Source: Burkholderia cenocepacia
GTDB lineage: Bacteria > Pseudomonadota > Gammaproteobacteria > Burkholderiales > Burkholderiaceae
Direction of reading: 5' to 3'
Length of the DNA: 64,000 bases
NCBI RefSeq assembly: GCF_014211915.1
Contig: NZ_CP060040.1
Coordinates: forward strand, 1-64,000
A program made the position numbers and the translations under genes. Shown here one piece after another: positions 1-64,000 of the stretch (position 1 is its first letter; every line of letters begins with the position of its first letter). A model generated the notes under the pieces. It was not told where the DNA came from and ran no database searches. It saw only the letters and a program-made list of their open reading frames with translations.

Positions 1-111
1 GGCACGTCGGAAGAGGCTGGCAGAATGGGCATGAAGAATTGCGCTTCAAAAGGGTCGGCGAAATGTTGGGTTTACTACGCCGGATGCAGTTTGCCCCAGC
101 GACTGGAATAA
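1..111 (+). CDS. DUF4189-type secreted protein, C-terminal end only
   Basis: This is the last 36 codons of a gene entering from the left edge, ending in TAA at 109-111. The translated tail carries three cysteines and ends in YYAGCSLPQRLE. It aligns closely with the tail of the next gene, which ends FYSGCSLPRAAR after a matching cysteine pattern, so the two are tandem paralogues. DUF4189 proteins are small cysteine-containing secreted proteins of unknown function. The 5' end, and therefore the signal peptide, lies outside the window. The identification rests on paralogy with the neighbour. Confidence 0.75.
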   Translation, partial: GTSEEAGRMGMKNCASKGSAKCWVYYAGCSLPQRLE

Positions 112-142
112 CACGGAAAGTGCTAGACGCGTTACAGAGAAC

Positions 143-625
143 ATGCGATTCAAAATTCTTCCAATCGTTTGCTTGGTCGGTATCAGTTTCACCGCACACG
201 CCCAAGTGGCCTGTCCGCCAGGCTGGATTCCGTATAGTGCGAGTTCCTGTGGCCCGGACCCGGACGGTCAAGGACAGGCCGCATCGCCGCCTCAACGCCA
301 GATCAGTTGGATCTCTCGCTGGGGCGCAATCTCCACCGACGGCAAGGCGGGTGCTCTCGGCACATCCACCGATCTGGACAGCCAGCAGCAGGCGGAGCGC
401 GCCGCGCTTTCTCAATGCAAAGCGAAAGGTGGTACGCAGTGCGAGATCGACCTCTCCTATGCGAATGGCTGCGCGGTCATGCTCGTTGGAGACAACACCC
501 ACAATTCGAATATGGGGCAGACGATCGATGACGCCACCGCCAAGGCCATGAAAGTCTGCACCGCGAATGACAAGAATTGCCGCGTCTTCTATTCGGGTTG
601 CAGTCTGCCAAGGGCAGCCCGGTAA
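143..625 (+). CDS. Secreted DUF4189 domain protein
   Basis: A 160-residue protein with a classic signal peptide (residues 1-20, MRFKILPIVCLVGISFTAHA, cleavage after AHA). The mature part has a short proline/glycine-rich leader with CPPG and SSCGPD, then a DUF4189-like domain from about residue 55: W-G-A-I-S, then A-L-S-Q-C-K, C-E-I-D-L, N-G-C-A-V, and a terminal C-x-V-F-Y-S-G-C. The even set of spaced cysteines suggests disulfides in the periplasm. It lies 31 bp after a paralogue whose end is visible at the window edge. A 7-bp hairpin follows the stop. Function of the family is unknown; some members sit beside secretion genes, but nothing here shows that. Confidence 0.8.
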   Translation: MRFKILPIVCLVGISFTAHAQVACPPGWIPYSASSCGPDPDGQGQAASPPQRQISWISRWGAISTDGKAGALGTSTDLDSQQQAERAALSQCKAKGGTQCEIDLSYANGCAVMLVGDNTHNSNMGQTIDDATAKAMKVCTANDKNCRVFYSGCSLPRAAR

Positions 626-638
626 CGTTGCCTTGTGC

Positions 639-657
639 GGGTTGCGCCCGGCAACCC
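639..657 (+). terminator. Hairpin without U-tract after the DUF4189 gene
   Basis: GGGTTGC (639-645) and GCAACCC (651-657) form a perfect 7-bp stem with loop GCCCG, 14 bp after the stop codon of the DUF4189 gene. No run of T follows, so it may be a weak terminator or a 3'-end stabiliser. Confidence 0.35.
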
Positions 658-791
658 AGGCCGTTGAAGTAAGGGTATGTGCGACGAGGCCACGCAGATC
701 TGTCTCGCACCGCATCCTGGCAGGAGGTCGACGCTGAGATGGCCATTGCCGACACAGAGTTGACGCTCGAACATACACGGAAAACTCAAAC

Positions 792-1232
792 ATGAAGCAC
801 TTCAACGCCCGCCTTCTCCTGTTGAGCGTTGCGACGTCGTTTGCGTCGTCCGTTTCCGCGAGCGGTCATTTGCCGCCGGTGGATATGCCGCCGCAATCGT
901 TCGCCAGTTTCGACGCATGCGTGGAGCATCTTCGTCGGTTGTACGCGCACGACCTGGCCGGCGCGAAACAGGGTCCTCGACAGATCGAGGGCGGCGCGAC
1001 GCGCGAGGCGGTTGTCGATACCAGGGGTGTCGTAACCAACGAACGCGATGAAGCGCATTACGACGCTGAATTGGGTTGGTCGATTCGCAAGCCCGGTGGC
1101 GACGCCGTGGGCAATCGCTGGATCCAGACGAACTACAACTTCGAGCGCTGGCGTTGGACCTGTCGGAGCGCATCGTTGACCGGCACAATGGAAAGCGGCT
1201 TCACGTCACCGTCGGTCGAGCCGTTACGTTAG
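792..1232 (+). CDS. Secreted hypothetical protein
   Basis: A 146-residue protein with a signal peptide (residues 1-23, ending SASSVSASG). I do not recognise the family. The mature part contains a short helix-like stretch around FDACVEHLRRLYAHDLAGAKQ and a C-terminal strand-rich part with aromatic residues (YDAELGWSIRK, TNYNFERWRWTC). Two cysteines (in DACVE and WTCRS) could form a disulfide. It sits alone between the DUF4189 gene and the LysR gene on the other strand, with a 166-bp upstream spacer. It is probably periplasmic; a role cannot be assigned. Confidence 0.65.
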   Translation: MKHFNARLLLLSVATSFASSVSASGHLPPVDMPPQSFASFDACVEHLRRLYAHDLAGAKQGPRQIEGGATREAVVDTRGVVTNERDEAHYDAELGWSIRKPGGDAVGNRWIQTNYNFERWRWTCRSASLTGTMESGFTSPSVEPLR

Positions 1233-1367
1233 GGTGTCGGCCCTTCCAAACAGGCGTCTATGACCTTTCGCTTGAACGGGTATCGTGGCCGGTGTCGAAG
1301 TCGTTGCTCATGAGACGGCTCATGCAGGCGTATTGAACGTCGACCTCCGCGTTGCTTCGTTTTTCCG

Positions 1368-2309
1368 CTACTTCGAACGTGAGCGTCTCTTCGTGGGCGC
1401 GATCGGCGTTTCCCCCAGCTTCCCCTTCATCGCCTCGACAAACGCCCGCACCTTCGGCGAAGGCAGTCGCGTCGACGGATACACCGCGTGAATCCCGGCC
1501 GGCGCCGTGCGCCAGCCCGGCAACAGCCGCACGAGCCGCCCGGCGGCGACGTCGTCCGCGGTCGAGAAATCCGTCAGCAGCCCGAAGCCGCCGCCCGCGA
1601 GCACGATCGCGCGGCACGCGGTCGCGGTGTTCGACACGACCGGCGCGACGCAGCGCACCGACGCGCGGCCGCCGCGCGCATCGTCGAGGTCGAGCGTATG
1701 CGGGCGCGGCAGCGACGACAGCATCACGAACGGCAGCGCGGCAAGCGCATCGGGGTCGCGCGGCAGCCCGTGTCGCGCGACGAACGCCGGGCTCGCGACC
1801 AGCCATTTCTCGTAGGTGCCGAGCTGCACCGCGCGATAGTTCGAATCGGCGAGCCGCCCGATGCGGATCGCGACGTCGAGGTTGTCGGCGACGAGATCGA
1901 CCACGCGGTCGTTCGCGACGAGTTCGACGGCGAGCGCCGGATGCCGGTCGCGCAGCGCGACGACGGCCGGCGCGACGACCAGCGCGCCATAGTCGATCGG
2001 CACGCTCACGCGCAGCGTGCCGCGCAGCGGCCCGGCGTCGGACGACACCGCGTCGAGCGCGGCTTCGGTCGCGCGCACGATGTCGCGGCACGCGTCGTAG
2101 AACACGCGTCCCGCGTCGGTCACGCTCAGCCGCCGCGTCGTGCGCACCAGCAGGTTCGCGCCGACCTCGGATTCGAGGCGCTGCATGTGCGTGCTGACGA
2201 CCGTCTTCGCGAGGCCGAGCCGCTCGGCGGCGGCCGTGAGCGAGCCGGCGTCGACCACCGCGACGAAGATCGCCAGCCGGTTCAGGTTCACGTCGCGCAG
2301 ATCGGCCAT
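1368..2309 (-). CDS. LysR-family transcriptional regulator
   Basis: A 313-residue regulator. The N-terminal winged helix-turn-helix (about residues 5-65) reads NRLAIFVAVVDAGSLTAAAERLGLAKT, followed by LESEVGANLLVRTTRRLSVTDAG, the standard LTTR pattern. The remainder is a periplasmic-binding-like effector domain (from about residue 90, RGTLRVSVP). It is of the AaeR/PecT-like group that carries the RTTRRLS element. It is divergent from the glutathione transferase gene, with a 126-bp gap between the two ATGs, so it most likely controls that gene and the flavin oxidoreductase after it. The inducer is unknown. Confidence 0.9.
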   Translation of the reverse strand: MADLRDVNLNRLAIFVAVVDAGSLTAAAERLGLAKTVVSTHMQRLESEVGANLLVRTTRRLSVTDAGRVFYDACRDIVRATEAALDAVSSDAGPLRGTLRVSVPIDYGALVVAPAVVALRDRHPALAVELVANDRVVDLVADNLDVAIRIGRLADSNYRAVQLGTYEKWLVASPAFVARHGLPRDPDALAALPFVMLSSLPRPHTLDLDDARGGRASVRCVAPVVSNTATACRAIVLAGGGFGLLTDFSTADDVAAGRLVRLLPGWRTAPAGIHAVYPSTRLPSPKVRAFVEAMKGKLGETPIAPTKRRSRSK

Positions 2310-2435
2310 CGTCGATTGTCCTATGGAAGCGGAGAATGTTTCAGCGATTATCCATCTTCTGGCGACGAACGGCGAGCGTTACGCTGGAGCCGTTCGTCGC
2401 CGATCCCCGGCGGCGCGAGATTCCGGAGTGTTTCC

Positions 2436-3080
2436 ATGTCTGCCGCCAGCAAGCCCGCCTCGCCGATCCGCGTCTATTCGTTCCTGCTGTCCGGGCACGC
2501 GCACCGTGTCCGGTTGTTCCTGTCGCTGCTCGGGTTGCCGTCGAAGACCATCGACGTCGATCTCGCGGCCGGTGCGCAGCGCGAACCGGCGTTTCTCGCG
2601 TTGAATCCGCTCGGGCAGGTGCCGGTGATCGACGACGGCGGCACCGTGATCGCCGATTCGAACGCGATCCTCGTGTACCTCGCGAAGCGCTACGGCGACG
2701 CGCACTGGCTGCCCGACGACCCGGTCGGCGCGGCCGTCGTGCAGCGCTGGCTGTCGTACGCGGCCGGCCCGATCGCGTCGGGTCCGGCCGCCGCGCGGCT
2801 CGTGACCGTGTTCGGCGCCCAGCTCGACCCGGAAGCGGCCAAGCGTACGGCCGCGAAGGTGCTCGACGTGATCGATCGCGAACTGGCCGGCAAGCCCTTT
2901 GCGGCCGGCGCGCAGCCGACGATCGCGGACATCGCCGCGTACACGTACATCGCGCACGCACCGGAAGGCGGCGTGTCGCTCGAACCGTATCCGCACGTGC
3001 GCGCATGGCTGGCGCGTATCGAGGCGTTGCCGGGCTTCGTCGCGATGCCGACGACGCGCGCGGGTCTGCTCGCCGCTTGA
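2436..3080 (+). CDS. Glutathione S-transferase family protein
   Basis: A 214-residue protein. The N-terminal thioredoxin-like domain reads IRVYSFLLSGHAHRVRLFLSLL, then NPLGQVPVIDDG and DSNAILVYLAKRYG, matching the glutathione-binding P-V-I and D-S-N motifs of GSTs. The all-helical C-terminal domain holds the conserved PTIADIAAYTYI N-capping box. The start at 2436 was chosen because it begins just before the thioredoxin fold; the open frame extends far upstream without GST sequence. It conjugates or reduces electrophiles in the cytoplasm; the substrate is unknown. The next gene starts 35 bp downstream, and the divergent LysR gene is the likely regulator. Confidence 0.9.
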   Translation: MSAASKPASPIRVYSFLLSGHAHRVRLFLSLLGLPSKTIDVDLAAGAQREPAFLALNPLGQVPVIDDGGTVIADSNAILVYLAKRYGDAHWLPDDPVGAAVVQRWLSYAAGPIASGPAAARLVTVFGAQLDPEAAKRTAAKVLDVIDRELAGKPFAAGAQPTIADIAAYTYIAHAPEGGVSLEPYPHVRAWLARIEALPGFVAMPTTRAGLLAA

Positions 3081-3115
3081 CGCTTACTGCCACCGCGCCT
3101 GTTCAGGAGAACGTG

Positions 3116-5203
3116 ATGAATGCGCCGACCGCCGTCGTACCGGGCTGGGAACTCGACACCGCGCCGTTTCATGCGGGCGAGCTTGCCGTGCAGCAGCGCG
3201 CGGGCGTGACGGACGCGGCGAGCGCGGCCGGCCGGCGCGGGATTCGGCGCTTCATGCCGGACCAGCACCGGACGTTTTTCGCGCAACTGCCGTTCTTCGT
3301 GCTCGGCGGCGTCGATGCGCACGGCCAGCCGTGGGCGACGCTGCGGGCCGGGGCGCCGGGTTTCGTCACGTCGCCGGACGCCCGCACGCTGTGCATCGCG
3401 GCGCCCGCGCGGCCGGGCGATCCGCTGGCAGGCGCGTGGCAGGCGGGCGCGCCGCTGGGCGGCCTCGGAATCGAATTCGATACGCGGCGGCGCAATCGTG
3501 TGAACGGCGTCGTGCGCGCGGTCGACGGCGATGCGCTGACGATCGCGGTCGAGCAGAGCTTCGGCAATTGCGCGAAGTACATCCAGGGCCGCAAGCCGAC
3601 CTTCGTCGCGCGGGACGTCGCGGCCGCCGTCGCGCCGGACGTGTCGGACACGCTGAGCGATGCGGATCGCGCGCTGCTCGCGCAGGCCGATACGTTCTTC
3701 GTCGCGAGCGCGAACACGTCGGCGGAGGCGGGCGCCGCGCGCGGCGCGGACGTGTCGCATCGCGGCGGGATGCCGGGCTTCGTGCGTGTCGACGATGCGC
3801 ATACGTTGACGACGCCCGATTTCAGCGGCAACCGGTTCTTCAATACGCTCGGCAACCTGCAGCACGATCCGCGCGCGGGGCTGCTGTTCATCGATTTCGA
3901 CAGCGGCGATGTGCTGTATGTCGCCGCGCGCGCGGAAATCGTGTGGGACGGGCCGGTCGTCGCGTCGTTCGACGGCGCGCAGCGCGTCGTGCGGTTTCAT
4001 GTGCGGGAAGTGCGGCGTGTGCGGGCGGTGCTGCCGTTCCGGTGGTCGGCGGTCGAGCGCGCGCCGCAGTTCGCGGCGATGGCGATGGCGGTGGCGGCGG
4101 CGACGGCGACGGCGTCGGGCGGGGCGGCGGCAACGGCCGGACCCGCGCCGTCCGCGGTCGCGCCTGCATCGGCACCCGCATGGCGGTCGCTGCGGATCGC
4201 GAAGATCGTCGACGCAGCCCGCGCGATCCGGTCGTTTCATTTCGAACCGGCGGATGGCGGCGCATTGCCCGCCTACGAAGCCGGTCAGCATCTGACGCTG
4301 CGCATCGCGCTGCCGGGCAGCGACGCGCCAGCGATTCGCAGCTACACGCTGTCCGATGCACCGGGCGGCACGCAGTACCGGATCACCGTGAAGCGTGAAG
4401 GGCGCGTATCGGCGTGGCTGCACGATCATGCGCAGGCCGGCATGACGCTCGATGCGCAGATGCCGCGCGGCCGCTTCACGTTCGATCTCGCGAGCCCGCG
4501 GCCGGCCGTGCTCGTGTCGGCCGGCATCGGCATCACGCCGATGATCGCGATGCTGCGGCGGGCACTGGCCGACGACACGCCGTCGCGCCGTATCGTGTTC
4601 GTGCATGGCGCACGCGAAGCTGCCGATCGGCCGTTCGCGGCGGAACTGGCGCGCCTCGCGGCCGCCGATGCACGCCTGTCGCTTCACTGGTTCGACAGTC
4701 GTCCTCAAGAAAGCACGGTGGCGCGGGCAGGCCGCATCGACATCGGGCAACTGAAGCGGGTCCTTTCATTCGACGACTACGATTTCTATCTGTGCGGGCC
4801 GTCGGCCTTCATGCGCGACCTGTACGACGGGCTGCGCGCGCTGAACGTGCCCGACGAGCGCATCCGTTTCGAGGCGTTCGGGCCGTCGAGCGTCTCGCGC
4901 AGCGCGACCCGCGAGGCTGCCGCGCCTGCGGCGGCAAGCGTGCCGGTCGTGTTCCGACGCACGGGGTGCGACGCCGCGTGGACGCCTGCCGACGGCACGC
5001 TGCTCGAATTCGCGGAAGGGCAGCGCGTGGCCGTGCCGTCCGAATGCCGCGCCGGTTCGTGCGGCACGTGCGCGACGCGCGTGCTGTCCGGCGCGGTGGA
5101 ATACGAGCAAACGCCCGATGCGCCGGTCGAGCCCGGCTGCGCGCTGCTGTGCGTCGCGCGGCCCGCGCAAGGTGCGACGCAGCCGCTTGTGCTCGACCGC
5201 TGA
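3116..5203 (+). CDS. Fused PNPOx-like flavin protein, ferredoxin reductase and 2Fe-2S ferredoxin
   Basis: A 695-residue three-part oxidoreductase. Residues 1-320 are a split-barrel pyridoxamine-phosphate-oxidase-like flavin domain (HRTFFAQLPFFVLGG and a second half with NRFFNTLGNLQHDPRAGLL). After an alanine-rich linker (about 320-350) comes a ferredoxin-reductase module: RSYTLSDAP for FAD binding, then VLVSAGIGITPMIAML for NAD(P)H and YLCGPSAFM. The C-terminal 80 residues are a plant-type ferredoxin with ECRAGSCGTC and a distant LLC, the four cysteines of a 2Fe-2S centre. Electrons presumably flow from NAD(P)H via FAD and Fe-S to the barrel's flavin. The start has a GGAG-like ribosome site (CAGGAG, 3104-3109). 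It follows the GST gene. The physiological acceptor is unknown. Confidence 0.85.
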   Translation: MNAPTAVVPGWELDTAPFHAGELAVQQRAGVTDAASAAGRRGIRRFMPDQHRTFFAQLPFFVLGGVDAHGQPWATLRAGAPGFVTSPDARTLCIAAPARPGDPLAGAWQAGAPLGGLGIEFDTRRRNRVNGVVRAVDGDALTIAVEQSFGNCAKYIQGRKPTFVARDVAAAVAPDVSDTLSDADRALLAQADTFFVASANTSAEAGAARGADVSHRGGMPGFVRVDDAHTLTTPDFSGNRFFNTLGNLQHDPRAGLLFIDFDSGDVLYVAARAEIVWDGPVVASFDGAQRVVRFHVREVRRVRAVLPFRWSAVERAPQFAAMAMAVAAATATASGGAAATAGPAPSAVAPASAPAWRSLRIAKIVDAARAIRSFHFEPADGGALPAYEAGQHLTLRIALPGSDAPAIRSYTLSDAPGGTQYRITVKREGRVSAWLHDHAQAGMTLDAQMPRGRFTFDLASPRPAVLVSAGIGITPMIAMLRRALADDTPSRRIVFVHGAREAADRPFAAELARLAAADARLSLHWFDSRPQESTVARAGRIDIGQLKRVLSFDDYDFYLCGPSAFMRDLYDGLRALNVPDERIRFEAFGPSSVSRSATREAAAPAAASVPVVFRRTGCDAAWTPADGTLLEFAEGQRVAVPSECRAGSCGTCATRVLSGAVEYEQTPDAPVEPGCALLCVARPAQGATQPLVLDR

Positions 5204-5236
5204 CACGCGTGCGACATGCCGCCGCAGAGGGCCTGC

Positions 5237-5269
5237 TGCGCGAAAAGCGCGCGCAACTGCTTCTTTTTT
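5237..5269 (+). terminator. Possible rho-independent terminator
   Basis: TGCGCG (5237-5242) pairs with CGCGCA (5250-5255). A run of six T lies at 5264-5269, five bases or more past the stem, which is farther than ideal. It lies between the flavin oxidoreductase and the DUF2970 gene. Confidence 0.3.
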
Positions 5270-5323
5270 CGAATGCCGTCCGGATCGACGATAGCGTCAA
5301 CCGATTCGATAAAGGAGCCCATC

Positions 5324-5527
5324 ATGAAACTGCTCGGCATGGTCCGTCTGGTCCTGTGGAGTTTCTTCGGCGTGCGCAACAGCAAGGCGCACGCGACCGA
5401 TCTCGCGAACGCCAACTTCACGCTGCTGCCGTTCGTCGCGATCCTGCTTGCGCTGCTGGTCGGCGCGGTCATTTACGGCGTCGTGCATCTGGTCGTCGAT
5501 CCAACCGTGACGATGCAGGGGTTCTGA
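5324..5527 (+). CDS. DUF2970 small membrane protein
   Basis: A 67-residue protein. The N-terminal half (LLGMVRLVLWSFFGVRNSKA) matches the DUF2970 pattern, a short amphipathic segment with a W-S-F-F-G-V-R core, and one transmembrane helix follows at about residues 37-60 (LPFVAILLALLVGAVIYGVV). DUF2970 proteins are widespread in beta-proteobacteria and have no known function. The start follows AAAGGAG (5311-5317) at good spacing. Single-membrane-span inner-membrane topology is inferred. Confidence 0.8.
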   Translation: MKLLGMVRLVLWSFFGVRNSKAHATDLANANFTLLPFVAILLALLVGAVIYGVVHLVVDPTVTMQGF

Positions 5528-6167
5528 GCGAACGGCTGATGAACCGGTCGCGGGTCGCCATTCCCGCTCCGGTTCGAGGTCGCCCGACCGGCGGAGGATG
5601 ACGCTGGTGTCGGCGGCCGACACGTACGACGCGCATCGCGACCGAATCGCCGCCGTCGCCGCCGTCGCCACCGTTATCGCGCCGCCCAAGCCGTCTGTCC
5701 CCGTTCCCGCTTTCCCCGTCTCCCGTTCCGCCCGATTCCGCGGCCCTTCGCCGTGCCCGGGGTAAAATGCGCGCCACGCCGCGATGTCGTGCGCCGGGCA
5801 GCCGCCGTTCCGATGAACGGCCGGCGCGCGTGCCCGCCGCCCGCACCGGGGCGTTCGAAGCGTCCCCCGCATGACACGACCGCGCGAGGCAGCCGGCAGG
5901 CCGACGAGCCGTTGACGAACCCGTCGGCCGCTGCGTCGGTTTCCGGCGCGTCATCCGAATCCGATGTCCCATCCTGCGTTGTTCCGACCGGTCGGCCGCT
6001 TGCACGCCGCAGGGTCCGGTTCGTCTGATGAATATCGTGTCGACGCACGTGCCCCGGTGACGGGCGCGGCGGCATTCGCGGGCGCACGCTTCGCAGCTTC
6101 GTAACGGGTTTGGGGTTTGGGGTTTCGGGTTTCGACAGGTCGAGTGGCGAGTTTTCCATCCAGAACA
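5528..6167 (+). other. Gene-free region before the TonB receptor operon
   Basis: This 640-bp stretch has no convincing gene. TAAAAT at 5763-5768 could be a -10 box. Short trinucleotide-like repeats occur (GCCGCCGTC around 5650; GGGTTTGGGGTTTCGGG around 6105-6130). I looked for TPP and cobalamin riboswitch signatures (CTGAGA, the B12 box) and for Fur boxes, because of the downstream transport genes, and saw none. Confidence 0.5.
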
Positions 6168-8399
6168 ATGACGGTGAATAGAACAACAGCGGCGCCCGCA
6201 CGGCGGCGGCGCGCGAAGGTCGGGCTCGGTGTCGGTCTCGGCGTCACGCTTTTCGCGGCGCAGGCTGCCGTGGCCCAGGGCGACACGCCCGCGCCGGGCA
6301 CCGAGGCGGCCGGCAACGCGACGTTGCCCGCGATCACGGTGAGCGGTGAGCGCGGCCAGTCGCTGCGCGCGCGCGAAGCGTCCGTCGCGGGGCTCGACGA
6401 CGCGCCGCTGCGCGACACGCCGGCATCGGTGAACGTGATCACGCGTGCGCTGATCGACGATCAGCAGGCGAAGCGGCTGAGCGACGTCGTGCGCAACGAT
6501 GCGTCGGTCGTCAACGACTATGCGCCGGTCGGCTATTTTGAAGGCTTCGCGATCCGCGGCTTTCCGGTCGATCTCGCGAGCGCGATCCGGATCGACGGGC
6601 TGACGGTGTCCGGCGAGCAGAACGTGCCGCTCGAGAACAAGGAACGCGTCGAGATCCTGAAAGGGCTCGCGGGCATCGACAGCGGCGTCGTCGCACCGGG
6701 CGGCGTGATCAACTTCGTGACCAAGCGTTCCGCGAACGTCGCGAGCGTGACGGGCGGCGTCGACAGCCGCGGCTCGACGTCGGCGGCCGTCGATCTCGGT
6801 CGCCGCTTCGGCCCCGATCATCAGTTCGGGTTCCGGATCAATGCGGCGAAGGAGAACATGCACTCCTATATCGACGGCACGAACGGGCGGCGCACGTTCG
6901 GCTCGATCGCCGCCGACTGGGACATCAGCCCGCGCGCGAGCCTGCAGCTCAATGCCGAATTCCAGCAGTGGATCCAGCGTTCCGCGCCCGGCTACCAGTT
7001 GCTCGGCGGCACGGTCGTGCCGTCGGTCAAGACGACGTCGAAGGCGCTCGGCACGCAGCCGTGGGCGAAACCCGTGACGACCGATGCGCTGAACCTGAAC
7101 GCGCGTTTCGACTACCAGTTCAACGACGACTGGAAGGCGTACGTCGCCGCGGGCCGTAGCCGCACGATGATCGACGACAACAGCGCGTTCGCGTACGGCT
7201 GCTCGTATGCGGCGAGCTGCGCGGCCGGCGCGACGTCGCCGTTCTTCTTCGGCGCGAACGGCGACTACGACGTGTACGACTTCCGCAGCCCCGGCGAATA
7301 CCGGCGCAACGACGATCTGCGCACGGTCACGACCGGCAAGTTCGCGACGGGGCCGCTGCGGCACGAGCTGACGCTCGGTGTGAGCGTGCAGCGCCGCGTC
7401 GTGCACATGGCTGACGCCGTGTACGACTACGTCGGCAGCGAGAATATCTACGGGCCCGACCTGACCTTTCCGCCGTCGCCGAATTCACCGGGGCCGTCGT
7501 ATCCGCGCCTCGACGCGTGGCAGTACGGCGTGTTCGGGCTCGACCGCATCAGTATCGGCGAACACTGGCAAGTGCTCGCGGGCGGCAAGGAAGTGCTGCT
7601 GCGCCAGCGCAGCTGGAGCAGCCTCGACGGCGAGACGACGCATACCGACCGTTCGGTGTTCCTGCCGCAGGTCGCGCTCGTCTACAAGCCGGTGAACGTG
7701 CTGTCGCTGTATGCGTCGTACAGCAAGGCGCTGTCGCTCGGCGATCAGGCGCCCGTGCGCGCGACCAACGCGTATGCGTTCCTGCCGCCCGTCGAATCGC
7801 ACCAGATCGAGGTCGGCGCGAAATACGACTGGCTCGACCGGCTGAGCCTCACGGCCGCCGTGTTCTCGATCAGCAAGCCGTTCCAGTTCGCCGATCCGGA
7901 CGCGTCGGGCGCGAGCTACACGTTCGTGCAGCGCGGCACGCAGCGGCACCAGGGGATCGAACTCGGCGCGGCCGGGCGTGTGACCGAGCGGCTGGGCCTG
8001 ACGGCCAGCGTCGCGGCGATTCGCGCCCGTGCATATGATTCGGGGTCGCCGGCCTACGAAGGGCACCAGATCATCAACGTGCCCGCGCTGCGCGCGTCGC
8101 TGTACGCGGACTACGCGGTGCCGGGCGTCGCGGGCCTGAACGTGCTCGGCGGCGTCGAGTACAGCGCGGCGCGCAACGCGAACGAGGAAGGCACCGCGCG
8201 AGTGCCGTCGTGGTTCGTGTTCAATCTCGGCGCGCGTTATACGACCAAGATCGGCGGTCATCGTACGGTGTTGCGCGTGTCGGTGGACAATCTGTTCAAC
8301 AAGTTCTACTGGCGCGACGCAGGCGAGCAGCAGGGCGATGCATACCTGTTCCCCGGTGCGCCGCGCACCGCGCGTGTATCGTTGACCTATGATTTCTGA
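6168..8399 (+). CDS. TonB-dependent outer-membrane receptor
   Basis: A 743-residue receptor of the siderophore-receptor subfamily. A signal sequence (residues 1-36, ending QAAVAQG) is followed by a TonB-box-like LPAITVSGE and a plug domain (about 60-190) with DTPASVNVITRALIDDQQ, FAIRGFPV and RVEILKGLAGIDSG. The rest is a 22-strand beta-barrel ending in ARVSLTYDF with terminal phenylalanine. It imports a scarce nutrient across the outer membrane using TonB energy. Although the subfamily is named for siderophores, the operon context (PnuC-type permease and small-molecule kinase) and the lack of a Fur box suggest a vitamin such as thiamine. The start at 6168 was chosen to give a proper signal peptide; an upstream ATG adds 17 residues. 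Confidence 0.85.
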   Translation: MTVNRTTAAPARRRRAKVGLGVGLGVTLFAAQAAVAQGDTPAPGTEAAGNATLPAITVSGERGQSLRAREASVAGLDDAPLRDTPASVNVITRALIDDQQAKRLSDVVRNDASVVNDYAPVGYFEGFAIRGFPVDLASAIRIDGLTVSGEQNVPLENKERVEILKGLAGIDSGVVAPGGVINFVTKRSANVASVTGGVDSRGSTSAAVDLGRRFGPDHQFGFRINAAKENMHSYIDGTNGRRTFGSIAADWDISPRASLQLNAEFQQWIQRSAPGYQLLGGTVVPSVKTTSKALGTQPWAKPVTTDALNLNARFDYQFNDDWKAYVAAGRSRTMIDDNSAFAYGCSYAASCAAGATSPFFFGANGDYDVYDFRSPGEYRRNDDLRTVTTGKFATGPLRHELTLGVSVQRRVVHMADAVYDYVGSENIYGPDLTFPPSPNSPGPSYPRLDAWQYGVFGLDRISIGEHWQVLAGGKEVLLRQRSWSSLDGETTHTDRSVFLPQVALVYKPVNVLSLYASYSKALSLGDQAPVRATNAYAFLPPVESHQIEVGAKYDWLDRLSLTAAVFSISKPFQFADPDASGASYTFVQRGTQRHQGIELGAAGRVTERLGLTASVAAIRARAYDSGSPAYEGHQIINVPALRASLYADYAVPGVAGLNVLGGVEYSAARNANEEGTARVPSWFVFNLGARYTTKIGGHRTVLRVSVDNLFNKFYWRDAGEQQGDAYLFPGAPRTARVSLTYDF

Positions 8400-8458
8400 C
8401 CGACCGGATTCGGCCGCGTGACGCGCGGCCGCGGCAGCTCATCAGGAGAGCACAGACG

Positions 8459-9103
8459 ATGTCCCCACTCGAAATCGCCGGCGTGATCGTCAGCGCGCTC
8501 GCGATCTGGTTGACCGCGAAACGGCGCATGCTGTGCTGGCCGGTCGGCCTCGCGTCGGTCGCGCTGTACGGCTGGATCTTCTTCGACGCGAAGCTGTACT
8601 CGGACATGCTGCTGCAGGGCGCGTTCGCGGTGCTCCAGGTGTACGGCTGGCAGCGCTGGCTCGCGCAGCGCGCGAGCGAGGCCGACGGTAGTGCCGACGG
8701 CGGGGCTGCGCCAGCCGGCGACGTCGCGCCCGTGACCGGCGTGCGGCCGCTCAGGATGCTGCCCGACCTGATCGCGGCAGTCATCGGCAGTGCGCTGCTC
8801 GGCGGGATGATGGCGCGGTGGACCGATGCGGCGCTGCCGTTCGTCGACGCGTCGCTGACCGCGTTCAGCCTCGTCGCCCAATACTGGACCGCGCGGCGCT
8901 ACATCGCGTCGTGGGGGCTGTGGATCGTCGTGAACGTCGTGTACGTCGGGATGTTCGTGTTCAAGGAACTGTATCTGACGGCCGGGCTCTATGCGCTGTT
9001 CATCGGGCTGGCCGTCGTCGGCTGGCGCGACTGGAGCCGCACGGCCGCCGCATTGCGCGCGGCCGCGGGCGGCCCGCTCGCATCGGGCGGCGGCGCGCGC
9101 TGA
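8459..9103 (+). CDS. PnuC-family vitamin/nucleoside permease
   Basis: A 214-residue inner-membrane protein with seven probable helices, of the PnuC family (nicotinamide riboside, thiamine or riboflavin facilitators). It has the family pattern YGWIFFDAKLYSDMLLQ, then LQVYGWQRW and the substrate-site W-x-x-W-x-x-x-N in SWGLWIVVNVVYV. A 30-residue polar insert rich in alanine and glycine separates helices 3 and 4. PnuC proteins work by facilitated diffusion with trapping by a cytoplasmic kinase, and a kinase-fold gene is next. Translation starts after CAGGAG (8442-8447). Which vitamin is moved cannot be told from the sequence; thiamine (PnuT type) is my preferred guess. Confidence 0.85.
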   Translation: MSPLEIAGVIVSALAIWLTAKRRMLCWPVGLASVALYGWIFFDAKLYSDMLLQGAFAVLQVYGWQRWLAQRASEADGSADGGAAPAGDVAPVTGVRPLRMLPDLIAAVIGSALLGGMMARWTDAALPFVDASLTAFSLVAQYWTARRYIASWGLWIVVNVVYVGMFVFKELYLTAGLYALFIGLAVVGWRDWSRTAAALRAAAGGPLASGGGAR

Positions 9104-9139
9104 TCCGCGCACGGATTCAACCACGGAGCAACGTCGTTC

Positions 9140-10330
9140 ATGTCATTTCCCCTCGAGCCGGACGGCCCCCTGTCGCGCGACGTCGCCCCGCCGCAATTCG
9201 GCGTGGACGGCGAGCAGGCCGAACGCGACTGGCCGCTGATCACGCACGACGAGGTGGCAGCCGTACTCGCGCGGATCGACGGCGCGGGCGAGCCGGTGCG
9301 GCTGACGTGGCACAGCCCGCGGCAGTTCGCGGCAGCGGTGCTGGTGCGGATGGCGGACGGGCGCGGGTTGTTCGTCAAGCGTCATCACGCGAGCCTGCGC
9401 GATGTCGCGGGGCTCGAGGAAGAGCATCGCTTCATCGCGCATTTGCGTGAGCGCGGCGTGCCGGTGGTGGACGTGCTGGCCGATCGCAACGGTGCGACCG
9501 CGTTTGCGTCCGGCGAGTGGACGTACGAGGTGCACGTGCTCGCGCCCGGCGTCGATTCGTATCGCGGCGTGATGTCGTGGCAGCCGTTCACGCATCCGTC
9601 GCATGCGTATGCGGCTGGCCGCGCGCTGGCCGAACTGCATCGCGCGTCGGCCGGCTACGATGCGCCTGCGCGCCCCGTGCGCACGCTGCTGTCGAGCTTT
9701 CGGGTGCTGTCGTCCACCGATCTGGGGGGCGCGCTCGAACGCTGGGTCGACGCGCAGCCGCTACTGGTGCGTGCACTCGGCTCGCGCGACTGGCGGGGCG
9801 ACGTGGCCGACGCGATCGGCCCGTATCACGCGCGTCTCGTGCCGCTGCTGCCTGCGTTGCCGCCGCTGTGGACGCACGGCGACTGGCACGCGTCGAACCT
9901 GCTGTGGACCGATGCGGGGCCTGGTGCGCAGGTGCGCACCGTGCTCGATTTCGGCTTGTCGGACCGCACCTGCGCGGTGATGGATCTCGCGCTCGCGATC
10001 GAGCGCAATACGGTCGACTGGATGGCGCCGGCCGATGCACGGCGCGTGGAATACGACCAGATCGACGCGCTGCTCGACGGCTACGAATCGCTCGAACCGT
10101 TGAGCGACGACGCGTATGCGGCGCTGGTCGCGCTTTTGCCGATCGTGCATACGGAGTTCGCGCTGTCGGAAGTCGCGTATTTCGGCTGCATCATCGATGC
10201 GCCGGCGATTGTCGATATCGCGTACGACGGCTACCTGATCGGGCATGCGCGGTGGTTCGGCGAACGCGACGGGCGGCAGTTGCTCGATTGGCTCGTGCAG
10301 CGGCGGCGCGAGAAGCAACGCACGAGCTGA
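9140..10330 (+). CDS. APH-fold small-molecule kinase
   Basis: A 396-residue protein of the aminoglycoside phosphotransferase/choline kinase fold. The nucleotide-binding lobe has GLFVKRHH (lysine for ATP). The catalytic loop is LWTHGDWHASNLLW, with Asp of H-G-D-W-H as base, and the metal site is VLDFGLSDRTCAVMDLA. Coming directly after a PnuC-type permease, it most likely phosphorylates the incoming vitamin and traps it, as thiamine kinases of this fold do. Antibiotic resistance is unlikely given the operon. The 36-bp spacing to the permease and GGAG before the ATG suggest co-translation from one mRNA with the receptor. Confidence 0.8.
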   Translation: MSFPLEPDGPLSRDVAPPQFGVDGEQAERDWPLITHDEVAAVLARIDGAGEPVRLTWHSPRQFAAAVLVRMADGRGLFVKRHHASLRDVAGLEEEHRFIAHLRERGVPVVDVLADRNGATAFASGEWTYEVHVLAPGVDSYRGVMSWQPFTHPSHAYAAGRALAELHRASAGYDAPARPVRTLLSSFRVLSSTDLGGALERWVDAQPLLVRALGSRDWRGDVADAIGPYHARLVPLLPALPPLWTHGDWHASNLLWTDAGPGAQVRTVLDFGLSDRTCAVMDLALAIERNTVDWMAPADARRVEYDQIDALLDGYESLEPLSDDAYAALVALLPIVHTEFALSEVAYFGCIIDAPAIVDIAYDGYLIGHARWFGERDGRQLLDWLVQRRREKQRTS

Positions 10331-10490
10331 TCCGCGTGTGGGGATGTGCCGCGCACGCGTGCCGATGCCCCGAGCTGTTGCCCTCTCCCGTGCGGCCGTC
10401 GCGCCGCACGCTCACCCCATCTTCTTGATCCTCGACGCGGAATGCCGTTCCCGTGGGGCGTCGCACGGCTGCGTGCCGCTGCACCCAACA

Positions 10491-10515
10491 TGACGGAAAT
10501 ATCATCTTCGCCTCA
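10491..10515 (+). promoter_or_regulatory. Operator-like motif copy 1 (metal efflux operon)
   Basis: TGACG-N6-TCAT-N7-TCA, lying 59 bp before the czcC-type start codon. The three half-sites (TGA, TCA, TCA) are spaced exactly 11 bp apart, as expected for an OmpR-family regulator. Six more copies with the same spacing lie at 19.2-21.4 kb. A possible -10 (TAGCAT) begins 20 bp downstream. Confidence 0.6.
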
Positions 10516-10573
10516 TGTTCGCACTGCGGCCGGTCCGTAGCATCGGTCGCGAACCGTTACCGCAGAACCGAAC

Positions 10574-11887
10574 ATGCTCAAGCTCAATCTCGTCGCGGCC
10601 ATCGTCTTCGTGATGGTCGCGACGGCTCATGCTCAGCCATCGCTGACGCCGGGGCCGGGCGCCGCTGCCGCCAGCAGCGCGACGCCGATCGGCGCTCCTC
10701 CATCCGATACGCTCCCCGCATCGTCATTGACGCTCTCCGATGCGCTCGCGGTCGCGGCGCGGAACAATCCGGCGCTGCGCGGCGCGCGCGCCGACGTCGA
10801 TGCGTCGGCCGGCGCGCTGATGCAGGCCGGCGCGCGGCCGAACCCCGAAGTGTCGTTCCTGCAGGAAGGCTTCAGCCGCGCCGAACGCACGTCCACCGCG
10901 TTGATCAACCAGACCATCGAACTGGGCGGCAAGCGCCGCGCGCGGCTCGACGTGGCGTCGTACGGCCGCGAGGCGGCCAACGCGTCGCTCGACGAGCAGG
11001 GCGCGGCCGTGCGCGCCGACGTGATCGCCGCGTTCTACGGGCTGCTCGCCGCGCAGCGCCAGCTTCAGGTGACCGAGGAATCGGCCGCGATCGCCGCGCG
11101 CTCGGCGGATCTCGCGGGGCGTCGCGCGCAGGCCGGCAAGGTGTCGCCGGTCGAGGCGACCAAGGCCCAGGTGGCGGCGGCCGGCGTGCAGATCGAAGTC
11201 GTGACCGCGCGCGGCCGTGTCGAGGTCGCGCGCGAAAAGCTGAACGCGGTGATGGGCGAGGCGCGCAACGACCGCCTCGCGGTGCGCGGCGACCTGGAAA
11301 CCGTGCCGCCGGTCGAGCCGTTGTCCGCGCTGACCGCGCAACTCGACGATGCGCCGCTCGCGCGGGTTGCGCGCGCCGAGATGCTGCGCTCGAACGCGGC
11401 CATATCGCTCGAACGCGCGCGGCGCATTCCGGACGTGACGGTCAGCGCGGGCGTGAAGCGCGTGACCACGGGCGGCGTGCCCGACAACCAGGCCGTGGTC
11501 GGCGTATCGATCCCGATTCCGCTGTTCAACACGAACAAGGGCGCGCTGCTCGAGGCGACGCACAAGGCCGAGCGCGCGAACGCCGATCTCGATCGCGAAC
11601 GCACGCGCCTGCGACTGGAACTGACGCAGGCATACGCGAATTTCGAGGCCGCGGAGCAGGAAGCGCAGCGGCTGAAGTCCGACATCCTGCCGGCCGCGCG
11701 CCTTGCGCTCGATGCGATGTCGCGCGGCTACGAACTCGGGAAGTTCAGCTTCCTCGATGTGCTCGACGCGCAGCGCACGCTGTTCCAGGGGCAGTCGCAA
11801 TACGTGCGTGCGCTCGCCGGCGCCCATGCGGCCCGCGCCGATATCGGCCGGCTCGTCGGCACGCCGCTCGCGGCCGTCGCGCAATGA
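10574..11887 (+). CDS. czcC: Outer-membrane efflux channel of metal RND system
   Basis: A 437-residue TolC-family protein. A signal peptide (residues 1-21, ending TAHAQ) precedes two OEP repeats: about 50-235 (LSDALAVAARNNPALRGARADVD) and 245-430 (ELTQAYANFEAAEQEAQRL, SRGYELGKFSFLDVLDAQRTLFQ). This is the trimeric channel that spans the outer membrane and periplasm. It is followed 26 bp downstream by the adaptor and then the RND pump, giving CzcCBA/CusCBA order. Pump signatures favour divalent ions (zinc, cobalt, cadmium) over copper, so czcC is the better name, although substrate is not proven. An operator-like motif at 10491 probably links it to the two-component genes at the end of the operon. 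Confidence 0.85.
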   Translation: MLKLNLVAAIVFVMVATAHAQPSLTPGPGAAAASSATPIGAPPSDTLPASSLTLSDALAVAARNNPALRGARADVDASAGALMQAGARPNPEVSFLQEGFSRAERTSTALINQTIELGGKRRARLDVASYGREAANASLDEQGAAVRADVIAAFYGLLAAQRQLQVTEESAAIAARSADLAGRRAQAGKVSPVEATKAQVAAAGVQIEVVTARGRVEVAREKLNAVMGEARNDRLAVRGDLETVPPVEPLSALTAQLDDAPLARVARAEMLRSNAAISLERARRIPDVTVSAGVKRVTTGGVPDNQAVVGVSIPIPLFNTNKGALLEATHKAERANADLDRERTRLRLELTQAYANFEAAEQEAQRLKSDILPAARLALDAMSRGYELGKFSFLDVLDAQRTLFQGQSQYVRALAGAHAARADIGRLVGTPLAAVAQ

Positions 11888-11913
11888 GCGCCCCTCTTAC
11901 CTGAAGGATCATC

Positions 11914-13383
11914 ATGTCACGCAGCAGAATCTTCGTTATTGCGGCGGCCGTGCTCGGCGGCGCAGGGATCGTGATCGGCGAGCTCGCCGTCACGCGGGGC
12001 GGCAGCAGCGCATCGGCGCCGCCGGTCGCCGATGCCGCGCAGCCGGCCGAGGGCGCAGGTGCGCGCGGCGGTGTCGTGCTGAAGCGCGGCAAGCTGTCCG
12101 TCGAGATCGTGATGACGGAAAAGCCTGGCGACGCGCGGCTCGTCGTCTATCCGTTCGTCGACGGCAAGCCGGTGGACAAGGGCGTGACCGTGTCCGGCAC
12201 GCTGGTGCGGTACGACCGCACGCACGAGCCGTTGCGGTTCGACGCGGCCGGCCAGAAGTTCGTGTCCGCGCAGTCGATCGCGAAGCCGCACGTGTTCGAT
12301 GCGACGATCGACGTAAAGGCCGGCAACGACGCCGCGTCGTTCCCGTTCGCACGCGCCGACGGCGCGATCGCGCTGACCGACGCGCAACTGGCGACGTCGA
12401 GGATCGCGCTCGCGAAAGTCGGCCCCGCGCAGATCGCGACGCCGTTCCAGCTTCCCGGCGAAATCAAGTTCAACGAGGATCGCACCGCGCACGTGGTGCC
12501 GCGCGTGGCCGGCATCGTCGAGCAGGTGTCGGTGTCGCTCGGCCAGAACGTCGCGAAAGGGCAGGTGCTCGCCGTGATCGCGAGCACCGATCTGGCCGAC
12601 CGGCGCAGCGAATTGCTGACGGCCGAGCGCCGGCTGTCGGGTGCGCGCGCAACCTACGAACGCGAACGCACGCTGTGGAAGGAGCGCATTTCGGCCGAGC
12701 AGGATTACCAGCAGGCGCAGGTGCAGTTGCGCGAGGCCGAGATCGCCGTGCAGAACGCACGGCAGAAGCTCGCCGCGCTGAATGCGCCGGTCGGCGCGGG
12801 TGCGCTGAACCGTTATGAACTGCGCGCGCCGTTCGCGGGCACGATCGTCGAGAAGCATGCGACGCCCGGCGAGGCGATTGCCGCCGACGCGAGCATGTTC
12901 GTGATCTCCGACCTGTCGACCGTGTGGGCCGAGATGGCGGTGCCCGCGCAGCGGCTCAACGACGTGCGCGTCGGTCGCGATGCCACGGTGAGCGCGACCG
13001 CGTTCGAATCGCGTTCGAGCGGCCCGATCGCTTACGTGGGGTCGCTGCTCGGCGAGCAGACGCGCACCGCGCCGGCGCGTGTCGTGCTGCCGAACCCGGA
13101 TCGCGTGTGGCGCCCGGGAATGTTCGTGAACGTGTCGGTCGACGCGGGCAGGCAGGGCGTGCCGATCGCGGTCGCGAGCGACGCGCTGCAGGACGTCGAC
13201 GGTGCGCCGTCGGTGTTCGTGCGCTCGCCGAAGGGCTTCGTCGCGCAGGCCGTCGAAACGGGGCGGCGCGACGAACGCGCGACCGAGGTCCTCAAGGGGC
13301 TCGAGCCCGGCCAGGAATACGCGGCGTCGAACAGCTTCGTGCTGAAGGCGGAGCTCGGCAAGGGGAGCGCGGAACATGAATGA
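11914..13383 (+). CDS. czcB: RND periplasmic adaptor (membrane fusion protein)
   Basis: A 489-residue adaptor. One N-terminal membrane anchor (residues 5-24) leads into an extra N-terminal domain (about 50-150, GGVVLKRGKLSVEIVMTEKPGDARL), typical of CzcB-type proteins. Then come a lipoyl/barrel-sandwich half (FQLPGEIKFNEDRTAHVVPRVAGIV), an alpha-helical hairpin (about 230-290, LADRRSELLTAERRL), the second lipoyl half (YELRAPFAGTIVEKHATPGEAI) and beta-barrel and membrane-proximal domains. It bridges the inner-membrane pump and the outer-membrane channel and may deliver metal. The start follows TGAAGGATC at correct spacing. Confidence 0.88.
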   Translation: MSRSRIFVIAAAVLGGAGIVIGELAVTRGGSSASAPPVADAAQPAEGAGARGGVVLKRGKLSVEIVMTEKPGDARLVVYPFVDGKPVDKGVTVSGTLVRYDRTHEPLRFDAAGQKFVSAQSIAKPHVFDATIDVKAGNDAASFPFARADGAIALTDAQLATSRIALAKVGPAQIATPFQLPGEIKFNEDRTAHVVPRVAGIVEQVSVSLGQNVAKGQVLAVIASTDLADRRSELLTAERRLSGARATYERERTLWKERISAEQDYQQAQVQLREAEIAVQNARQKLAALNAPVGAGALNRYELRAPFAGTIVEKHATPGEAIAADASMFVISDLSTVWAEMAVPAQRLNDVRVGRDATVSATAFESRSSGPIAYVGSLLGEQTRTAPARVVLPNPDRVWRPGMFVNVSVDAGRQGVPIAVASDALQDVDGAPSVFVRSPKGFVAQAVETGRRDERATEVLKGLEPGQEYAASNSFVLKAELGKGSAEHE

Positions 13384-13454
13384 GCAGCAATACGCGTGCG
13401 CCGTGGCGCGACTGGCGGCCCGCTATGCGGCCTGCTTCCCGATCCGCCGGGTGA

Positions 13455-17403
<3,949 letters not shown>

Positions 17404-17407
<4 letters not shown>

Positions 17408-18828
17408 TCGCGCGCCTGCTGCCGCGAACGCTGCGCGGCCGGCTGACCGCGCTGATCATCCTGTCGACGTCGGTGATCCTCGCGTCGAGCGGCGTCGCAT
17501 TGTACGAAGCGCTGAGCAACCGTGTCGAAACGACGGCAGCCGAGCAGATGGCCGGTATTTCCGCCGCATTGGGCGCGCACCTGGCCGAGGCGCGCACGAC
17601 GACCGACGTCGCGCGCAACACCGATATCTGGGTCGACCAGTTGCACGGTCATCCGAACATGGATCTCGCGATCTTCGATGCCGCCGGTACGCGCCTCGTC
17701 GGCACGCCCGGCTTCCGTCCGTACGCGCCGCTGATGTCGACGAGTGCCGGGCGCGTGCCGGTCGGCATCGCCCCGCCCGGCGCAAGACACCAGTATCTGC
17801 TGACGACCGTGCCGCTCGCCGGCGCGGGTGCGCCCGTGGTGCGCGTCGCCGTGCAGTACGACCGCAGCGCCGACGTGCTGCTGTTGCGCACGCATGCCTA
17901 TACGATCGTCGTGATCGAGGTGTTCGGCGTGGTGCTCGCGGCCGCGATCGCATACGGCATCGCGGCGCTCGGGCTGAGCCCGTTGCGCCGGTTCGCGGCG
18001 CGTGCCGAACAGATGTCGTCGAGCCGGCTCGCGCATCCGCTGCCGGAACTCGATACGTCCGGCGAGCTGAAGGAGCTCGAGCATGCGTTCAACGGCATGC
18101 TCGCGCGGCTGAACGAATCGTTCACGCGGCTGAGCCAGTTCTCGTCGAATCTCGCGCACGACATGCGCACGCCGCTGACCAACCTGCAGGCGGCCGCGCA
18201 GGTCGTGCTGTCGCAACCGCGCAGTGCGGACGAATACCGGAGCGTGATCGAGTCGAGCATCGACGAATACCAGCGGCTGTCGCGGATGATCGAGGACATG
18301 CTGTTTCTCGCGCGTTCGGAACAGGCCGGCACGTCGATCGGGGTGCGGCGCCTGAATGCGGCGGAGGAGGCGGAGCGGGTGGCCGGCTACTACGAGCCGC
18401 TGGCGGAAGATGAAGGCGTGACCGTGAAGGTCGACGGCCACGCATGGGTCGATGCGGACCTGACGCTGTATCAGCGCGCGTTGAGCAACCTGCTGTCGAA
18501 TGCGCTGACCTATGCGCCGCGCGGCAGCGTCGTGACGATCGATTGCGTCGAGCAGGGCGGTGCGACGACGATCGCCGTGTCCGATACGGGGCCCGGCATT
18601 GACGCCGAGCATGTCGGGCGGATTTTCGAGCGCTTTTATCGCGTCGATCCGTCGCGGCACAATTCGGCGTCGGGTACGGGGCTCGGCCTCGCGATCGTCC
18701 GGTCGATCATGGACAATCACGGCGGCGAATGCGGCGTCGATAGCGAGCCGGGCCGCCGCACGACTTTCTGGCTGCGCTTTCCGCGACGGCCGGCCGAGCC
18801 GAAACGGCCGGCCGCCATCGGCACCTGA
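17404..18828 (+). CDS. Heavy-metal sensor histidine kinase
   Basis: A 474-residue membrane kinase of the CusS/IrlS type. TM1 is at about 15-36 and TM2 at about 167-190, enclosing a periplasmic sensor domain of about 130 residues that has no histidine- or cysteine-rich metal cluster. HAMP follows (about 190-240), then the H-box with H252 ([13 protein letters not shown]), N-box ([13 protein letters not shown]), G1 (DTGPGID) and G2 ([13 protein letters not shown]). It phosphorylates the response regulator encoded just upstream. The start at 17404 was chosen because it forms the ATGA overlap; longer reading of the frame would run inside the regulator gene. Confidence 0.92.
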
Positions 18829-18830
18829 CA

Positions 18831-18857
18831 GCGCGGGCGGGAACGCCCGCGCGTTCG
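18831..18857 (+). terminator. Strong hairpin after the two-component operon
   Basis: GCGCGGGCG (18831-18839) pairs with CGCCCGCGC (18844-18852) around a GGAA loop, two bases after the kinase stop. The following GTTCG is a poor U-tract. It is a likely transcript end for the efflux operon, perhaps needing Rho. Confidence 0.4.
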
Positions 18858-18907
18858 CCGCGAGGCAGCCGCGCACGGCGCGCTGCCCGCGGCCATGTGG
18901 CCCGCCA

Positions 18908-19195
18908 TCATTGCTTCGCGGTCAGGTTGTCGTGGTTGTCGGTCTGCGGCTTCTTCTCGCCGCCATGCACCGAAATCCCGTGAAGCTCCTTGTTGCGCGC
19001 GACGATCTCGCCGGTCGGCGGGTACTGCGTCTTGCTGATCGGCACGACGCCGTCGTGCTGCGCCTGCTTCAGTTCGTTGACCACCTGCGTGCGGGACTTG
19101 CCCTGCGTTTGCGTTTGGGCGAACGCGGCCTGCGTGGCCATGCCGAGCGACAGCGTGGCGGTGACGACCAGTGCTGCGAGTTTTGCCGTTTTCAT
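18908..19195 (-). CDS. DUF4148 secreted protein
   Basis: A 95-residue protein with a signal peptide (residues 1-26, MKTAKLAALVVTATLSLGMATQAAFA) and a DUF4148 domain: KSRTQVVNELKQAQHDGVVPISKTQYPPTGEIVARNKELH. DUF4148 proteins are small periplasmic or secreted proteins that are amplified in Burkholderia, with no known function. The start at 19195 was chosen for the signal peptide and GGAG (19203-19206 on the complement). A second DUF4148 gene lies at 21405. An operator-like motif is 76 bp upstream, so it may belong to the metal-response regulon. Confidence 0.88.
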   Translation of the reverse strand: MKTAKLAALVVTATLSLGMATQAAFAQTQTQGKSRTQVVNELKQAQHDGVVPISKTQYPPTGEIVARNKELHGISVHGGEKKPQTDNHDNLTAKQ

Positions 19196-19270
19196 CGAGT
19201 GCTCTCCTTGATCAGGGCCGCCGGGTGGCGAACCGTGGACCCAGTATGCGAAAGCAGCCGTGCGTGATCG

Positions 19271-19295
19271 TGATCGCGAGATGAAAAATGCGTCA
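19271..19295 (-). promoter_or_regulatory. Operator-like motif copy 2 (DUF4148 gene)
   Basis: On the minus strand this reads TGACG-N6-TCAT-N7-TCA with exact 11-bp half-site spacing. It lies 76 bp before the DUF4148 start codon at 19195 and points toward it. Confidence 0.55.
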
Positions 19296-19337
19296 GATTG
19301 CGGGGCGCGAGGAGGCGCCGTGTGGACTCGATCGACA

Positions 19338-19362
19338 TGACGCAACCGTCATGTTCGCGTCA
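19338..19362 (+). promoter_or_regulatory. Operator-like motif copy 3 (lipoprotein gene)
   Basis: TGACG-N6-TCAT-N7-TCA, with TGACG and CGTCA forming an inverted repeat in the left part. It lies 40 bp before the first possible start of the lipoprotein gene, or 130 bp before the preferred TTG start. Confidence 0.55.
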
Positions 19363-19401
19363 TGGGTGCGATGAGCGGGAAGCGGAACATGAAGTCTGCC
19401 G

Positions 19402-19728
19402 TTGGCCGATGCGCCGGCGGCATTCGTGCCGATCGCGACAGCCGCATCGATCGCGGGCGGCGCCGTTCAGACCTTCATTCCGGACCGAAATTTGCCTCGT
19501 CCCGCCATTCGCCTCGCCTTGATCGCAATCCTGATCGTCCCGCTGTTCGCGGGTTGCGCATCGACACGTTCCGACACCACGGCCACTTACGGTGCCGCGC
19601 GCAAGCCCGTGCCGGCCGATCTGGCACCGGGCGAGCAAGTCGACTATGCCGGGCATCGCTGCGGCAATCCGAACCTGTACGTGAAAACGCATCCGTGCGT
19701 GTACCCGCCGCGCGACTCCGCGCCGTGA
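19402..19728 (+). CDS. Small putative lipoprotein
   Basis: The frame from the ATG at 19402 encodes 108 residues, but the first 30 look non-coding. A hydrophobic stretch and lipobox (LALIAILIVPLFAGC) start right after an in-frame TTG at 19492. From that TTG the product is 78 residues, a normal lipoprotein signal peptide followed by a short mature chain (STRSDTTATYGAARK, then GHRCGNPNLYVKTHPCVYPP) with two cysteines. I prefer the TTG start but list the full frame. The family is not recognised. It sits in the operator-motif cluster with the DUF4148 genes and the porin. Confidence 0.6.
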   Translation: MADAPAAFVPIATAASIAGGAVQTFIPDRNLPRPAIRLALIAILIVPLFAGCASTRSDTTATYGAARKPVPADLAPGEQVDYAGHRCGNPNLYVKTHPCVYPPRDSAP

Positions 19729-19743
19729 GCGTCGGACGCGCGT

Positions 19744-19776
19744 AAAAAATGGCCCGGCACTCGACGAGCCCGGGCC
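19744..19776 (-). terminator. Rho-independent terminator
   Basis: On the minus strand GGCCCGG (19776-19770) and CCGGGCC (19757-19751) form a 7-bp stem with a 12-nt loop, followed by ATTTTTTAC (T-run 19749-19744). It ends leftward transcripts: the porin mRNA, and possibly a short RNA starting near 19850. Confidence 0.75.
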
Positions 19777-19876
19777 TAATGCGTGATCGTGCCGTGCGGC
19801 AGCGACCCGCTGCGTGGACGGGAACGGGCAGGGCCCGATACCGTACCGATCGTAGCGACGCGACGCATCGCGAACC

Positions 19877-19901
19877 TGATCGGAACATGACATTTTCGTC
19901 A
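19877..19901 (-). promoter_or_regulatory. Operator-like motif copy 4, with no gene behind it
   Basis: On the minus strand TGACG-N6-TCAT-N7-TCA with exact spacing, located between the porin stop (19929) and the terminator at 19744-19776. No ORF follows in its direction before the terminator. A -10-like TACGAT (about 19851-19856, minus) lies 15-20 bp after it, so it may drive a small RNA of roughly 100 nt. Confidence 0.45.
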
Positions 19902-19928
19902 CGCAGCGCGCAGGGTCGGCTGCCTCGC

Positions 19929-21089
19929 TCAGAAGCGGTGGCGCAAACCGAGATTGACGATGCCCTGCGTGCGCGTGCCGCCGTAGCCGTACGAGCCGAT
20001 CGACGCCTGGGCCGCCTGCGTGCCGCCGTCGAGCGTGCGCTGTTCGCCGTTCGCGCGTTGCCACGCGCCGACCGCATAGAGATCGGTGCGCTTGGACAGC
20101 ACGTAGTCGGCGCCGGCGGACACCTGATGGTAGGTCGCGCTCGTATCGCCGCGGGCCTTCGTGTAGCTGTAGCCGACGCCGACGAGCAGGCTCGCGGTGG
20201 CCTGATAGTTGAAGAACCCGCGCGCGGTGTCGTATTTCTGCGTGCTGCGAAAGGCCGACATCGCATCGGCCTTGTACTGCGCATTGCTGTAGTCGATACC
20301 GATCGTGAACGGCGCGAAGGTGTAGCGCAACGCGCCGCGTGCGATGCCGATCGACTTCGCGGAGAGGTAGCCGCCGTTGACCAGCGACCCGTCGAACGTG
20401 CCGTCCGACGTGCCGTTCCAGCCGGTCCGGACGCCGTTGGCGAGCGAGGCGCGGTTGGCCGCATAGTAGTAGCCGCCCGCTGCGTCGAACGGGCCATGGT
20501 TGTACGACAGGCCGGCTGACCAGGTTTGCCCGGCGCCGCTCTTGCCGGCCACGCCGCCGAGCGCGTACATGCCGACGAACTGGAAGCCGCCGACCACGGG
20601 TGACGTGTACTTCACCGCGTTGTCGGTGCGCGACGACGTGTCGTAGTTGTCGACGTCGCCGGGCGTCGCGTACACGCTGCCGAAGTAGAAATCGCCGGTG
20701 ATCGGCCACGCGACATCGGCGAGCGCGTCGTACTGGCGGCCGAGCGTGAGTGTTCCCCAGCGAGCGCTTTCCAGCCCGACGAACGCCTGCCGGCCGAACA
20801 TCCGGTTGCCTTGCCCGAGCGCGCCGGTGTTCGGGTTGAAGCCGTTTTCCAGCGTGAAGATCGCTTTCAGCCCGCCGCCGAGATCTTCCGCGCCTTTCAC
20901 GCCGAAGCGGTTGCCGAGCAGGTTGCCGTTGCCGAGGCCGACGAGGTTCCTGCCTTGCGCATCGGCATTCCACACAACCGTCAGCGATGTATCGAACAGG
21001 CCGTACAGCGTGACTTCGGTTGCATGAGCCGCGTGCGCGGTCGTCAGCAGCGCCCCTGACATCATGACGATTCGAACTGGAGTTTTCAT
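19929..21089 (-). CDS. Gram-negative porin
   Basis: A 386-residue outer-membrane porin of the 16-stranded Burkholderia/Neisseria type. A signal peptide (residues 1-23, ending HAAHA) precedes TEVTLYGLFDTSLTV, then SRFGV-like RFGVKGAEDLGGGLKAIFTLENGF, RQAFVGLESARWGTLTLGRQYDA and the C-terminal GLRHRF with terminal Phe. It forms trimeric diffusion channels. A minus-strand operator-like motif lies 127 bp upstream, placing it in the candidate metal/envelope regulon. The terminator at 19744-19776 ends the transcript. Confidence 0.92.
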   Translation of the reverse strand: MKTPVRIVMMSGALLTTAHAAHATEVTLYGLFDTSLTVVWNADAQGRNLVGLGNGNLLGNRFGVKGAEDLGGGLKAIFTLENGFNPNTGALGQGNRMFGRQAFVGLESARWGTLTLGRQYDALADVAWPITGDFYFGSVYATPGDVDNYDTSSRTDNAVKYTSPVVGGFQFVGMYALGGVAGKSGAGQTWSAGLSYNHGPFDAAGGYYYAANRASLANGVRTGWNGTSDGTFDGSLVNGGYLSAKSIGIARGALRYTFAPFTIGIDYSNAQYKADAMSAFRSTQKYDTARGFFNYQATASLLVGVGYSYTKARGDTSATYHQVSAGADYVLSKRTDLYAVGAWQRANGEQRTLDGGTQAAQASIGSYGYGGTRTQGIVNLGLRHRF

Positions 21090-21215
21090 GGTGTGTCCCT
21101 GAAGTTCAAGATGAACGTTTCGTGCATCGTTCGATGCAGGCGCCGCGCGTGGCAGCGACGGGCCGGCATATCGCGATTGCGCTGGCGATTCTGGAAAGCG
21201 TTCGGATCGTGGAGG

Positions 21216-21240
21216 TGAGGGACAAATGAGAAAAATGTCA
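21216..21240 (-). promoter_or_regulatory. Operator-like motif copy 5 (toward porin)
   Basis: On the minus strand TGACA-N6-TCAT-N7-TCA with exact 11-bp half-site spacing, 127 bp before the porin start codon. It overlaps copy 6 by 14 bp in the opposite direction. Confidence 0.5.
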
Positions 21241-21251
21241 TCGCGGTGTCA
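21227..21251 (+). promoter_or_regulatory. Operator-like motif copy 6 (toward DUF4148 gene)
   Basis: TGAGA-N6-TCAT-N7-TCA on the plus strand; the first half-site departs from TGACG by two bases. It lies 153 bp before the second DUF4148 gene. Confidence 0.45.
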
Positions 21252-21311
21252 TGCGTGCGGAATCATGCAGCGATTTCGATTCGTACTGCGATGTAGAAGA
21301 TGCGGAGACGG

Positions 21312-21336
21312 TGACGAAAACGTCATGAAGCGGTCA
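21312..21336 (+). promoter_or_regulatory. Operator-like motif copy 7 (second DUF4148 gene)
   Basis: TGACG-N6-TCAT-N7-TCA; the left part TGACG-AAAA-CGTCA is a perfect inverted repeat. It lies 68 bp before the DUF4148 start at 21405, the same kind of position as copies 1 and 2. Confidence 0.6.
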
Positions 21337-21404
21337 CGCATCCGCACCGCCGCGGGATCAAAGTGAAGGCTCCTGTCACGGAATTCCAGTAAGGAGCCCA
21401 CCCC

Positions 21405-21680
21405 ATGAACATTCCGCGTCCGCTGATCGCCATTGCCGCCGTCGCGCTGTCGATTGCCGCTTTCTCGCAGGCCGTGGCCGCGCAGCCGAAGAGCCGCCAG
21501 GAAGTGATTCAGGAACTCGTGCGTGCGCGCCACGACGGCGTGATCCCGAGCCCGAATCACGACTATCCGGCGAGCCCGGCCGCCGTCGCGCGCAATCAGG
21601 AGATTCATCGCTCGACCGTTCATCGCGGCGAGAATACGCCGATGGTCGATACACACGACAACCGCTTCGCGGTGCTTTGA
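21405..21680 (+). CDS. DUF4148 secreted protein (second copy)
   Basis: A 91-residue protein with a signal peptide (residues 1-25, ending AVAAQ) and a DUF4148 domain: KSRQEVIQELVRARHDGVIPSPNHDYPASPAAVARNQEIH. It resembles the DUF4148 protein encoded at 18908-19195 in core motif and size, including the C-terminal D-T-H-D-N-R tail versus T-D-N-H-D-N there. It starts after AAGGAG (21391-21396). An operator-like motif lies 68 bp upstream. The next gene follows in 61 bp and is probably co-transcribed. Confidence 0.88.
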   Translation: MNIPRPLIAIAAVALSIAAFSQAVAAQPKSRQEVIQELVRARHDGVIPSPNHDYPASPAAVARNQEIHRSTVHRGENTPMVDTHDNRFAVL

Positions 21681-21741
21681 TCGTTCACTTGCGGCGGCCG
21701 GGATGACGCCCGCCGGTTGCCTTTACGGAAAGGAGAGTGCG

Positions 21742-22230
21742 ATGCGCCATGTCGCGAAAGGAATCGTACTGGCGGCGTGCCTGATGTCGACGGCCGCGAT
21801 GGCGGCCGGCTGGCCGGAACGTGCGCTGTCGCACGCGCCGGCGCACGACGTCGGCCGCCGCGCGAACGAGCGGATGCACTGCGAATTTGCTGCCGTGCCG
21901 GCTGGTGCGTGGACCGCGACGTTCGCGCGCGGGCAATGCGAAGTCGACAACGGCCGGTTGACGTTCGTGCCGGCCGATGCGGGCGACGAGAAACGGATCG
22001 TGCTCGGCGACGTCCGTACCGCGTCGCATCAATCGCGCAAGCTGAAGGAACAACTGCAGCTGACGATGCGCGACGAAGTGATCGCACTGAACGTGCTGAC
22101 CGACGATGGCAGCCGCAAATCACGCGAACATGCGATCGACCTGTGGACCGCACTGCGCAATGAAGGTGTCACGCCGGTCAACGGCACGCGCATCGTCGAC
22201 ACCTATCCGACCGGCGCGACGACCTGGTAA
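21742..22230 (+). CDS. Secreted hypothetical protein
   Basis: A 162-residue protein with a signal peptide (MRHVAKGIVLAACLMSTAAMAAG, cleavage after about residue 21). The start at 21742 was chosen for AAAGGAGAG (21729-21737); an upstream ATG at 21703 adds 13 residues that do not fit a signal peptide. The mature chain has two cysteines (MHCEFAAV, RGQCEVDNG) and a C-terminal strand-helix pattern (DGSRKSREHAIDLWTALRNEGVTPVNGTRIVDTYPTG). I do not recognise the family. It is probably periplasmic and co-transcribed with the DUF4148 gene. Confidence 0.65.
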   Translation: MRHVAKGIVLAACLMSTAAMAAGWPERALSHAPAHDVGRRANERMHCEFAAVPAGAWTATFARGQCEVDNGRLTFVPADAGDEKRIVLGDVRTASHQSRKLKEQLQLTMRDEVIALNVLTDDGSRKSREHAIDLWTALRNEGVTPVNGTRIVDTYPTGATTW

Positions 22231-22256
22231 GCGCCGCGCCGTCGTGCGCGGCTTAC
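22228..22256. terminator. GC-rich hairpin between convergent genes
   Basis: GCCGCGC (22233-22239) and GCGCGGC (22246-22252) pair around CGTCGT, flanked by TAA and TTA that are the two stop codons. There is no U-tract on either strand. It could stall both convergent transcripts. Confidence 0.35.
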
Positions 22257-22978
22257 CCGGCCTTCACCGATCCTTCGATCAGGAAGAACACGATGAAGCC
22301 GATGAAGAACGCGGCCGTCGCGAACGGCGTTTCGGGCACCTCGTGCGCTTCGACCAGCAATTCCTCGGTGACGAGGTACAACAGTGCGACGGTGCCCAGC
22401 CCCAGAAGCGCCGCATAGATATTCGCCGGCAGTCCGGCGAACGCCGCATTGCCGGCAACGGCCGCGACGCTCAGCAGCGCCGCCAGCGCGACCGGCACGA
22501 CGATCGCCAGCATGCGGCCGACGCCGGCCGCAGCCAGCGCCGCGCTGACCGACAGCGCGAGGAACAGCACCTCGAGCGTCAGTGCAACGGTCAGGATGAT
22601 GCCGCTTTCGTCGCTCGCGGAAAAGGCGATGCCGAGCACCAGGCCGTCGACCACGAGGTCGATCGCGGTGACGATGATCAGGCTCACCGGCAAACGCGCG
22701 TCCTCGAAGCGCGTCTCGATCGCGCCCGACAGCGCGCGGATCGCCAGCATCAGCGCGATGCCGAGCACGAAACCGACGACGACCGGAAACAGCGCATGCG
22801 CGCGGTCCTGCGGCAGCAGTTCGAGCGCGGCCGCCGCGAACACGATGCCGCCGGTGAAATGCTGGATCACGCTCGACGTTTTCGGGCCGGGCGCGCGCCA
22901 CGCGGCCGCGAGGGCGCCAAAACAGGCCGCCAGCACGGGCGGTAACGTGAGCAGCGCAAGCTTCGCGGTCGGTGTCAT
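22253..22978 (-). CDS. ZIP-family metal permease
   Basis: A 241-residue protein with about eight membrane helices. ZIP signatures: HFTGGIVFAAAALELLPQD in helix 2, then DLVVDGLVLGIAFS (helix 4) and LTLEVLFLALSVSAAL (helix 5), which supply the polar metal-site residues, although the usual histidine of H-x-x-x-E is replaced by D-G and E-x-x-F here. That makes the substrate uncertain; zinc or another divalent cation is typical. The start has a GGAC sequence before the ATG. It is convergent with the secreted-protein gene and divergent in neighbourhood from metabolic genes. Confidence 0.8.
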   Translation of the reverse strand: MTPTAKLALLTLPPVLAACFGALAAAWRAPGPKTSSVIQHFTGGIVFAAAALELLPQDRAHALFPVVVGFVLGIALMLAIRALSGAIETRFEDARLPVSLIIVTAIDLVVDGLVLGIAFSASDESGIILTVALTLEVLFLALSVSAALAAAGVGRMLAIVVPVALAALLSVAAVAGNAAFAGLPANIYAALLGLGTVALLYLVTEELLVEAHEVPETPFATAAFFIGFIVFFLIEGSVKAG

Positions 22979-23142
22979 GAGTCCTCTCGGCGGGTGGCGT
23001 GGCGCAGCGGGCGCTGCGCCGCACGATCGTACGCACCGGGCATCGCCCCGGCATCAACCGGGGATTGAACACCTTGAAGCCGCTCCAGAGTCAAGCGGTT
23101 TGATGCGGACGCACCGGCAAGCGGCCGGCGTGCCCGTTGCGG

Positions 23143-24438
23143 TCAAAGCTGCGCGAGCGCCTGGTCGAGATCGGCGAGCAGGTCGTCGATATGCTCGATG
23201 CCGATCGACAGCCGCACCGTTTCCTCCTTCACGCCGGCCTTCGCAAGTTCGGCCGGCGACAACTGACGGTGCGTGGTCGAGGCCGGGTGCGTCGCGAGCG
23301 ACTTGGTATCGCCGATGTTGACGAGCCGCGTGAACAGCTTCAGCGCATCCTGGAACTTCGCGCCGCCGTCGCGGCCGCCCTTCACACCGAACGTCAGGAT
23401 GCCCGGCGCCCGGCCCGACAGGTAGCGGGCGACGAGCGGATGATCGGGGTGATCGGGCAGGCCCGCATAGTTCACCCATTCGACGTGCTCGTGGCGCGCG
23501 AGATGCTGCGCGATCTTCAGCGCGTTGTCGCTGATCCGCTCGACCCGCAGCGCGAGCGTCTCGATCCCCTGCAGGATCTGGAACGCGTTGAACGGCGAGA
23601 TCGCCGCGCCCATGTTGCGCAGCGGCACCACGCGGGCGCGGCCGATATACGCGGCCGGCCCGAACGCTTCGGTATAGACGACGCCGTGATAGCTGACGTC
23701 CGGCTCGTTCAGCCGCTTGAAGCGGTCCGCGTGCTCGGCCCACGGGAATTTGCCCGAATCGACGATCGCGCCGCCGAGGCTCGTGCCGTGCCCGCCGAGA
23801 TACTTCGTCAGCGAATGCACGACGATGTCCGCGCCGTGCTCGAACGGGCGCAGCAGGTATGGCGACGGCACCGTGTTGTCGACGATCAGCGGAATGCCGT
23901 GGCGATGCGCGACTGCCGCGAGCGCGGCGATGTCGGTGACGTTGCCGAGCGGGTTGCCGACCGATTCCGCGAAGATCGCCTTCGTGCGCGCATCGATCAG
24001 CGGCTCGAACGAGGAAGGGTCGAGCGGGTCGGCGAAGCGCGTGGTGATCCCGTATTGCGGCAGCGTGTGCGCGAACAGGTTGTAGGTGCCGCCATACAGC
24101 GAACTCGCGGACACGATGTTGTCGCCGGCTTCGGCGATCGTCTGGATCGCGTACGTGACGGCGGCTTGCCCCGACGCCAGCGCGAGCGCGCCGATGCCGC
24201 CCTCGAGCGCGGCGATCCGCTGCTCGAGCACGTCCGTCGTCGGGTTCATGATCCGCGTGTAGATGTTGCCCTGGACCTTCAGGTCGAACAGGTCGGCGCC
24301 GTGCTGCGTGTCGTCGAATGCGTACGCAACGGTCTGGTAGATCGGGACGGCGACCGCGCGCGTGGTCGGGTCGGGACGATAACCGCCGTGCACGGCGATG
24401 GTTTCGAGACGCCAGTTCGAATGGGCCTGATCGGTCAT
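23143..24438 (-). CDS. metY: O-acetylhomoserine sulfhydrylase (PLP enzyme)
   Basis: A 431-residue Cys/Met-metabolism PLP enzyme. The N-terminal ETIAVHGGYRPDPTTRAVAVPIYQT is diagnostic of O-acetylhomoserine aminocarboxypropyltransferase. The PLP phosphate site is in LASGQAAVTYAI, the ring-stacking region in SLYGGTYNLF, and the Schiff-base lysine is K212 in HSLTKYLGGHGTSLGG. It makes homocysteine from O-acetylhomoserine and sulfide, the direct-sulfuration route to methionine. The start has GGAG 8 bp upstream, and a TATAAT box lies 50 bp upstream. No SAM riboswitch was seen in the 149-bp leader. Confidence 0.93.
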   Translation of the reverse strand: MTDQAHSNWRLETIAVHGGYRPDPTTRAVAVPIYQTVAYAFDDTQHGADLFDLKVQGNIYTRIMNPTTDVLEQRIAALEGGIGALALASGQAAVTYAIQTIAEAGDNIVSASSLYGGTYNLFAHTLPQYGITTRFADPLDPSSFEPLIDARTKAIFAESVGNPLGNVTDIAALAAVAHRHGIPLIVDNTVPSPYLLRPFEHGADIVVHSLTKYLGGHGTSLGGAIVDSGKFPWAEHADRFKRLNEPDVSYHGVVYTEAFGPAAYIGRARVVPLRNMGAAISPFNAFQILQGIETLALRVERISDNALKIAQHLARHEHVEWVNYAGLPDHPDHPLVARYLSGRAPGILTFGVKGGRDGGAKFQDALKLFTRLVNIGDTKSLATHPASTTHRQLSPAELAKAGVKEETVRLSIGIEHIDDLLADLDQALAQL

Positions 24439-24487
24439 GGGTGCTCCGTTTGTTGTTGTGAAGGTCGAGGGGGCCTGCCGTCCGGCG

Positions 24488-24493
24488 ATTATA
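24488..24493 (-). promoter_or_regulatory. metY: -10 box of the sulfhydrylase promoter
   Basis: A perfect TATAAT on the minus strand 50 bp before the start codon. The -35 region is poor, so an activator may be required. Confidence 0.5.
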
Positions 24494-24587
24494 GGAGCAC
24501 GTGTGCCGCTACCCTTAGAACGAATGGTGGGTTGCTTATGGGGGCGCGGCGCATAGAATGCCCTTGTCCGCAAACGACAGGTGCGCG

Positions 24588-25257
24588 ATGAATCAGGATC
24601 GGTGGAACCAGGTGGATGCGTATTTCTCGGCGACGCTCGTGCCGTCCGACGCCGTGCTCGACGCCGCGCTCGCGGCGAGCGACGCGGCCGGGCTGCCGGC
24701 GATCAACGTCGCGCCGAACCAGGGCAAGCTGCTGCAACTGCTCGCGACGATCCGCGGCGCGCGACGGATTCTCGAAGTCGGTACGCTCGGCGGCTACAGC
24801 ACGATCTGGCTGGCACGCGCATTGCCGCCGGGCGGCTCGCTGGTGACGCTCGAGCTAAACCCGGCACACGCGAAGGTCGCGACGGAGAACATCGCGCGCG
24901 CCGGGTTTGCGCAAGTCGTGTCGGTGGTGGTCGGCAGCGCGAAGGATAGTCTTGCGCGGCTCATCGACGCCGGGGAGGCGCCGTTCGACTTCGTTTTCAT
25001 CGATGCGGACAAGGACAACAACGCCGTTTATCTCGACGCGGCACTGAAAGCTGTCGCGGCCCGGCACGGTGATCGTCGTCGACAACGTCGTGCGTGGCGG
25101 GCGCGTGGCCGATCCGGACAATCGCGAGCCGGACGTGGTCGGCGTGCGCGAGGGGTTCGCGCGCCTCGTGGCCGAGCCGGCGCTCGCGACGACAGCCGTG
25201 CAGACGGTCGGGCAGAAGGGCTGGGACGGGTTCTCGATCTCGATCGTCGGTGCGTGA
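24588..25257 (+). pseudogene. SAM-dependent O-methyltransferase, frameshifted
   Basis: An O-methyltransferase of the caffeoyl-CoA/catechol family 3 type, about 222 residues if intact. The first frame gives RILEVGTLGGYSTIWLARALP (SAM site) and DFVFIDADKDNNAVYLDAALK (metal site), then turns to nonsense. The second frame resumes at VIVVDNVVRGGRVADP and runs to the normal end WDGFSISIVGA. Removing one A from AAA at 25047-25049 restores LKLSRPGTVIVVDNV, a typical family sequence. So a +1 insertion breaks the gene after about residue 154. It could be a real mutation or an assembly error. A TAGAAT -10 lies near 24553. Confidence 0.85.
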
Positions 25258-25266
25258 CGTGGTGCG

Positions 25267-26418
25267 TCAGTGCGGGTTGGCTGCCGCATCGGCCCGTCGA
25301 TACAGGCGTGGCCATTGATCGTCGAACAGGCCGTTGCAACTTCCGTGCGTGGCGATATCGCTGAGCACGAAGTGCCGGCCGTCGAAGATCCACGATGCGG
25401 TCGAGCCGCAATCGCCGGCACTGCGCAGTCTGACCTTGCTCGATAGCGTCGCGCTGGCGGGATCGTAGCCGGCGTCGGTCAGTTCGTTTGCGAACGACGC
25501 CGAATCGAGTCCCGCGTTCGCGTTCTCGCCGAAATTCATCGCCGTCGGCGAGTAGGGCGCAGTTCGCCGCACGCGATACCACAGGTCGGTGTGGTTATAC
25601 ATGCTGCTGGTCTGGCACGGTATCGCGACCAGCGCTTCGTCGGCGGAGACCGCCACGGCAGTCGACGCCTTCCTGCGATCGCTCGCCGGCATTTCGTCTT
25701 CGACATCGGCCGCACATTGCTTCACGTCGCCGCCGAACTTCGCGAGCACCGCATCGACGAGCGGCCGTTGCTCCGCGGCCGACAGGTTTGCGACGGCCGG
25801 GGCCGGCGTGACGGCGGGTGGCAGTGCCGGTGCGACGGGCACCGCCGACGCCGGCCGGGTGCCCGGGCGCAGCAACGCCGTGACGGTGCCGACACGGCCC
25901 TGCGTGTCGTCGATCAACAGCAGCGCGGCACTCAATCCCGTCAACGGTGTGCGGGCGGTTTGTGCCGACGCCGGATCGCCGAAGCTCAGCAGTTGCGCAT
26001 TGCGCGACGCGGTGAGCCATGCGGCAACCGTTGCCGGATCGTTGGTCCGGATCCGGAACGGGTGCGCGTCGTCATCGTCCGGTTTGCCGCGGAACGCATG
26101 CCATCGGGCCGCCATTGCATCGAACGGGCGACCATCCACGCGTGCGCTGCGCAGGTCCAGCGGCGCCGACGCATAGATGTCGAGCGAGGCTTGCGCATCC
26201 GGGCCGGCATCGCGCGTCACGCGCAGGATGAGGCTCGTGCGTGCGTCATCGATATCGTCCGCGTGGCTTTCGGCAATGCAGCGGTTGACGTTGTCGCAAA
26301 CGATCGACCAGTTCTTGAAGTCGCGTTCGACCGGTGGCCGCGCGAGCGGGCGAGCCTCGGCAACGAACGGGGAAACGGCGAGGAGGGCGGCGATGGCGAG
26401 CGAAAGGCGGTGCGACAT
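25267..26418 (-). CDS. DUF1176 periplasmic protein
   Basis: A 383-residue protein with a signal peptide (residues 1-23, ending PFVAEA). It starts the mature chain with DFKNWSIVCDNVNRCIAE, a characteristic DUF1176 opening, continues with a first domain (about 25-170), a proline/alanine linker (SAVPVAPALPPAVTPAPAV), and a second domain ending in a paired-cysteine region (GDCGSTASWIFDGRHFVL, HGSCNGLFDDQWPRLYR). DUF1176 is periplasmic and of unknown function. The start at 26418 was chosen for the signal sequence; the open frame extends 40 residues upstream. It ends 10 bp from the O-methyltransferase end, convergent. Confidence 0.85.
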   Translation of the reverse strand: MSHRLSLAIAALLAVSPFVAEARPLARPPVERDFKNWSIVCDNVNRCIAESHADDIDDARTSLILRVTRDAGPDAQASLDIYASAPLDLRSARVDGRPFDAMAARWHAFRGKPDDDDAHPFRIRTNDPATVAAWLTASRNAQLLSFGDPASAQTARTPLTGLSAALLLIDDTQGRVGTVTALLRPGTRPASAVPVAPALPPAVTPAPAVANLSAAEQRPLVDAVLAKFGGDVKQCAADVEDEMPASDRRKASTAVAVSADEALVAIPCQTSSMYNHTDLWYRVRRTAPYSPTAMNFGENANAGLDSASFANELTDAGYDPASATLSSKVRLRSAGDCGSTASWIFDGRHFVLSDIATHGSCNGLFDDQWPRLYRRADAAANPH

Positions 26419-26636
26419 GACGGTTCGTATCGACTGTGGATGGACGGGCGGAAGATGTCGGACTGCAAGCGCATCGTCAGCAGGCGGGGCAGGTCGAAGG
26501 CTGCGGCGCATGCGGCGGCGCGCTGTGCCGAACGGCATCGAGTATACCGCTGCGATGGGCTGTGAATCGTGACGACGACACGTAGTACGCGGGCACGATC
26601 GTTGCTCGCCTGCATTGATCGGACGAGTGCGGATGC

Positions 26637-26668
26637 AAAAATGGCGCGATCCCCGGAGGCATCGCGCC
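26637..26668 (-). terminator. Rho-independent terminator of the RNA-repair operon
   Basis: On the minus strand GGCGCGAT (26668-26661) pairs with ATCGCGCC (26650-26643), with further CC/GG pairing inside, followed by ATTTTTG (26642-26636). It lies about 10 bp after the stop of the nucleotidyltransferase gene, fixing the 3' end of the slipin-rtcB-nucleotidyltransferase transcript. Confidence 0.85.
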
Positions 26669-26676
26669 GTTCACTT

Positions 26677-27492
26677 TCATCGGCCGTCGACCACGTCGCG
26701 CAGGAACGCGTCGAGCATCGCCACGTCGCCCCACGGCCGCTTGTATTCGCGATCGTGTTCGGCATCGGCGAGCATCGTCTCGACCAGCGCGTGGATCGCC
26801 GGCCGGCGCGGCCCGTATTCGCTTTCGTTCGCGCTCATCTTAAGCGCGAGCAACGCATCGAGCTCCGCGCGCACCGTCGGCTCGTGCACGGTCCCGTCGA
26901 CGAGATCGACGAAGCGCATCGGCGGCATGCCGAGCCCCATGTCGATCCAGCGGACCGCAAGCAGCGGACGCAGTACGTACAGGTACTTCTTGTAACGCAC
27001 CGTGTCGCCTTGCAGATAGCCGCGAAAATTTTTCTTCGCCATCGCGAGGTAGTGATGACGCCCGCGTACCGGCGAGAAGAACGCCGATGCCAGCGACCTG
27101 AGCCGCGGCGCCCAGCGCGCATCTTCGCGATACACGACGGGCGAGTCGAGCCATTCGAGCAGCGTCGGATTCGAGCGTCGCAGCAGTTGCAGCGCCTTGC
27201 GCAATTCCCAGCCGCTGACGTCGAGCTCGTCGTCGAGCGGCCGCTCGATCACGTCGCGTTGCGGTTCGACGCTCAGGTACCAGTCGCGCCGGTGTGCGTA
27301 CACGAAGCGTACGTCGTAATCGCTGTCCGGCGAAGCGAATCCCCAGCCGCGGCTGCCCGATTCGCACGCGAACAGCACGCATACATCATGGCGGCGTTCG
27401 ACTTCCGCGAGCTCCGCCATCACGCGTGCCCGCACCGCCGGGTCGATCGGATGCGCGCTGCGCACGGTCGTCATTGCCTTGTCGGTTTTCAT
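26677..27492 (-). CDS. RlaP-type DNA polymerase beta-fold nucleotidyltransferase
   Basis: A 271-residue nucleotidyltransferase. The polymerase-beta core is FACESGSRGWGFASPDSDYDVRFVYAHR: G-S-R-G-W-G with the D-x-D metal-binding pair in DSDYD. The rest is helical, with a lysine/arginine-rich region (MAKKNFRGYLQGDTVRYKKYLYVLRPLL) suited to RNA binding. Family PF10127 (RlaP) is known for association with RtcB RNA-repair operons, proposed to modify or restore RNA ends. Third gene of the operon, 55 bp after rtcB; start 27492 follows AAAGGA. A terminator follows directly. Which RNA it acts on is unknown. Confidence 0.85.
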   Translation of the reverse strand: MKTDKAMTTVRSAHPIDPAVRARVMAELAEVERRHDVCVLFACESGSRGWGFASPDSDYDVRFVYAHRRDWYLSVEPQRDVIERPLDDELDVSGWELRKALQLLRRSNPTLLEWLDSPVVYREDARWAPRLRSLASAFFSPVRGRHHYLAMAKKNFRGYLQGDTVRYKKYLYVLRPLLAVRWIDMGLGMPPMRFVDLVDGTVHEPTVRAELDALLALKMSANESEYGPRRPAIHALVETMLADAEHDREYKRPWGDVAMLDAFLRDVVDGR

Positions 27493-27547
27493 CGTTGTCG
27501 TTTTCCTTTCGTTGTGCGCGGCCGCTGGCCCTCGGCCGCACACCGCG

Positions 27548-28771
<1,224 letters not shown>

Positions 28772-28832
28772 TTGCTTCACCTGATTCATTTCGGGACCGG
28801 TGCGACACATCTGCATCGCGCCGGAGCCTGCA

Positions 28833-29972
28833 TTACGTGCCCTTGATGCTGACGAGCCCGTTCAGCACCTGGTCGAGACCGCCGAACACCGAGATGCGGT
28901 CGATCCGTTCCGCGACGCGCTCGAGCGTTTCCAGCTCCTTGAGCCGCAGTGCGGTCGGGTTTTCTTCCATCACCTTCGCGGTGTTCAGCAGCGAACGCGT
29001 GGCCGCCGTTTCCTCGCGGCGGCGAATCACGTTCGCCTGCGCGGATTTCTCCGCTTCGACCACCTGCGCGAGGATCGTCTTCATGTCGCCCGGTAGCACG
29101 ATATCCTTCACGCCGACGCTGCGCACGTCCACGCCCGAACCGTCGAGACGGGCGCGCACCTGCGCGATCACGACCTCGTCGAGCGACTGCTTGTCCTCGA
29201 GCAACTCGTCGAGCGAGCGCGTGCCGACCGCCGAACGCAGCGCGAACTGCAACTCGCGATACAGGTGTTCGACCGGCTTCTGCAACTGGTCGAATGCATG
29301 CAGCACGTCCGCATAACGCCACGTCGCCGACAGGTTCAGCCGCAGCGCGACCTTGTCGCGCGTCAGGATTTCCTGCCCGCCGACCTCGATCGCCTGCAAG
29401 CGCAGATCGACCAGCTCGACCGCGACGTCGCGGTTGAAGCGCCAGAACGCCGACGCGCCCGCGTCCAGCAACCGCTCGATCTTGCCGTCGACCTTCAGCA
29501 CGCCGACGTGGTACGCCGGCACCTGCGCCAGCAGCACGCCCGTCAGCCCCGCCACGCCGCGCGCACGCAGAGACGGTTGCGCGATGCGCTTCACGAGCGC
29601 GGCGGGCAGCATGCTGTCCTGCGCGAGATCGATGCGCTCCAGCCGGTGCGCGGTCAGGCCGCGCCAGTACAGCCGGCGCGTGCCCGGCGCCAGAATCTCG
29701 ACGAGCACGTCGTCTTCGTAGCGCAGGCCGGCTTCGTCGTCGGCGAGATCCATCGCGACGAAATACCGCGCGAGCACGTCCGGTGCGTCGTGACGCAGGT
29801 AGTCGGCCAGCGCTTCGTCGGCGAGCGGCGCGTCGAGACGCGCGGTCTGCACCGACAGGCGCTTGAACGGATCGAAGGCCTTGAACACGCCCGGTTCCAG
29901 CACCTTCACGAAATCGCCCTCGCTCATCAGCAGCGCGCGTTCGTTCTTTTTCACCACATGACGCTTCCACAT
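28833..29972 (-). CDS. SPFH/band-7 (slipin-like) protein of the RNA-repair operon
   Basis: A 379-residue SPFH-domain protein. The N-terminal region (MWKRHVVKKNERALLMSEGDF) has no transmembrane helix, unlike classic slipins. The SPFH core covers about residues 125-260 (TGVLLAQVPAYHVGVLKVDGKI, VALRLNLSATWRYADV, ALRSAVGTRSLDELLEDKQ, GVDVRSVGVKDIVLPGDMKTILAQVVEAEKSAQANVIRRREETAATRSLLNTAKVMEENPTALRLKELE), followed by a coiled coil to the end. Band-7 proteins are recurrent partners of RtcB/RlaP; a scaffold for repair is inferred. AAAAGGAC precedes the ATG. It is the first gene after the structured tRNA-like leader and sigma-54 promoter. Confidence 0.88.
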   Translation of the reverse strand: MWKRHVVKKNERALLMSEGDFVKVLEPGVFKAFDPFKRLSVQTARLDAPLADEALADYLRHDAPDVLARYFVAMDLADDEAGLRYEDDVLVEILAPGTRRLYWRGLTAHRLERIDLAQDSMLPAALVKRIAQPSLRARGVAGLTGVLLAQVPAYHVGVLKVDGKIERLLDAGASAFWRFNRDVAVELVDLRLQAIEVGGQEILTRDKVALRLNLSATWRYADVLHAFDQLQKPVEHLYRELQFALRSAVGTRSLDELLEDKQSLDEVVIAQVRARLDGSGVDVRSVGVKDIVLPGDMKTILAQVVEAEKSAQANVIRRREETAATRSLLNTAKVMEENPTALRLKELETLERVAERIDRISVFGGLDQVLNGLVSIKGT

Positions 29973-30202
29973 ATTTTTGTCCTTTTATTCAATGGCCGCC
30001 GGGTAACGCGCATCGTGCGGATCGCGGGGCGACGCAATCGGGCGGGCGGCGCGCTGGCCGGCGTCGAAGCGCATGGCGACGCCTGCTGCATTGCGTCGTC
30101 GTGCGCCTTCGCGCGGGCCGTGCGGCCGCCCGGCCGATCGCGCGGAACCGCAACCGGTCCGACGCGCGGCGGGCCTGTCGGCCCGCACCGGCGGGTACTG
30201 CC

Positions 30203-30232
30203 TTCATACGAGACCGTCCTTGCGGACAGCGT
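30203..30232 (-). ncRNA. GNRA-capped hairpin after the tRNA-like module
   Basis: On the minus strand CTGTCC-GCAA-GGACGG (30229-30214) forms a 6-bp stem with one U-G pair and a GCAA tetraloop, directly after the tRNA-like module. It is a further structured element of the leader RNA, perhaps a processing or stacking unit. Confidence 0.4.
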
Positions 30233-30301
30233 TCGAGCGGGATTCGAACCCGCCACCGGCCGGCTTTCGCCGGCTGCTCCACCTGGCTGAGCTTTCGAAC
30301 A
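30230..30301 (-). ncRNA. tRNA-like RNA module with GAAA-capped anticodon arm
   Basis: On the minus strand this 72-nt segment folds exactly like a class I tRNA except for the anticodon arm. A 7-bp acceptor pairs UGUUCGA with UCGAACG (one U-G). Two linker bases follow, then the D arm (GCUC/GAGC, 9-nt loop with GG), then A26. The anticodon arm is replaced by GCCGGC-GAAA-GCCGGC, a perfect 6-bp stem with a GNRA tetraloop. A 5-nt variable region and a canonical T arm (GCGGG/CCCGC, loop TTCGAAT) complete it. No anticodon and no encoded CCA exist, so it cannot decode. It lies in the leader of the RtcB operon. The closest known parallel is the tRNA-like domain of bacterial Y RNA YrlA. Confidence 0.85.
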
Positions 30302-30303
30302 AT

Positions 30304-30350
30304 GGGCGCCCCGGGATTCGAACCCGGGCGAAGCATCCTGGTGCGCGCCC
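30304..30350 (-). ncRNA. Minimal tRNA-like module (acceptor plus T arm)
   Basis: On the minus strand GGGCGC(G) (30350-30344) pairs with GGCGCCC (30310-30304) as a 6-bp acceptor. It encloses a canonical T arm, CCGGG/CCCGG with loop TTCGAAT (30327-30311). Between them is only a 16-nt linker with a weak GCA/TGC hairpin whose loop holds CCAGGA. D and anticodon arms are therefore absent or rudimentary. It is separated from the fuller tRNA-like module by three bases. A longer alternative acceptor strand (GTGCGCC, 30415-30409) is possible. Not a functional tRNA. Confidence 0.65.
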
Positions 30351-30354
30351 CTTT

Positions 30355-30442
30355 GCCTTCGTCTGTCCATGGCGGCATGCGCTACCGCGACGAACGAGGT
30401 TCGGCGGCGGCGCACCAGCAGGGCTTGTTGAACCCTGGCTCG
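30355..30442 (-). ncRNA. Structured 5' part of the rtc leader RNA
   Basis: On the minus strand TTCGTC (30394-30389) pairs with GACGAA (30363-30358), enclosing GCGG/CCGC with a 9-nt loop. Upstream, CAGGG/CCCTG (30437-30433 and 30423-30419) forms a T-arm-like hairpin with a 9-nt loop beginning TTCAA, perhaps a decayed tRNA-like copy. The stem with a large loop recalls Y-RNA architecture, but the fold is hand-drawn. Confidence 0.45.
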
Positions 30443-30474
30443 TGGGCCAGCGGGACATCCGGCGCCTTTTATTT

Positions 30475-30490
30475 AGCGAGGAGCGTGCCA
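30475..30490 (-). promoter_or_regulatory. Sigma-54 promoter of the RNA-repair operon
   Basis: On the minus strand TGGCACG-CTCC-TCGCT matches the sigma-54 consensus TGGCACG-N4-TTGCW with one mismatch, and the GG/GC spacing is correct. Transcription would start near 30463, giving a leader of about 490 nt that contains the tRNA-like modules before the slipin gene. RtcR, encoded divergently, is the expected activator. Confidence 0.85.
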
Positions 30491-30519
30491 GTGAGCGGCT
30501 GGCGTTTCTGGAAATCTCT

Positions 30520-30532
30520 CAACACATTGAAA
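30520..30532 (-). promoter_or_regulatory. IHF-like site upstream of the sigma-54 promoter
   Basis: On the minus strand TTTCAA-TGTG-TTG matches the IHF consensus WATCAA-N4-TTR with one mismatch. It lies 30-42 bp upstream of the -24 element in AT-richer DNA, the normal place for IHF bending between an activator site and a sigma-54 promoter. Confidence 0.5.
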
Positions 30533-30604
30533 TTAAAAGGGAATTACCTGTTTTGTAGTGTCTGGCATCGACGCTGTCGGCACGTCACGGTCATGAATAT
30601 CCGA

Positions 30605-30610
30605 TACAAT
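30605..30610 (+). promoter_or_regulatory. rtcR: -10 box of the rtcR promoter
   Basis: TACAAT lies 30 bp before the rtcR start; no good -35 is seen at 17 bp. Expression of the activator is probably low and sigma-70 dependent. Confidence 0.4.
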
Positions 30611-30639
30611 TGGATCGCTTCTTATCCCATGAGATAAAC

Positions 30640-32256
30640 ATGCGCAGAACCGTTGCGATCGGTTTTCTCGGCACCGTGCTCGACCAGGGCGGCCGCGCGC
30701 CGCGCCGTTACCGCAAATGGCGGCCGACGATTTCGCTGTGCGAGCAGCCCGACCTGCCGATCGACCGGCTCGAACTGCTGCATTCGCTGGACTACACGCG
30801 TCTCGCCAACCAGGTGCGGGACGATCTCGCGCGCGTGTCGCCGCGAACCGACGTGCGGCTCACGCCGGTCACGATCCACGATCCGTGGGATTTCGAGGAG
30901 GTTTATGCGACGCTGCACGATTACGCACGCGCGTACCCGTTCGACCTCGAACACGAGGATTACCTGGTCCACATCACGACCGGCACGCACGTCGCGCAGA
31001 TCTGCTGGTTCCTGCTGGCGGAAGCGCGCTACCTGCCCGCGCGCCTCGTGCAGACCGGGCCGCCGCAGCGGACCGACGAAGGGCCGAGCGGGCCGGGCAC
31101 GATCTCGGTGATCGATCTCGACCTGTCGCGCTACAACCGGATCGCGCAGCGCTTCACGCGCGAGCGCGACGAAACGGTGTCGTTCCTGAAGGCCGGCATC
31201 GCGACGCGCAACGCGCGCTTCAATGCGCTGATCGAGCAACTTGAGCGCGTGGCGGTGCGTTCGCGCGCGCCGATGCTGCTGGTCGGGCCGACGGGGGCCG
31301 GCAAGTCGTTTCTCGCGAAGCGCGTGTACGAGCTGAAGCGCGGCCGGCATCGGCTCGCGGGGCCGTTCATCGAGATCAACTGCGCGACGCTGCGCGGCGA
31401 CGCGGCGATGTCGACGCTGTTCGGTCACGTGAAGGGCGCGTTCACAGGGGCGCAGTCGGCGCGTGCGGGGCTGCTGCGCGCGGCGGACGGCGGGCTGCTG
31501 TTTCTCGACGAGATCGGCGAACTCGGGCTCGACGAACAGGCGATGCTGCTGAAGGCGATCGAGGAGAAGCGCTTCCTGCCGGTCGGCGCGGACGTCGAGG
31601 CGACCAGTGATTTCGAACTGATCGCGGGCACGCACCGCGATCTGCGGCAGATGGTGGCGGCCGGCACGTTCCGCGAGGACCTCTATGCGCGGATCAACCT
31701 CTGGACCTATGAATTACCGGGACTGGCCGAGCGCCGTGAGGACATCGAGCCGAACCTCGAATTCGAGCTCGACCGTTTCGGTCGCGAGCAGGGCGAGCAG
31801 GTGCGGTTCAACGTCGAGGCGAAGCGGCGCTATCTCGCGTTCGCGGCCTCGCCGCGCGCGACGTGGGCCGGCAACTTCCGCGAGCTGTCGGCGTCGGTCA
31901 CACGGATGGCGACGCTGGCCGATGCGGGGCGCATTACCGAGGCGCTCGCCGAGCAGGAAGTCGAGCGGCTGACGCGCACGTGGTCGTCGCCGGGTGGCGC
32001 GAATATGGCGGACGCGTGCGTCGACGCGGTGTTCGGTGCGCGTGCGGCGGAACTCGACCTGTTCGACCGTGCGCAGCTCGAACGTGTGCTCGACGTGTGC
32101 CGCACGTCGGCGAGCCTGTCGGAAGCCGGGCGCACGCTGTTCGCGGTGTCGCGGCAGAGCAAGAAGCAGCCGAACGACGCGGACCGGCTGCGCAAGTATC
32201 TCGCGCGGTTCGGGCTCGATTGGGACGGTGTGCGGCGCGCGCTCGACGGTGCGTGA
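30640..32256 (+). CDS. rtcR: RtcR, sigma-54 activator with CARF sensor domain
   Basis: A 538-residue RtcR. The N-terminal CARF-like sensor (residues 1-180; VAIGFLGTVLD, DYLVHITTGTHVAQICWFLL) is known to sense RNA fragments with cyclic-phosphate ends. The AAA+ domain has Walker A GPTGAGKS (216-223), the sigma-54 contact GAFTGA (266-271) and Walker B LLFLDE (286-291). The C-terminal part (about 450-538) ends with a Fis-like region (LSEAGRTLFAVSRQSK). It is divergent from the slipin-rtcB operon and should activate its sigma-54 promoter when RNA is damaged. The start 30640 gives the native MRRTVAIGFLG N-terminus; a longer in-frame start at 30610 is less likely. Confidence 0.95.
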   Translation: MRRTVAIGFLGTVLDQGGRAPRRYRKWRPTISLCEQPDLPIDRLELLHSLDYTRLANQVRDDLARVSPRTDVRLTPVTIHDPWDFEEVYATLHDYARAYPFDLEHEDYLVHITTGTHVAQICWFLLAEARYLPARLVQTGPPQRTDEGPSGPGTISVIDLDLSRYNRIAQRFTRERDETVSFLKAGIATRNARFNALIEQLERVAVRSRAPMLLVGPTGAGKSFLAKRVYELKRGRHRLAGPFIEINCATLRGDAAMSTLFGHVKGAFTGAQSARAGLLRAADGGLLFLDEIGELGLDEQAMLLKAIEEKRFLPVGADVEATSDFELIAGTHRDLRQMVAAGTFREDLYARINLWTYELPGLAERREDIEPNLEFELDRFGREQGEQVRFNVEAKRRYLAFAASPRATWAGNFRELSASVTRMATLADAGRITEALAEQEVERLTRTWSSPGGANMADACVDAVFGARAAELDLFDRAQLERVLDVCRTSASLSEAGRTLFAVSRQSKKQPNDADRLRKYLARFGLDWDGVRRALDGA

Positions 32257-32339
32257 GGGCGAGCGCGGCGCATGATGTCCGCGCTGCGGAGAGCGTTCGC
32301 GCGTGTCGTCTCGTATGCGGTAACTTCAGGAGCATTCTA

Positions 32340-32879
32340 GTGATCGAGATTCCGTTGACGGTCAGGCCGTTGTTTGTCGCGGCCGGGTGGTGCGGCCCTG
32401 CAGACGGCCGCCCGTCGGCCCGCGACGGCGAACATCCGGGCGATGCGATCCTGCGTGAATTCGGCACGTTGATCGTGGGTGCGGAGCCGGCCCGGCGCAG
32501 CGGGGAAACCTGCGCGCCGATGGGAATCGCGTTTCGCGCACTGGAGCATCAGGATGAACAGATTGCCGCGTGGGAGCGGGCGCTCGACACGACGATGATC
32601 GGAATCGCCGAGGACGATCTCGGCTACGTCGAGTTTTATGTCGATACGCAGGGCCGCGTGTTCACGACGAATTGCGTGATGGACGGCGTCTATCTGGCGG
32701 GATTCACGTTCGGCGACGCGATCGAACGCACGCTGCTCGGGCGGGTCTCGATTCCGCTATTGCTCGACAAGCAGGCGTCGATCGCCTATTACGGCGCGCA
32801 TCTGACGGGCGACGACCCGCGCGTCATGACGGCCGCGCAGTTGCTGGCTGGCAATGACGGATCGCGCGCGGCGCCGTGA
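32340..32879 (+). CDS. SUKH-3-like immunity-family protein
   Basis: A 179-residue protein starting at GTG 32340 behind AGGAG (32329-32333). The pattern is that of the SUKH-3 family: LFVAAGWCGPADGRPS, then ILREFGTLIVG, a middle alpha/beta part (ALDTTMIGIAEDDLGYVEFYVDTQGRVFTTN) and GFTFGDAIERTLLG. SUKH proteins are best known as immunity proteins against polymorphic toxins, but single copies also occur without a toxin. No toxin or Rhs-like gene is nearby. It lies 83 bp after rtcR on the same strand. Assignment is from the motif pattern only. Confidence 0.6.
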   Translation: MIEIPLTVRPLFVAAGWCGPADGRPSARDGEHPGDAILREFGTLIVGAEPARRSGETCAPMGIAFRALEHQDEQIAAWERALDTTMIGIAEDDLGYVEFYVDTQGRVFTTNCVMDGVYLAGFTFGDAIERTLLGRVSIPLLLDKQASIAYYGAHLTGDDPRVMTAAQLLAGNDGSRAAP

Positions 32880-32891
32880 TGCGGCGGAGCT

Positions 32892-33488
32892 TCAGCCGAT
32901 GGCCGACGCGGCCGCCTGCTCGAACGGCGCCAGGAATGCCCAATCCGGTTGCACCGCCACGACGTCCGCCAGCCCGCGCGCGAACGCGTGTGCCGGCAGC
33001 CACGGATACCCGAACGCCGCGTGCAGCCGATCGAGTTTCAACGACTGCGGATCGCCGATCGTATCCATCCGCGCGATATGAATGTGCAGCGCGGCAACCC
33101 GCGCAACGTCGTCGTTTTCACCATCGATGGCGAACCGCCAGCGGTACGTGCCGTGTCCGATCCGCAGCGCGCCGCTGTCCTTTTGCCGCATCACGACGAG
33201 CCACGGCATGCTGCTGACGCCGTGCTCATCGACGGGCGGGGTCGTGCAGACGTAATAGGTTCGGCACTGCTCGAACCTTTCGCCGAATGCCTCGACCAGC
33301 GTATGCGCAATGGCCGCCACGCCCGTCACGCGCGGCGGAAAATCGATGTCGTCGTTGGCGAGGGAAAAGCTCAGTTCGGCATTGGCCGCGAAGCAGTCCG
33401 CGATCAGCGCGGCCTGGTTCAGGTCCTTCGCGCGCAGATAGCATTCGAGCAGCGCGCGAACCGTGGCGGGATGAAGCGGGAAGGGCAT
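32892..33488 (-). CDS. SnoaL-like (NTF2-fold) protein
   Basis: A 198-residue protein. The N-terminal three-helix part (TVRALLECYLRAKDLNQAALIADCFAANAELSFSLAN) followed by a cone of strands (VSSMPWLVVMRQ, LRIGHGTYRWRFAID) is the NTF2/SnoaL-like fold. Family members can be small hydrolases, isomerases or binding proteins; no catalytic residues are evident. It ends 12 bp from the SUKH-like gene (convergent) and is divergent from the MarR regulator, with the TATAAT of that gene between. Confidence 0.7.
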   Translation of the reverse strand: MPFPLHPATVRALLECYLRAKDLNQAALIADCFAANAELSFSLANDDIDFPPRVTGVAAIAHTLVEAFGERFEQCRTYYVCTTPPVDEHGVSSMPWLVVMRQKDSGALRIGHGTYRWRFAIDGENDDVARVAALHIHIARMDTIGDPQSLKLDRLHAAFGYPWLPAHAFARGLADVVAVQPDWAFLAPFEQAAASAIG

Positions 33489-33575
33489 GTTCGAGCCTCC
33501 TGTGTCGGGAAAGTATCGGGAAATCGGGCCGCCTGCAGGCCGCTAGGCTGGCCGAGGCCGCCGGTGCCTTTGCCG

Positions 33576-33602
33576 TATAATTTCGTTCCAAAGCTAAATT
33601 CG
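33576..33602 (+). promoter_or_regulatory. Promoter and operator-like site of the marR gene
   Basis: TATAAT (33576-33581) is followed at once by CCAAAGCTAAATTCG (33588-33602). The same AAAGCTAA element recurs behind the hpaC-like promoter at 35.6 kb, which suggests autorepression by the MarR protein. Confidence 0.55.
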
Positions 33603-33603
33603 C

Positions 33604-34170
33604 ATGACCGCACGGAGCGTCGACGTCATGGCCAAGCAGCAAGAGGAGTCCGTTCTGACCATTACCAACCCGGCCTGCCTGATCGACGGCACGGACACGG
33701 AATTTCGCCACCTGATCAACGGGCTGCTGCCGTTCGCGGCGCGCCTGCTGTCGGTGCGCGACGGTTTCGGCTCGTTGATCGGTCTCACCGGCATCCAGTA
33801 TTCGCTGCTCGTGTCGGTCGCCCATCTGTCGCATGACGACGTCGTGACCGTCAACCGCCTCGCCGATCATCTGCACCTGAGCGGCGCTTTCGTCACGATC
33901 GAGACCGGCAAGCTGAAGAAGCTCGGCCTGATCGACAAACGCTCGGACCCCGACGACAAGCGCAAGATGCGGCTCACGGTCACGCCGGCCGGCTCGAAGC
34001 TGCTGAAAGCGCTCGTCGATACGCAGCAGCGCATCAACAACGTGCTGTTCGAAGGCGTGACGAAAACCGAATTCAAGGCGCTCTGCTCGGTGATCGACCG
34101 CCTCGTTACCAACGGCGATCGCGCGACGCTCGATCTTGCGCACATGATCGCTCGCCAGGAAAAAGGCTGA
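33604..34170 (+). CDS. MarR-family transcriptional regulator
   Basis: A 188-residue regulator. The winged helix core (about 55-130) reads LTGIQYSLLVSVAHL, then TVNRLADHLHLSGAFVTIETGKLKKLGLIDKRSDPDDKRKMRLTVTPAG, the full MarR signature of recognition helix, wing (D-P-D-D-K-R) and dimer helices. Two starts are possible: ATG 33604, or ATG 33628 behind GGAG. MarR proteins repress target genes and release DNA on binding aromatic ligands. It probably controls the flavin reductase/monooxygenase operon at 35.7 kb, since both promoters contain AAAGCTAA, as well as itself. Confidence 0.9.
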   Translation: MTARSVDVMAKQQEESVLTITNPACLIDGTDTEFRHLINGLLPFAARLLSVRDGFGSLIGLTGIQYSLLVSVAHLSHDDVVTVNRLADHLHLSGAFVTIETGKLKKLGLIDKRSDPDDKRKMRLTVTPAGSKLLKALVDTQQRINNVLFEGVTKTEFKALCSVIDRLVTNGDRATLDLAHMIARQEKG

Positions 34171-34189
34171 CCCGGGCGGGCCACCGCGC

Positions 34190-35401
34190 TCAGTGCGCGG
34201 CCCACTCGATCGTATCCAGGTCGACCCCTTCGAGATGCATGTCCCACAGCGGGCTCAATTCGCGCAGCTTGCCGACCGTGTCGCGCACCTGCGCGATCAC
34301 GCTGTCGACCTCGGCTTCGGTCGTGAAGCGGCCGAGCGTGAAGCGGATCGAGCTGTGCGCGAGCTCGTCGCTTCGACCGAGCGCACGCAGCACGTAAGAC
34401 GGCTCCAGCGACGCCGACGTGCACGCCGAGCCTGACGACACCGCGACGCCCTTGATTCCCATGATCAGCGATTCGCCTTCGACGAAATTGAAGCTGACGT
34501 TGAGGTTGTGCGGAATCCGGCGTGCGAGGTCGCCGTTCACGTAAACCTCGTCGAGCGTCGACAGGCCGGCCAGCAGCCGGTCGCGCAACGCGCCGACGCG
34601 GCGGCTTTCCTCTGCCATTTCTTCCTTCGCCAGCCGGAACGCTTCACCCATCCCGACGATCTGGTGCGTCGGCAGCGTGCCGGAACGCATCCCGCGCTCG
34701 TGGCCGCCGCCGTGCATCTGCGCTTCGATGCGCACACGCGGCTTGCGGCGCACGTACAGCGCACCGATCCCCTTCGGGCCGTACACCTTGTGCGCGGTCA
34801 CCGTCAGCAGGTCGACGTTCAGTGCATTCACGTCGACCGGAATCTTGCCGGCCGCCTGCACCGCATCGCAGTGGAACACGATGCCGCGTGCGCGGCACAG
34901 CGCCCCGATCTCGGCCACCGGCTGGATCACCCCCGTTTCGTTGTTCGCGAGCATTACCGACACCAGGATCGTGTCGGCGCGCAGCGCCTGCTGTAACCCA
35001 TCGAGGTCGAGCAGGCCGTCCTGCCGCACGTCGAGGTACGTGACATCGAAGCCCTGGCGCTCGAGTTCGCGACACGTATCGAGCACGGCCTTGTGTTCGG
35101 TCTTCACCGTCACGAGGTGCTTGCCTTGGCCCTGATAGAAGTGCGCCGCGCCCTTGATCGCGAGGTTGTTGCCTTCGGTCGCGCCGGACGTCCAGACGAT
35201 TTCGCGCGGATCGGCGCCGAGCAGCGCGGCGACGTGCGCGCGCGCTTCCTCGACCGCCTGCTCGGCATCCCAGCCGTAGCTGTGACTGCGTGAAGCCGGG
35301 TTGCCGAACTGCTCGTGCAGGAACGGCACCATCTTGTCGACCACGCGCGGATCGACGGGCGTCGTCGCGCTGTAGTCCATGTAGATCGGACGGGATTGCA
35401 T
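34190..35401 (-). CDS. iscS: IscS-type cysteine desulfurase
   Basis: A 403-residue class I cysteine desulfurase. It begins [19 protein letters not shown] and has the PLP lysine in [11 protein letters not shown]. The catalytic cysteine lies in [20 protein letters not shown], the mobile loop typical of IscS. It yields persulfide sulfur for Fe-S clusters, thiamine or tRNA thiolation. No iscU, iscA or hscBA follows, so it is not in a standard isc operon; it may be a second copy. Placement between the MarR gene and the monooxygenase operon may be incidental. The start 35401 was chosen by family; 33 upstream residues are poor. Confidence 0.85.
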
Positions 35402-35560
35402 CGAAAAGGACTCCGGAAAGCGACGGTTCGCGCGGGTCGCGAGCGCCGGTGAATACGGTTGGCGCAGTGTACGTGGACATTCGCGAGAGCCGCGCAACAT
35501 CCATCCCGCCAGTAGGGTTGTCTTTCAAACAAAGCTTTCAAGATCAGGGTTTACGACATC

Positions 35561-35589
35561 TTGAACCGGCTTTTGTGTTTACATTTAAT
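35561..35589 (+). promoter_or_regulatory. Sigma-70 promoter of the flavin monooxygenase operon
   Basis: TTGAAC (35561-35566), a 17-bp spacer, then TTTAAT (35584-35589). This is a good sigma-70 promoter in an AT-rich island, with start expected near 35596. Confidence 0.6.
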
Positions 35590-35590
35590 A

Positions 35591-35626
35591 AAAGCTAAAT
35601 AACAAAGCTAATTAATGGCGCTTTGT
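35591..35626 (+). promoter_or_regulatory. Likely MarR operator of the monooxygenase operon
   Basis: AAAGCTAA occurs at 35591 and again at 35604-35611 (AAAGCTAA), and ACAAAGC (35602-35608) with GCTTTGT (35620-35626) forms an inverted repeat. The site covers the start point, ideal for repression. The AAAGCTAA element also follows the marR -10 box. Confidence 0.5.
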
Positions 35627-35676
35627 TGATGCGGATTCCTCAGGGGAATCCGGAAATGCAACCCAAGGAGAACGAG

Positions 35677-36204
35677 ATGAGCGAGAACCACGCAGGAACC
35701 GGCGCGGATGCCGACGAGCAGCGGCGTTTCCGCGCCGCGCTGTCGATGTTCGCGACGGGCGTCGCGGTGATTACCGCCCCGCGCAAGGAGGGGATGCCGA
35801 TCGGCATCACGGTCGCGTCGTTCAATTCGGTGTCGCTGGACCCGCCGCTGATCCTGTTCTCGGTCGACCGCCGCAGCCTGAGCCTCGGCGACCTGGCCGG
35901 CGCGGGTGGCTACGCGGTCAACGTGCTCGACGAGACGCAGCAGCACCTGTCGAACTCCTTCGCGAAAGCGAACGGCGACAAGTGGGGCTGGCGCGGCGGC
36001 GCGGCCGGCGACGACGGCATGGTGCTGCTGCCTGACGCACTCGCGACGTTCGAATGCGAACCGTATGCGCAGTACGACGGCGGCGACCACGTGATTTTCG
36101 TCGGCCGCGTGACGCGGCACCGGGCGCGCTCGGACGGGCGCCCGCTGATCTTCTTCGGCGGTCGTTACCGCGCGCTCGACGGCGCGCATGCGCCATCCAT
36201 GTGA
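35677..36204 (+). CDS. Flavin reductase (HpaC-like)
   Basis: A 175-residue flavin reductase of the HpaC/FRP family. The FMN/FAD-binding split barrel starts at about residue 16: FRAALSMFATGVAVITAP, then GITVASFNSVSLDPPLILFSVDR and FAVNVLDE-like YAVNVLDETQ, with the conserved GDHVIFVGRV and FFGGRYR at the end. It supplies reduced flavin from NAD(P)H to a partner oxygenase, which is the next gene (35 bp downstream). The start is behind AAGGAG (35665-35670). Regulated by the promoter and operator at 35561-35626. Confidence 0.9.
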   Translation: MSENHAGTGADADEQRRFRAALSMFATGVAVITAPRKEGMPIGITVASFNSVSLDPPLILFSVDRRSLSLGDLAGAGGYAVNVLDETQQHLSNSFAKANGDKWGWRGGAAGDDGMVLLPDALATFECEPYAQYDGGDHVIFVGRVTRHRARSDGRPLIFFGGRYRALDGAHAPSM

Positions 36205-36239
36205 ATGCAACCCACGATTCATTCCCCCAGGAGCACATC

Positions 36240-37718
36240 ATGATCAAGAACGGCACTCAGCACATCGCGTCGCTGCGCGACGGACGGCAGGTCTACCTGA
36301 ACGGCCAGCCGGTCGGCGACGTGACCGCGCACGCGGCATTCCGCAATTCGATCCGCAGCTACGCGAGCCTGTACGACTACCAGGCGCGCGACGAGAACGT
36401 CGAGAAGATGACGTTCGTGTCGCCCGACTCGGGCAACCGCGTGAGCCGGATCTGGCAACTGCCGACGTCCTATGACGAACTCGTCGAGCGCCGTGCCGCG
36501 CTGGAAGCGTGGTCGGAGCTGCATTACGGCTTCATGGGCCGCTCGCCCGACCACGTCGCGTCGTGTCTCTCCGGCATGTATATGGGCGCCGACGTGTTCG
36601 AACAATACGACCCGGCGCGCGCCGGCGCGCTGCGCGACTACTACCGTTATGCACGCGACAACGACTTGTTCCTGACCTACGTGATCGTGAATCCGCAGGC
36701 GAACCAGTCGAAGGCCGCGCACGAGCAGGAGGACAAGTACCTCGCGGTCGGCATCGTCGATCAGGATGCCGAAGGCATCACGGTGCGCGGCGCGAAAATG
36801 CTCGCGACGAGCGGGATCATGGCGAACGAGGTGTTCTGCAGCTGCATCCAGCCGCTGCGCGAAGGCGATGAGATGTATGCGCTGTCGTTCGCGGTGCCGA
36901 TGAACGCGAAGGGCATGAAGATCATGTCGCGCAAGTCGTACGAGGAGAGCGCGACGTCGGTGTTCGACAACCCGCTGTCGAGCCGCTTCGACGAGAACGA
37001 CGCGGTGCTGTACTTCGACGACGTGAAGGTGCCGTGGGAGCGGATCTTCGTCGCCGGCAATACGGCGATGTGCGCGAAGCAGTTCCACGCGACACCCGCA
37101 CACGTGTACCAGAACTATCAATGCCAGGTGCGCCTGATGACGAAGCTGCGCTTTCTCGTCGGGCTCGGCCTGAAGATCTCCGAGGTCAACGGCACCAATA
37201 CGTTTCCGCAGGTGCGCGAGACGCTGGGCCAGCTCGCGGCCGAAGCGTCGATGGTCGAGGCGTGGGTCTACGGGATGGAAGCGAAGGGCACGGTCGTCAA
37301 CGGCTTCTACGTGCCCGACCGCAACATGCTGTACGGCTCGCAGGTCGTCACGCAGCAGCTGTATTCGAAGGTGCTCAACACACTGCGCGAGCTCGCCGGC
37401 GGCGGAATGATCATGTTGCCGTCCAGCGTGCGCGATTTCGAGAACCCCGACTTGCTGCGCATTATCGAGAAGACGCAGAAGTCGCCGGTGTGCTCGTCGG
37501 AGGAACGCGTGAAGTTCTTCAAGCTCGCGTGGGACGCGGTCGGCTCCGAATTCGCGTCGCGCCACAACCAGTACGAGCTGTTCTACGCCGGCGCGTCGTT
37601 CGTCACGAAGGGCCATGCGTATCGCACGTACGACTGGCAGCGTGCGTCGCATCTGGTCGATTCGATGCTCGGCAGCTATTCGCTGAACCAGGAACTGTCG
37701 ACGCCGCGTGCCGCTTGA
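36240..37718 (+). CDS. Flavin-dependent aromatic monooxygenase (HpaB/TftD family)
   Basis: A 492-residue oxygenase of the 4-hydroxyphenylacetate 3-hydroxylase family. Characteristic blocks: RNSIRSYASLYDYQARD, HYGFMGRSPDHVASCLSGMY (N-terminal helical domain), DKYLAVGIVDQDAEGITVRGAKMLATSG (middle beta domain) and LAGGGMIMLPSSVRDFENP with a C-terminal helical domain. It uses reduced flavin made by the preceding gene to hydroxylate a phenol. Substrate cannot be assigned; 4-hydroxyphenylacetate, phenol and chlorophenols are known in the family. AGGAG precedes the ATG. The following cupin and DUF2848 genes suggest a wider catabolic path. Confidence 0.88.
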   Translation: MIKNGTQHIASLRDGRQVYLNGQPVGDVTAHAAFRNSIRSYASLYDYQARDENVEKMTFVSPDSGNRVSRIWQLPTSYDELVERRAALEAWSELHYGFMGRSPDHVASCLSGMYMGADVFEQYDPARAGALRDYYRYARDNDLFLTYVIVNPQANQSKAAHEQEDKYLAVGIVDQDAEGITVRGAKMLATSGIMANEVFCSCIQPLREGDEMYALSFAVPMNAKGMKIMSRKSYEESATSVFDNPLSSRFDENDAVLYFDDVKVPWERIFVAGNTAMCAKQFHATPAHVYQNYQCQVRLMTKLRFLVGLGLKISEVNGTNTFPQVRETLGQLAAEASMVEAWVYGMEAKGTVVNGFYVPDRNMLYGSQVVTQQLYSKVLNTLRELAGGGMIMLPSSVRDFENPDLLRIIEKTQKSPVCSSEERVKFFKLAWDAVGSEFASRHNQYELFYAGASFVTKGHAYRTYDWQRASHLVDSMLGSYSLNQELSTPRAA

Positions 37719-37768
37719 CTAGCCGCATCGCAACCCCTTTTACCCGCTATCGCAATCAGGAGAGACAG

Positions 37769-38155
37769 ATGGCCATCAGCAAGCTTCACGACGAATTCCA
37801 CACGCTGGACATGCAGCGCGACTGGCGACTGCCGGAAGGCTATGACCCGGCGTCCGGCGCGCAGGAACTGATCCTGTCCGGCGCGCTCGACACCGAGCGC
37901 AAGCGCGGCAGCCGCACGCGCCTGCTGCGCCTGCCGGCCGGGCTGCACACGAAGCAGCCGTTCGTGCACGACTACTGGGAAGAGGTGTTTCTGGTCGAAG
38001 GCGACCTGACCGTCGGCAACGACGAGCACGGCGACGGCGGCACGCCGTTCAAAGGCTACACGTACGCGGTGCGTCCGCCCGGCGCGTGGCATGGCCCGTT
38101 CAAGTCGAACGGTGGCTGCGTGCTGCTGGAAATCCACTATTACGATCCGGCCTGA
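37769..38155 (+). CDS. Cupin-domain protein
   Basis: A 128-residue single-domain cupin. The first cupin motif includes FVHDYWEEVFLVEGDLTVG and the second PPGAWHGPFKSNGGCVLLEIHYYD; histidines in H-D-Y and W-H-G with E of E-E-V-F could bind a metal. The N-terminal LPEGYDPASGAQELILSGAL is not typical of a known enzyme. It starts behind AGGAGA (37758-37763), 50 bp after the monooxygenase gene, and probably acts on its product, perhaps as a small dioxygenase or a decarboxylase/isomerase. Function unknown. Confidence 0.75.
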   Translation: MAISKLHDEFHTLDMQRDWRLPEGYDPASGAQELILSGALDTERKRGSRTRLLRLPAGLHTKQPFVHDYWEEVFLVEGDLTVGNDEHGDGGTPFKGYTYAVRPPGAWHGPFKSNGGCVLLEIHYYDPA

Positions 38156-38219
38156 GCTCGGCCGATCCATGACAGACGGCGGGCCGCTGCATCGCGCGGC
38201 CCGCGACTAGGAGCATTCG

Positions 38220-38909
38220 ATGAAAACCATCACGTTCGCGATCGACGGTCGCGACGGCCGCACCGAGCGTGCGATCGCGATCCACACGCTCGTGATCGCG
38301 GGCTGGACCGGCCGCGACGCGGTCGCCATGGAAAAGCATATCCGCGAGCTGGAAGCGCTCGGCGTCAAGCGCCCGGCGACGACGCCGGTGTTCTACCGCG
38401 TCGCGGCCGATCGCCTCGACCCGTCGCCGGCGATCCAGGTCTCGGGCGGGCAGAGCAGCGGCGAAGCGGAATTCGTGCTGGTGCGAGACGGCGGCGACAC
38501 GTTCGTCGGCATCGCGTCCGACCACACCGACCGCGAGGTCGAGACATACGGCATCACGGTCTCGAAGCAGATGTGCGGCAAGCCTTGCGCGAACACGCTG
38601 TGGAGGCTCGACGACGTGACCGGTCACTGGGATCGGCTGGTGTTGCGTGCATACGCGACGATCGACGGCGAGCGCGTGCTGTATCAGGAAGGTAAGGTGA
38701 CCGCGATGCGCGCGCCGGACGATTTGCTCGCGCAGTTCGCGCGCCATGGCGGCCGCTTCGACGACGGCACCGCGATGCTGTGCGGCACACTCGCGGCGAT
38801 CGGCGGTATCCGGCCGGCCGAGCGGTTCGAGGTCGAGCTGGAAGATCCGGTGCTGGACCGCACGATCCGGCATGCGTATGCGGTGGACACGTTGCCCGTC
38901 GCGGGCTGA
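38220..38909 (+). CDS. DUF2848 protein (fumarylacetoacetase-like fold)
   Basis: A 229-residue DUF2848 protein. Conserved blocks: HTLVIAGWTGRDAVAMEKHIRELEALGVKRPATTPVFYRVAADRL, VSGGQSSGEAEFVLVRDG, GIASDHTDREVETYGITVSKQMCGKPCANTLWRLDDV. DUF2848 belongs to the FAH superfamily, whose members hydrolyse C-C bonds in ring-cleavage products. It starts behind TAGGAG. Co-orientation after the monooxygenase and cupin genes makes a hydrolase late in an aromatic pathway a reasonable guess; family chemistry is not established. Confidence 0.8.
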   Translation: MKTITFAIDGRDGRTERAIAIHTLVIAGWTGRDAVAMEKHIRELEALGVKRPATTPVFYRVAADRLDPSPAIQVSGGQSSGEAEFVLVRDGGDTFVGIASDHTDREVETYGITVSKQMCGKPCANTLWRLDDVTGHWDRLVLRAYATIDGERVLYQEGKVTAMRAPDDLLAQFARHGGRFDDGTAMLCGTLAAIGGIRPAERFEVELEDPVLDRTIRHAYAVDTLPVAG

Positions 38910-38934
38910 CGCGAACCGAACCGCGAATGCGCGC

Positions 38935-39687
38935 TCAAGCGCGACAGATCGCAATGATCTCCGCGCTCGTCGCCTCGTCGAATGGCGCGTGCTCCCAGTC
39001 GCCGTACCAGTCGGCCGACACGAAACCGGCTGCCGTCACGCGCGTCTGCAATTCGGCGTGCGCGATGAAACGCAGCCGGCTCGTATTCGTCAGCACCGTG
39101 TCGTCGCGGCGGAAGCGGTAATGCGTGTCGAACGCCACGATCGCGCCGTCGATCGCCCGCACCGCGTGATGGAGATCGACGATGCCGAATTCGTGCGACT
39201 CGACGCTGCGTGCCGATTGCGCGGGTGTCCATGCTCGCCACGGCTCGACGCGCGGGTTGCGGGTGTCGAACAGAAAGCGGCCGCCGCCGGCGAGCACGCG
39301 TCGCACGCCGCGCAGTGTCGCGTCGATGTCGTCGTCGGTCAGCAGGCACTGGAACGCGTGCCCGGTCATCACCACTGCATCGAACGGCGCACCGGGCGGC
39401 AGGCCGTCGAGCGCGCACGCGAACCAGCGTACGGCGTCGGCACCCGGCTGTCGTCGCGCGTAATCGATCATCGCAGGCGCGGGATCGATCGCGACGACGT
39501 CATGCCCGGCCGCCGCGAGCCGTCGCGCGAACGTGCCGGTGCCGCAGCCGAGATCGAGGATGCGTCGCCGGGCGGCGCCGATCGCGGCGGCGTAGAACGC
39601 GAAGTCCCGATCGCCGGCGTTGAACAGGTCGTACACCGCGACGAGGCGCGGGTCGGTGTAGAGCAGGTCCGCGTCGGCGCGCGTCAT
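38935..39687 (-). CDS. Class I SAM-dependent methyltransferase
   Basis: A 250-residue methyltransferase. SAM motif I is ILDLGCGTGTFARRLAAAGHDVVAID, followed by FDAVVMTGHAFQCLLTDDD and LAGGGRFLFDTRNP, with a C-terminal strand-rich domain. The substrate is unknown. It lies 13 bp after the LysE-family gene on the same strand, so the two are likely co-transcribed and the exporter may expel a methylated or toxic compound. Confidence 0.85.
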   Translation of the reverse strand: MTRADADLLYTDPRLVAVYDLFNAGDRDFAFYAAAIGAARRRILDLGCGTGTFARRLAAAGHDVVAIDPAPAMIDYARRQPGADAVRWFACALDGLPPGAPFDAVVMTGHAFQCLLTDDDIDATLRGVRRVLAGGGRFLFDTRNPRVEPWRAWTPAQSARSVESHEFGIVDLHHAVRAIDGAIVAFDTHYRFRRDDTVLTNTSRLRFIAHAELQTRVTAAGFVSADWYGDWEHAPFDEATSAEIIAICRA

Positions 39688-39700
39688 GCGTCCGCCTGCG

Positions 39701-40327
39701 TCAGCGCTGCTGCACGGCTACCCGCAGCCCGAGCGCGATGAAGATCGAGCCGATGATCTTGCCCTGCCAGCGCGTGAGCCACGTGAGCCGCTTCACGATG
39801 CGGCCGAGCGGGCGGATCGAGCATGCGATCAGCGTCGTGTAGAGCGAGCTGAGCACGACGAAGATCAGCCCGAGCACCGCGAACTGCACGAACGTCGAGC
39901 CGCGTTCCGGATGCACGAACTGCGGCATGAACGCGAGAAAGAACAGCGCGGTCTTCGGATTCAGCACTTCGGCGGGAATCGCCTGCAGGTACGCCTTGAG
40001 CGGCGTGACGGGCGACACCTGCGGCAGCGACGGATCGGACGGTTTCTCGAGCAGTGCCCGCACGCCGAGATAGATCAGGTACGCGGCGCCGACCAGCTTC
40101 ACGACGTTGAACGCGAGTGCCGACGTCATCAGCAGCGCCGACAGCCCGACGGCCGCGAACAGCGTATGCACGAAGTCGCCGCTCGCGACGCCGAGGCCGG
40201 TCAGGATGCCGGTCTTGCGCCCACCCTGCACGGTGCGACTCAGCACGAGCAGCACGGCGGGGCCGGGAATCAGGAACAGGCCCAGAACGACGGCCGTGAA
40301 GGTGGTCAGCGTGGTCAGGTCGAACAT
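39701..40327 (-). CDS. LysE-family amino-acid exporter
   Basis: A 208-residue membrane protein with about six helices. RhtB/LysE signatures: LFLIPGPAVLLVLSRTVQGGRKTGILTGLGVASGDFVHTLFAAVGLSALL, then KLVGAAYLIYLGVRALL and PAEVLNPKTALFFLAFMPQFV. It exports amino acids or related metabolites. The start 40327 was chosen by family; 63 upstream codons are open but unrelated. First gene of an operon with the methyltransferase, divergent from the AraC gene. Confidence 0.9.
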   Translation of the reverse strand: MFDLTTLTTFTAVVLGLFLIPGPAVLLVLSRTVQGGRKTGILTGLGVASGDFVHTLFAAVGLSALLMTSALAFNVVKLVGAAYLIYLGVRALLEKPSDPSLPQVSPVTPLKAYLQAIPAEVLNPKTALFFLAFMPQFVHPERGSTFVQFAVLGLIFVVLSSLYTTLIACSIRPLGRIVKRLTWLTRWQGKIIGSIFIALGLRVAVQQR

Positions 40328-40438
40328 GGCGGCTCCGGCAGGTTGGCGCGGCGGCAGGGGATCGGCGCATTGTATTCGGTTCGGCGCGCGGCCGCAGACG
40401 CGCCCTCGAACGGCGCGGCTGCGTCGGCGCCTTTCTGG

Positions 40439-40479
40439 TATAAGCACGACAGGACGCGCCGGCGTCCGGCCTTTTTTCA
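40439..40479 (+). promoter_or_regulatory. Promoter and attenuator-like hairpin in the araC leader
   Basis: TGGTATAAG (extended -10, 40436-40444) is followed by GGACGC-GCCG-GCGTCC (40452-40467), a perfect 6-bp hairpin, and GGCC then six T (40472-40477). A terminator-like structure between promoter and start codon (40494) suggests attenuation. Confidence 0.4.
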
Positions 40480-40493
40480 CAGCCCGTCGTTCC

Positions 40494-41294
40494 ATGCGCG
40501 ACCTTCCATCGATCACCGATCCTGCCGCGGACGCCGACGTCTATCACGTGCCGCGTCCGCTCGTCGTGTTCGGCGGCTCGGTCGTCGAGCCCGAGTGGCG
40601 GCTGGAACGGCACAGCCATCGCCAGGCGCAGCTGCTCTACACGCTGAGCGGCGTCGTCTATTGCGAGATCGACGGCGGCGTGTGGACCGCACCGCCGCAA
40701 TGCACGGTCTGGATTCCCGGCGATGTCCCGCATGCGGCGCGCGGCTCGGCCGGCGCCACCTTCTATGCGGTACTGGTCGAACCCGACGCGGCGCTCGACC
40801 TGCCCACGCGCTGCTGCACGCTCGCCATGTCGCCGCTGTTGCGCGAGCTGCTGCTGAAGGCGGCCAGCTTCCCGAACCTGTACGACGTCGATGGGCCGCA
40901 AGGGCGGCTGGTGGCGACGCTGCTCGACGAGCTCGTCGCGGCCCCGGTCGAGGACTTGTACCTGCCGATGCCGGCCGATCGCCGGCTGCGCAAGCTGATC
41001 GACCATCTGCTCGACAACCCGGCCGACAAGTCGCCGCTGCCCGAACTCGCGCGGCGTGCGGGCATCAGCGAGCGCAGCCTGACGCGCCTCGCGACGAAGG
41101 AGCTCGGCATGAGCCTCGGCGACTGGCGCCGGCGGCTGCACGTCGCGCTGTCGCTGCGGATGCTGACGACCGGCCGCCGCGTGCATCAGATCGCGATCGA
41201 TCTTGGCTACGAGAGCGCGAGCAGCTTCGTCACGATGTTCCGCAAGGCGACCGGCAAGCCGCCGACGCAATTCCTGACCGACCGGCAACGCTGA
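40494..41294 (+). CDS. AraC-family regulator with cupin sensor
   Basis: A 266-residue regulator. The N-terminal AraC-type cupin binding domain (about 20-100) reads RLERHSHRQAQLLYTLSGVVYCEIDGG and CTVWIPGDVPHAA. The C-terminal double helix-turn-helix (about 165-262) reads LARRAGISERSLTRLATKELGMSLGDWRRRLHVALSLRML and VHQIAIDLGYESASSFVTMFRKATGKPPTQFL. Divergent from the LysE/methyltransferase operon, which it likely controls. The start 40494 is the first ATG after the promoter. Confidence 0.9.
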   Translation: MRDLPSITDPAADADVYHVPRPLVVFGGSVVEPEWRLERHSHRQAQLLYTLSGVVYCEIDGGVWTAPPQCTVWIPGDVPHAARGSAGATFYAVLVEPDAALDLPTRCCTLAMSPLLRELLLKAASFPNLYDVDGPQGRLVATLLDELVAAPVEDLYLPMPADRRLRKLIDHLLDNPADKSPLPELARRAGISERSLTRLATKELGMSLGDWRRRLHVALSLRMLTTGRRVHQIAIDLGYESASSFVTMFRKATGKPPTQFLTDRQR

Positions 41295-41383
41295 CCGGCC
41301 ACACCGCGCGCCCGCGCCCGTTTGGCCGGATTGAAAAAGCAGTTGGCCGGGATGAGAAATGACGCATGAGGGCTCGATCCATA

Positions 41384-41404
41384 AAATGAGAATCGTTCTC
41401 ATCT
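41384..41404 (+). promoter_or_regulatory. Fur-box-like inverted repeat
   Basis: ATGAGAA-TCG-TTCTCAT (41386-41402) is a perfect 7-bp inverted repeat and matches the Fur consensus core. It overlaps a TAAAAT -10 (41382-41387) and lies 12 bp before the start codon of the next gene, a position that would give iron-dependent repression. Confidence 0.7.
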
Positions 41405-41414
41405 GGAGGCCGAC

Positions 41415-41834
41415 ATGCAAATTACCACGACCGAATTTCCGTTTGTCTGGCTGCGTTACAGCGGCTCGACCCACACCGATCCCGCCCGGCTGATTGCCGA
41501 ACTCGACGCGTTGCTCGCGCGCCGCGAACGCTTCGTTCTTCTGACCGACGATGCGCCGTCCGGCGACGATCGCGCCGACAACGATCACGAGATGCGCAAG
41601 CAGCTCGCGAAGTGGAGCAAGGCCAACCGCGCGCTGTCGCGCGAATGGATTCCCGGGATGATCGCGATCGAGCCCAATGCGGCGCGGCGCGTGGCGCTCA
41701 ATGCCTTTTCGGGCGCCTTCGAGAAAGTCTGGGGCTATCCGCTGAACGCGGCGGCGAGCCGCGACGACGCGCTGGCGCTCGCGCAACGGCTGCTCGCCGA
41801 ACCGGCGCCCGGCGTCGCGGCGGCGAACGCCTGA
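41415..41834 (+). CDS. Fur-box-controlled small cytoplasmic protein, unknown function
   Basis: A 139-residue protein with no signal peptide or membrane segment, preceded by GGAGG (41405-41409). I do not recognise the family. It has an N-terminal strand-helix pattern (FPFVWLRYSGSTHTDPARLIAELDALLARRERFVLLTDDAP), a middle helix (HEMRKQLAKWSKANRALSREW) and a C-terminal helix region (SGAFEKVWGYPLNAAASRDDALALAQRLL), an alpha/beta fold recalling STAS/SpoIIAA-like proteins. The Fur-like box suggests a role in iron starvation. The following LysR gene may be separate. Confidence 0.7.
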   Translation: MQITTTEFPFVWLRYSGSTHTDPARLIAELDALLARRERFVLLTDDAPSGDDRADNDHEMRKQLAKWSKANRALSREWIPGMIAIEPNAARRVALNAFSGAFEKVWGYPLNAAASRDDALALAQRLLAEPAPGVAAANA

Positions 41835-41957
41835 TCCGAGGCCGCGCCGCTTGCGCGACTTGCGTCGACCTCGACATCGACCTCGACATCGACATCGACA
41901 CGTCGCACGGTGCGCGCACGCGCGCCGCGGCCTATCGCAACCACGCAGAGGTGTCCG

Positions 41958-42962
41958 GTGGACAATCCGATCCGCGCGATGCGCATCTTCACGCGCATCG
42001 TCGAAATGAACAGCTTCACGCGCGCGGCGCAGGCGCTCGGCATTTCGCGCGCCACCGCCACGCGCACCGTGCAGGAGCTCGAAGCGGCGCTCGGCATGCC
42101 GCTGCTGGTGCGCACGACGCGCGCGTTGCGGCCGACGCCCGAAGGCGATGCGTATTACCGGCGCTGCGTCAGCATCACGGCGGACGTCGACGAGCTCGAG
42201 GCCAGCATCCGCGGCGCCGCGCTACATCCGAGCGGGCCGCTGCGCGTCGAACTGCCGGCGTCGGTGGCGAGCACGATCGTGTTGCCGGCGCTCGGCGAAT
42301 TTCATGCGCGGCATCCCGATCTCGAGCTGACGCTTGCCGTGGCCGGGCGCGCGGGCGACCGCATCGGCGACGCGATCGACTGCAGCATCCGGCTCGGTGC
42401 GCTGCCCGATTCGTCGCTCGTCGCGCGCCGGCTCGGCTCGCTCGAACGCGTGACGTGCGCGAGCCCCGCGTATCTCGACCGCTTCGGCGTGCCGCGCACG
42501 CCCGACGATCTGGGCGCGCATCGCGCGGTAGGCGGGTCGCACGTGTTCGGCCAGCGTTCGGCGGAGCTCGAGTTCGTGGTGGACGACGCGGTACGCAAGG
42601 TGCGGCTCGACGGCATCGTCAGCGTGGACGACGAACAGGCGTATCTCGCCTGCGGCGTGCACGGCCTCGGGTTGATCCAGCCGACGCGCGTTGCCGCGCA
42701 GCCGCTGATCGATGCGGGACGGCTGCGGGAAGTGTTGGCGGGCTGGCAACCCGATGCGCTGGCCGTGTCGGCCGTCTACGTGAAGCGGCCGCACGTGTCG
42801 CCCGGCGTGCGCGCGTTTGTCGACTGGATTGCGGAGCGTTTCGGGCAGGCCGGATATGAGCAGACAGGGTTGGCGGCGGCAGGGGCGGTGGGGTGGCGGC
42901 CGGCGCTGCCGGGTGCAGCCGCTACCGGCGATCGGTACAGCGGGCTGGTAGCGGTGGCGTGA
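41958..42962 (+). CDS. LysR-family transcriptional regulator
   Basis: A 334-residue LTTR starting at GTG 41958 behind AGAGGTG. The HTH reads RAMRIFTRIVEMNSFTRAAQALGISRATATRTVQELEAALGMPLLVRTTRALRPTPEG. The effector domain follows from about residue 90 (GPLRVELPASVASTIVLPALGEF). Its C-terminus has a 30-residue extension rich in alanine and glycine beyond the normal LTTR end. No divergent target is present; the Fur-box gene lies 123 bp upstream on the same strand. Target unknown. Confidence 0.85.
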   Translation: MDNPIRAMRIFTRIVEMNSFTRAAQALGISRATATRTVQELEAALGMPLLVRTTRALRPTPEGDAYYRRCVSITADVDELEASIRGAALHPSGPLRVELPASVASTIVLPALGEFHARHPDLELTLAVAGRAGDRIGDAIDCSIRLGALPDSSLVARRLGSLERVTCASPAYLDRFGVPRTPDDLGAHRAVGGSHVFGQRSAELEFVVDDAVRKVRLDGIVSVDDEQAYLACGVHGLGLIQPTRVAAQPLIDAGRLREVLAGWQPDALAVSAVYVKRPHVSPGVRAFVDWIAERFGQAGYEQTGLAAAGAVGWRPALPGAAATGDRYSGLVAVA

Positions 42963-43055
42963 CGGCAGCAGACTGACGGAAGGCCTCGAGCAGCGCTCAC
43001 GAGGCGGAACGCGCCGGCCATCCATCCGATCTGTATCGAACGATGTAAATATTTT

Positions 43056-43078
43056 GGCGATTCGTTACGAAATTCGCC
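43056..43078. terminator. Hairpin between convergent LysR genes
   Basis: GGCGA/TCGCC and TTCG/CGAA stack to a 9-bp stem with a 2-nt bulge and TTA loop, flanked by AATATTTT on each side. It is a weak bidirectional terminator candidate. Confidence 0.35.
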
Positions 43079-43181
43079 GGAATATTTTCATCGGAGGCCG
43101 AACGGCCAGCCGTGCAGCCGTATAGGGCGAGTCGGGGTCACGCATCGACAGCCGACACACACGGCGTATGGAACGGGCGCG

Positions 43182-44102
43182 CTACACCGCCCTGAGCCGC
43201 CCCAATTCTTCCGCCAGGAAATCGACGAACGCGCGAATCCGCGTGGACATCTGGTGACGCTGCGCATACACCGCGTAGATGTCGGCGCTCGGCGTTTCAT
43301 GATCGGGCAGCACGACGACCAGCCTGCCGTCGGCGAGATAGTCGCGCAGATCCCATTCCGCACGCATCAGGATGCCGTGCCCGTCGAGCGCCCACTTCAC
43401 CGCGATCTCGCCGTCGTTCGTCGTCAGGTTGCCGTTGATCCGCACGGCTTCCGTGTGGCGGGCCGCGCCGCGCCCGCTCGTCAGGCGCCACACGCCGTAA
43501 CCTTCGTCGCCTTGCCGGATGCCGATGCAGTTGTGCCGCGTCAGGTCGTGCGGCGTGCCGGGCACCCCGTGCCGCGCGAGATACGCGGGCGCCGCGCACA
43601 GCAGCCGGCGGTTCGGCGCCAGCCGCCGCGCGACGACGCGCGCGTCGGGCGGCTCGCCGAAGCGGATGCACACGTCGAACGCGTCGTCGGTGAGCGGCGG
43701 CGGCATCACCGACAGCTGCAACTGCACCGACACTTCCGGATAGCGCGCGACGAAGCGCGAGATCGCCGGGCCGACGTGGCTGCGCCCGAACCCGAGCGTC
43801 GCATTCACGCGCAGCAGCCCCTTCGGCCGCTGCTTCGCGCTGCCGAGCAGTTCGCCGAGTTCGTCCATCTGGTCGAGAATCCGGCGCGCGTATTCCAGGT
43901 ACACGTCGCCTTCGGGCGTCAGCATCATCCGCCGCGTCGTGCGATTGACGAGCGTCACGCCCGCGCGCCGCTCCATCTGCGTGAGCCGCTTGCTGACGGC
44001 CGCCGCGGTCAGCCCGAGTTCGCGCGCGGCCGCGCTCAGGCTGCCCGACGCGGCCAGCGTCGAGAAGAAGCCGAGATCGGCCGGCTGGACGGTATCCGCC
44101 AT
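43182..44102 (-). CDS. LysR-family regulator (DmlR/tartrate type)
   Basis: A 306-residue LTTR. HTH: LGFFSTLAASGSLSAAARELGLTAAAVSKRLTQMERRAGVTLVNRTTRRMMLTPEG. The effector-domain pattern (RLLCAAPAYLARHGVPGTPHDLTRHNCIGIRQGDEGYGVWRLT) matches DmlR/TtuA-like regulators. It is divergent from the tartrate/malate dehydrogenase gene, 108 bp apart, the standard arrangement for a LysR activator of that gene. Confidence 0.9.
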   Translation of the reverse strand: MADTVQPADLGFFSTLAASGSLSAAARELGLTAAAVSKRLTQMERRAGVTLVNRTTRRMMLTPEGDVYLEYARRILDQMDELGELLGSAKQRPKGLLRVNATLGFGRSHVGPAISRFVARYPEVSVQLQLSVMPPPLTDDAFDVCIRFGEPPDARVVARRLAPNRRLLCAAPAYLARHGVPGTPHDLTRHNCIGIRQGDEGYGVWRLTSGRGAARHTEAVRINGNLTTNDGEIAVKWALDGHGILMRAEWDLRDYLADGRLVVVLPDHETPSADIYAVYAQRHQMSTRIRAFVDFLAEELGRLRAV

Positions 44103-44210
44103 GACGGGATTTGTGAATTGAAGTTAAAGATGCTTTGAGTATAGCCCCGGTTTACACACTCCCGGTTCGGTAAAGTGCGTTCACGCTCACGATCAATCGA
44201 GGATGTCCGC

Positions 44211-45293
44211 ATGAAGACCTACCGTATCGCAACGATTCCCGGCGACGGCATCGGCAAGGAGGTGGTGCCGGCCGGCAAGCAACTGCTGGAAGCGCTGGCC
44301 CGCGGCAGCGACCGCTTCGCGTTCGAGTTCGAGAATTTCGACTGGGGCGCCGATTACTACCGCCGGCACGGCGCGATGATGCCGGCCGACGGCCTCGACG
44401 CACTGCGCGGCAAGGACGCGATCCTGTTCGGCTCCGCGGGCGACCCGGACGTGCCCGACCACGTGACGCTGTGGGGCCTGCGCCTGAAGATCTGCCAGGG
44501 CTTCGACCAGTACGCGAACGTGCGCCCGACACGCATCCTGCCGGGCATCGACGCGCCGCTGAAGCGCTGCGGGCCGGACGACCTGAACTGGGTGATCGTG
44601 CGCGAGAACTCCGAAGGCGAATACGCGGGCGTCGGCGGCCGCGTGCACCAGGGCCATCCGATCGAGGCCGCGACCGACGTGTCGATCCTCACGCGCGCCG
44701 GCGTCGAACGCATCATGCGCTTCGCGTTCCGGCTCGCGCAGTCGCGGCCGCGCAAGCTGCTGACCGTGATCACGAAGAGCAACGCGCAGCGGCACGCGAT
44801 GGTGATGTGGGACGAGATCGCGAAGCAGATCGCGCAGGAGTTTCCCGACGTGACGTGGGACAAGGAACTCGTCGACGCGGCGACCGCGCGCATGGTCAAT
44901 CGCCCGGCGTCGCTCGACACGATCGTCGCGACCAACCTGCACGCGGACATCCTCAGCGATCTCGCCGCCGCGCTCGCGGGCAGCCTCGGCATCGCGCCGA
45001 CCGGCAACATCGATCCCGAGCGCCGCTATCCGTCGATGTTCGAGCCGATCCACGGCTCGGCGTTCGACATCATGGGCAAGGGGCTCGCGAATCCGGTCGG
45101 CACGTTCTGGTCGGTCGTGATGCTGCTCGAACATCTCGGCGAGACGGAAGCGGCCGCGCGCGTGATGCATGCGATCGAGGCCGTGACGGCCGACTCGTCG
45201 CTGCATACGCGCGACCTCGGCGGCCGCGCGACGACCGCGCAGGTGACGGCGGCCGTCTGCGAGCGCGTCGCGAACGCGGCGGTGGCGGCCTGA
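44211..45293 (+). CDS. Tartrate/D-malate dehydrogenase (beta-decarboxylating)
   Basis: A 360-residue enzyme of the isocitrate/isopropylmalate dehydrogenase family. It starts IATIPGDGIGKEVVPAG and has WVIVRENSEGEYAGVGG, KSNAQRHAMVMWDEIAKQIAQEFPDVTWDKELVDAATARMV and NLHADILSDLAAALAGSLGIAPTGNIDP with the family signature. The W-G-A-D-Y-Y-R-R-H-G-M-M-type element near residue 40 (DWGADYYRRHGAMMP) is that of TtuC/DmlA, not LeuB. It oxidises D-malate or tartrate with NAD+. Divergent from LysR and followed by an MFS permease. Confidence 0.9.
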   Translation: MKTYRIATIPGDGIGKEVVPAGKQLLEALARGSDRFAFEFENFDWGADYYRRHGAMMPADGLDALRGKDAILFGSAGDPDVPDHVTLWGLRLKICQGFDQYANVRPTRILPGIDAPLKRCGPDDLNWVIVRENSEGEYAGVGGRVHQGHPIEAATDVSILTRAGVERIMRFAFRLAQSRPRKLLTVITKSNAQRHAMVMWDEIAKQIAQEFPDVTWDKELVDAATARMVNRPASLDTIVATNLHADILSDLAAALAGSLGIAPTGNIDPERRYPSMFEPIHGSAFDIMGKGLANPVGTFWSVVMLLEHLGETEAAARVMHAIEAVTADSSLHTRDLGGRATTAQVTAAVCERVANAAVAA

Positions 45294-45464
45294 CGGCGGC
45301 GCGAGGCGGGCGGCCGCGCGCGCAGCCACCCGGGCGCCGACCGTTCGTTTTGCTCACGCATCTTTTCTGCCCGCGACTCGCGCATCCGACGCGAGCCGGG
45401 CGCCGGCCGGCGCTCGCGGTCCACCGACCGACGGCGCACGGCCCGACCTCGAAGGAGGAGACAC

Positions 45465-46775
45465 ATGCAGGCGGATCTGGAAACCCGCGTCGCGCGGAAA
45501 CTGATGTGGCGCATCATTCCGTTCGTGATGCTGCTTTACTTCGTCAGCTTTCTCGATCGCGTGAACGTCGGCTTCGCGGCGATGACGATGAACAACGCGA
45601 TCGGCCTGTCGCCGACTGCGTTCGGATTCGGCGGCGGCCTGTTCTTCATCGGCTATTTTCTGTTTGAAGTACCGAGCAACCTGATCCTCCATCGTGTCGG
45701 CGCGCGCATCTGGATTGCGCGCGTGATGATCACGTGGGGCATCGTGTCGGCCGTGTCCGCGTTCGCGGCCGGGCCGACCAGCTTCTACGTGCTGCGTTTT
45801 CTGCTCGGCATGGCGGAAGCCGGCTTCTTTCCCGGCATCATCCTGTACCTGAGCCTGTGGTTTCCCGCGAAGCAGCGCGCGGTGGCCGCCGCGTGGTTCA
45901 TGGCGGCCGCGCCGATCTCGACCGCGATCGGTTCGCCGCTGTCGGGCGCGATCATGCAGATGCCGCCGATGTTCGGGCTCGCCGACTGGCAGATGCTGTA
46001 CATCGTCGAAGCGCTGCCGGCGGTCGTGCTCGGCTTCGTCGTGCTGAAGCGCCTGACCGATGCGCCGTCGCAGGCCGCGTGGCTGCGCGCCGACGAGCGC
46101 GACTGGCTGATCGCGAAGCTGAAAGCGGAAGCGGACGCGCGCCACACGCACGCCGGGCACACGGCCGGTGCGTGGCAGGCGCTGCGCGATCCGCGCGTGC
46201 TGGCGCTCGCGCTGATCTACTTCGGCACGTCGGCGGGGCTCTATACGCTCGGCCTGTGGGCGCCGCTGATGGTCAAGCAGTTCGGCTTCAGCGCATTGCA
46301 GACAGGCCTGCTGACCGGCATTCCGAGCATCGCCGCCGTGGTCGCGATGATCGGGTGGGCGCGGCATTCGGATCGCACCGGCGAGCGCACGTGGCATGTC
46401 GTGATTCCGTGCGTGCTGGCCTGTATCGGCTTCGTGTTCGCGGGGCAGGCGAGCACGGCGCTGCTGACCCTGCTCGCGCTGATCGTCGTCAACATCGGGA
46501 TCAGTGCGGCGAAGGCGCCGCTGTGGGCGATGCCGAGTGCGTTCCTGTCGGGGGCCGGCGCGGCGGCGGGGATCGCGATGATCAATTCGATCGGCAATCT
46601 CGGCGGGTTCGTCGGGCCGTTCGCGATCGGTTGGCTCAAGCACGCGACGGGCGGGTATGCGGCGGGGCTGTACGTGGTGGCCGGCACGCTCGCGGTGTCG
46701 GCGGTCGTCACGCTGATGTTGAGTCGCAAGGGGGTGCGGGAAGCGGCCGTGCCGGGCGTGCGGCATCACTCGTGA
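45465..46775 (+). CDS. MFS permease (anion:cation symporter, tartrate type)
   Basis: A 436-residue transporter with 12 helices. It opens KLMWRIIPFVMLLYFVSFLDRVNVGFAAMTMNNAIGLS, then GGGLFFIGYFLFEVPSNLILHRVGARIWIARVMITWGI and LRFLLGMAEAGFFPGIILYLSLWFP, the ACS-family signature. It is preceded by AAGGAGGAG (45453-45461). Coupled to the dehydrogenase, it probably imports tartrate or malate. Confidence 0.9.
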   Translation: MQADLETRVARKLMWRIIPFVMLLYFVSFLDRVNVGFAAMTMNNAIGLSPTAFGFGGGLFFIGYFLFEVPSNLILHRVGARIWIARVMITWGIVSAVSAFAAGPTSFYVLRFLLGMAEAGFFPGIILYLSLWFPAKQRAVAAAWFMAAAPISTAIGSPLSGAIMQMPPMFGLADWQMLYIVEALPAVVLGFVVLKRLTDAPSQAAWLRADERDWLIAKLKAEADARHTHAGHTAGAWQALRDPRVLALALIYFGTSAGLYTLGLWAPLMVKQFGFSALQTGLLTGIPSIAAVVAMIGWARHSDRTGERTWHVVIPCVLACIGFVFAGQASTALLTLLALIVVNIGISAAKAPLWAMPSAFLSGAGAAAGIAMINSIGNLGGFVGPFAIGWLKHATGGYAAGLYVVAGTLAVSAVVTLMLSRKGVREAAVPGVRHHS

Positions 46776-46895
46776 GCGCGGCAATGTGCGATGCGGGGCG
46801 GCCGGACGGGCGCGTGGCGTATCCGTCCGGCTTCATGCGTGGCGGCGCGCGATCAGCGGTGCGTGGCGTCAGTCCATGTTCGCGCGCGGGAGCCG

Positions 46896-47393
46896 CTACG
46901 ACGCCGTCGCCGCGACCTGCCGCGCGATGCGCGCCGCACACGCATCGGGTGTCGCATCGGACGTATCCAGCACCATCTCGCTGAACGCCCGCGCAGCATA
47001 CCCTTCCCGATACATCTCGGCGATCCGGTTGCGCTCCCAGTCCGTCAACATGCGCGTGCCGCGATTCGACGCCGCGACCGCTTCGGGCGGCGCGAGCGTG
47101 ACGACGAACAAGCGCGCGTCACGCGCGTCGCAGGCCGCGCGCAGCCGTTCGAATTCCGCTTCGCCGATCGGATAGGCGATGACCAGATGGCGTTCGTGTG
47201 CGGTTGTGATCTGCGTGACGAGGCGTTCGAGCGCGATCGCCCATTGCACGTCGAACGGCGCGTTTTCGGGCGCATCGTGATCGTCGCCGTCGATGAAGCG
47301 CGCATCGGGCAGCACGCGTGCGAGCGCGCGGCCGATCGTCGTCTTGCCGCTGTTGATCGGGCCGTTCAGGTGGATGACGGTCAGGATGGTCAT
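46896..47393 (-). CDS. Shikimate-kinase-like P-loop kinase
   Basis: A 165-residue P-loop protein. Walker A is LNGPINSGKTTIGRAL and the second acid motif FIDGDDHD; it ends with an arginine-rich lid (MYREGYAARAFSEMVLDTSDAT). The fold is that of shikimate/gluconate kinases or chloramphenicol-type phosphotransferases; the substrate is unknown. It lies between the MFS permease and argG, on the opposite strand from the permease. Confidence 0.75.
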   Translation of the reverse strand: MTILTVIHLNGPINSGKTTIGRALARVLPDARFIDGDDHDAPENAPFDVQWAIALERLVTQITTAHERHLVIAYPIGEAEFERLRAACDARDARLFVVTLAPPEAVAASNRGTRMLTDWERNRIAEMYREGYAARAFSEMVLDTSDATPDACAARIARQVAATAS

Positions 47394-47566
47394 GAGTCGA
47401 CGCAGGAATCGGACGATTCGCAGCTTGCCATGACTGGCGCGGCGGTGCAGTGCCGTTGAGGCGTCACGCGGCGGGATGCGAATACGGCGGGAAGCGGACA
47501 GGCGGGGAGAGGGGAAGCGGCAGGCTGCGCGCGGAACGATGCACCACACGGGCAGCCTGCCCGACC

Positions 47567-47590
47567 GTGCCGCATACGACGATGCGGCAC
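47567..47590 (-). terminator. argG: Hairpin after argG
   Basis: GTGCCGCAT and ATGCGGCAC form a perfect 9-bp stem with loop of six bases, 18 bp beyond the argG stop. There is no U-tract. Confidence 0.4.
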
Positions 47591-47608
47591 GGCGTCGAAC
47601 GACGCGAC

Positions 47609-49264
<1,656 letters not shown>

Positions 49265-50335
49265 TCAGATATTCCACGATCGCGCGGTATCGAGCAGCCG
49301 CTCGCGCAACTGATCGACTTCGCCGGCCAGCTTGGCCGTGATCGACACGTAGCCGGACAACTGCGGCGGCGGCGCGTCGTGCAGCGGGTCGACCGGCCGC
49401 CGGCGCGGGGCAAGCCGGCTCGGCGTGCCGAACTTGAGCGCGCGGCTCGCGCCGACCAGCGTGTCGCGGATGCGCCGGTTCAAGGTCTTCATCTCGACGC
49501 GCATGTATTCGCGGGCCGCCACGTCGTCGGCGGCCGGCAGCGCGCTCGACAGGATCTCCAGGTAACCGATGCACAGGCGCAGGCTGCGCTGGATCGCCTC
49601 GAGCTGCGTCATCGACGTCTCGCATTCCTTCGACACCGACGGCATCAGCGAGCGCAACTGCACGAGCAGCGTGCTCAGCGCGGCCATTTCCTTCAGGTGC
49701 GCGTCGTCGGTGACCTGACGGTCGTCCGCGAGCCGCGCATGCACGGCCGCGCACGCGCGCAGCGCGTCGGCGAGCTTGTAGCGCCACGAATAGGTCGCGT
49801 AGAGCGGCAGCGCGAACGAGAACGCCAGCGCGATCGCGATGCCGGCCAGCACGTTCACCGCGCGCCACAGGCCGTCGACGATCTCGTTGTCGCCGTGCCC
49901 GGCGACGATCACCATCGTGATCGCCGACAGCAGCGCGATGTAGCCGGCCTTGCCGATCGCGTGATACGCGCAGACGCCGCACCCGACCGCCATCAGCAGG
50001 TAGATCGCGAACGGCGCGTGCAGGAACGAGTAGAGAAGGATCAGCCCGAGCCCCGCCAGCGCGCCGATCGATGTCCCGAGCGCGCGCTCGGCCGCCTTCT
50101 TGCGGATGTTGCCGTGATGCTGCAGCCCGCCGACGACGATCAGCACGGTGATCGTCGACCACTCGCCATGCGGCACGTTCAGCCCCGTGGACAGCGCGAT
50201 CGACACGAGCACCGCGAGCGCGACGCGCGCCGCGTGGATCAGCTTCGCGTGCCGGTAGCGGCGGTACGGGTCGAGCAGCGGGCGAAGCGCGTGGCGCACG
50301 AGCGGCGGCAGTCGGGTCGGAAGCGGGGCAGTCAT
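49265..50335 (-). CDS. FUSC-family membrane protein
   Basis: A 356-residue protein. About six membrane helices cluster in residues 30-180 (KLIHAARVALAVLVSIALSTGLNVPHGEWSTITVLIVV, RALGTSIGALAGLGLILLYSF), the fusaric-acid-resistance/aromatic-acid-exporter fold. The C-terminal half is cytoplasmic and helical (LVQLRSLMPSVSKECETSMTQLEAIQRSLRLCIGYL). FUSC proteins export aromatic acids with a membrane-fusion partner, but no partner is adjacent. It may act alone or with unlinked genes. Confidence 0.85.
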   Translation of the reverse strand: MTAPLPTRLPPLVRHALRPLLDPYRRYRHAKLIHAARVALAVLVSIALSTGLNVPHGEWSTITVLIVVGGLQHHGNIRKKAAERALGTSIGALAGLGLILLYSFLHAPFAIYLLMAVGCGVCAYHAIGKAGYIALLSAITMVIVAGHGDNEIVDGLWRAVNVLAGIAIALAFSFALPLYATYSWRYKLADALRACAAVHARLADDRQVTDDAHLKEMAALSTLLVQLRSLMPSVSKECETSMTQLEAIQRSLRLCIGYLEILSSALPAADDVAAREYMRVEMKTLNRRIRDTLVGASRALKFGTPSRLAPRRRPVDPLHDAPPPQLSGYVSITAKLAGEVDQLRERLLDTARSWNI

Positions 50336-50483
50336 GACGAAGCGGAAGTGGCCGGAACGCGCACGGCGGCCCGCGCGGGCCGGCGCCGCGCCGCCTGCGC
50401 AGCAGACGTAACGCTAGCCGAACATAGGTGGGCTGTCCACGGCGGGGCCGCCGGGCAGCCGTGTCCGACCACGGCACGGCGCG

Positions 50484-52016
50484 TCACGCGTCGGCCGCGG
50501 TCGACTGCGCGTCCAGCACGCGGTTGCGGCCGCCCGACTTCGCGCGGTACAGCGCTTCGTCGGCGCGCCGCAACAGTGTCGCGGCGTTCATTCGGCCGTC
50601 GTCGGCGGTGGCCGTGCCGATGCTGACCGTGACGCGCCCGTACTGGCTCTTCACGTGCTCGATCCCGAGCTCCGAGATCGCGCGCCGGATGCCTTCGGCG
50701 ACGGTGGCCGCGCCTGGCCCGTCGGTGTCGGGCAGCGTGACGACGAATTCCTCGCCGCCGTAGCGCGCGACGTGATCGCTGTCGCGGCGCAGGCAGCGCG
50801 ACAGCGATTGCGCGACCTGGCGCAGCACGTCGTCGCCGGCCGGGTGGCCGTAGTAGTCGTTGAACGCCTTGAAGTGATCGACGTCGACGAACAGCACGGA
50901 CAACGGGCGGCCGCTGCGCGACGCGCGCTGGGTCTCCTTCGCGAGCACCGTGTCGAACGTGCCGCGGTTGTCGAGGCCCGTCAGCGAATCGGTGTGCGCG
51001 AGCCGGTACAGCTTCGCTTCGGCATCCTGCCGGCGTTTCAGCTCGCGCGACAGCGCGAGCGAGCCCCACGCGATGAACGCGGTGAACAGGCTCATCAGCA
51101 CGACGGTCCAGATCGCGCGGTGGTGCCACGACGCGTAGATGTCGATTTCGGCGGGCGCGACGTCGACGATCAGCGGCAGCCCGGCGAGATGCTTGTAAAC
51201 ATAGACGCGCCGCACGCCGTCGATGGCGCCGACCCCGGTCAGCTCGCCGGTGCGGCTGCGTTGCGCGTCGATGAACAGCGGCGAGTCGTGCAGGTCGAGG
51301 CCGACCACCCGGGTGTCGTACGGCAGGCGCGATACGAGCGTGCCGTTGTCCTCGACGATCGCCGCGCTGCCGTGCCGGCCGACCGCGAGGCCGTCGAGCA
51401 GCGCGCGGAAGTAGTCGATGCTGAGCGTGCCGACGACGATCCCGCCGAAGGTGCCGTCGGGCCGGTTGATCCGGCGGCTCAGCGCGATCGTCAGCGCGCC
51501 GCCGCGCAGCCGCGACGCGTACGGCCGGCTGATGTAGAGGCCGGGTGCGAGCCGGTCGCGGTGCACGGTGAAATAGTCGCGGTCGGCGAAATTGCCTTGT
51601 CGCGCGGGCGACGCGCTCGAATCGATCGCGATATTGCCGTGCGCATCCATTACGAAAATGGAACCGAGATAGGCACCGGTCGCCGCGCGATCGAACAGTA
51701 GCCGGTGGCGCTGGCGCGGCGGCAATGTCATCAGTTCCGGATCGGCCACGCCATCGACGACGTTTTGCAGCGACAAATCGTAGAGTTCGATATTGCGCGC
51801 GATATCGCGTTCGATCAGCAGCATCAGGTTGCGCGCATTTTCTACCGCATGGCCATACGCGTCGCGTCGCGCCTCGATTAATAGCGACGTGGAAAGTCCC
51901 CAACTGAACATCAGCAGGACGATGCCCGCCACGAGTACGCCGCGGGGCGACAGAATGCGTGCCACGATCGACGCGGTATGGCGGCGCAGCGCGGCGGGCA
52001 GCGGGAATGACTTCAT
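50484..52016 (-). CDS. Membrane diguanylate cyclase with Cache-type sensor
   Basis: A 510-residue protein. TM1 at about 25-50 (GVLVAGIVLLMFSWGLSTSLLI) and TM2 near 300-325 (WTVVLMSLFTAFIAWGSLAL) flank a periplasmic dCache-like sensor (about 50-295; DRDYFTVHRDRLAPGLYISRPYASRLRGGALTIALSRRI). The GGDEF domain (about 345-500) has the active motif GGEEF in HVARYGGEEFVVTLPDT, so it should make c-di-GMP, and an I-site R-x-x-D (RDSD) five residues before it. No EAL domain is present. The ligand is unknown. Confidence 0.92.
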   Translation of the reverse strand: MKSFPLPAALRRHTASIVARILSPRGVLVAGIVLLMFSWGLSTSLLIEARRDAYGHAVENARNLMLLIERDIARNIELYDLSLQNVVDGVADPELMTLPPRQRHRLLFDRAATGAYLGSIFVMDAHGNIAIDSSASPARQGNFADRDYFTVHRDRLAPGLYISRPYASRLRGGALTIALSRRINRPDGTFGGIVVGTLSIDYFRALLDGLAVGRHGSAAIVEDNGTLVSRLPYDTRVVGLDLHDSPLFIDAQRSRTGELTGVGAIDGVRRVYVYKHLAGLPLIVDVAPAEIDIYASWHHRAIWTVVLMSLFTAFIAWGSLALSRELKRRQDAEAKLYRLAHTDSLTGLDNRGTFDTVLAKETQRASRSGRPLSVLFVDVDHFKAFNDYYGHPAGDDVLRQVAQSLSRCLRRDSDHVARYGGEEFVVTLPDTDGPGAATVAEGIRRAISELGIEHVKSQYGRVTVSIGTATADDGRMNAATLLRRADEALYRAKSGGRNRVLDAQSTAADA

Positions 52017-52600
52017 CCTCGGGGTGGCGGGCGGCGGCTACTCGCGTCACTGGCGGTTCCACGCGCTGATTATTTCGAATTAAGCGTCATTATCCCGCGA
52101 ATTCCTGAAATTCGCGCGCGCATGCAAAACATGCATGCGGCGACGGCGATTCGAAACGGTTACGCATCATTACCGCAGTGCGCGCGGGCGATTTGATTTG
52201 AATCAATCGCCAGTGTCGGCCTTTTCGTCTGATTAATAGCGCGCTGATCGGTCGATTTTGCGTATTGAATCCGGTATTTGGCGGATCGAGACAGGATTAC
52301 GCGCGGCGGGGGAAATGAAAATCGAATGACCCGCCGTCGTCGAGGTCTTCGCGACGCCGGGCGGCAGTGGCGCGGCCGACACGGCCAACCCGTTGATTCT
52401 GCAAAATCCGCGGCGGTGGCGGCGGGCGGGGCGAGCGCAGCTGTCCCCCTATCGAATCAGGTAGAATCCGCGCTTCGCCGCAGGCGCCCGCCGCGCAACG
52501 CGTATCGGGGCCGCATCGAATGCATCGCAGGACGCGCCCCGCGCTCCGATACCGCATGCGCCGGCTACGGATGCCGGCCTGCTCAACGTTCGTCTCGTTT
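52017..52600 (+). other. Divergent gene-free region between cyclase and permease
   Basis: A 584-bp spacer of lower GC content around 52060-52290. It contains the inverted repeat CGCATG...CATGCG (52119-52139) and the palindrome TTGATT-TG-AATCAA (52193-52206), possible operators. TAGAAT (52462-52467) may be the -10 of the permease promoter. No gene was found. Confidence 0.5.
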
Positions 52601-54136
52601 ATGTCCGCCATTCCGAATTCCGACCCACCCGGTTCGTCCGCGAACCCACCCAAGCTTCATCGCGCGCTGAAGGCGCGCCACCTGACGATGATCGCCATCG
52701 GCGGCTCGATCGGCACGGGCCTGTTCGTCGCGTCCGGCGCGTCGATCTCGCAGGCCGGCCCCGGCGGTGCGATGGTCGCGTACATGCTGATCGGCCTGAT
52801 GGTCTACTTCCTGATGACGAGTCTCGGCGAGATGGCCGCGTTCATGCCGGTGTCGGGCTCGTTCGCGACCTACGGCGCCAAATACGTGGACGAAGGCTTC
52901 GGCTTCGCGCTCGGCTGGAACTACTGGTACAACTGGGCGGTGACGATCGCGGTGGAGCTCGTGGCCGCGCAGCTCGTGATGCACTACTGGTTTCCGGACG
53001 TGCCCGGCGTGTGGTGGAGCGCGGCGTTCCTCGCCGTGATGTTCCTGCTCAATGCGCTCACCGTGCGCGGCTTCGGCGAGGCCGAATACTGGTTCGCGCT
53101 GATCAAGGTCGTCACCGTGGTCGCGTTCATCGGCGTCGGGCTGCTGATGATCTTCGGCATTCTGAAGGGCGCGCCGGCCAACGGCTGGGGCAACCTGACG
53201 ATCGGCGACGCACCGTTCGCGGGCGGCCTGCCGGCGCTGATGGGCGTCGCGATGATCGCGGGCTTCTCGTTCCAGGGCACCGAGCTGATCGGCGTCGCGG
53301 CCGGCGAATCGGAAAACCCGCGCACGACGATTCCGCGCGCGGTGCGCCAGGTGTTCTGGCGCATCCTGCTGTTCTACGTGTTCGCGATCTTCGTGATCGG
53401 CGTGCTGATTCCGTATACCGACCCGAACCTGCTCAAGACGGACGTGACCGACATCGGTGTGAGCCCGTTCACGCTGGTGTTCCGCCACGCGGGCCTCGCG
53501 TTCGCGGCCGGCGTGATGAACGCGGTGATCCTCACGGCCGTGCTGTCGGCCGGCAACTCGGGCATGTACGCGTCGACGCGGATGCTCTACAACCTCGCGA
53601 CCGAGGGCCGCGCGCCGAAGGTGTTCGCGAAGCTGTCGCCGGGCGGCGTGCCGCGCAACGCGCTGTACGCGACCACCGCCGTCGGCGCGCTGTGCTTCTT
53701 CACGTCGCTGTACGGCGACAAGACCGTGTACCTGTGGCTGCTGAATACATCGGGGATGACGGGCTTCATCGCGTGGCTCGGCATCGCGGTCAGCCACTAC
53801 CGGTTCCGCAAGGGCTACGTGAAGCAGGGTTACTCGCTCGACCAGTTGCCGTATCAGTCGAAGTGGTTCCCGTTCGGCCCGCTGTTCGCGTTCGTGCTGT
53901 GCCTCGTGATCGCGCTCGGCCAGGATTACCAGGCGTTTCTCGCGAACCGGATCGACTGGGCCGGCGTGGCCGCGACCTATGTCGGCATTCCGCTGTTCGT
54001 CGTCGTGTGGCTCGGCTTCCGGTTCCTGAAGAAGAGCCGGTTCGTGCGCTACGAGGACATGGAGATCGCGCCGTGGATCGCCGCGAGCCGCGGCGCGCAG
54101 CGGCCGCCGGTGGCGAACCGCGAAACCACGGGCTGA
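52601..54136 (+). CDS. lysP: Amino-acid permease, LysP-like
   Basis: A 511-residue APC-family permease with 12 helices. It begins RALKARHLTMIAIGGSIGTGLFVASGASISQAGPGGAMVAYMLIGLMVYFLMTSLGEMAAFMPVSGSFATYGAKYVDEGFGFALGWNYWYNW, and has FSFQGTELIGVAAGESENPRTTIPRAVRQVFWRILLFYV, typical of lysine-specific permease LysP. It imports basic amino acids by proton symport. The start 52601 was chosen by family; an upstream ATG at 52520 adds 27 residues of unlikely sequence. A strong terminator follows. Confidence 0.9.
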   Translation: MSAIPNSDPPGSSANPPKLHRALKARHLTMIAIGGSIGTGLFVASGASISQAGPGGAMVAYMLIGLMVYFLMTSLGEMAAFMPVSGSFATYGAKYVDEGFGFALGWNYWYNWAVTIAVELVAAQLVMHYWFPDVPGVWWSAAFLAVMFLLNALTVRGFGEAEYWFALIKVVTVVAFIGVGLLMIFGILKGAPANGWGNLTIGDAPFAGGLPALMGVAMIAGFSFQGTELIGVAAGESENPRTTIPRAVRQVFWRILLFYVFAIFVIGVLIPYTDPNLLKTDVTDIGVSPFTLVFRHAGLAFAAGVMNAVILTAVLSAGNSGMYASTRMLYNLATEGRAPKVFAKLSPGGVPRNALYATTAVGALCFFTSLYGDKTVYLWLLNTSGMTGFIAWLGIAVSHYRFRKGYVKQGYSLDQLPYQSKWFPFGPLFAFVLCLVIALGQDYQAFLANRIDWAGVAATYVGIPLFVVVWLGFRFLKKSRFVRYEDMEIAPWIAASRGAQRPPVANRETTG

Positions 54137-54173
54137 CGCCGGCGCGGCAGGCGGCCGCGCGACGGTCGACGAG

Positions 54174-54205
54174 AAACGGGAAGCTGCGTGCTTCCCGTTT
54201 TTTTT
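54174..54205 (+). terminator. Rho-independent terminator after the permease
   Basis: AACGGGAAGC (54175-54184) pairs with GCTTCCCGTT (54190-54199) around TGCGT, followed by eight T (54198-54205). A textbook terminator. Confidence 0.95.
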
Positions 54206-54402
54206 GCCCGGCTATTGTCTGCACGGGGTCAAAGCCGGTTATATTGCCCGACCCTACCGGGCCACGGCCCGGCCGGCGCGACAGGCGCGGCGCGGATCGG
54301 CATCCGGCGCGCGCGACGCGCGGCGGCCGGCGAGATGCCCGGCGTTTTCATCGTTCCGTCCGGGCCGACATGGCCCGCGGAGCGCGCAATCCAGAGGAAT
54401 TC

Positions 54403-54648
54403 ATGAGCGCATCACCCGCCGAGCGGAAGGCCGGACCCGTTTCCATCGTGCGAATCGAAGCCGCGATCAATGCGTGGCGCGAAGTGTACCCGCCGGCGCC
54501 GGACGGCGAGGACGGCTACGCGCTCGACGCCGGCAGCAACTGCCTGGCCGAGCTGTACGGCACGATGATCTGCTATCAGTTGCCGGACGTGCCGCTCGAC
54601 TCGCTGAGCCACGAGCAGCGCGACGCGTTGTACGCGACCGAGGTGTGA
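54403..54648 (+). CDS. DUF3717 small protein
   Basis: An 81-residue cytoplasmic protein. IVRIEAAINAWREVYPPAPDGEDGYALDAGSNCLAELYGTMICYQLPDVPLDSLSHEQRDAL matches DUF3717, a short beta-proteobacterial family without known function. It starts at 54403 behind AGAGGA. A terminator follows, so it is monocistronic. Confidence 0.8.
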   Translation: MSASPAERKAGPVSIVRIEAAINAWREVYPPAPDGEDGYALDAGSNCLAELYGTMICYQLPDVPLDSLSHEQRDALYATEV

Positions 54649-54687
54649 TGCGGTCGGCGCGATGCCGCGGCGCGGCGTCGGTGAACG

Positions 54688-54718
54688 AACGGGAAGCCTC
54701 GCGGCTTCCCGTTTTGCT
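54688..54718 (+). terminator. Rho-independent terminator after DUF3717
   Basis: ACGGGAAGCC (54689-54698) pairs with GGCTTCCCGT (54703-54712) around TCGC, then TTTGCTTT. The arms are nearly the same as those of the terminator at 54174. Confidence 0.9.
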
Positions 54719-54910
54719 TTGCGCGACCCCGGGCGTCGCCGCGAGCACGACGCGGCTCGAGCCGGGATCGGCGCCGGCTGAGGTATCGTGACGGGATCGG
54801 GAAGCAGGCGATCGAGGAGGCCGGTACGAAGCCGGCGAGGGTGACCGGTGCGGACGCGGTCCGCGCGGCGCCGGATGAGCGTCCGTTGCCTTTCCCGGGA
54901 GGATTCGAAC

Positions 54911-55828
54911 ATGGAGTTGAGACACCTCCGCTACTTCGTCGCGGTAGCCGAAGAGCGGAATTTCACGCGGGCGGCGGAACGGCTGCATATCGCGCAGCCG
55001 CCGCTGAGCCGGCAGATCCAGCAGCTCGAGGAAGCGCTCGGCGTGCCGCTGTTCGAGCGCACCGCGCGGCCGCTGAAGCTGACCGATGCCGGGCGCTTCT
55101 TCTATTCGCATGCGGTGCAACTGCTCGCGCAGACCACCGAACTCGAATCGATGACGAAGCGGGTCGGCAAGATCGAGCGCAGCATGTCGGTCGGTTTCGT
55201 CGGCTCGACGCTGTACGGGATGCTGCCGAAGATCATCCGGCGCTTTCGCAGCGAATATCCGGCTGTCGAGCTGAGCCTGCACGAGATGTCGACGATGGAC
55301 CAGATCAAGGCGCTGAAGGAAGGGCGCATCGACGTCGGGTTCGGCCGCATCCGCCACGAGGACCCGAGCGTGCGGCGCGTCGTGCTGCGCGAGGAGCGGA
55401 TGATCGTCGCGCTGCCGGTCGGCCACGTGCTCGACAGCGCGAAGCCCGTGCTGTCGCTGCACGATCTCGTCAACGACACGCTGATCATCTTTCCGAAGGC
55501 GCCGCGTCCGAGCTATGCGGATCAGGTACTCGCGGCCTTCCACGACCGCGCGTTGCAGCCGCGCAGGATCTACGAGACGCGCGAGCTGCAGATCGCGCTC
55601 GGCCTCGTCGCGATGGGCGAGGGCGTGTCGGTCGTGCCGCAGAGCGTGTACGGGCTCAAGCGCGATGACATCAGCTACAAGCCGCTCGACGATCCGAACC
55701 TCGTGTCGCCGATCATCATGAGCATGCGCATGCTCGACGAATCGGAGGACATCCGTGCGATGCAGGCGCTGATCTACCGGCTGTACGACGAAGCGCAGAT
55801 GGAGTATCTGCCGCCGCAGCCCGAATGA
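54911..55828 (+). CDS. LysR-family regulator (BenM/CatM type)
   Basis: A 305-residue LTTR. It starts MELRHLRYFVAVAEERNFTRAAERLHIAQPPLSRQIQQLEEALGVPLFERTARPLKLTDAG, the form of CatR/BenM/CbnR regulators of aromatic degradation. The effector domain follows at residue 90. It starts at 54911 behind GGGAGGA. Stop and the next gene's possible start overlap (ATGA at 55825). Targets unknown; the adjacent hydrolase is a candidate. Confidence 0.9.
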   Translation: MELRHLRYFVAVAEERNFTRAAERLHIAQPPLSRQIQQLEEALGVPLFERTARPLKLTDAGRFFYSHAVQLLAQTTELESMTKRVGKIERSMSVGFVGSTLYGMLPKIIRRFRSEYPAVELSLHEMSTMDQIKALKEGRIDVGFGRIRHEDPSVRRVVLREERMIVALPVGHVLDSAKPVLSLHDLVNDTLIIFPKAPRPSYADQVLAAFHDRALQPRRIYETRELQIALGLVAMGEGVSVVPQSVYGLKRDDISYKPLDDPNLVSPIIMSMRMLDESEDIRAMQALIYRLYDEAQMEYLPPQPE

Positions 55829-55938
55829 ACGCACGGGCGGCAGGGGCTTTTCTTGACGCTGCGCGCGCCGGCAGGCCACCATGCCCGGATTCGATGCGGC
55901 TGCCGACGGGCGGCCGCCTTCATGCAGACGACCGACAC

Positions 55939-56736
55939 ATGACCGATATCGTGACCGAGGAGACGACCGTCGAGACGCCGCAAGGGCGTCTCTTTGCGAA
56001 ACGCTGGCATGCGGGGCCGGCACGGCACGCGGCCGCGCCCATCGTGCTGCTGCACGATTCGCTCGGCTGCGTCGACCTGTGGCGCGACTTTCCCGCGCAG
56101 CTCGCCCGTGTGACGCAACGCGACGTGATCGCGTACGACCGTCTCGGTTTCGGTCGCTCCGATCGGCATCCGGGCAAGCTCGGCACGACGTTCGTGCGCG
56201 ACGAGGCCGATCATGCATTCGCCGCGGTACTGGAACGGCTCGGCGTCGATGCGTTCGTCGCGTTCGGGCACAGCGTCGGCGGCGGGATGGCGGTCGGCTG
56301 TGCGGCCGCGCATCCGGCGCGTTGCCGCGGCCTCGTGACGGTCGCCGCGCAGGCGTTCGTCGAGGACCGCACGCTGGCCGGCATTCGTGACGCGGGGCGG
56401 CAGTTCGACGAACCGGGGCAGCTCGACCGGCTCGCGCGCTATCACGGCGACAAGGCCGAATGGGTGCTGCGCGCGTGGGTCGACACGTGGCTGTCGCCGG
56501 CGTTTCGCGACTGGAGCCTCGACGACGACTTGCCGCGCGTGCAGTGCGCGACGCTCGCGATTCACGGCGAAGACGACGAATACGGGTCCGACGTGCATCC
56601 GAAGCGGATCGCCGCGCGTGTCGCGGGGCCGTCGTCGTTCCTGCTGCTCGCCCGCTGCGGACACCTGCCGCACCGCGAGCGAACGGACGACGTGCTGGCC
56701 GCCGTCGCGACGCTGCTGCGCGACGCGGGCGCCTGA
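55939..56736 (+). CDS. Alpha/beta hydrolase
   Basis: A 265-residue hydrolase. Oxyanion region IVLLHDSLGCVDLWRDF, nucleophile elbow AFGHSVGGGMAVG (Ser), acid in IHGEDDEYGSD and catalytic histidine in LARCGHLPHRE. The start is uncertain: ATG 55939 begins near the fold, whereas ATG 55825 would overlap the LysR stop and give a 303-residue protein; neither has a good ribosome site. Substrate unknown. Confidence 0.85.
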   Translation: MTDIVTEETTVETPQGRLFAKRWHAGPARHAAAPIVLLHDSLGCVDLWRDFPAQLARVTQRDVIAYDRLGFGRSDRHPGKLGTTFVRDEADHAFAAVLERLGVDAFVAFGHSVGGGMAVGCAAAHPARCRGLVTVAAQAFVEDRTLAGIRDAGRQFDEPGQLDRLARYHGDKAEWVLRAWVDTWLSPAFRDWSLDDDLPRVQCATLAIHGEDDEYGSDVHPKRIAARVAGPSSFLLLARCGHLPHRERTDDVLAAVATLLRDAGA

Positions 56737-56752
56737 GCGTTCGTCATCGCCA

Positions 56753-56768
56753 GCGGGCGGACGCCCGC
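56753..56768. terminator. GC hairpin between convergent genes
   Basis: GCGGGC-GGAC-GCCCGC forms a 6-bp stem between the hydrolase and the membrane-protein gene. No U-tract. Confidence 0.3.
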
Positions 56769-56774
56769 CGGCCG

Positions 56775-57128
56775 TCAGAACGAAAGCTGGATCGCGAGAT
56801 CGATCGCCAGCAGTACGATCGACAGACCGATGCCGAGAATCACGTTCGGCAACCGGTGCTCGAAATCGCGATGATCCTTGCGCATCGCCGCGCCGAGCAG
56901 AAAGATTGCCTCGACGACGATCTGCAATCCGACGAACAGCAGCATCAGCAGATACTCGTAACCCATCTGCTTGAACGCGACGAATTGCATCCCGTGATCA
57001 CGAATCCACTGGCCGACGCGCAGCAGTTCGTAGACGAACAGCAACGCGGGGAACAGGTAACTGATGAAGTAGGTCGGCGCGGTGGCGTGCCGTAGTTCGA
57101 GGTGGAAGTGCTGATGCGTGGTAGCCAT
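56775..57128 (-). CDS. Small four-helix membrane protein, unknown
   Basis: A 117-residue protein with three membrane helices (about 17-37 FISYLFPALLFVYELLRVG, 53-76 GYEYLLMLLFVGLQIVVEAIFLLG, 95-115 ILGIGLSIVLLAIDLAIQL) and a histidine-rich N-terminus (THQHFHLELRHATAP). I do not recognise the family. The ATG at 57128 follows a perfect GGAGGG; a GTG one codon earlier is less likely. It lies alone between the hydrolase and TetR genes. Confidence 0.7.
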   Translation of the reverse strand: MATTHQHFHLELRHATAPTYFISYLFPALLFVYELLRVGQWIRDHGMQFVAFKQMGYEYLLMLLFVGLQIVVEAIFLLGAAMRKDHRDFEHRLPNVILGIGLSIVLLAIDLAIQLSF

Positions 57129-57314
57129 CACAACCCTCCTTGCAACGCGTGATTGCGGTCGCGACGGCGGCGCGTGTCGCGTGCGAACTACGGGATTGCC
57201 CGATGCACAGTGCGCAGCCGTACGACGTCAGCATACTGCTGCGCGGGAAATTTGGCATGCGAAGTGTGGGGTCGTTGTAACAATGTGTGTGCGCTACGCG
57301 ACGCGTTGGCTGCG

Positions 57315-57935
57315 TCACCGCTTCGCTTGCGCGCCTTCGATGAACAGCTTCGCGACCGATTGAAACTCCCGTTTCAGCGATAGCCCCGGCACGGTCAGCC
57401 AGCGCAGCATCGCCGCAAGATACAGGTGATGGAACCACGTTGCGAGCTGATCGGCCCGCAGCGCGGCGTTCAGTTCGCCGGTCTGCTGACCCGCGGAGAT
57501 CAGTTGCTCCCACACCAGCGCGATATCGCTGCCGTTCTCTCCCGCACGCTCCGGTTCGGCTGCGCCGATGCTCAGGAAGCGATGCCGCAGGTACGCGAGC
57601 AGGTACGCGGGATGGTGCTCGCACCAGGCGGCCGACGCGTCGAGCACGCAGCCGACGCGCGACGCAAAGGTCTTGCGCCGCGCGACGTCGCGCTGCAGAT
57701 GCGCGAGATCGCGCGCGAGTTCGCCTTCGAGCCAGTGCGCGAGCACGGCTTCCTTCGTCGGAAAGTGGTTGTACAGCGTGCGTTTCGCGACATCGGCCTC
57801 GGCGGCGATCTGCTCCATCGTGACGGCCTCGTAGCCGTGCGCATCGAACAGGCGGGCGCCGGTCGCGGCGAGATGCGCGAGCATCTGGATGCGTTTGCGC
57901 GCGCGGCGGCCCGGATCGTCGGTCGGAATCGTCAT
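57315..57935 (-). CDS. TetR-family regulator
   Basis: A 206-residue regulator. HTH: LAATGARLFDAHGYEAVTMEQIAAEADVAKRTLYNHFPTKEAVLAHWLEGEL. The ligand domain (about 70-200) is helical. It is divergent from the glycosyltransferase gene and probably represses it through the inverted repeat between them. Confidence 0.9.
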   Translation of the reverse strand: MTIPTDDPGRRARKRIQMLAHLAATGARLFDAHGYEAVTMEQIAAEADVAKRTLYNHFPTKEAVLAHWLEGELARDLAHLQRDVARRKTFASRVGCVLDASAAWCEHHPAYLLAYLRHRFLSIGAAEPERAGENGSDIALVWEQLISAGQQTGELNAALRADQLATWFHHLYLAAMLRWLTVPGLSLKREFQSVAKLFIEGAQAKR

Positions 57936-57956
57936 GGCAGGGCGGTTTACGGAAAG

Positions 57957-57986
57957 TGCACGAATTGCATTAGTATACGACGTGCA
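57957..57986. promoter_or_regulatory. Inverted repeat between tetR and glycosyltransferase genes
   Basis: TGCACG (57957-57962) and CGTGCA (57981-57986) flank an AT-rich core with TAGTATA, a -10-like sequence. Candidate TetR operator in the 95-bp divergent spacer. Confidence 0.4.
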
Positions 57987-58030
57987 TTTTTACGAAACCA
58001 TTCTTTTCCGTCGTGCACCAGGAGCCCCGC

Positions 58031-59272
58031 ATGAAACTCGTCATCGCCACCTACGGCACCGAAGGCGACACGCGTCCGCTCGCGGCGCTCGGCCGCGCGC
58101 TGCTGGATGCCGGGCACGAGGTCCGACTGCTGGCCGATGCGGCGACGCTTGGGTCGGCCGCCGCGCTCGGCGTGCCGTCGGCGCCGCTGTCCGGCGATAT
58201 CCGTCGTGCGATTGCGCCGGAGGGCGCGTTGGCCGATGCGGTGCGCGGGCGCGGCGGCTTCAACGACACCTCCAAGGCGCTCGCGGCAATCGCGAATGCG
58301 AACACGGCCGCGTGGATGCGCGAAGTGGCGGACGCGTCGGCCGGCTGTGACGCGCTGCTCGTGTCGGGGCTCGTGTCGTTCGTCGGCTTGTCGGTGGCAG
58401 AATATCGCGGCATCCCGGCAATCGGCACGGGCATGATCCCGATCACGCCGACCGCCGAATTCGCGTCGCCGTTCCTGCCGCCGGGGAAGCTGCCGCGCTG
58501 GCTGAATCGCGCGAGCCATCGGCTAGTGAATGCGCTGCTGTGGCAGGCGTTCAGGAAGTCGACGAATGCCGCGCGCGCCGGCGTATGCGGATTGCCACCG
58601 CGCCAGCACGTGTGGACCGATCATCCGATGCTGTATGGCGTGTCGCCGGCGCTGCTGTCCGGCCCGGCCGACTGGCCGGCGAACGTGCAGGCTTGCGGCC
58701 AGTGGCGGATCGATGCGCGTGCGTGGGCGCCGTCGCCCGAACTCGCGGCGTTTCTCGACGCGGGCGAGCCGCCCGTGTACATCGGTTTCGGCAGCATGGC
58801 CGGCTTCGATCGCGCGGCGATGGCCGCGGCGCTGACGCAGGCGCTGGCTGGCCGGCGCGCGTTGTTCTATCCGGGCTGGAGCGGCATCGACGCGTCGCTG
58901 CTGCCCGCGCACGTTCGCGTGATCGGCGACACGCCGCACGACTGGCTGTTCCCGCGCGTCGCGATGGCGGTGCATCACGGCGGCTCGGGCACCACGCATT
59001 CGGCCGCGCGGGCCGGTATTGCGTCGGTGGTCGTGCCGTTTGCGGGCGATCAGTTCTTCTGGGCGAACCGGCTGCAACGGCTCGGTGTCGCGGCTGCGCC
59101 GGTCGCGGGGCGGCGTATGGAAGCCGTCGCGCTGGCGCGGGCCATCGCGTTTGCCGAACGGGGCGAGACGAAGGCGCGGGCGACGGCACTCGGTGCGCGC
59201 CTCGCGCAGGAAGATGGCTTGAAGCGGGCCGTCAGTGCGATCGAACGATGGGTACGACCGCGCGCGAGGTGA
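58031..59272 (+). CDS. MGT-type UDP-sugar glycosyltransferase
   Basis: A 413-residue GT-B glycosyltransferase of family 1. N-terminal domain MKLVIATYGTEGDTRPLAALGRALLDAGHEVRLL; C-terminal donor site YIGFGSMAGFDRAAM, DWLFPRVAMAVHHGGSGTTHSAARAGIASVVVPFAGDQFFWANRL with the H-H-G-G-S-G-T-T phosphate motif. Relatives glycosylate macrolides, sterols or flavonoids. Controlled by a divergent TetR, it may inactivate a toxic compound. AGGAG precedes the start. Confidence 0.9.
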   Translation: MKLVIATYGTEGDTRPLAALGRALLDAGHEVRLLADAATLGSAAALGVPSAPLSGDIRRAIAPEGALADAVRGRGGFNDTSKALAAIANANTAAWMREVADASAGCDALLVSGLVSFVGLSVAEYRGIPAIGTGMIPITPTAEFASPFLPPGKLPRWLNRASHRLVNALLWQAFRKSTNAARAGVCGLPPRQHVWTDHPMLYGVSPALLSGPADWPANVQACGQWRIDARAWAPSPELAAFLDAGEPPVYIGFGSMAGFDRAAMAAALTQALAGRRALFYPGWSGIDASLLPAHVRVIGDTPHDWLFPRVAMAVHHGGSGTTHSAARAGIASVVVPFAGDQFFWANRLQRLGVAAAPVAGRRMEAVALARAIAFAERGETKARATALGARLAQEDGLKRAVSAIERWVRPRAR

Positions 59273-59292
59273 GCCCGCGCATCGGCATCGGA

Positions 59293-59988
59293 TCAGAAAT
59301 GCCCGGTGAACCGGTAGCGGCTGCCCGGGTGCCACAGATTGGCGACCGATGCGACCAGCCCCTGCGACCACGTGCGCCGATGCAGCAGCAGGCACGGCTC
59401 GCGATCGTCCATCGTCAGGTGACGGCGCGTTTCGGTGTCGGGCATCGCGGCCTCGATCCGGTATTCGACGCGCTGCAGCGGCGCGACGCGCGTCAGGTAC
59501 TGGTTCGGCGTCGTCGTCGTGAAGTCCTGCAATGCATATTCGGGCGCGCAGGCCGGGTTGACCCAGCGTTCCTCGAGTTGCACCGGCGTGTCGTTCTCGA
59601 AATGCAGCACGCGCGAATGGAAGATCGGGCTGCCGGTGTCGAGCTGCAGTTCGTCGGCGAGCTTCGCATCGGCGACGGCCGCGCCGACCTGCAGCACCTG
59701 CGCGCGATAGCCGTGGCCGCGCGCGGCGACTTCATCGGAGATGCTGCGGATCGCGACGAGCGTCGATTCGTATTTCGGCGACGCGACATACGTGCCGGAG
59801 CCGCGCGTGCGCGTGAGCACCTGTTCGGCCGTCAACTCGCGCAGCGCGCGATTGACGGTCATCCGCGCGACGTTGAATTCGCGCGCGAGCTCGTTCTCCG
59901 ACGGCACCTGGTCGCCTTCCGCCCACTCGCCGGCATGAATGCGCGCGAGGATGAAGTCCTTGATTTCCTGATAGATCGGTGTGGTCAT
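59293..59988 (-). CDS. hutC: HutC-type GntR repressor with UTRA domain
   Basis: A 231-residue GntR regulator. HTH: IKDFILARIHAGEWAEGDQVPSENELAREFNVARMTVNRALRELTAEQVLTRTRGSGTYVA; UTRA ligand domain from about residue 85 to the end (GSPIFHSRVLHFENDTPVQLEERWVNP). This is the histidine-utilisation repressor HutC, which responds to urocanate. A HutC-like operator at 62163 precedes the histidine-type ABC importer. The hut catabolic genes are not in the window. Confidence 0.88.
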   Translation of the reverse strand: MTTPIYQEIKDFILARIHAGEWAEGDQVPSENELAREFNVARMTVNRALRELTAEQVLTRTRGSGTYVASPKYESTLVAIRSISDEVAARGHGYRAQVLQVGAAVADAKLADELQLDTGSPIFHSRVLHFENDTPVQLEERWVNPACAPEYALQDFTTTTPNQYLTRVAPLQRVEYRIEAAMPDTETRRHLTMDDREPCLLLHRRTWSQGLVASVANLWHPGSRYRFTGHF

Positions 59989-60169
59989 GGGATCACGATT
60001 CAGAGTCGGCAGCGGGCCGCCGCCGAATGCCGATCCGGCGCGCGCCCGGCGCCGAGTGTACCGGTTTCGCGGGCGCGCCGGCCCGGATTCCCTGAATGAT
60101 CCCCGTTCGGCCGGTGCGCGTCCATGCGGGATTGCACAGAGCGGCCGGCCTTCCGCGGCCCGCTTGCGC

Positions 60170-61297
60170 TCAGAACCGATGCCGGATGCCGGCCGTTGCG
60201 ACCACCTGCGTACGCGTCGACGAAGCCGCGAGCCCCGTGACGTTCGCGAACCCGAGCGTCGCGCCCGACGGCACGCCGAACGCGTGCTGGTACACGGTTT
60301 CCGCATACACGTCGGTGCGCTTGCTCAGCGCGTAGTCGGCCATCAGCGTCGCCTGGTGCCACTTCGGCCGGTGGCTGCCGGTTGCGTCGTCGTAGCGGCC
60401 GTCGGTGAACGTATAGGCGCCCGTGAACGAAACCGCCGGCGTCAGCGCATAGCGCGCATTGACCTCGTAGTTGTCGAAACGCAGCGCATTCAGTGCGCCG
60501 GGCAGCGACGACGCGGCCGTTTCGTCGAACATCGCATGCGTCCACAACGCGCCGATCGTCAGCCGGTCGAACGCATAGCTGCCGCCGGCGCCCATCACGC
60601 GCTGCCTCGCGGCCGGGAAGTTCGGCGCGTCGTTCGCCGACAGTGCGCCGCCCGTCGTCAAGCCGCCGCGATTGAGTTGCAGGTACGCGGCGCCGACGCT
60701 GACCGGCCCGTTCGCATACGACACGCCCGCACTGTATGCGCGATTGTTCGCGAAGCCGCCGGCCGCGTTGCCGAACCCGTACAGGCCGCCGAACTGCCAG
60801 CCGGCGAGCGTCGGGCTCGTGTATTTCACCGCGTTGTCGATATAGAACGAATCGTCGAGGTTGTCGTTGTCGAATGGATGCGACGCGAGGTTGTTGCCGT
60901 CGCCGTTGTTCGCCATCGCGAGCGGGCCGAGATAATCGACCACGGCATCGTACTGGCGGCCGAGCGTCAGCGTGCCATATTGATCGCTCTGCAGGCCGAC
61001 GTACGCACGGCGGCCAAACAGCGTGTTTCGATAGGACTGCGTGCCGTTGTTCAGGTTGAAACCGCTTTCGAGGCGGAACAGCGCATGCAGGCCGCCGCCG
61101 AGATCCTCGTTGCCGCTCAGCCCGAAGACCGTATTCGACAGCAGGCCGCTGCCTTGCTGCCACGCGCTTTTGCCTGACTGGTTGTTCGTATAGGCGATAC
61201 CGGCATCCAGCATCCCGTAGAGCGTGACGCTGCTTTGCGCATGCGCGACGGCGCTGACGAAGGCGAGCGAGAGGGTACCGACGACTGCTTTTTTCAT
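60170..61297 (-). CDS. Gram-negative porin
   Basis: A 375-residue porin of the same family as that at 19.9 kb. Signal peptide 1-20 (ending VAHAQ), SSVTLYGMLDAGIAYTNNQSG, FGLSGNEDLGGGLHALFRLESGFNLNNG, RRAYVGLQSDQYGTLTLGRQYDA, and C-terminal ATAGIRHRF. The start 61297 was chosen for the signal peptide. No operator-like motif of the metal cluster is seen upstream. Confidence 0.92.
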   Translation of the reverse strand: MKKAVVGTLSLAFVSAVAHAQSSVTLYGMLDAGIAYTNNQSGKSAWQQGSGLLSNTVFGLSGNEDLGGGLHALFRLESGFNLNNGTQSYRNTLFGRRAYVGLQSDQYGTLTLGRQYDAVVDYLGPLAMANNGDGNNLASHPFDNDNLDDSFYIDNAVKYTSPTLAGWQFGGLYGFGNAAGGFANNRAYSAGVSYANGPVSVGAAYLQLNRGGLTTGGALSANDAPNFPAARQRVMGAGGSYAFDRLTIGALWTHAMFDETAASSLPGALNALRFDNYEVNARYALTPAVSFTGAYTFTDGRYDDATGSHRPKWHQATLMADYALSKRTDVYAETVYQHAFGVPSGATLGFANVTGLAASSTRTQVVATAGIRHRF

Positions 61298-61433
61298 TAC
61301 GTGTGTTTCCTGGAAAGACCCGTTGCGACGGGAACGGCGATCCGCCGCGCGTGGCCGTGCGGACATGCGCGTTCGAATCGATGAAAAGGGGAAGCGCGTG
61401 ACGCGTGTCGCGCGCGGCGGCGGCGAACGCCGG

Positions 61434-61748
61434 CTAGTGCTGCAACAGGCGGATCGTGCCGAACTCGGCGGCCGGCAGCACGCGCAGGATCGACAGGATC
61501 GCGCGCGATGCCTGCGAACGCGGGACTTCGAACTCGATGCACGCGCACCCGGTGTGGTGGTCGAGCGCGGCCGTATAGAAGTTGAGCGCCGCGCCGACAG
61601 CCTGATGCAACCGGCGTCGCACGAGCGCGAGGTCGTCCGCTTCGATGCGGATCGACAGCAGCACGAGCGCGTCCGCGGAGGAGCGGCGCCGCGAGCGATC
61701 GGGCAGCAGATCGCATGAAGCGGCAAGTTCCGTTCTGGTCGGTGTCAT
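61434..61748 (-). CDS. Conserved hypothetical protein, ACT-like
   Basis: A 104-residue protein. The middle and end (LVLLSIRIEADDLALVRRRLHQAVGAALNFYTAALDHHTGCACIEFEVPRSQASRAILSILRVLPAAEFGTIRLLQH) form a beta-alpha-beta pattern like small ligand-binding ACT domains; the N-terminus is arginine-rich. Function unknown. It lies 136 bp upstream of the porin gene on the same strand. Confidence 0.6.
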   Translation of the reverse strand: MTPTRTELAASCDLLPDRSRRRSSADALVLLSIRIEADDLALVRRRLHQAVGAALNFYTAALDHHTGCACIEFEVPRSQASRAILSILRVLPAAEFGTIRLLQH

Positions 61749-62265
61749 GTGCTCATCCCCGTCACGTCGTGCTCCGCACTGCGGAGGCCTCGTCTTGGAC
61801 ATGAAGCCCATTCTAGGAATCGCCGCGGCGAAACGGTGTATAGACTCGCCGCGCGTCTGCAAAGGGGGCGTAAACGCCCCGTGCGGTACCGGCGCTCGAG
61901 GGCGAGGGGCATGACGAGCGCGCGGCGGCCACGCCGTCGTGGGATGACCGGCTGGCCGGCGTGGAAAATTCGTCGCAGCCGGGGGAAGTCTAGACAGCCG
62001 CCGCGCGTCGCTCGGCGGCTTCCGTACGCCGCAAGAAAGCCGTCATGCAGCTTCGCGTAACCAATAATTAATTGAAAATTAAGGAAAATCATGCGCGCAG
62101 CCCTAATCCGCCGACAATTAGAGATAAACACGGATTGCTGACCCTATCCCGGAAAAGGCAAAGTTGTATGTACAACTCGGGCGTCGCCGAAGGAGCCGAT
62201 TCCACGGTTGGAAGGGCGGGTAGCCCGACCGGAACCCGCCCCGGTTCGCCTCTGACAGGAACGCC
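61749..62265 (+). other. Control region of the histidine-type ABC importer
   Basis: This 517-bp spacer has no convincing gene. It contains an AT-rich patch (62060-62120, with AATTAATTGAAAATTAAGG) that may hold the promoter, and the HutC-like operator at 62163-62176. GGAGCC (62191-62196) and CAGGA before 62266 precede the stub ORF. Confidence 0.5.
62163..62176 (+). promoter_or_regulatory. HutC-like operator
   Basis: GTTGTA-TG-TACAAC is an inverted repeat that matches the known HutC site of pseudomonads (TTGTATGTACAA core). It lies 90 bp before the stub of the binding-protein gene and probably represses the importer when urocanate is absent. Confidence 0.7.
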
Positions 62266-62313
62266 ATGAAGAAACTCGCACTCGGTATTGCCCTCGCCGC
62301 GCCGTTCGCGTGA
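62266..62313 (+). pseudogene. 15-codon stub of a periplasmic binding protein gene
   Basis: ATG at 62266 behind CAGGA reads MKKLALGIALAAPFA and stops at TGA 62311-62313. This is the start of a signal peptide typical of amino-acid ABC binding proteins (HisJ/ArgT), which normally heads this operon. The body is absent: only 63 bp separate the stop from the possible first codon of the permease (62377). A deletion of nearly the whole gene is the simplest explanation. Confidence 0.7.
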
Positions 62314-62418
62314 TACGTCCGGCTTGATGAGCCGGCAGCATCACGTCGTGCGTAGAACTCGTTTGATGCGCCGTTAATGGCTATCGACAATCCAGTCACC
62401 TCGTTCTGGGTCCCTCAT

Positions 62419-63108
62419 ATGATCTTCCAAGGATTTGGCCCGCTGCTGTGGGCCGGCACGGTCGAGACCGTGAAGCTCGCGGTGCTGTCGCTCGCCGCGT
62501 CGCTGATACTGGGCCTTGCAGGCGCGGCCGCGAAACTGTCGGCCAACGGCGTGCTCAAGTCGGTCGGCACGTTCTACACGACGCTGATCCGCGCGGTGCC
62601 CGATCTCGTGCTGATGCTGCTGCTGTTCTACGGGATCCAGATCCTGCTGAACGACGTGACCGACCTGCTCGGCTGGGACCAGATCGACATCGACCCGTTC
62701 GCGGCCGGCGTCGTCACACTGGGCTTCATCTACGGCGCGTACTTCACCGAGACGTTCCGCGGCGCGTTCCTGTCGGTGCCGCGCGGCCAGCTCGAAGCCG
62801 GCTTCGCATACGGGATGAGCGGCTGGCGCGTATTTCACCGCATCCTGTTCCCGCAGATGATGCGCTTCGCGCTGCCGGGCATCGGCAACAACTGGCAGGT
62901 GCTCGTGAAAGCCACCGCGCTCGTGTCGATCATCGGCCTCGCCGACGTCGTGAAGGCGTCGCAGGACGCGGGCAAGAGCACGCTCGATTTCTTCTTCTTC
63001 ACGCTGGCGGCAGGCGCGATCTACCTCGCGATCACGACGGTGTCCAACGTCGTGCTGCATCACCTCGAGAAGCGTTATTCCATCGGTGTCCGGAGGCTCG
63101 CACTGTGA
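62419..63108 (+). CDS. hisQ: Histidine/basic amino-acid ABC permease HisQ
   Basis: A 229-residue permease (243 from the alternative ATG 62377). HisQ-like start MIFQGFGPLLWAGTVETVKLAVLSLAASLILGLAGAAAKLS, five helices, and the EAA loop FRGAFLSVPRGQLEAGFAYGMSGWRVFHRILFPQMMRFALPGIGNNWQVLVKATALVSIIGL. It pairs with HisM in the inner membrane. Neither start has a good ribosome site, perhaps because the upstream gene was deleted. Stop and hisM start overlap (GTGA at 63105). Confidence 0.88.
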   Translation: MIFQGFGPLLWAGTVETVKLAVLSLAASLILGLAGAAAKLSANGVLKSVGTFYTTLIRAVPDLVLMLLLFYGIQILLNDVTDLLGWDQIDIDPFAAGVVTLGFIYGAYFTETFRGAFLSVPRGQLEAGFAYGMSGWRVFHRILFPQMMRFALPGIGNNWQVLVKATALVSIIGLADVVKASQDAGKSTLDFFFFTLAAGAIYLAITTVSNVVLHHLEKRYSIGVRRLAL

Positions 63109-63818
63109 TCGAACTCGTCGGCCAGTACTGGCAAAGCTATCTCTATTCCGACGGCTACCGTTTCAGCGGCCTCGCGATCACGCTGTGGCTGCTGGTCGTG
63201 TCGATCGCGCTCGGTTTCGCGCTTGCGGTGCCGCTCGCGATCGCGCGGGCATCGTCGAACCGCTGGATCTCCGGCCCCGTGTGGCTCTATACGTACGTGT
63301 TCCGCGGCACGCCGCTCTACGTGCAGTTGCTGATGTGCTACACGGGCATCTACAGCCTGCAGGTCGTGCACGACCACGTGCTGCTCGACACGTTCTTCCG
63401 CAATGCGATGAACTGCACGCTGCTCGCGTTCGTGCTGAACGAATGCGCGTATGCGACGGAGATCTTCGCAGGCGCGATCAAGGCGACGTCGGCCGGCGAG
63501 GTCGAGGCCGGGATGGCCTACGGGATGTCGCGCTTCAAGCTCCATACGCGCATCATCCTGCCGTCCGCGCTGCGTCGCTCGCTGCCGAGCTACAGCAATG
63601 AAGTGATCCTGATGCTGCACGCGACGACGCTCGCGTTCACCGCGACCGTGCCCGACATCCTGAAGGTCACGCGCGATGTCAATTCGGCGACGTACATGTC
63701 GTTCCAGGCCTACGGCATCGCGGCCGTGCTGTACGCCGTCGTCGTGTTCGCGCTCATCTGGGCGTTCCGCAAGCTGGAGACGCGCTGGCTTGCGTATCTC
63801 TCGCCGCGCGGCCACTAA
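63105..63818 (+). CDS. hisM: Histidine/basic amino-acid ABC permease HisM
   Basis: A 237-residue permease. GTG start at 63105 overlaps the hisQ TGA, behind CGGAGG. Pattern: SGLAITLWLLVVSIALGFALAVPLAIARAS, VFRGTPLYVQLLMCYTGIYSLQ, and the EAA loop EIFAGAIKATSAGEVEAGMAYGMSRFKLHTRIILPSALRRSLPSYSNEVILMLHATTLAFTATVPDILKVTR, diagnostic of HisM. It forms the translocation pore with HisQ. Confidence 0.93.
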   Translation: MIELVGQYWQSYLYSDGYRFSGLAITLWLLVVSIALGFALAVPLAIARASSNRWISGPVWLYTYVFRGTPLYVQLLMCYTGIYSLQVVHDHVLLDTFFRNAMNCTLLAFVLNECAYATEIFAGAIKATSAGEVEAGMAYGMSRFKLHTRIILPSALRRSLPSYSNEVILMLHATTLAFTATVPDILKVTRDVNSATYMSFQAYGIAAVLYAVVVFALIWAFRKLETRWLAYLSPRGH

Positions 63819-63850
63819 CGTATTCGCACGATCCGCAACGAAGGACCCGC

Positions 63851-64000
63851 ATGTACAAGCTTACCGTTGACAACCTGCACAAGAAATTCGGCGACAACGA
63901 GGTGTTGAAGGGCGTGTCGATGAAGGCGAAGGCCGGCGACGTGATCAGCATCATCGGCTCGAGCGGCTCCGGCAAGAGCACGTTCCTGCGCTGCATCAAC
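63851..64000 (+). CDS. hisP: ABC importer ATPase HisP, N-terminal part
   Basis: The first 50 codons of the ATPase before the window ends: MYKLTVDNLHKKFGDNEVLKG, then IIGSSGSGKSTFLRCIN with Walker A GSSGSGKST. This is the HisP-type subunit that powers the HisQM permease. The start follows AAGGACC. Confidence 0.95.
   Translation, partial: MYKLTVDNLHKKFGDNEVLKGVSMKAKAGDVISIIGSSGSGKSTFLRCIN

What the first reader, a model, noticed from the sequence alone, without database searches (positions are those of the whole stretch)
30230..30301. tRNA-like RNA with a GNRA-capped anticodon arm in the RtcB operon leader
Seen directly: a 72-nt minus-strand segment has a 7-bp acceptor, two linker bases, canonical D arm with GG in the loop, A26, 5-nt variable region and T arm with TTCGAAT loop, but the anticodon arm is GCCGGC-GAAA-GCCGGC. 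It cannot decode. It sits in the leader of a sigma-54/RtcR-controlled RNA-repair operon. Known: RtcR's CARF domain senses damaged RNA, and bacterial Y RNA YrlA near rtc genes carries a tRNA-like domain. Inference: the module is a sensor, decoy, adaptor or guide for repair of tRNA, or feeds back on RtcR.
Basis: partly seen in the sequence, partly recalled or inferred. Interest (0 to 1): 0.92.

Follow-up and report, generated by a model that had tools for sequence, protein, structure and literature searches.

The report
tRNA-mimic leader of Band-7 RNA-repair operon
Ahead of an RNA-repair gene cluster in a Burkholderia genome lies RNA that copies the shape of transfer RNA but cannot read the genetic code; a similar layout precedes the matching membrane-scaffold gene in distant bacteria, so it may be that gene's working RNA partner.

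Summary
In detail: 30230-30301(-) folds as a cloverleaf whose anticodon arm is a 6-bp stem capped by GAAA. It is one part of a larger conserved leader. After a sigma-54-type promoter come a structured domain A; a stripped-down tRNA-like T1 (acceptor, small hairpin, T-arm); the reported element T2, 2 nt further on; a short GNRA hairpin; a G+C-rich block C; then Band_7. T2 and domain A show strong covariation. T2 loops vary (GNRA, UNCG, 3-9 nt), so decoding is not what is conserved; elbow and inner acceptor are. The leader follows Band_7 rather than RtcB or RtcR: among 27 RtcR loci domain A is found at 7 of 7 with Band_7 adjacent (one weak) and 0 of 20 without, and at 8 of 8 cyanobacterial Band_7 loci. 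It is not YrlA: no Rsr gene, score far below cut-off, and ordinary tRNA clusters score as high. A tRNA-like RNA paired with Band-7 repair systems was, as I recall, already named by Burroughs and Aravind (2016; not held here). Best reading: a modular, Y-RNA-like partner RNA with tRNA-elbow mimics as handles. That is inferred; processing signals are a close rival.

The parts
30475..30490 (-). sigma-54-type promoter motif TGGCACG-N4-TCGCT
   Evidence: Read; a motif of this kind lies within 800 bases upstream of Band_7 in 54 of 79 related loci by pattern. The 25 without include two with almost no upstream sequence and the Enterobacteriaceae, several of which read TGGC at the second element (by eye).
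30370..30449 (-). domain A: structured RNA, a hairpin followed by a GGUGCGC...GCGCAUGCC arm
   Evidence: Model R1, 81.1 bits, the only hit in the genome at E<0.1; 16 of 23 pairs with compensatory changes in 34 sequences, 94.0% cells paired vs 78.9% (sd 0.8) shuffled.
30304..30350 (-). T1: minimal tRNA-like (acceptor GGGCGC/GCGCCC, small hairpin, T-arm CCGGG-UUCGAAU-CCCGG)
   Evidence: (fold of 30302-30350); 17 distinct acceptor helices among 22 rows that had been picked as fully paired.
30230..30301 (-). T2: the reported tRNA-like element with GAAA-capped anticodon arm
30213..30230 (-). short hairpin with GCAA loop directly after T2
   Evidence: Fold of 30213-30350; similar short hairpins read by eye after T2 in other loci.
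30154..30201 (-). block C: GCAGUACCCGCCGG..., G+C-rich, shared start in relatives
   Evidence: Read by eye across loci; not modelled or tested for covariation.
28836..29972 (-). Band_7/SPFH (slipin-like) protein gene
   Evidence: Pfam PF01145, 98.8 bits.
27548..28816 (-). rtcB RNA ligase gene
   Evidence: Pfam PF01139, 435.5 bits.
26677..27498 (-). RlaP nucleotidyltransferase gene
   Evidence: Pfam PF10127, 318.5 bits.
30640..32256 (+). divergent rtcR regulator gene (RtcR domain plus sigma-54 activator domain)
   Evidence: Pfam PF06956 274.8 bits, PF00158 169.8 bits.

Best explanation
The leader is the cognate, modular RNA of the Band_7 protein. Shown: a conserved structured domain A followed by none to three tRNA-like modules (two in most loci, head to tail), upstream of Band_7; the modules keep T-arm, inner acceptor and (T2) D-arm and let the anticodon end shrink, vary or be capped by stable tetraloops. 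Inferred: the RNA is made when the operon is switched on (through RtcR and sigma-54 here), domain A anchors it to a partner (the Band_7 ring or another operon product), and the elbow mimics act as handles for proteins that recognise the upper half of tRNA, bringing tRNA, repair enzymes or RNA-decay enzymes together, much as Y RNA does for Rsr and PNPase. Which protein binds each module is not known.
For: Domain A follows Band_7: among 27 RtcR loci, 7 of 7 with Band_7 adjacent and 0 of 20 without (Fisher p 1.1e-6; 4.3e-6 without the window's own genome). One of the seven, L155, is weak (18.6 bits, E 0.07, close to the 18.2 bits that an off-place match reaches) and rests on position and eye; without it 6 of 7. 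The model was trained on Burkholderia and Pseudomonas among others, so L129-L132 are not distant from it; L141 and L147 are 28.7 and 48.8 bits. 8 of 8 cyanobacterial Band_7 loci carry domain A (21.6-31.1 bits, E at most 0.005) and tRNA-likes, in organisms for which a passage reports no RtcR homologue. In the 79 Band_7 loci, 61 score 49 bits or more, 34 of them used for training and 27 not. Domain A and T2 covary. T1 is reduced to acceptor, small hairpin and T-arm in most parsed loci but is a full cloverleaf in others. Anticodon loops: of 56 parsed T2 elements 24 GNRA and 4 UNCG by script, 3 more GCAA by eye; 18 have a 17-nt arm, 11 of those with U33. Six loci that hold Band_7 and RlaP but no RtcB within the fetched stretch still have a T-arm in the leader.
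Against: No binding or expression data. No T-arm was found in two Pseudomonas loci that keep domain A (L070, L071). In 15 Enterobacteriaceae loci R1 is weak (13.9-25.4 bits at the expected place in 11) or silent up to E 5 (L101, L104, L106, L107), and off-place matches reach 18.2 bits, so domain A there rests mostly on reading by eye. That SPFH proteins bind RNA is not shown by any search. No terminator-like site lies between leader and Band_7, so the RNA may never exist apart from the mRNA. In cyanobacteria T2 looks closer to a real tRNA, with CCA in several, and in L169 and L171 another open frame seems to lie between leader and Band_7 (by eye). A sample of the class gave 1 hit in 274 genomes, but at most 17 candidates per genome were scored.
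Confidence: 0.38

Rival explanations
1. T1 and T2 are processing signals: RNase P and RNase Z or E cut at them, splitting the transcript into a free domain A RNA and the Band_7-rtcB mRNA, as RNase P does at mascRNA next to MALAT1 (recalled).
For: T-arm and inner acceptor, parts such enzymes need (recalled), are the parts kept; T1 is close to a minimal RNase P substrate (recalled); T1 and T2 lie 0-4 nt apart in most parsed loci; the T1 acceptor is followed by CCA at the expected place in 9 of 64 parsed loci by script, and a few more by eye. Module number varies from none to three, as expected of replaceable signals.
Against: T2 acceptors are poor: the outermost pair is absent in 24 of 38 and the next in 12 of 38; CCA after T2 is rare in proteobacteria (by eye). 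The anticodon stem, not needed for cutting, has compensatory changes at all five pairs.
Confidence: 0.3
2. The tRNA-likes are a cis-acting sensor or feedback element: damaged-tRNA processing, RtcR or RtcB reads the leader and tunes operon expression.
For: Position in the 5' leader; the rtc operon responds to damaged tRNA (title and passages of PMC7790460; passage of PMC8619066).
Against: Domain A not found at 20 of 20 RtcR loci without Band_7, and found upstream of Band_7 in cyanobacteria.
Confidence: 0.13
3. Decoy for tRNA-cutting toxins: a tRNA body without a cleavable loop soaks up the nuclease.
For: Loops replaced by stable tetraloops in several lineages; PMC7790460 suggests such a role for the tRNA-like part of YrlA (passage).
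Against: Anticodon nucleases mostly recognise the anticodon arm itself (recalled), which is what is lost; the minimal T1 has no such arm; some lineages keep 7-nt loops.
Confidence: 0.1
4. Inert remnants of tRNA genes captured in the leader.
For: Loops and terminal pairs are degenerate; no T-arm in two Pseudomonas loci.
Against: Compensatory changes in each T2 helix that varies; two adjacent tRNA-likes in most proteobacterial loci and, by ARAGORN, in 4 of 8 cyanobacterial loci.
Confidence: 0.09

Closest known systems
tRNA-like RNA paired with SPFH/Band-7 RNA-repair modules (Burroughs and Aravind 2016, NAR 44:8525; abstract recalled, nothing of it seen here)
   Same: tRNA-like RNA linked to Band-7 in RNA-repair operons.
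   Different: I could not check what that paper describes; domain A, the tandem layout, the tetraloop caps and the cyanobacterial cases may or may not be in it.
YrlA Y RNA (Rfam RF02553)
   Same: Non-coding RNA with a tRNA-like part in RNA-repair operons.
   Different: Score 19.5 bits against 69; T2 has the normal order of arms; no Rsr/TROVE gene in this genome.
Ordinary tandem tRNA genes
   Same: Cloverleaf, elbow, tandem layout; elements in six of ten loci scanned pass Rfam's tRNA cut-off (L058, L060, L067, L077, L097, L109).
   Different: No anticodon loop here, no CCA after T2, outer acceptor pairs missing in many relatives, fixed place behind domain A and before Band_7.
mascRNA (RF01684)
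   Same: T1 resembles a small tRNA-like with acceptor and T-arm.
   Different: 20.7 bits against 42.5.

Membership tests
Decoding tRNA | 7-nt anticodon loop with U33 | tested here: not met
   GAAA tetraloop in the window; 18 of 56 T2 relatives have a 17-nt arm, 11 with U33.
Decoding tRNA | Acceptor, D-arm and T-arm in tRNA order | tested here: met
Decoding tRNA | Standard 7-bp acceptor with CCA end | tested here: not met
   Terminal U.G and no encoded CCA; CCA could be added by enzyme, not testable.
YrlA Y RNA (RF02553) | Covariance score over the curated cut-off | tested here: not met
   19.5 bits vs 69; ordinary tRNA clusters reach 35.4 in this genome and 42.7 elsewhere.
YrlA Y RNA (RF02553) | Rsr/Ro60 (TROVE) partner in the genome | tested here: not met
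   0 matches to PF05731.
Band-7-linked tRNA-like RNA | Sits with a Band_7 gene in an RNA-repair operon | tested here: met
   for the window; for relatives.
Band-7-linked tRNA-like RNA | Matches the RNA described in 2016 | not testable with these tools
   Paper not held.

The most novel reading that the evidence does not exclude
A conserved RNA class found in two phyla: a multi-domain RNA dedicated to the SPFH/Band_7 ring, with domain A, for which no Rfam family scored, as anchor and one to three tRNA-elbow mimics as interchangeable handles; a counterpart of the Rsr-Y RNA machine built on a different protein ring.
Probability: 0.35. Interest if true: 0.82.

Novelty: new variant of a known kind. 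Interest (0 to 1): 0.62.

Why it matters
SPFH/Band-7 proteins are encoded beside RNA ligases, yet what they do in RNA repair is open. A conserved RNA that follows the Band_7 gene, can be searched for with a model, and shows which parts of tRNA are kept (elbow, inner acceptor) and which are dropped (anticodon) makes that question testable. It also suggests that some annotated tRNA genes, possibly including PA4581.1 of P. aeruginosa, are not decoding tRNAs.

Tried and rejected
YrlA kinship: the YrlA model hits the T1-T2 junction in 6 of 6 loci at 29.8-42.0 bits, which looked like a permuted tRNA born from a tandem pair; the control killed it. Matches that ARAGORN shows to be ordinary tRNA clusters score 35.4, 35.2, 26.6 and 21.2 in the window's genome and 42.7, 41.7, 40.3 and 32.3 elsewhere.

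RlaP could lie outside the stretch.

A closing stem P1 around domain A: complementary stretches found in single loci were not consistent and many fell in the promoter; not claimed.

Alignment A1 was cut at wrong coordinates and A4 misaligned the acceptors; neither is used. The class-wide R1 search is a weak negative because few candidates per genome were scored. Rfam at cut-off found nothing in the window.

The tetraloop chance estimate (5 of 6 lineages, p 1.3e-6) rests on lineages grouped by hand and equal base use; indicative only, not used above. The T1 acceptor rows were picked as fully paired, so their pairing rate says nothing; only the number of distinct helices (17 of 22) is informative.

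Full report
What is in the window. The minus-strand element at 30230-30301 is as described. ARAGORN reports it as a tRNA of undetermined identity, and its minimum-energy fold is a cloverleaf. Its neighbours are a divergent rtcR (30640-32256, +) and, in the same direction as the element, Band_7 (28836-29972), rtcB (27548-28816) and the nucleotidyltransferase RlaP (26677-27498). A sigma-54-type motif TGGCACG-N4-TCGCT lies at 30490-30475(-). The genome is 7.6 Mb in 4 contigs; the Band_7 protein is 99% identical to that of Burkholderia cenocepacia NCTC13227.

More than one element. Two bases upstream of T2, at 30350-30304(-), sits a smaller tRNA-like, T1: acceptor GGGCGC/GCGCCC, a small hairpin, and a T-arm with loop UUCGAAU. 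Further upstream, close behind the promoter, is domain A (30449-30370). After T2 come a GCAA-capped hairpin (30230-30213) and a G+C-rich block C beginning GCAGUACCCGCCGG at 30201 (read by eye, not modelled). No terminator-like site was found on the minus strand between leader and Band_7.

Relatives. One scan for the Band_7 protein gave 79 loci, the best of 101 candidates: Burkholderia, Paraburkholderia, Pseudomonas, other betaproteobacterial and gammaproteobacterial lineages, Enterobacteriaceae and one cyanobacterium. A T-arm motif occurs twice within 800 bases upstream of Band_7 in 51 of 79, once in 23, and not at all in 5. Of those 5, L059 and L072 hold only 316 and 38 bases upstream, L070 and L071 are Pseudomonas mosselii and P. 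entomophila, and L109 is the cyanobacterium, whose leader lies further upstream. T1 and T2 lie 0-4 nt apart in most parsed loci. T1 is a full cloverleaf in some (L060, L062, L079, L080) and a minimal form in most.

Covariation. For T2, 38 sequences chosen for diversity from 56 parsed were aligned. On the cloverleaf 93.9% of cells pair, covariation is 0.344 against 0.147 (sd 0.010) in shuffles, and slid structures reach at most 0.106; the anticodon stem has compensatory changes in 5 of 5 pairs, the D-stem never varies. The outermost acceptor pairs are not kept: 24 of 38 unpaired at the first, 12 of 38 at the second. For domain A, 34 sequences were picked from the 79 loci: 16 of 23 pairs with compensatory changes, 94.0% cells paired against 78.9% (sd 0.8), score 0.496 against 0.214 (sd 0.013), slid at most 0.135. 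The structure was derived from the same alignment, which favours it, and the shuffles do not remove relatedness.

How widely domain A is found. R1 run on all 79 loci scores 49 bits or more at the expected place in 61; 34 of these trained the model and 27 did not. Two loci lack the upstream stretch. The other 16 are 15 Enterobacteriaceae and L109: 12 give 13.9-25.4 bits at the expected place, and L101, L104, L106 and L107 give nothing up to E 5. Matches at unrelated places reach 18.2 bits in the same search, so the Enterobacteriaceae are suggestive only; by eye they show the hairpin and CCGGC core.

Loops. Of 56 T2 elements parsed, 24 have GNRA and 4 UNCG loops; L052, L053 and L074 also carry GCAA but failed the script at the outer pair; L064 and L088 were not resolved (L050, L055 and L108 had no D-arm by pattern). 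Caps of these kinds occur outside Burkholderia and Paraburkholderia in two Accumulibacter MAGs (L065, L068), a Thiobacillus MAG (L067) and P. viridiflava (L079). The others have loops of 3, 4, 5, 7 or 9 nt; 18 of 56 have a 17-nt arm and 11 of these U33. Decoding is therefore not what selection keeps in general.

Test of the partner. A search for RtcR in 398 genomes of the phylum found 27. Band_7 lies within about 1.5 kb of RtcR in 7. R1 hits those 7 and none of the other 20. One is the window itself (L129) and one its genus (L130); L155 is weak (18.6 bits, E 0.07), near the level of off-place matches. Fisher p is 1.1e-6 for 7 of 7, 4.3e-6 without the own genome, and still 6 of 7 against 0 of 20 if L155 is dropped. 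R2, the T2 model, hits the leader side in the same 7; elsewhere it finds tRNA-Arg (L139), tRNA-Cys (L151) and two tRNAs of L155 beyond RtcR, and an ordinary-looking tRNA-Pro in the RtcB leader of L145. L155 has three tandem tRNA-likes (two of them by R2).

Another phylum. In the cyanobacterium Chamaesiphon polymorphus (L109) R1 gives one hit in the genome at E up to 5 (21.6 bits, E 0.79), and it lies upstream of Band_7, followed by tRNA-likes. A search of 194 genomes of that phylum found 8 with the Band_7 protein, L109's genome included; all 8 have domain A by R1 (21.6-31.1 bits) and at least one tRNA-like by R2 and ARAGORN; in four (L167, L168, L169, L172) ARAGORN calls two within two bases of each other. 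In L169 and L171 another open frame seems to stand between leader and Band_7 (by eye). Passages of PMC10272220 report no RtcR homologue in Anabaena, and a slipin-family gene and rtcB raised together in a trcR mutant; whether that slipin is this Band_7 was not tested.

What it is not. The genome has no TROVE/Rsr gene. The YrlA score is 19.5 bits in the window, and in a control ordinary tandem tRNA genes score as high as the best T1-T2 pair. It is not a decoding tRNA.

Expression. A passage of PMC8743555 names tRNA gene PA4581.1 as one of two genes with the highest rise in a late P. aeruginosa isolate, significance unknown. L058, P. aeruginosa PA7, has its T2 called tRNA-Arg(ACG) between rtcR and Band_7. 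That PA4581.1 is this element is inferred from its number and place (recalled), not tested.

Prior knowledge. From recall, the abstract of Burroughs and Aravind 2016 names a novel tRNA-like molecule as the RNA partner of SPFH/Band-7 repair modules. The paper is not held. Ten searches, of which I read listings and passages of some papers, showed no description of the tandem layout or of domain A; most subscription papers are outside that library. Hence the rating: new variant of a known kind.

Mechanism. Shown: conservation, structure, order of parts and linkage to Band_7. Inferred: that the RNA works as a modular scaffold with tRNA-elbow handles. The processing-signal rival is nearly as good, and end mapping would decide between them.

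Noticed in passing
L145:1181-1258(-): An ordinary-looking tRNA-Pro(TGG) with CCA lies between a sigma-54-type motif and rtcB in an RtcR locus without Band_7.
   Followed up: partly
L145, L149, L151 leaders upstream of rtcB: Three RtcR-RtcB leaders without Band_7 share a hairpin-like stretch containing GGAATGGGCC (by eye).
   Followed up: no
L070, L071: Pseudomonas mosselii and P. entomophila keep domain A but show no T-arm in the leader.
   Followed up: partly
L090, L091, L094, L095, L099, L104: Band_7 is followed by RlaP with no RtcB in the fetched stretch, yet a T-arm lies in the leader; domain A by R1 is weak (13.9-22.7 bits) or, in L104, silent.
   Followed up: no
L078, L081, L086: The RtcB in these loci is only about 30% identical to the window's RtcB while Band_7 is about 60% identical.
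   Followed up: no
L054:4001-5581 and L105:4001-5581: The Band_7 match is about 450 bases longer than elsewhere, which suggests an insertion in the gene.
   Followed up: no
L169 and L171, between leader and Band_7: An open frame of another protein seems to lie between the leader RNA and Band_7 in two cyanobacterial loci (by eye).
   Followed up: no
L155:3345-3559: Three tRNA-like elements in tandem behind a divergent, weakly scoring domain A.
   Followed up: partly
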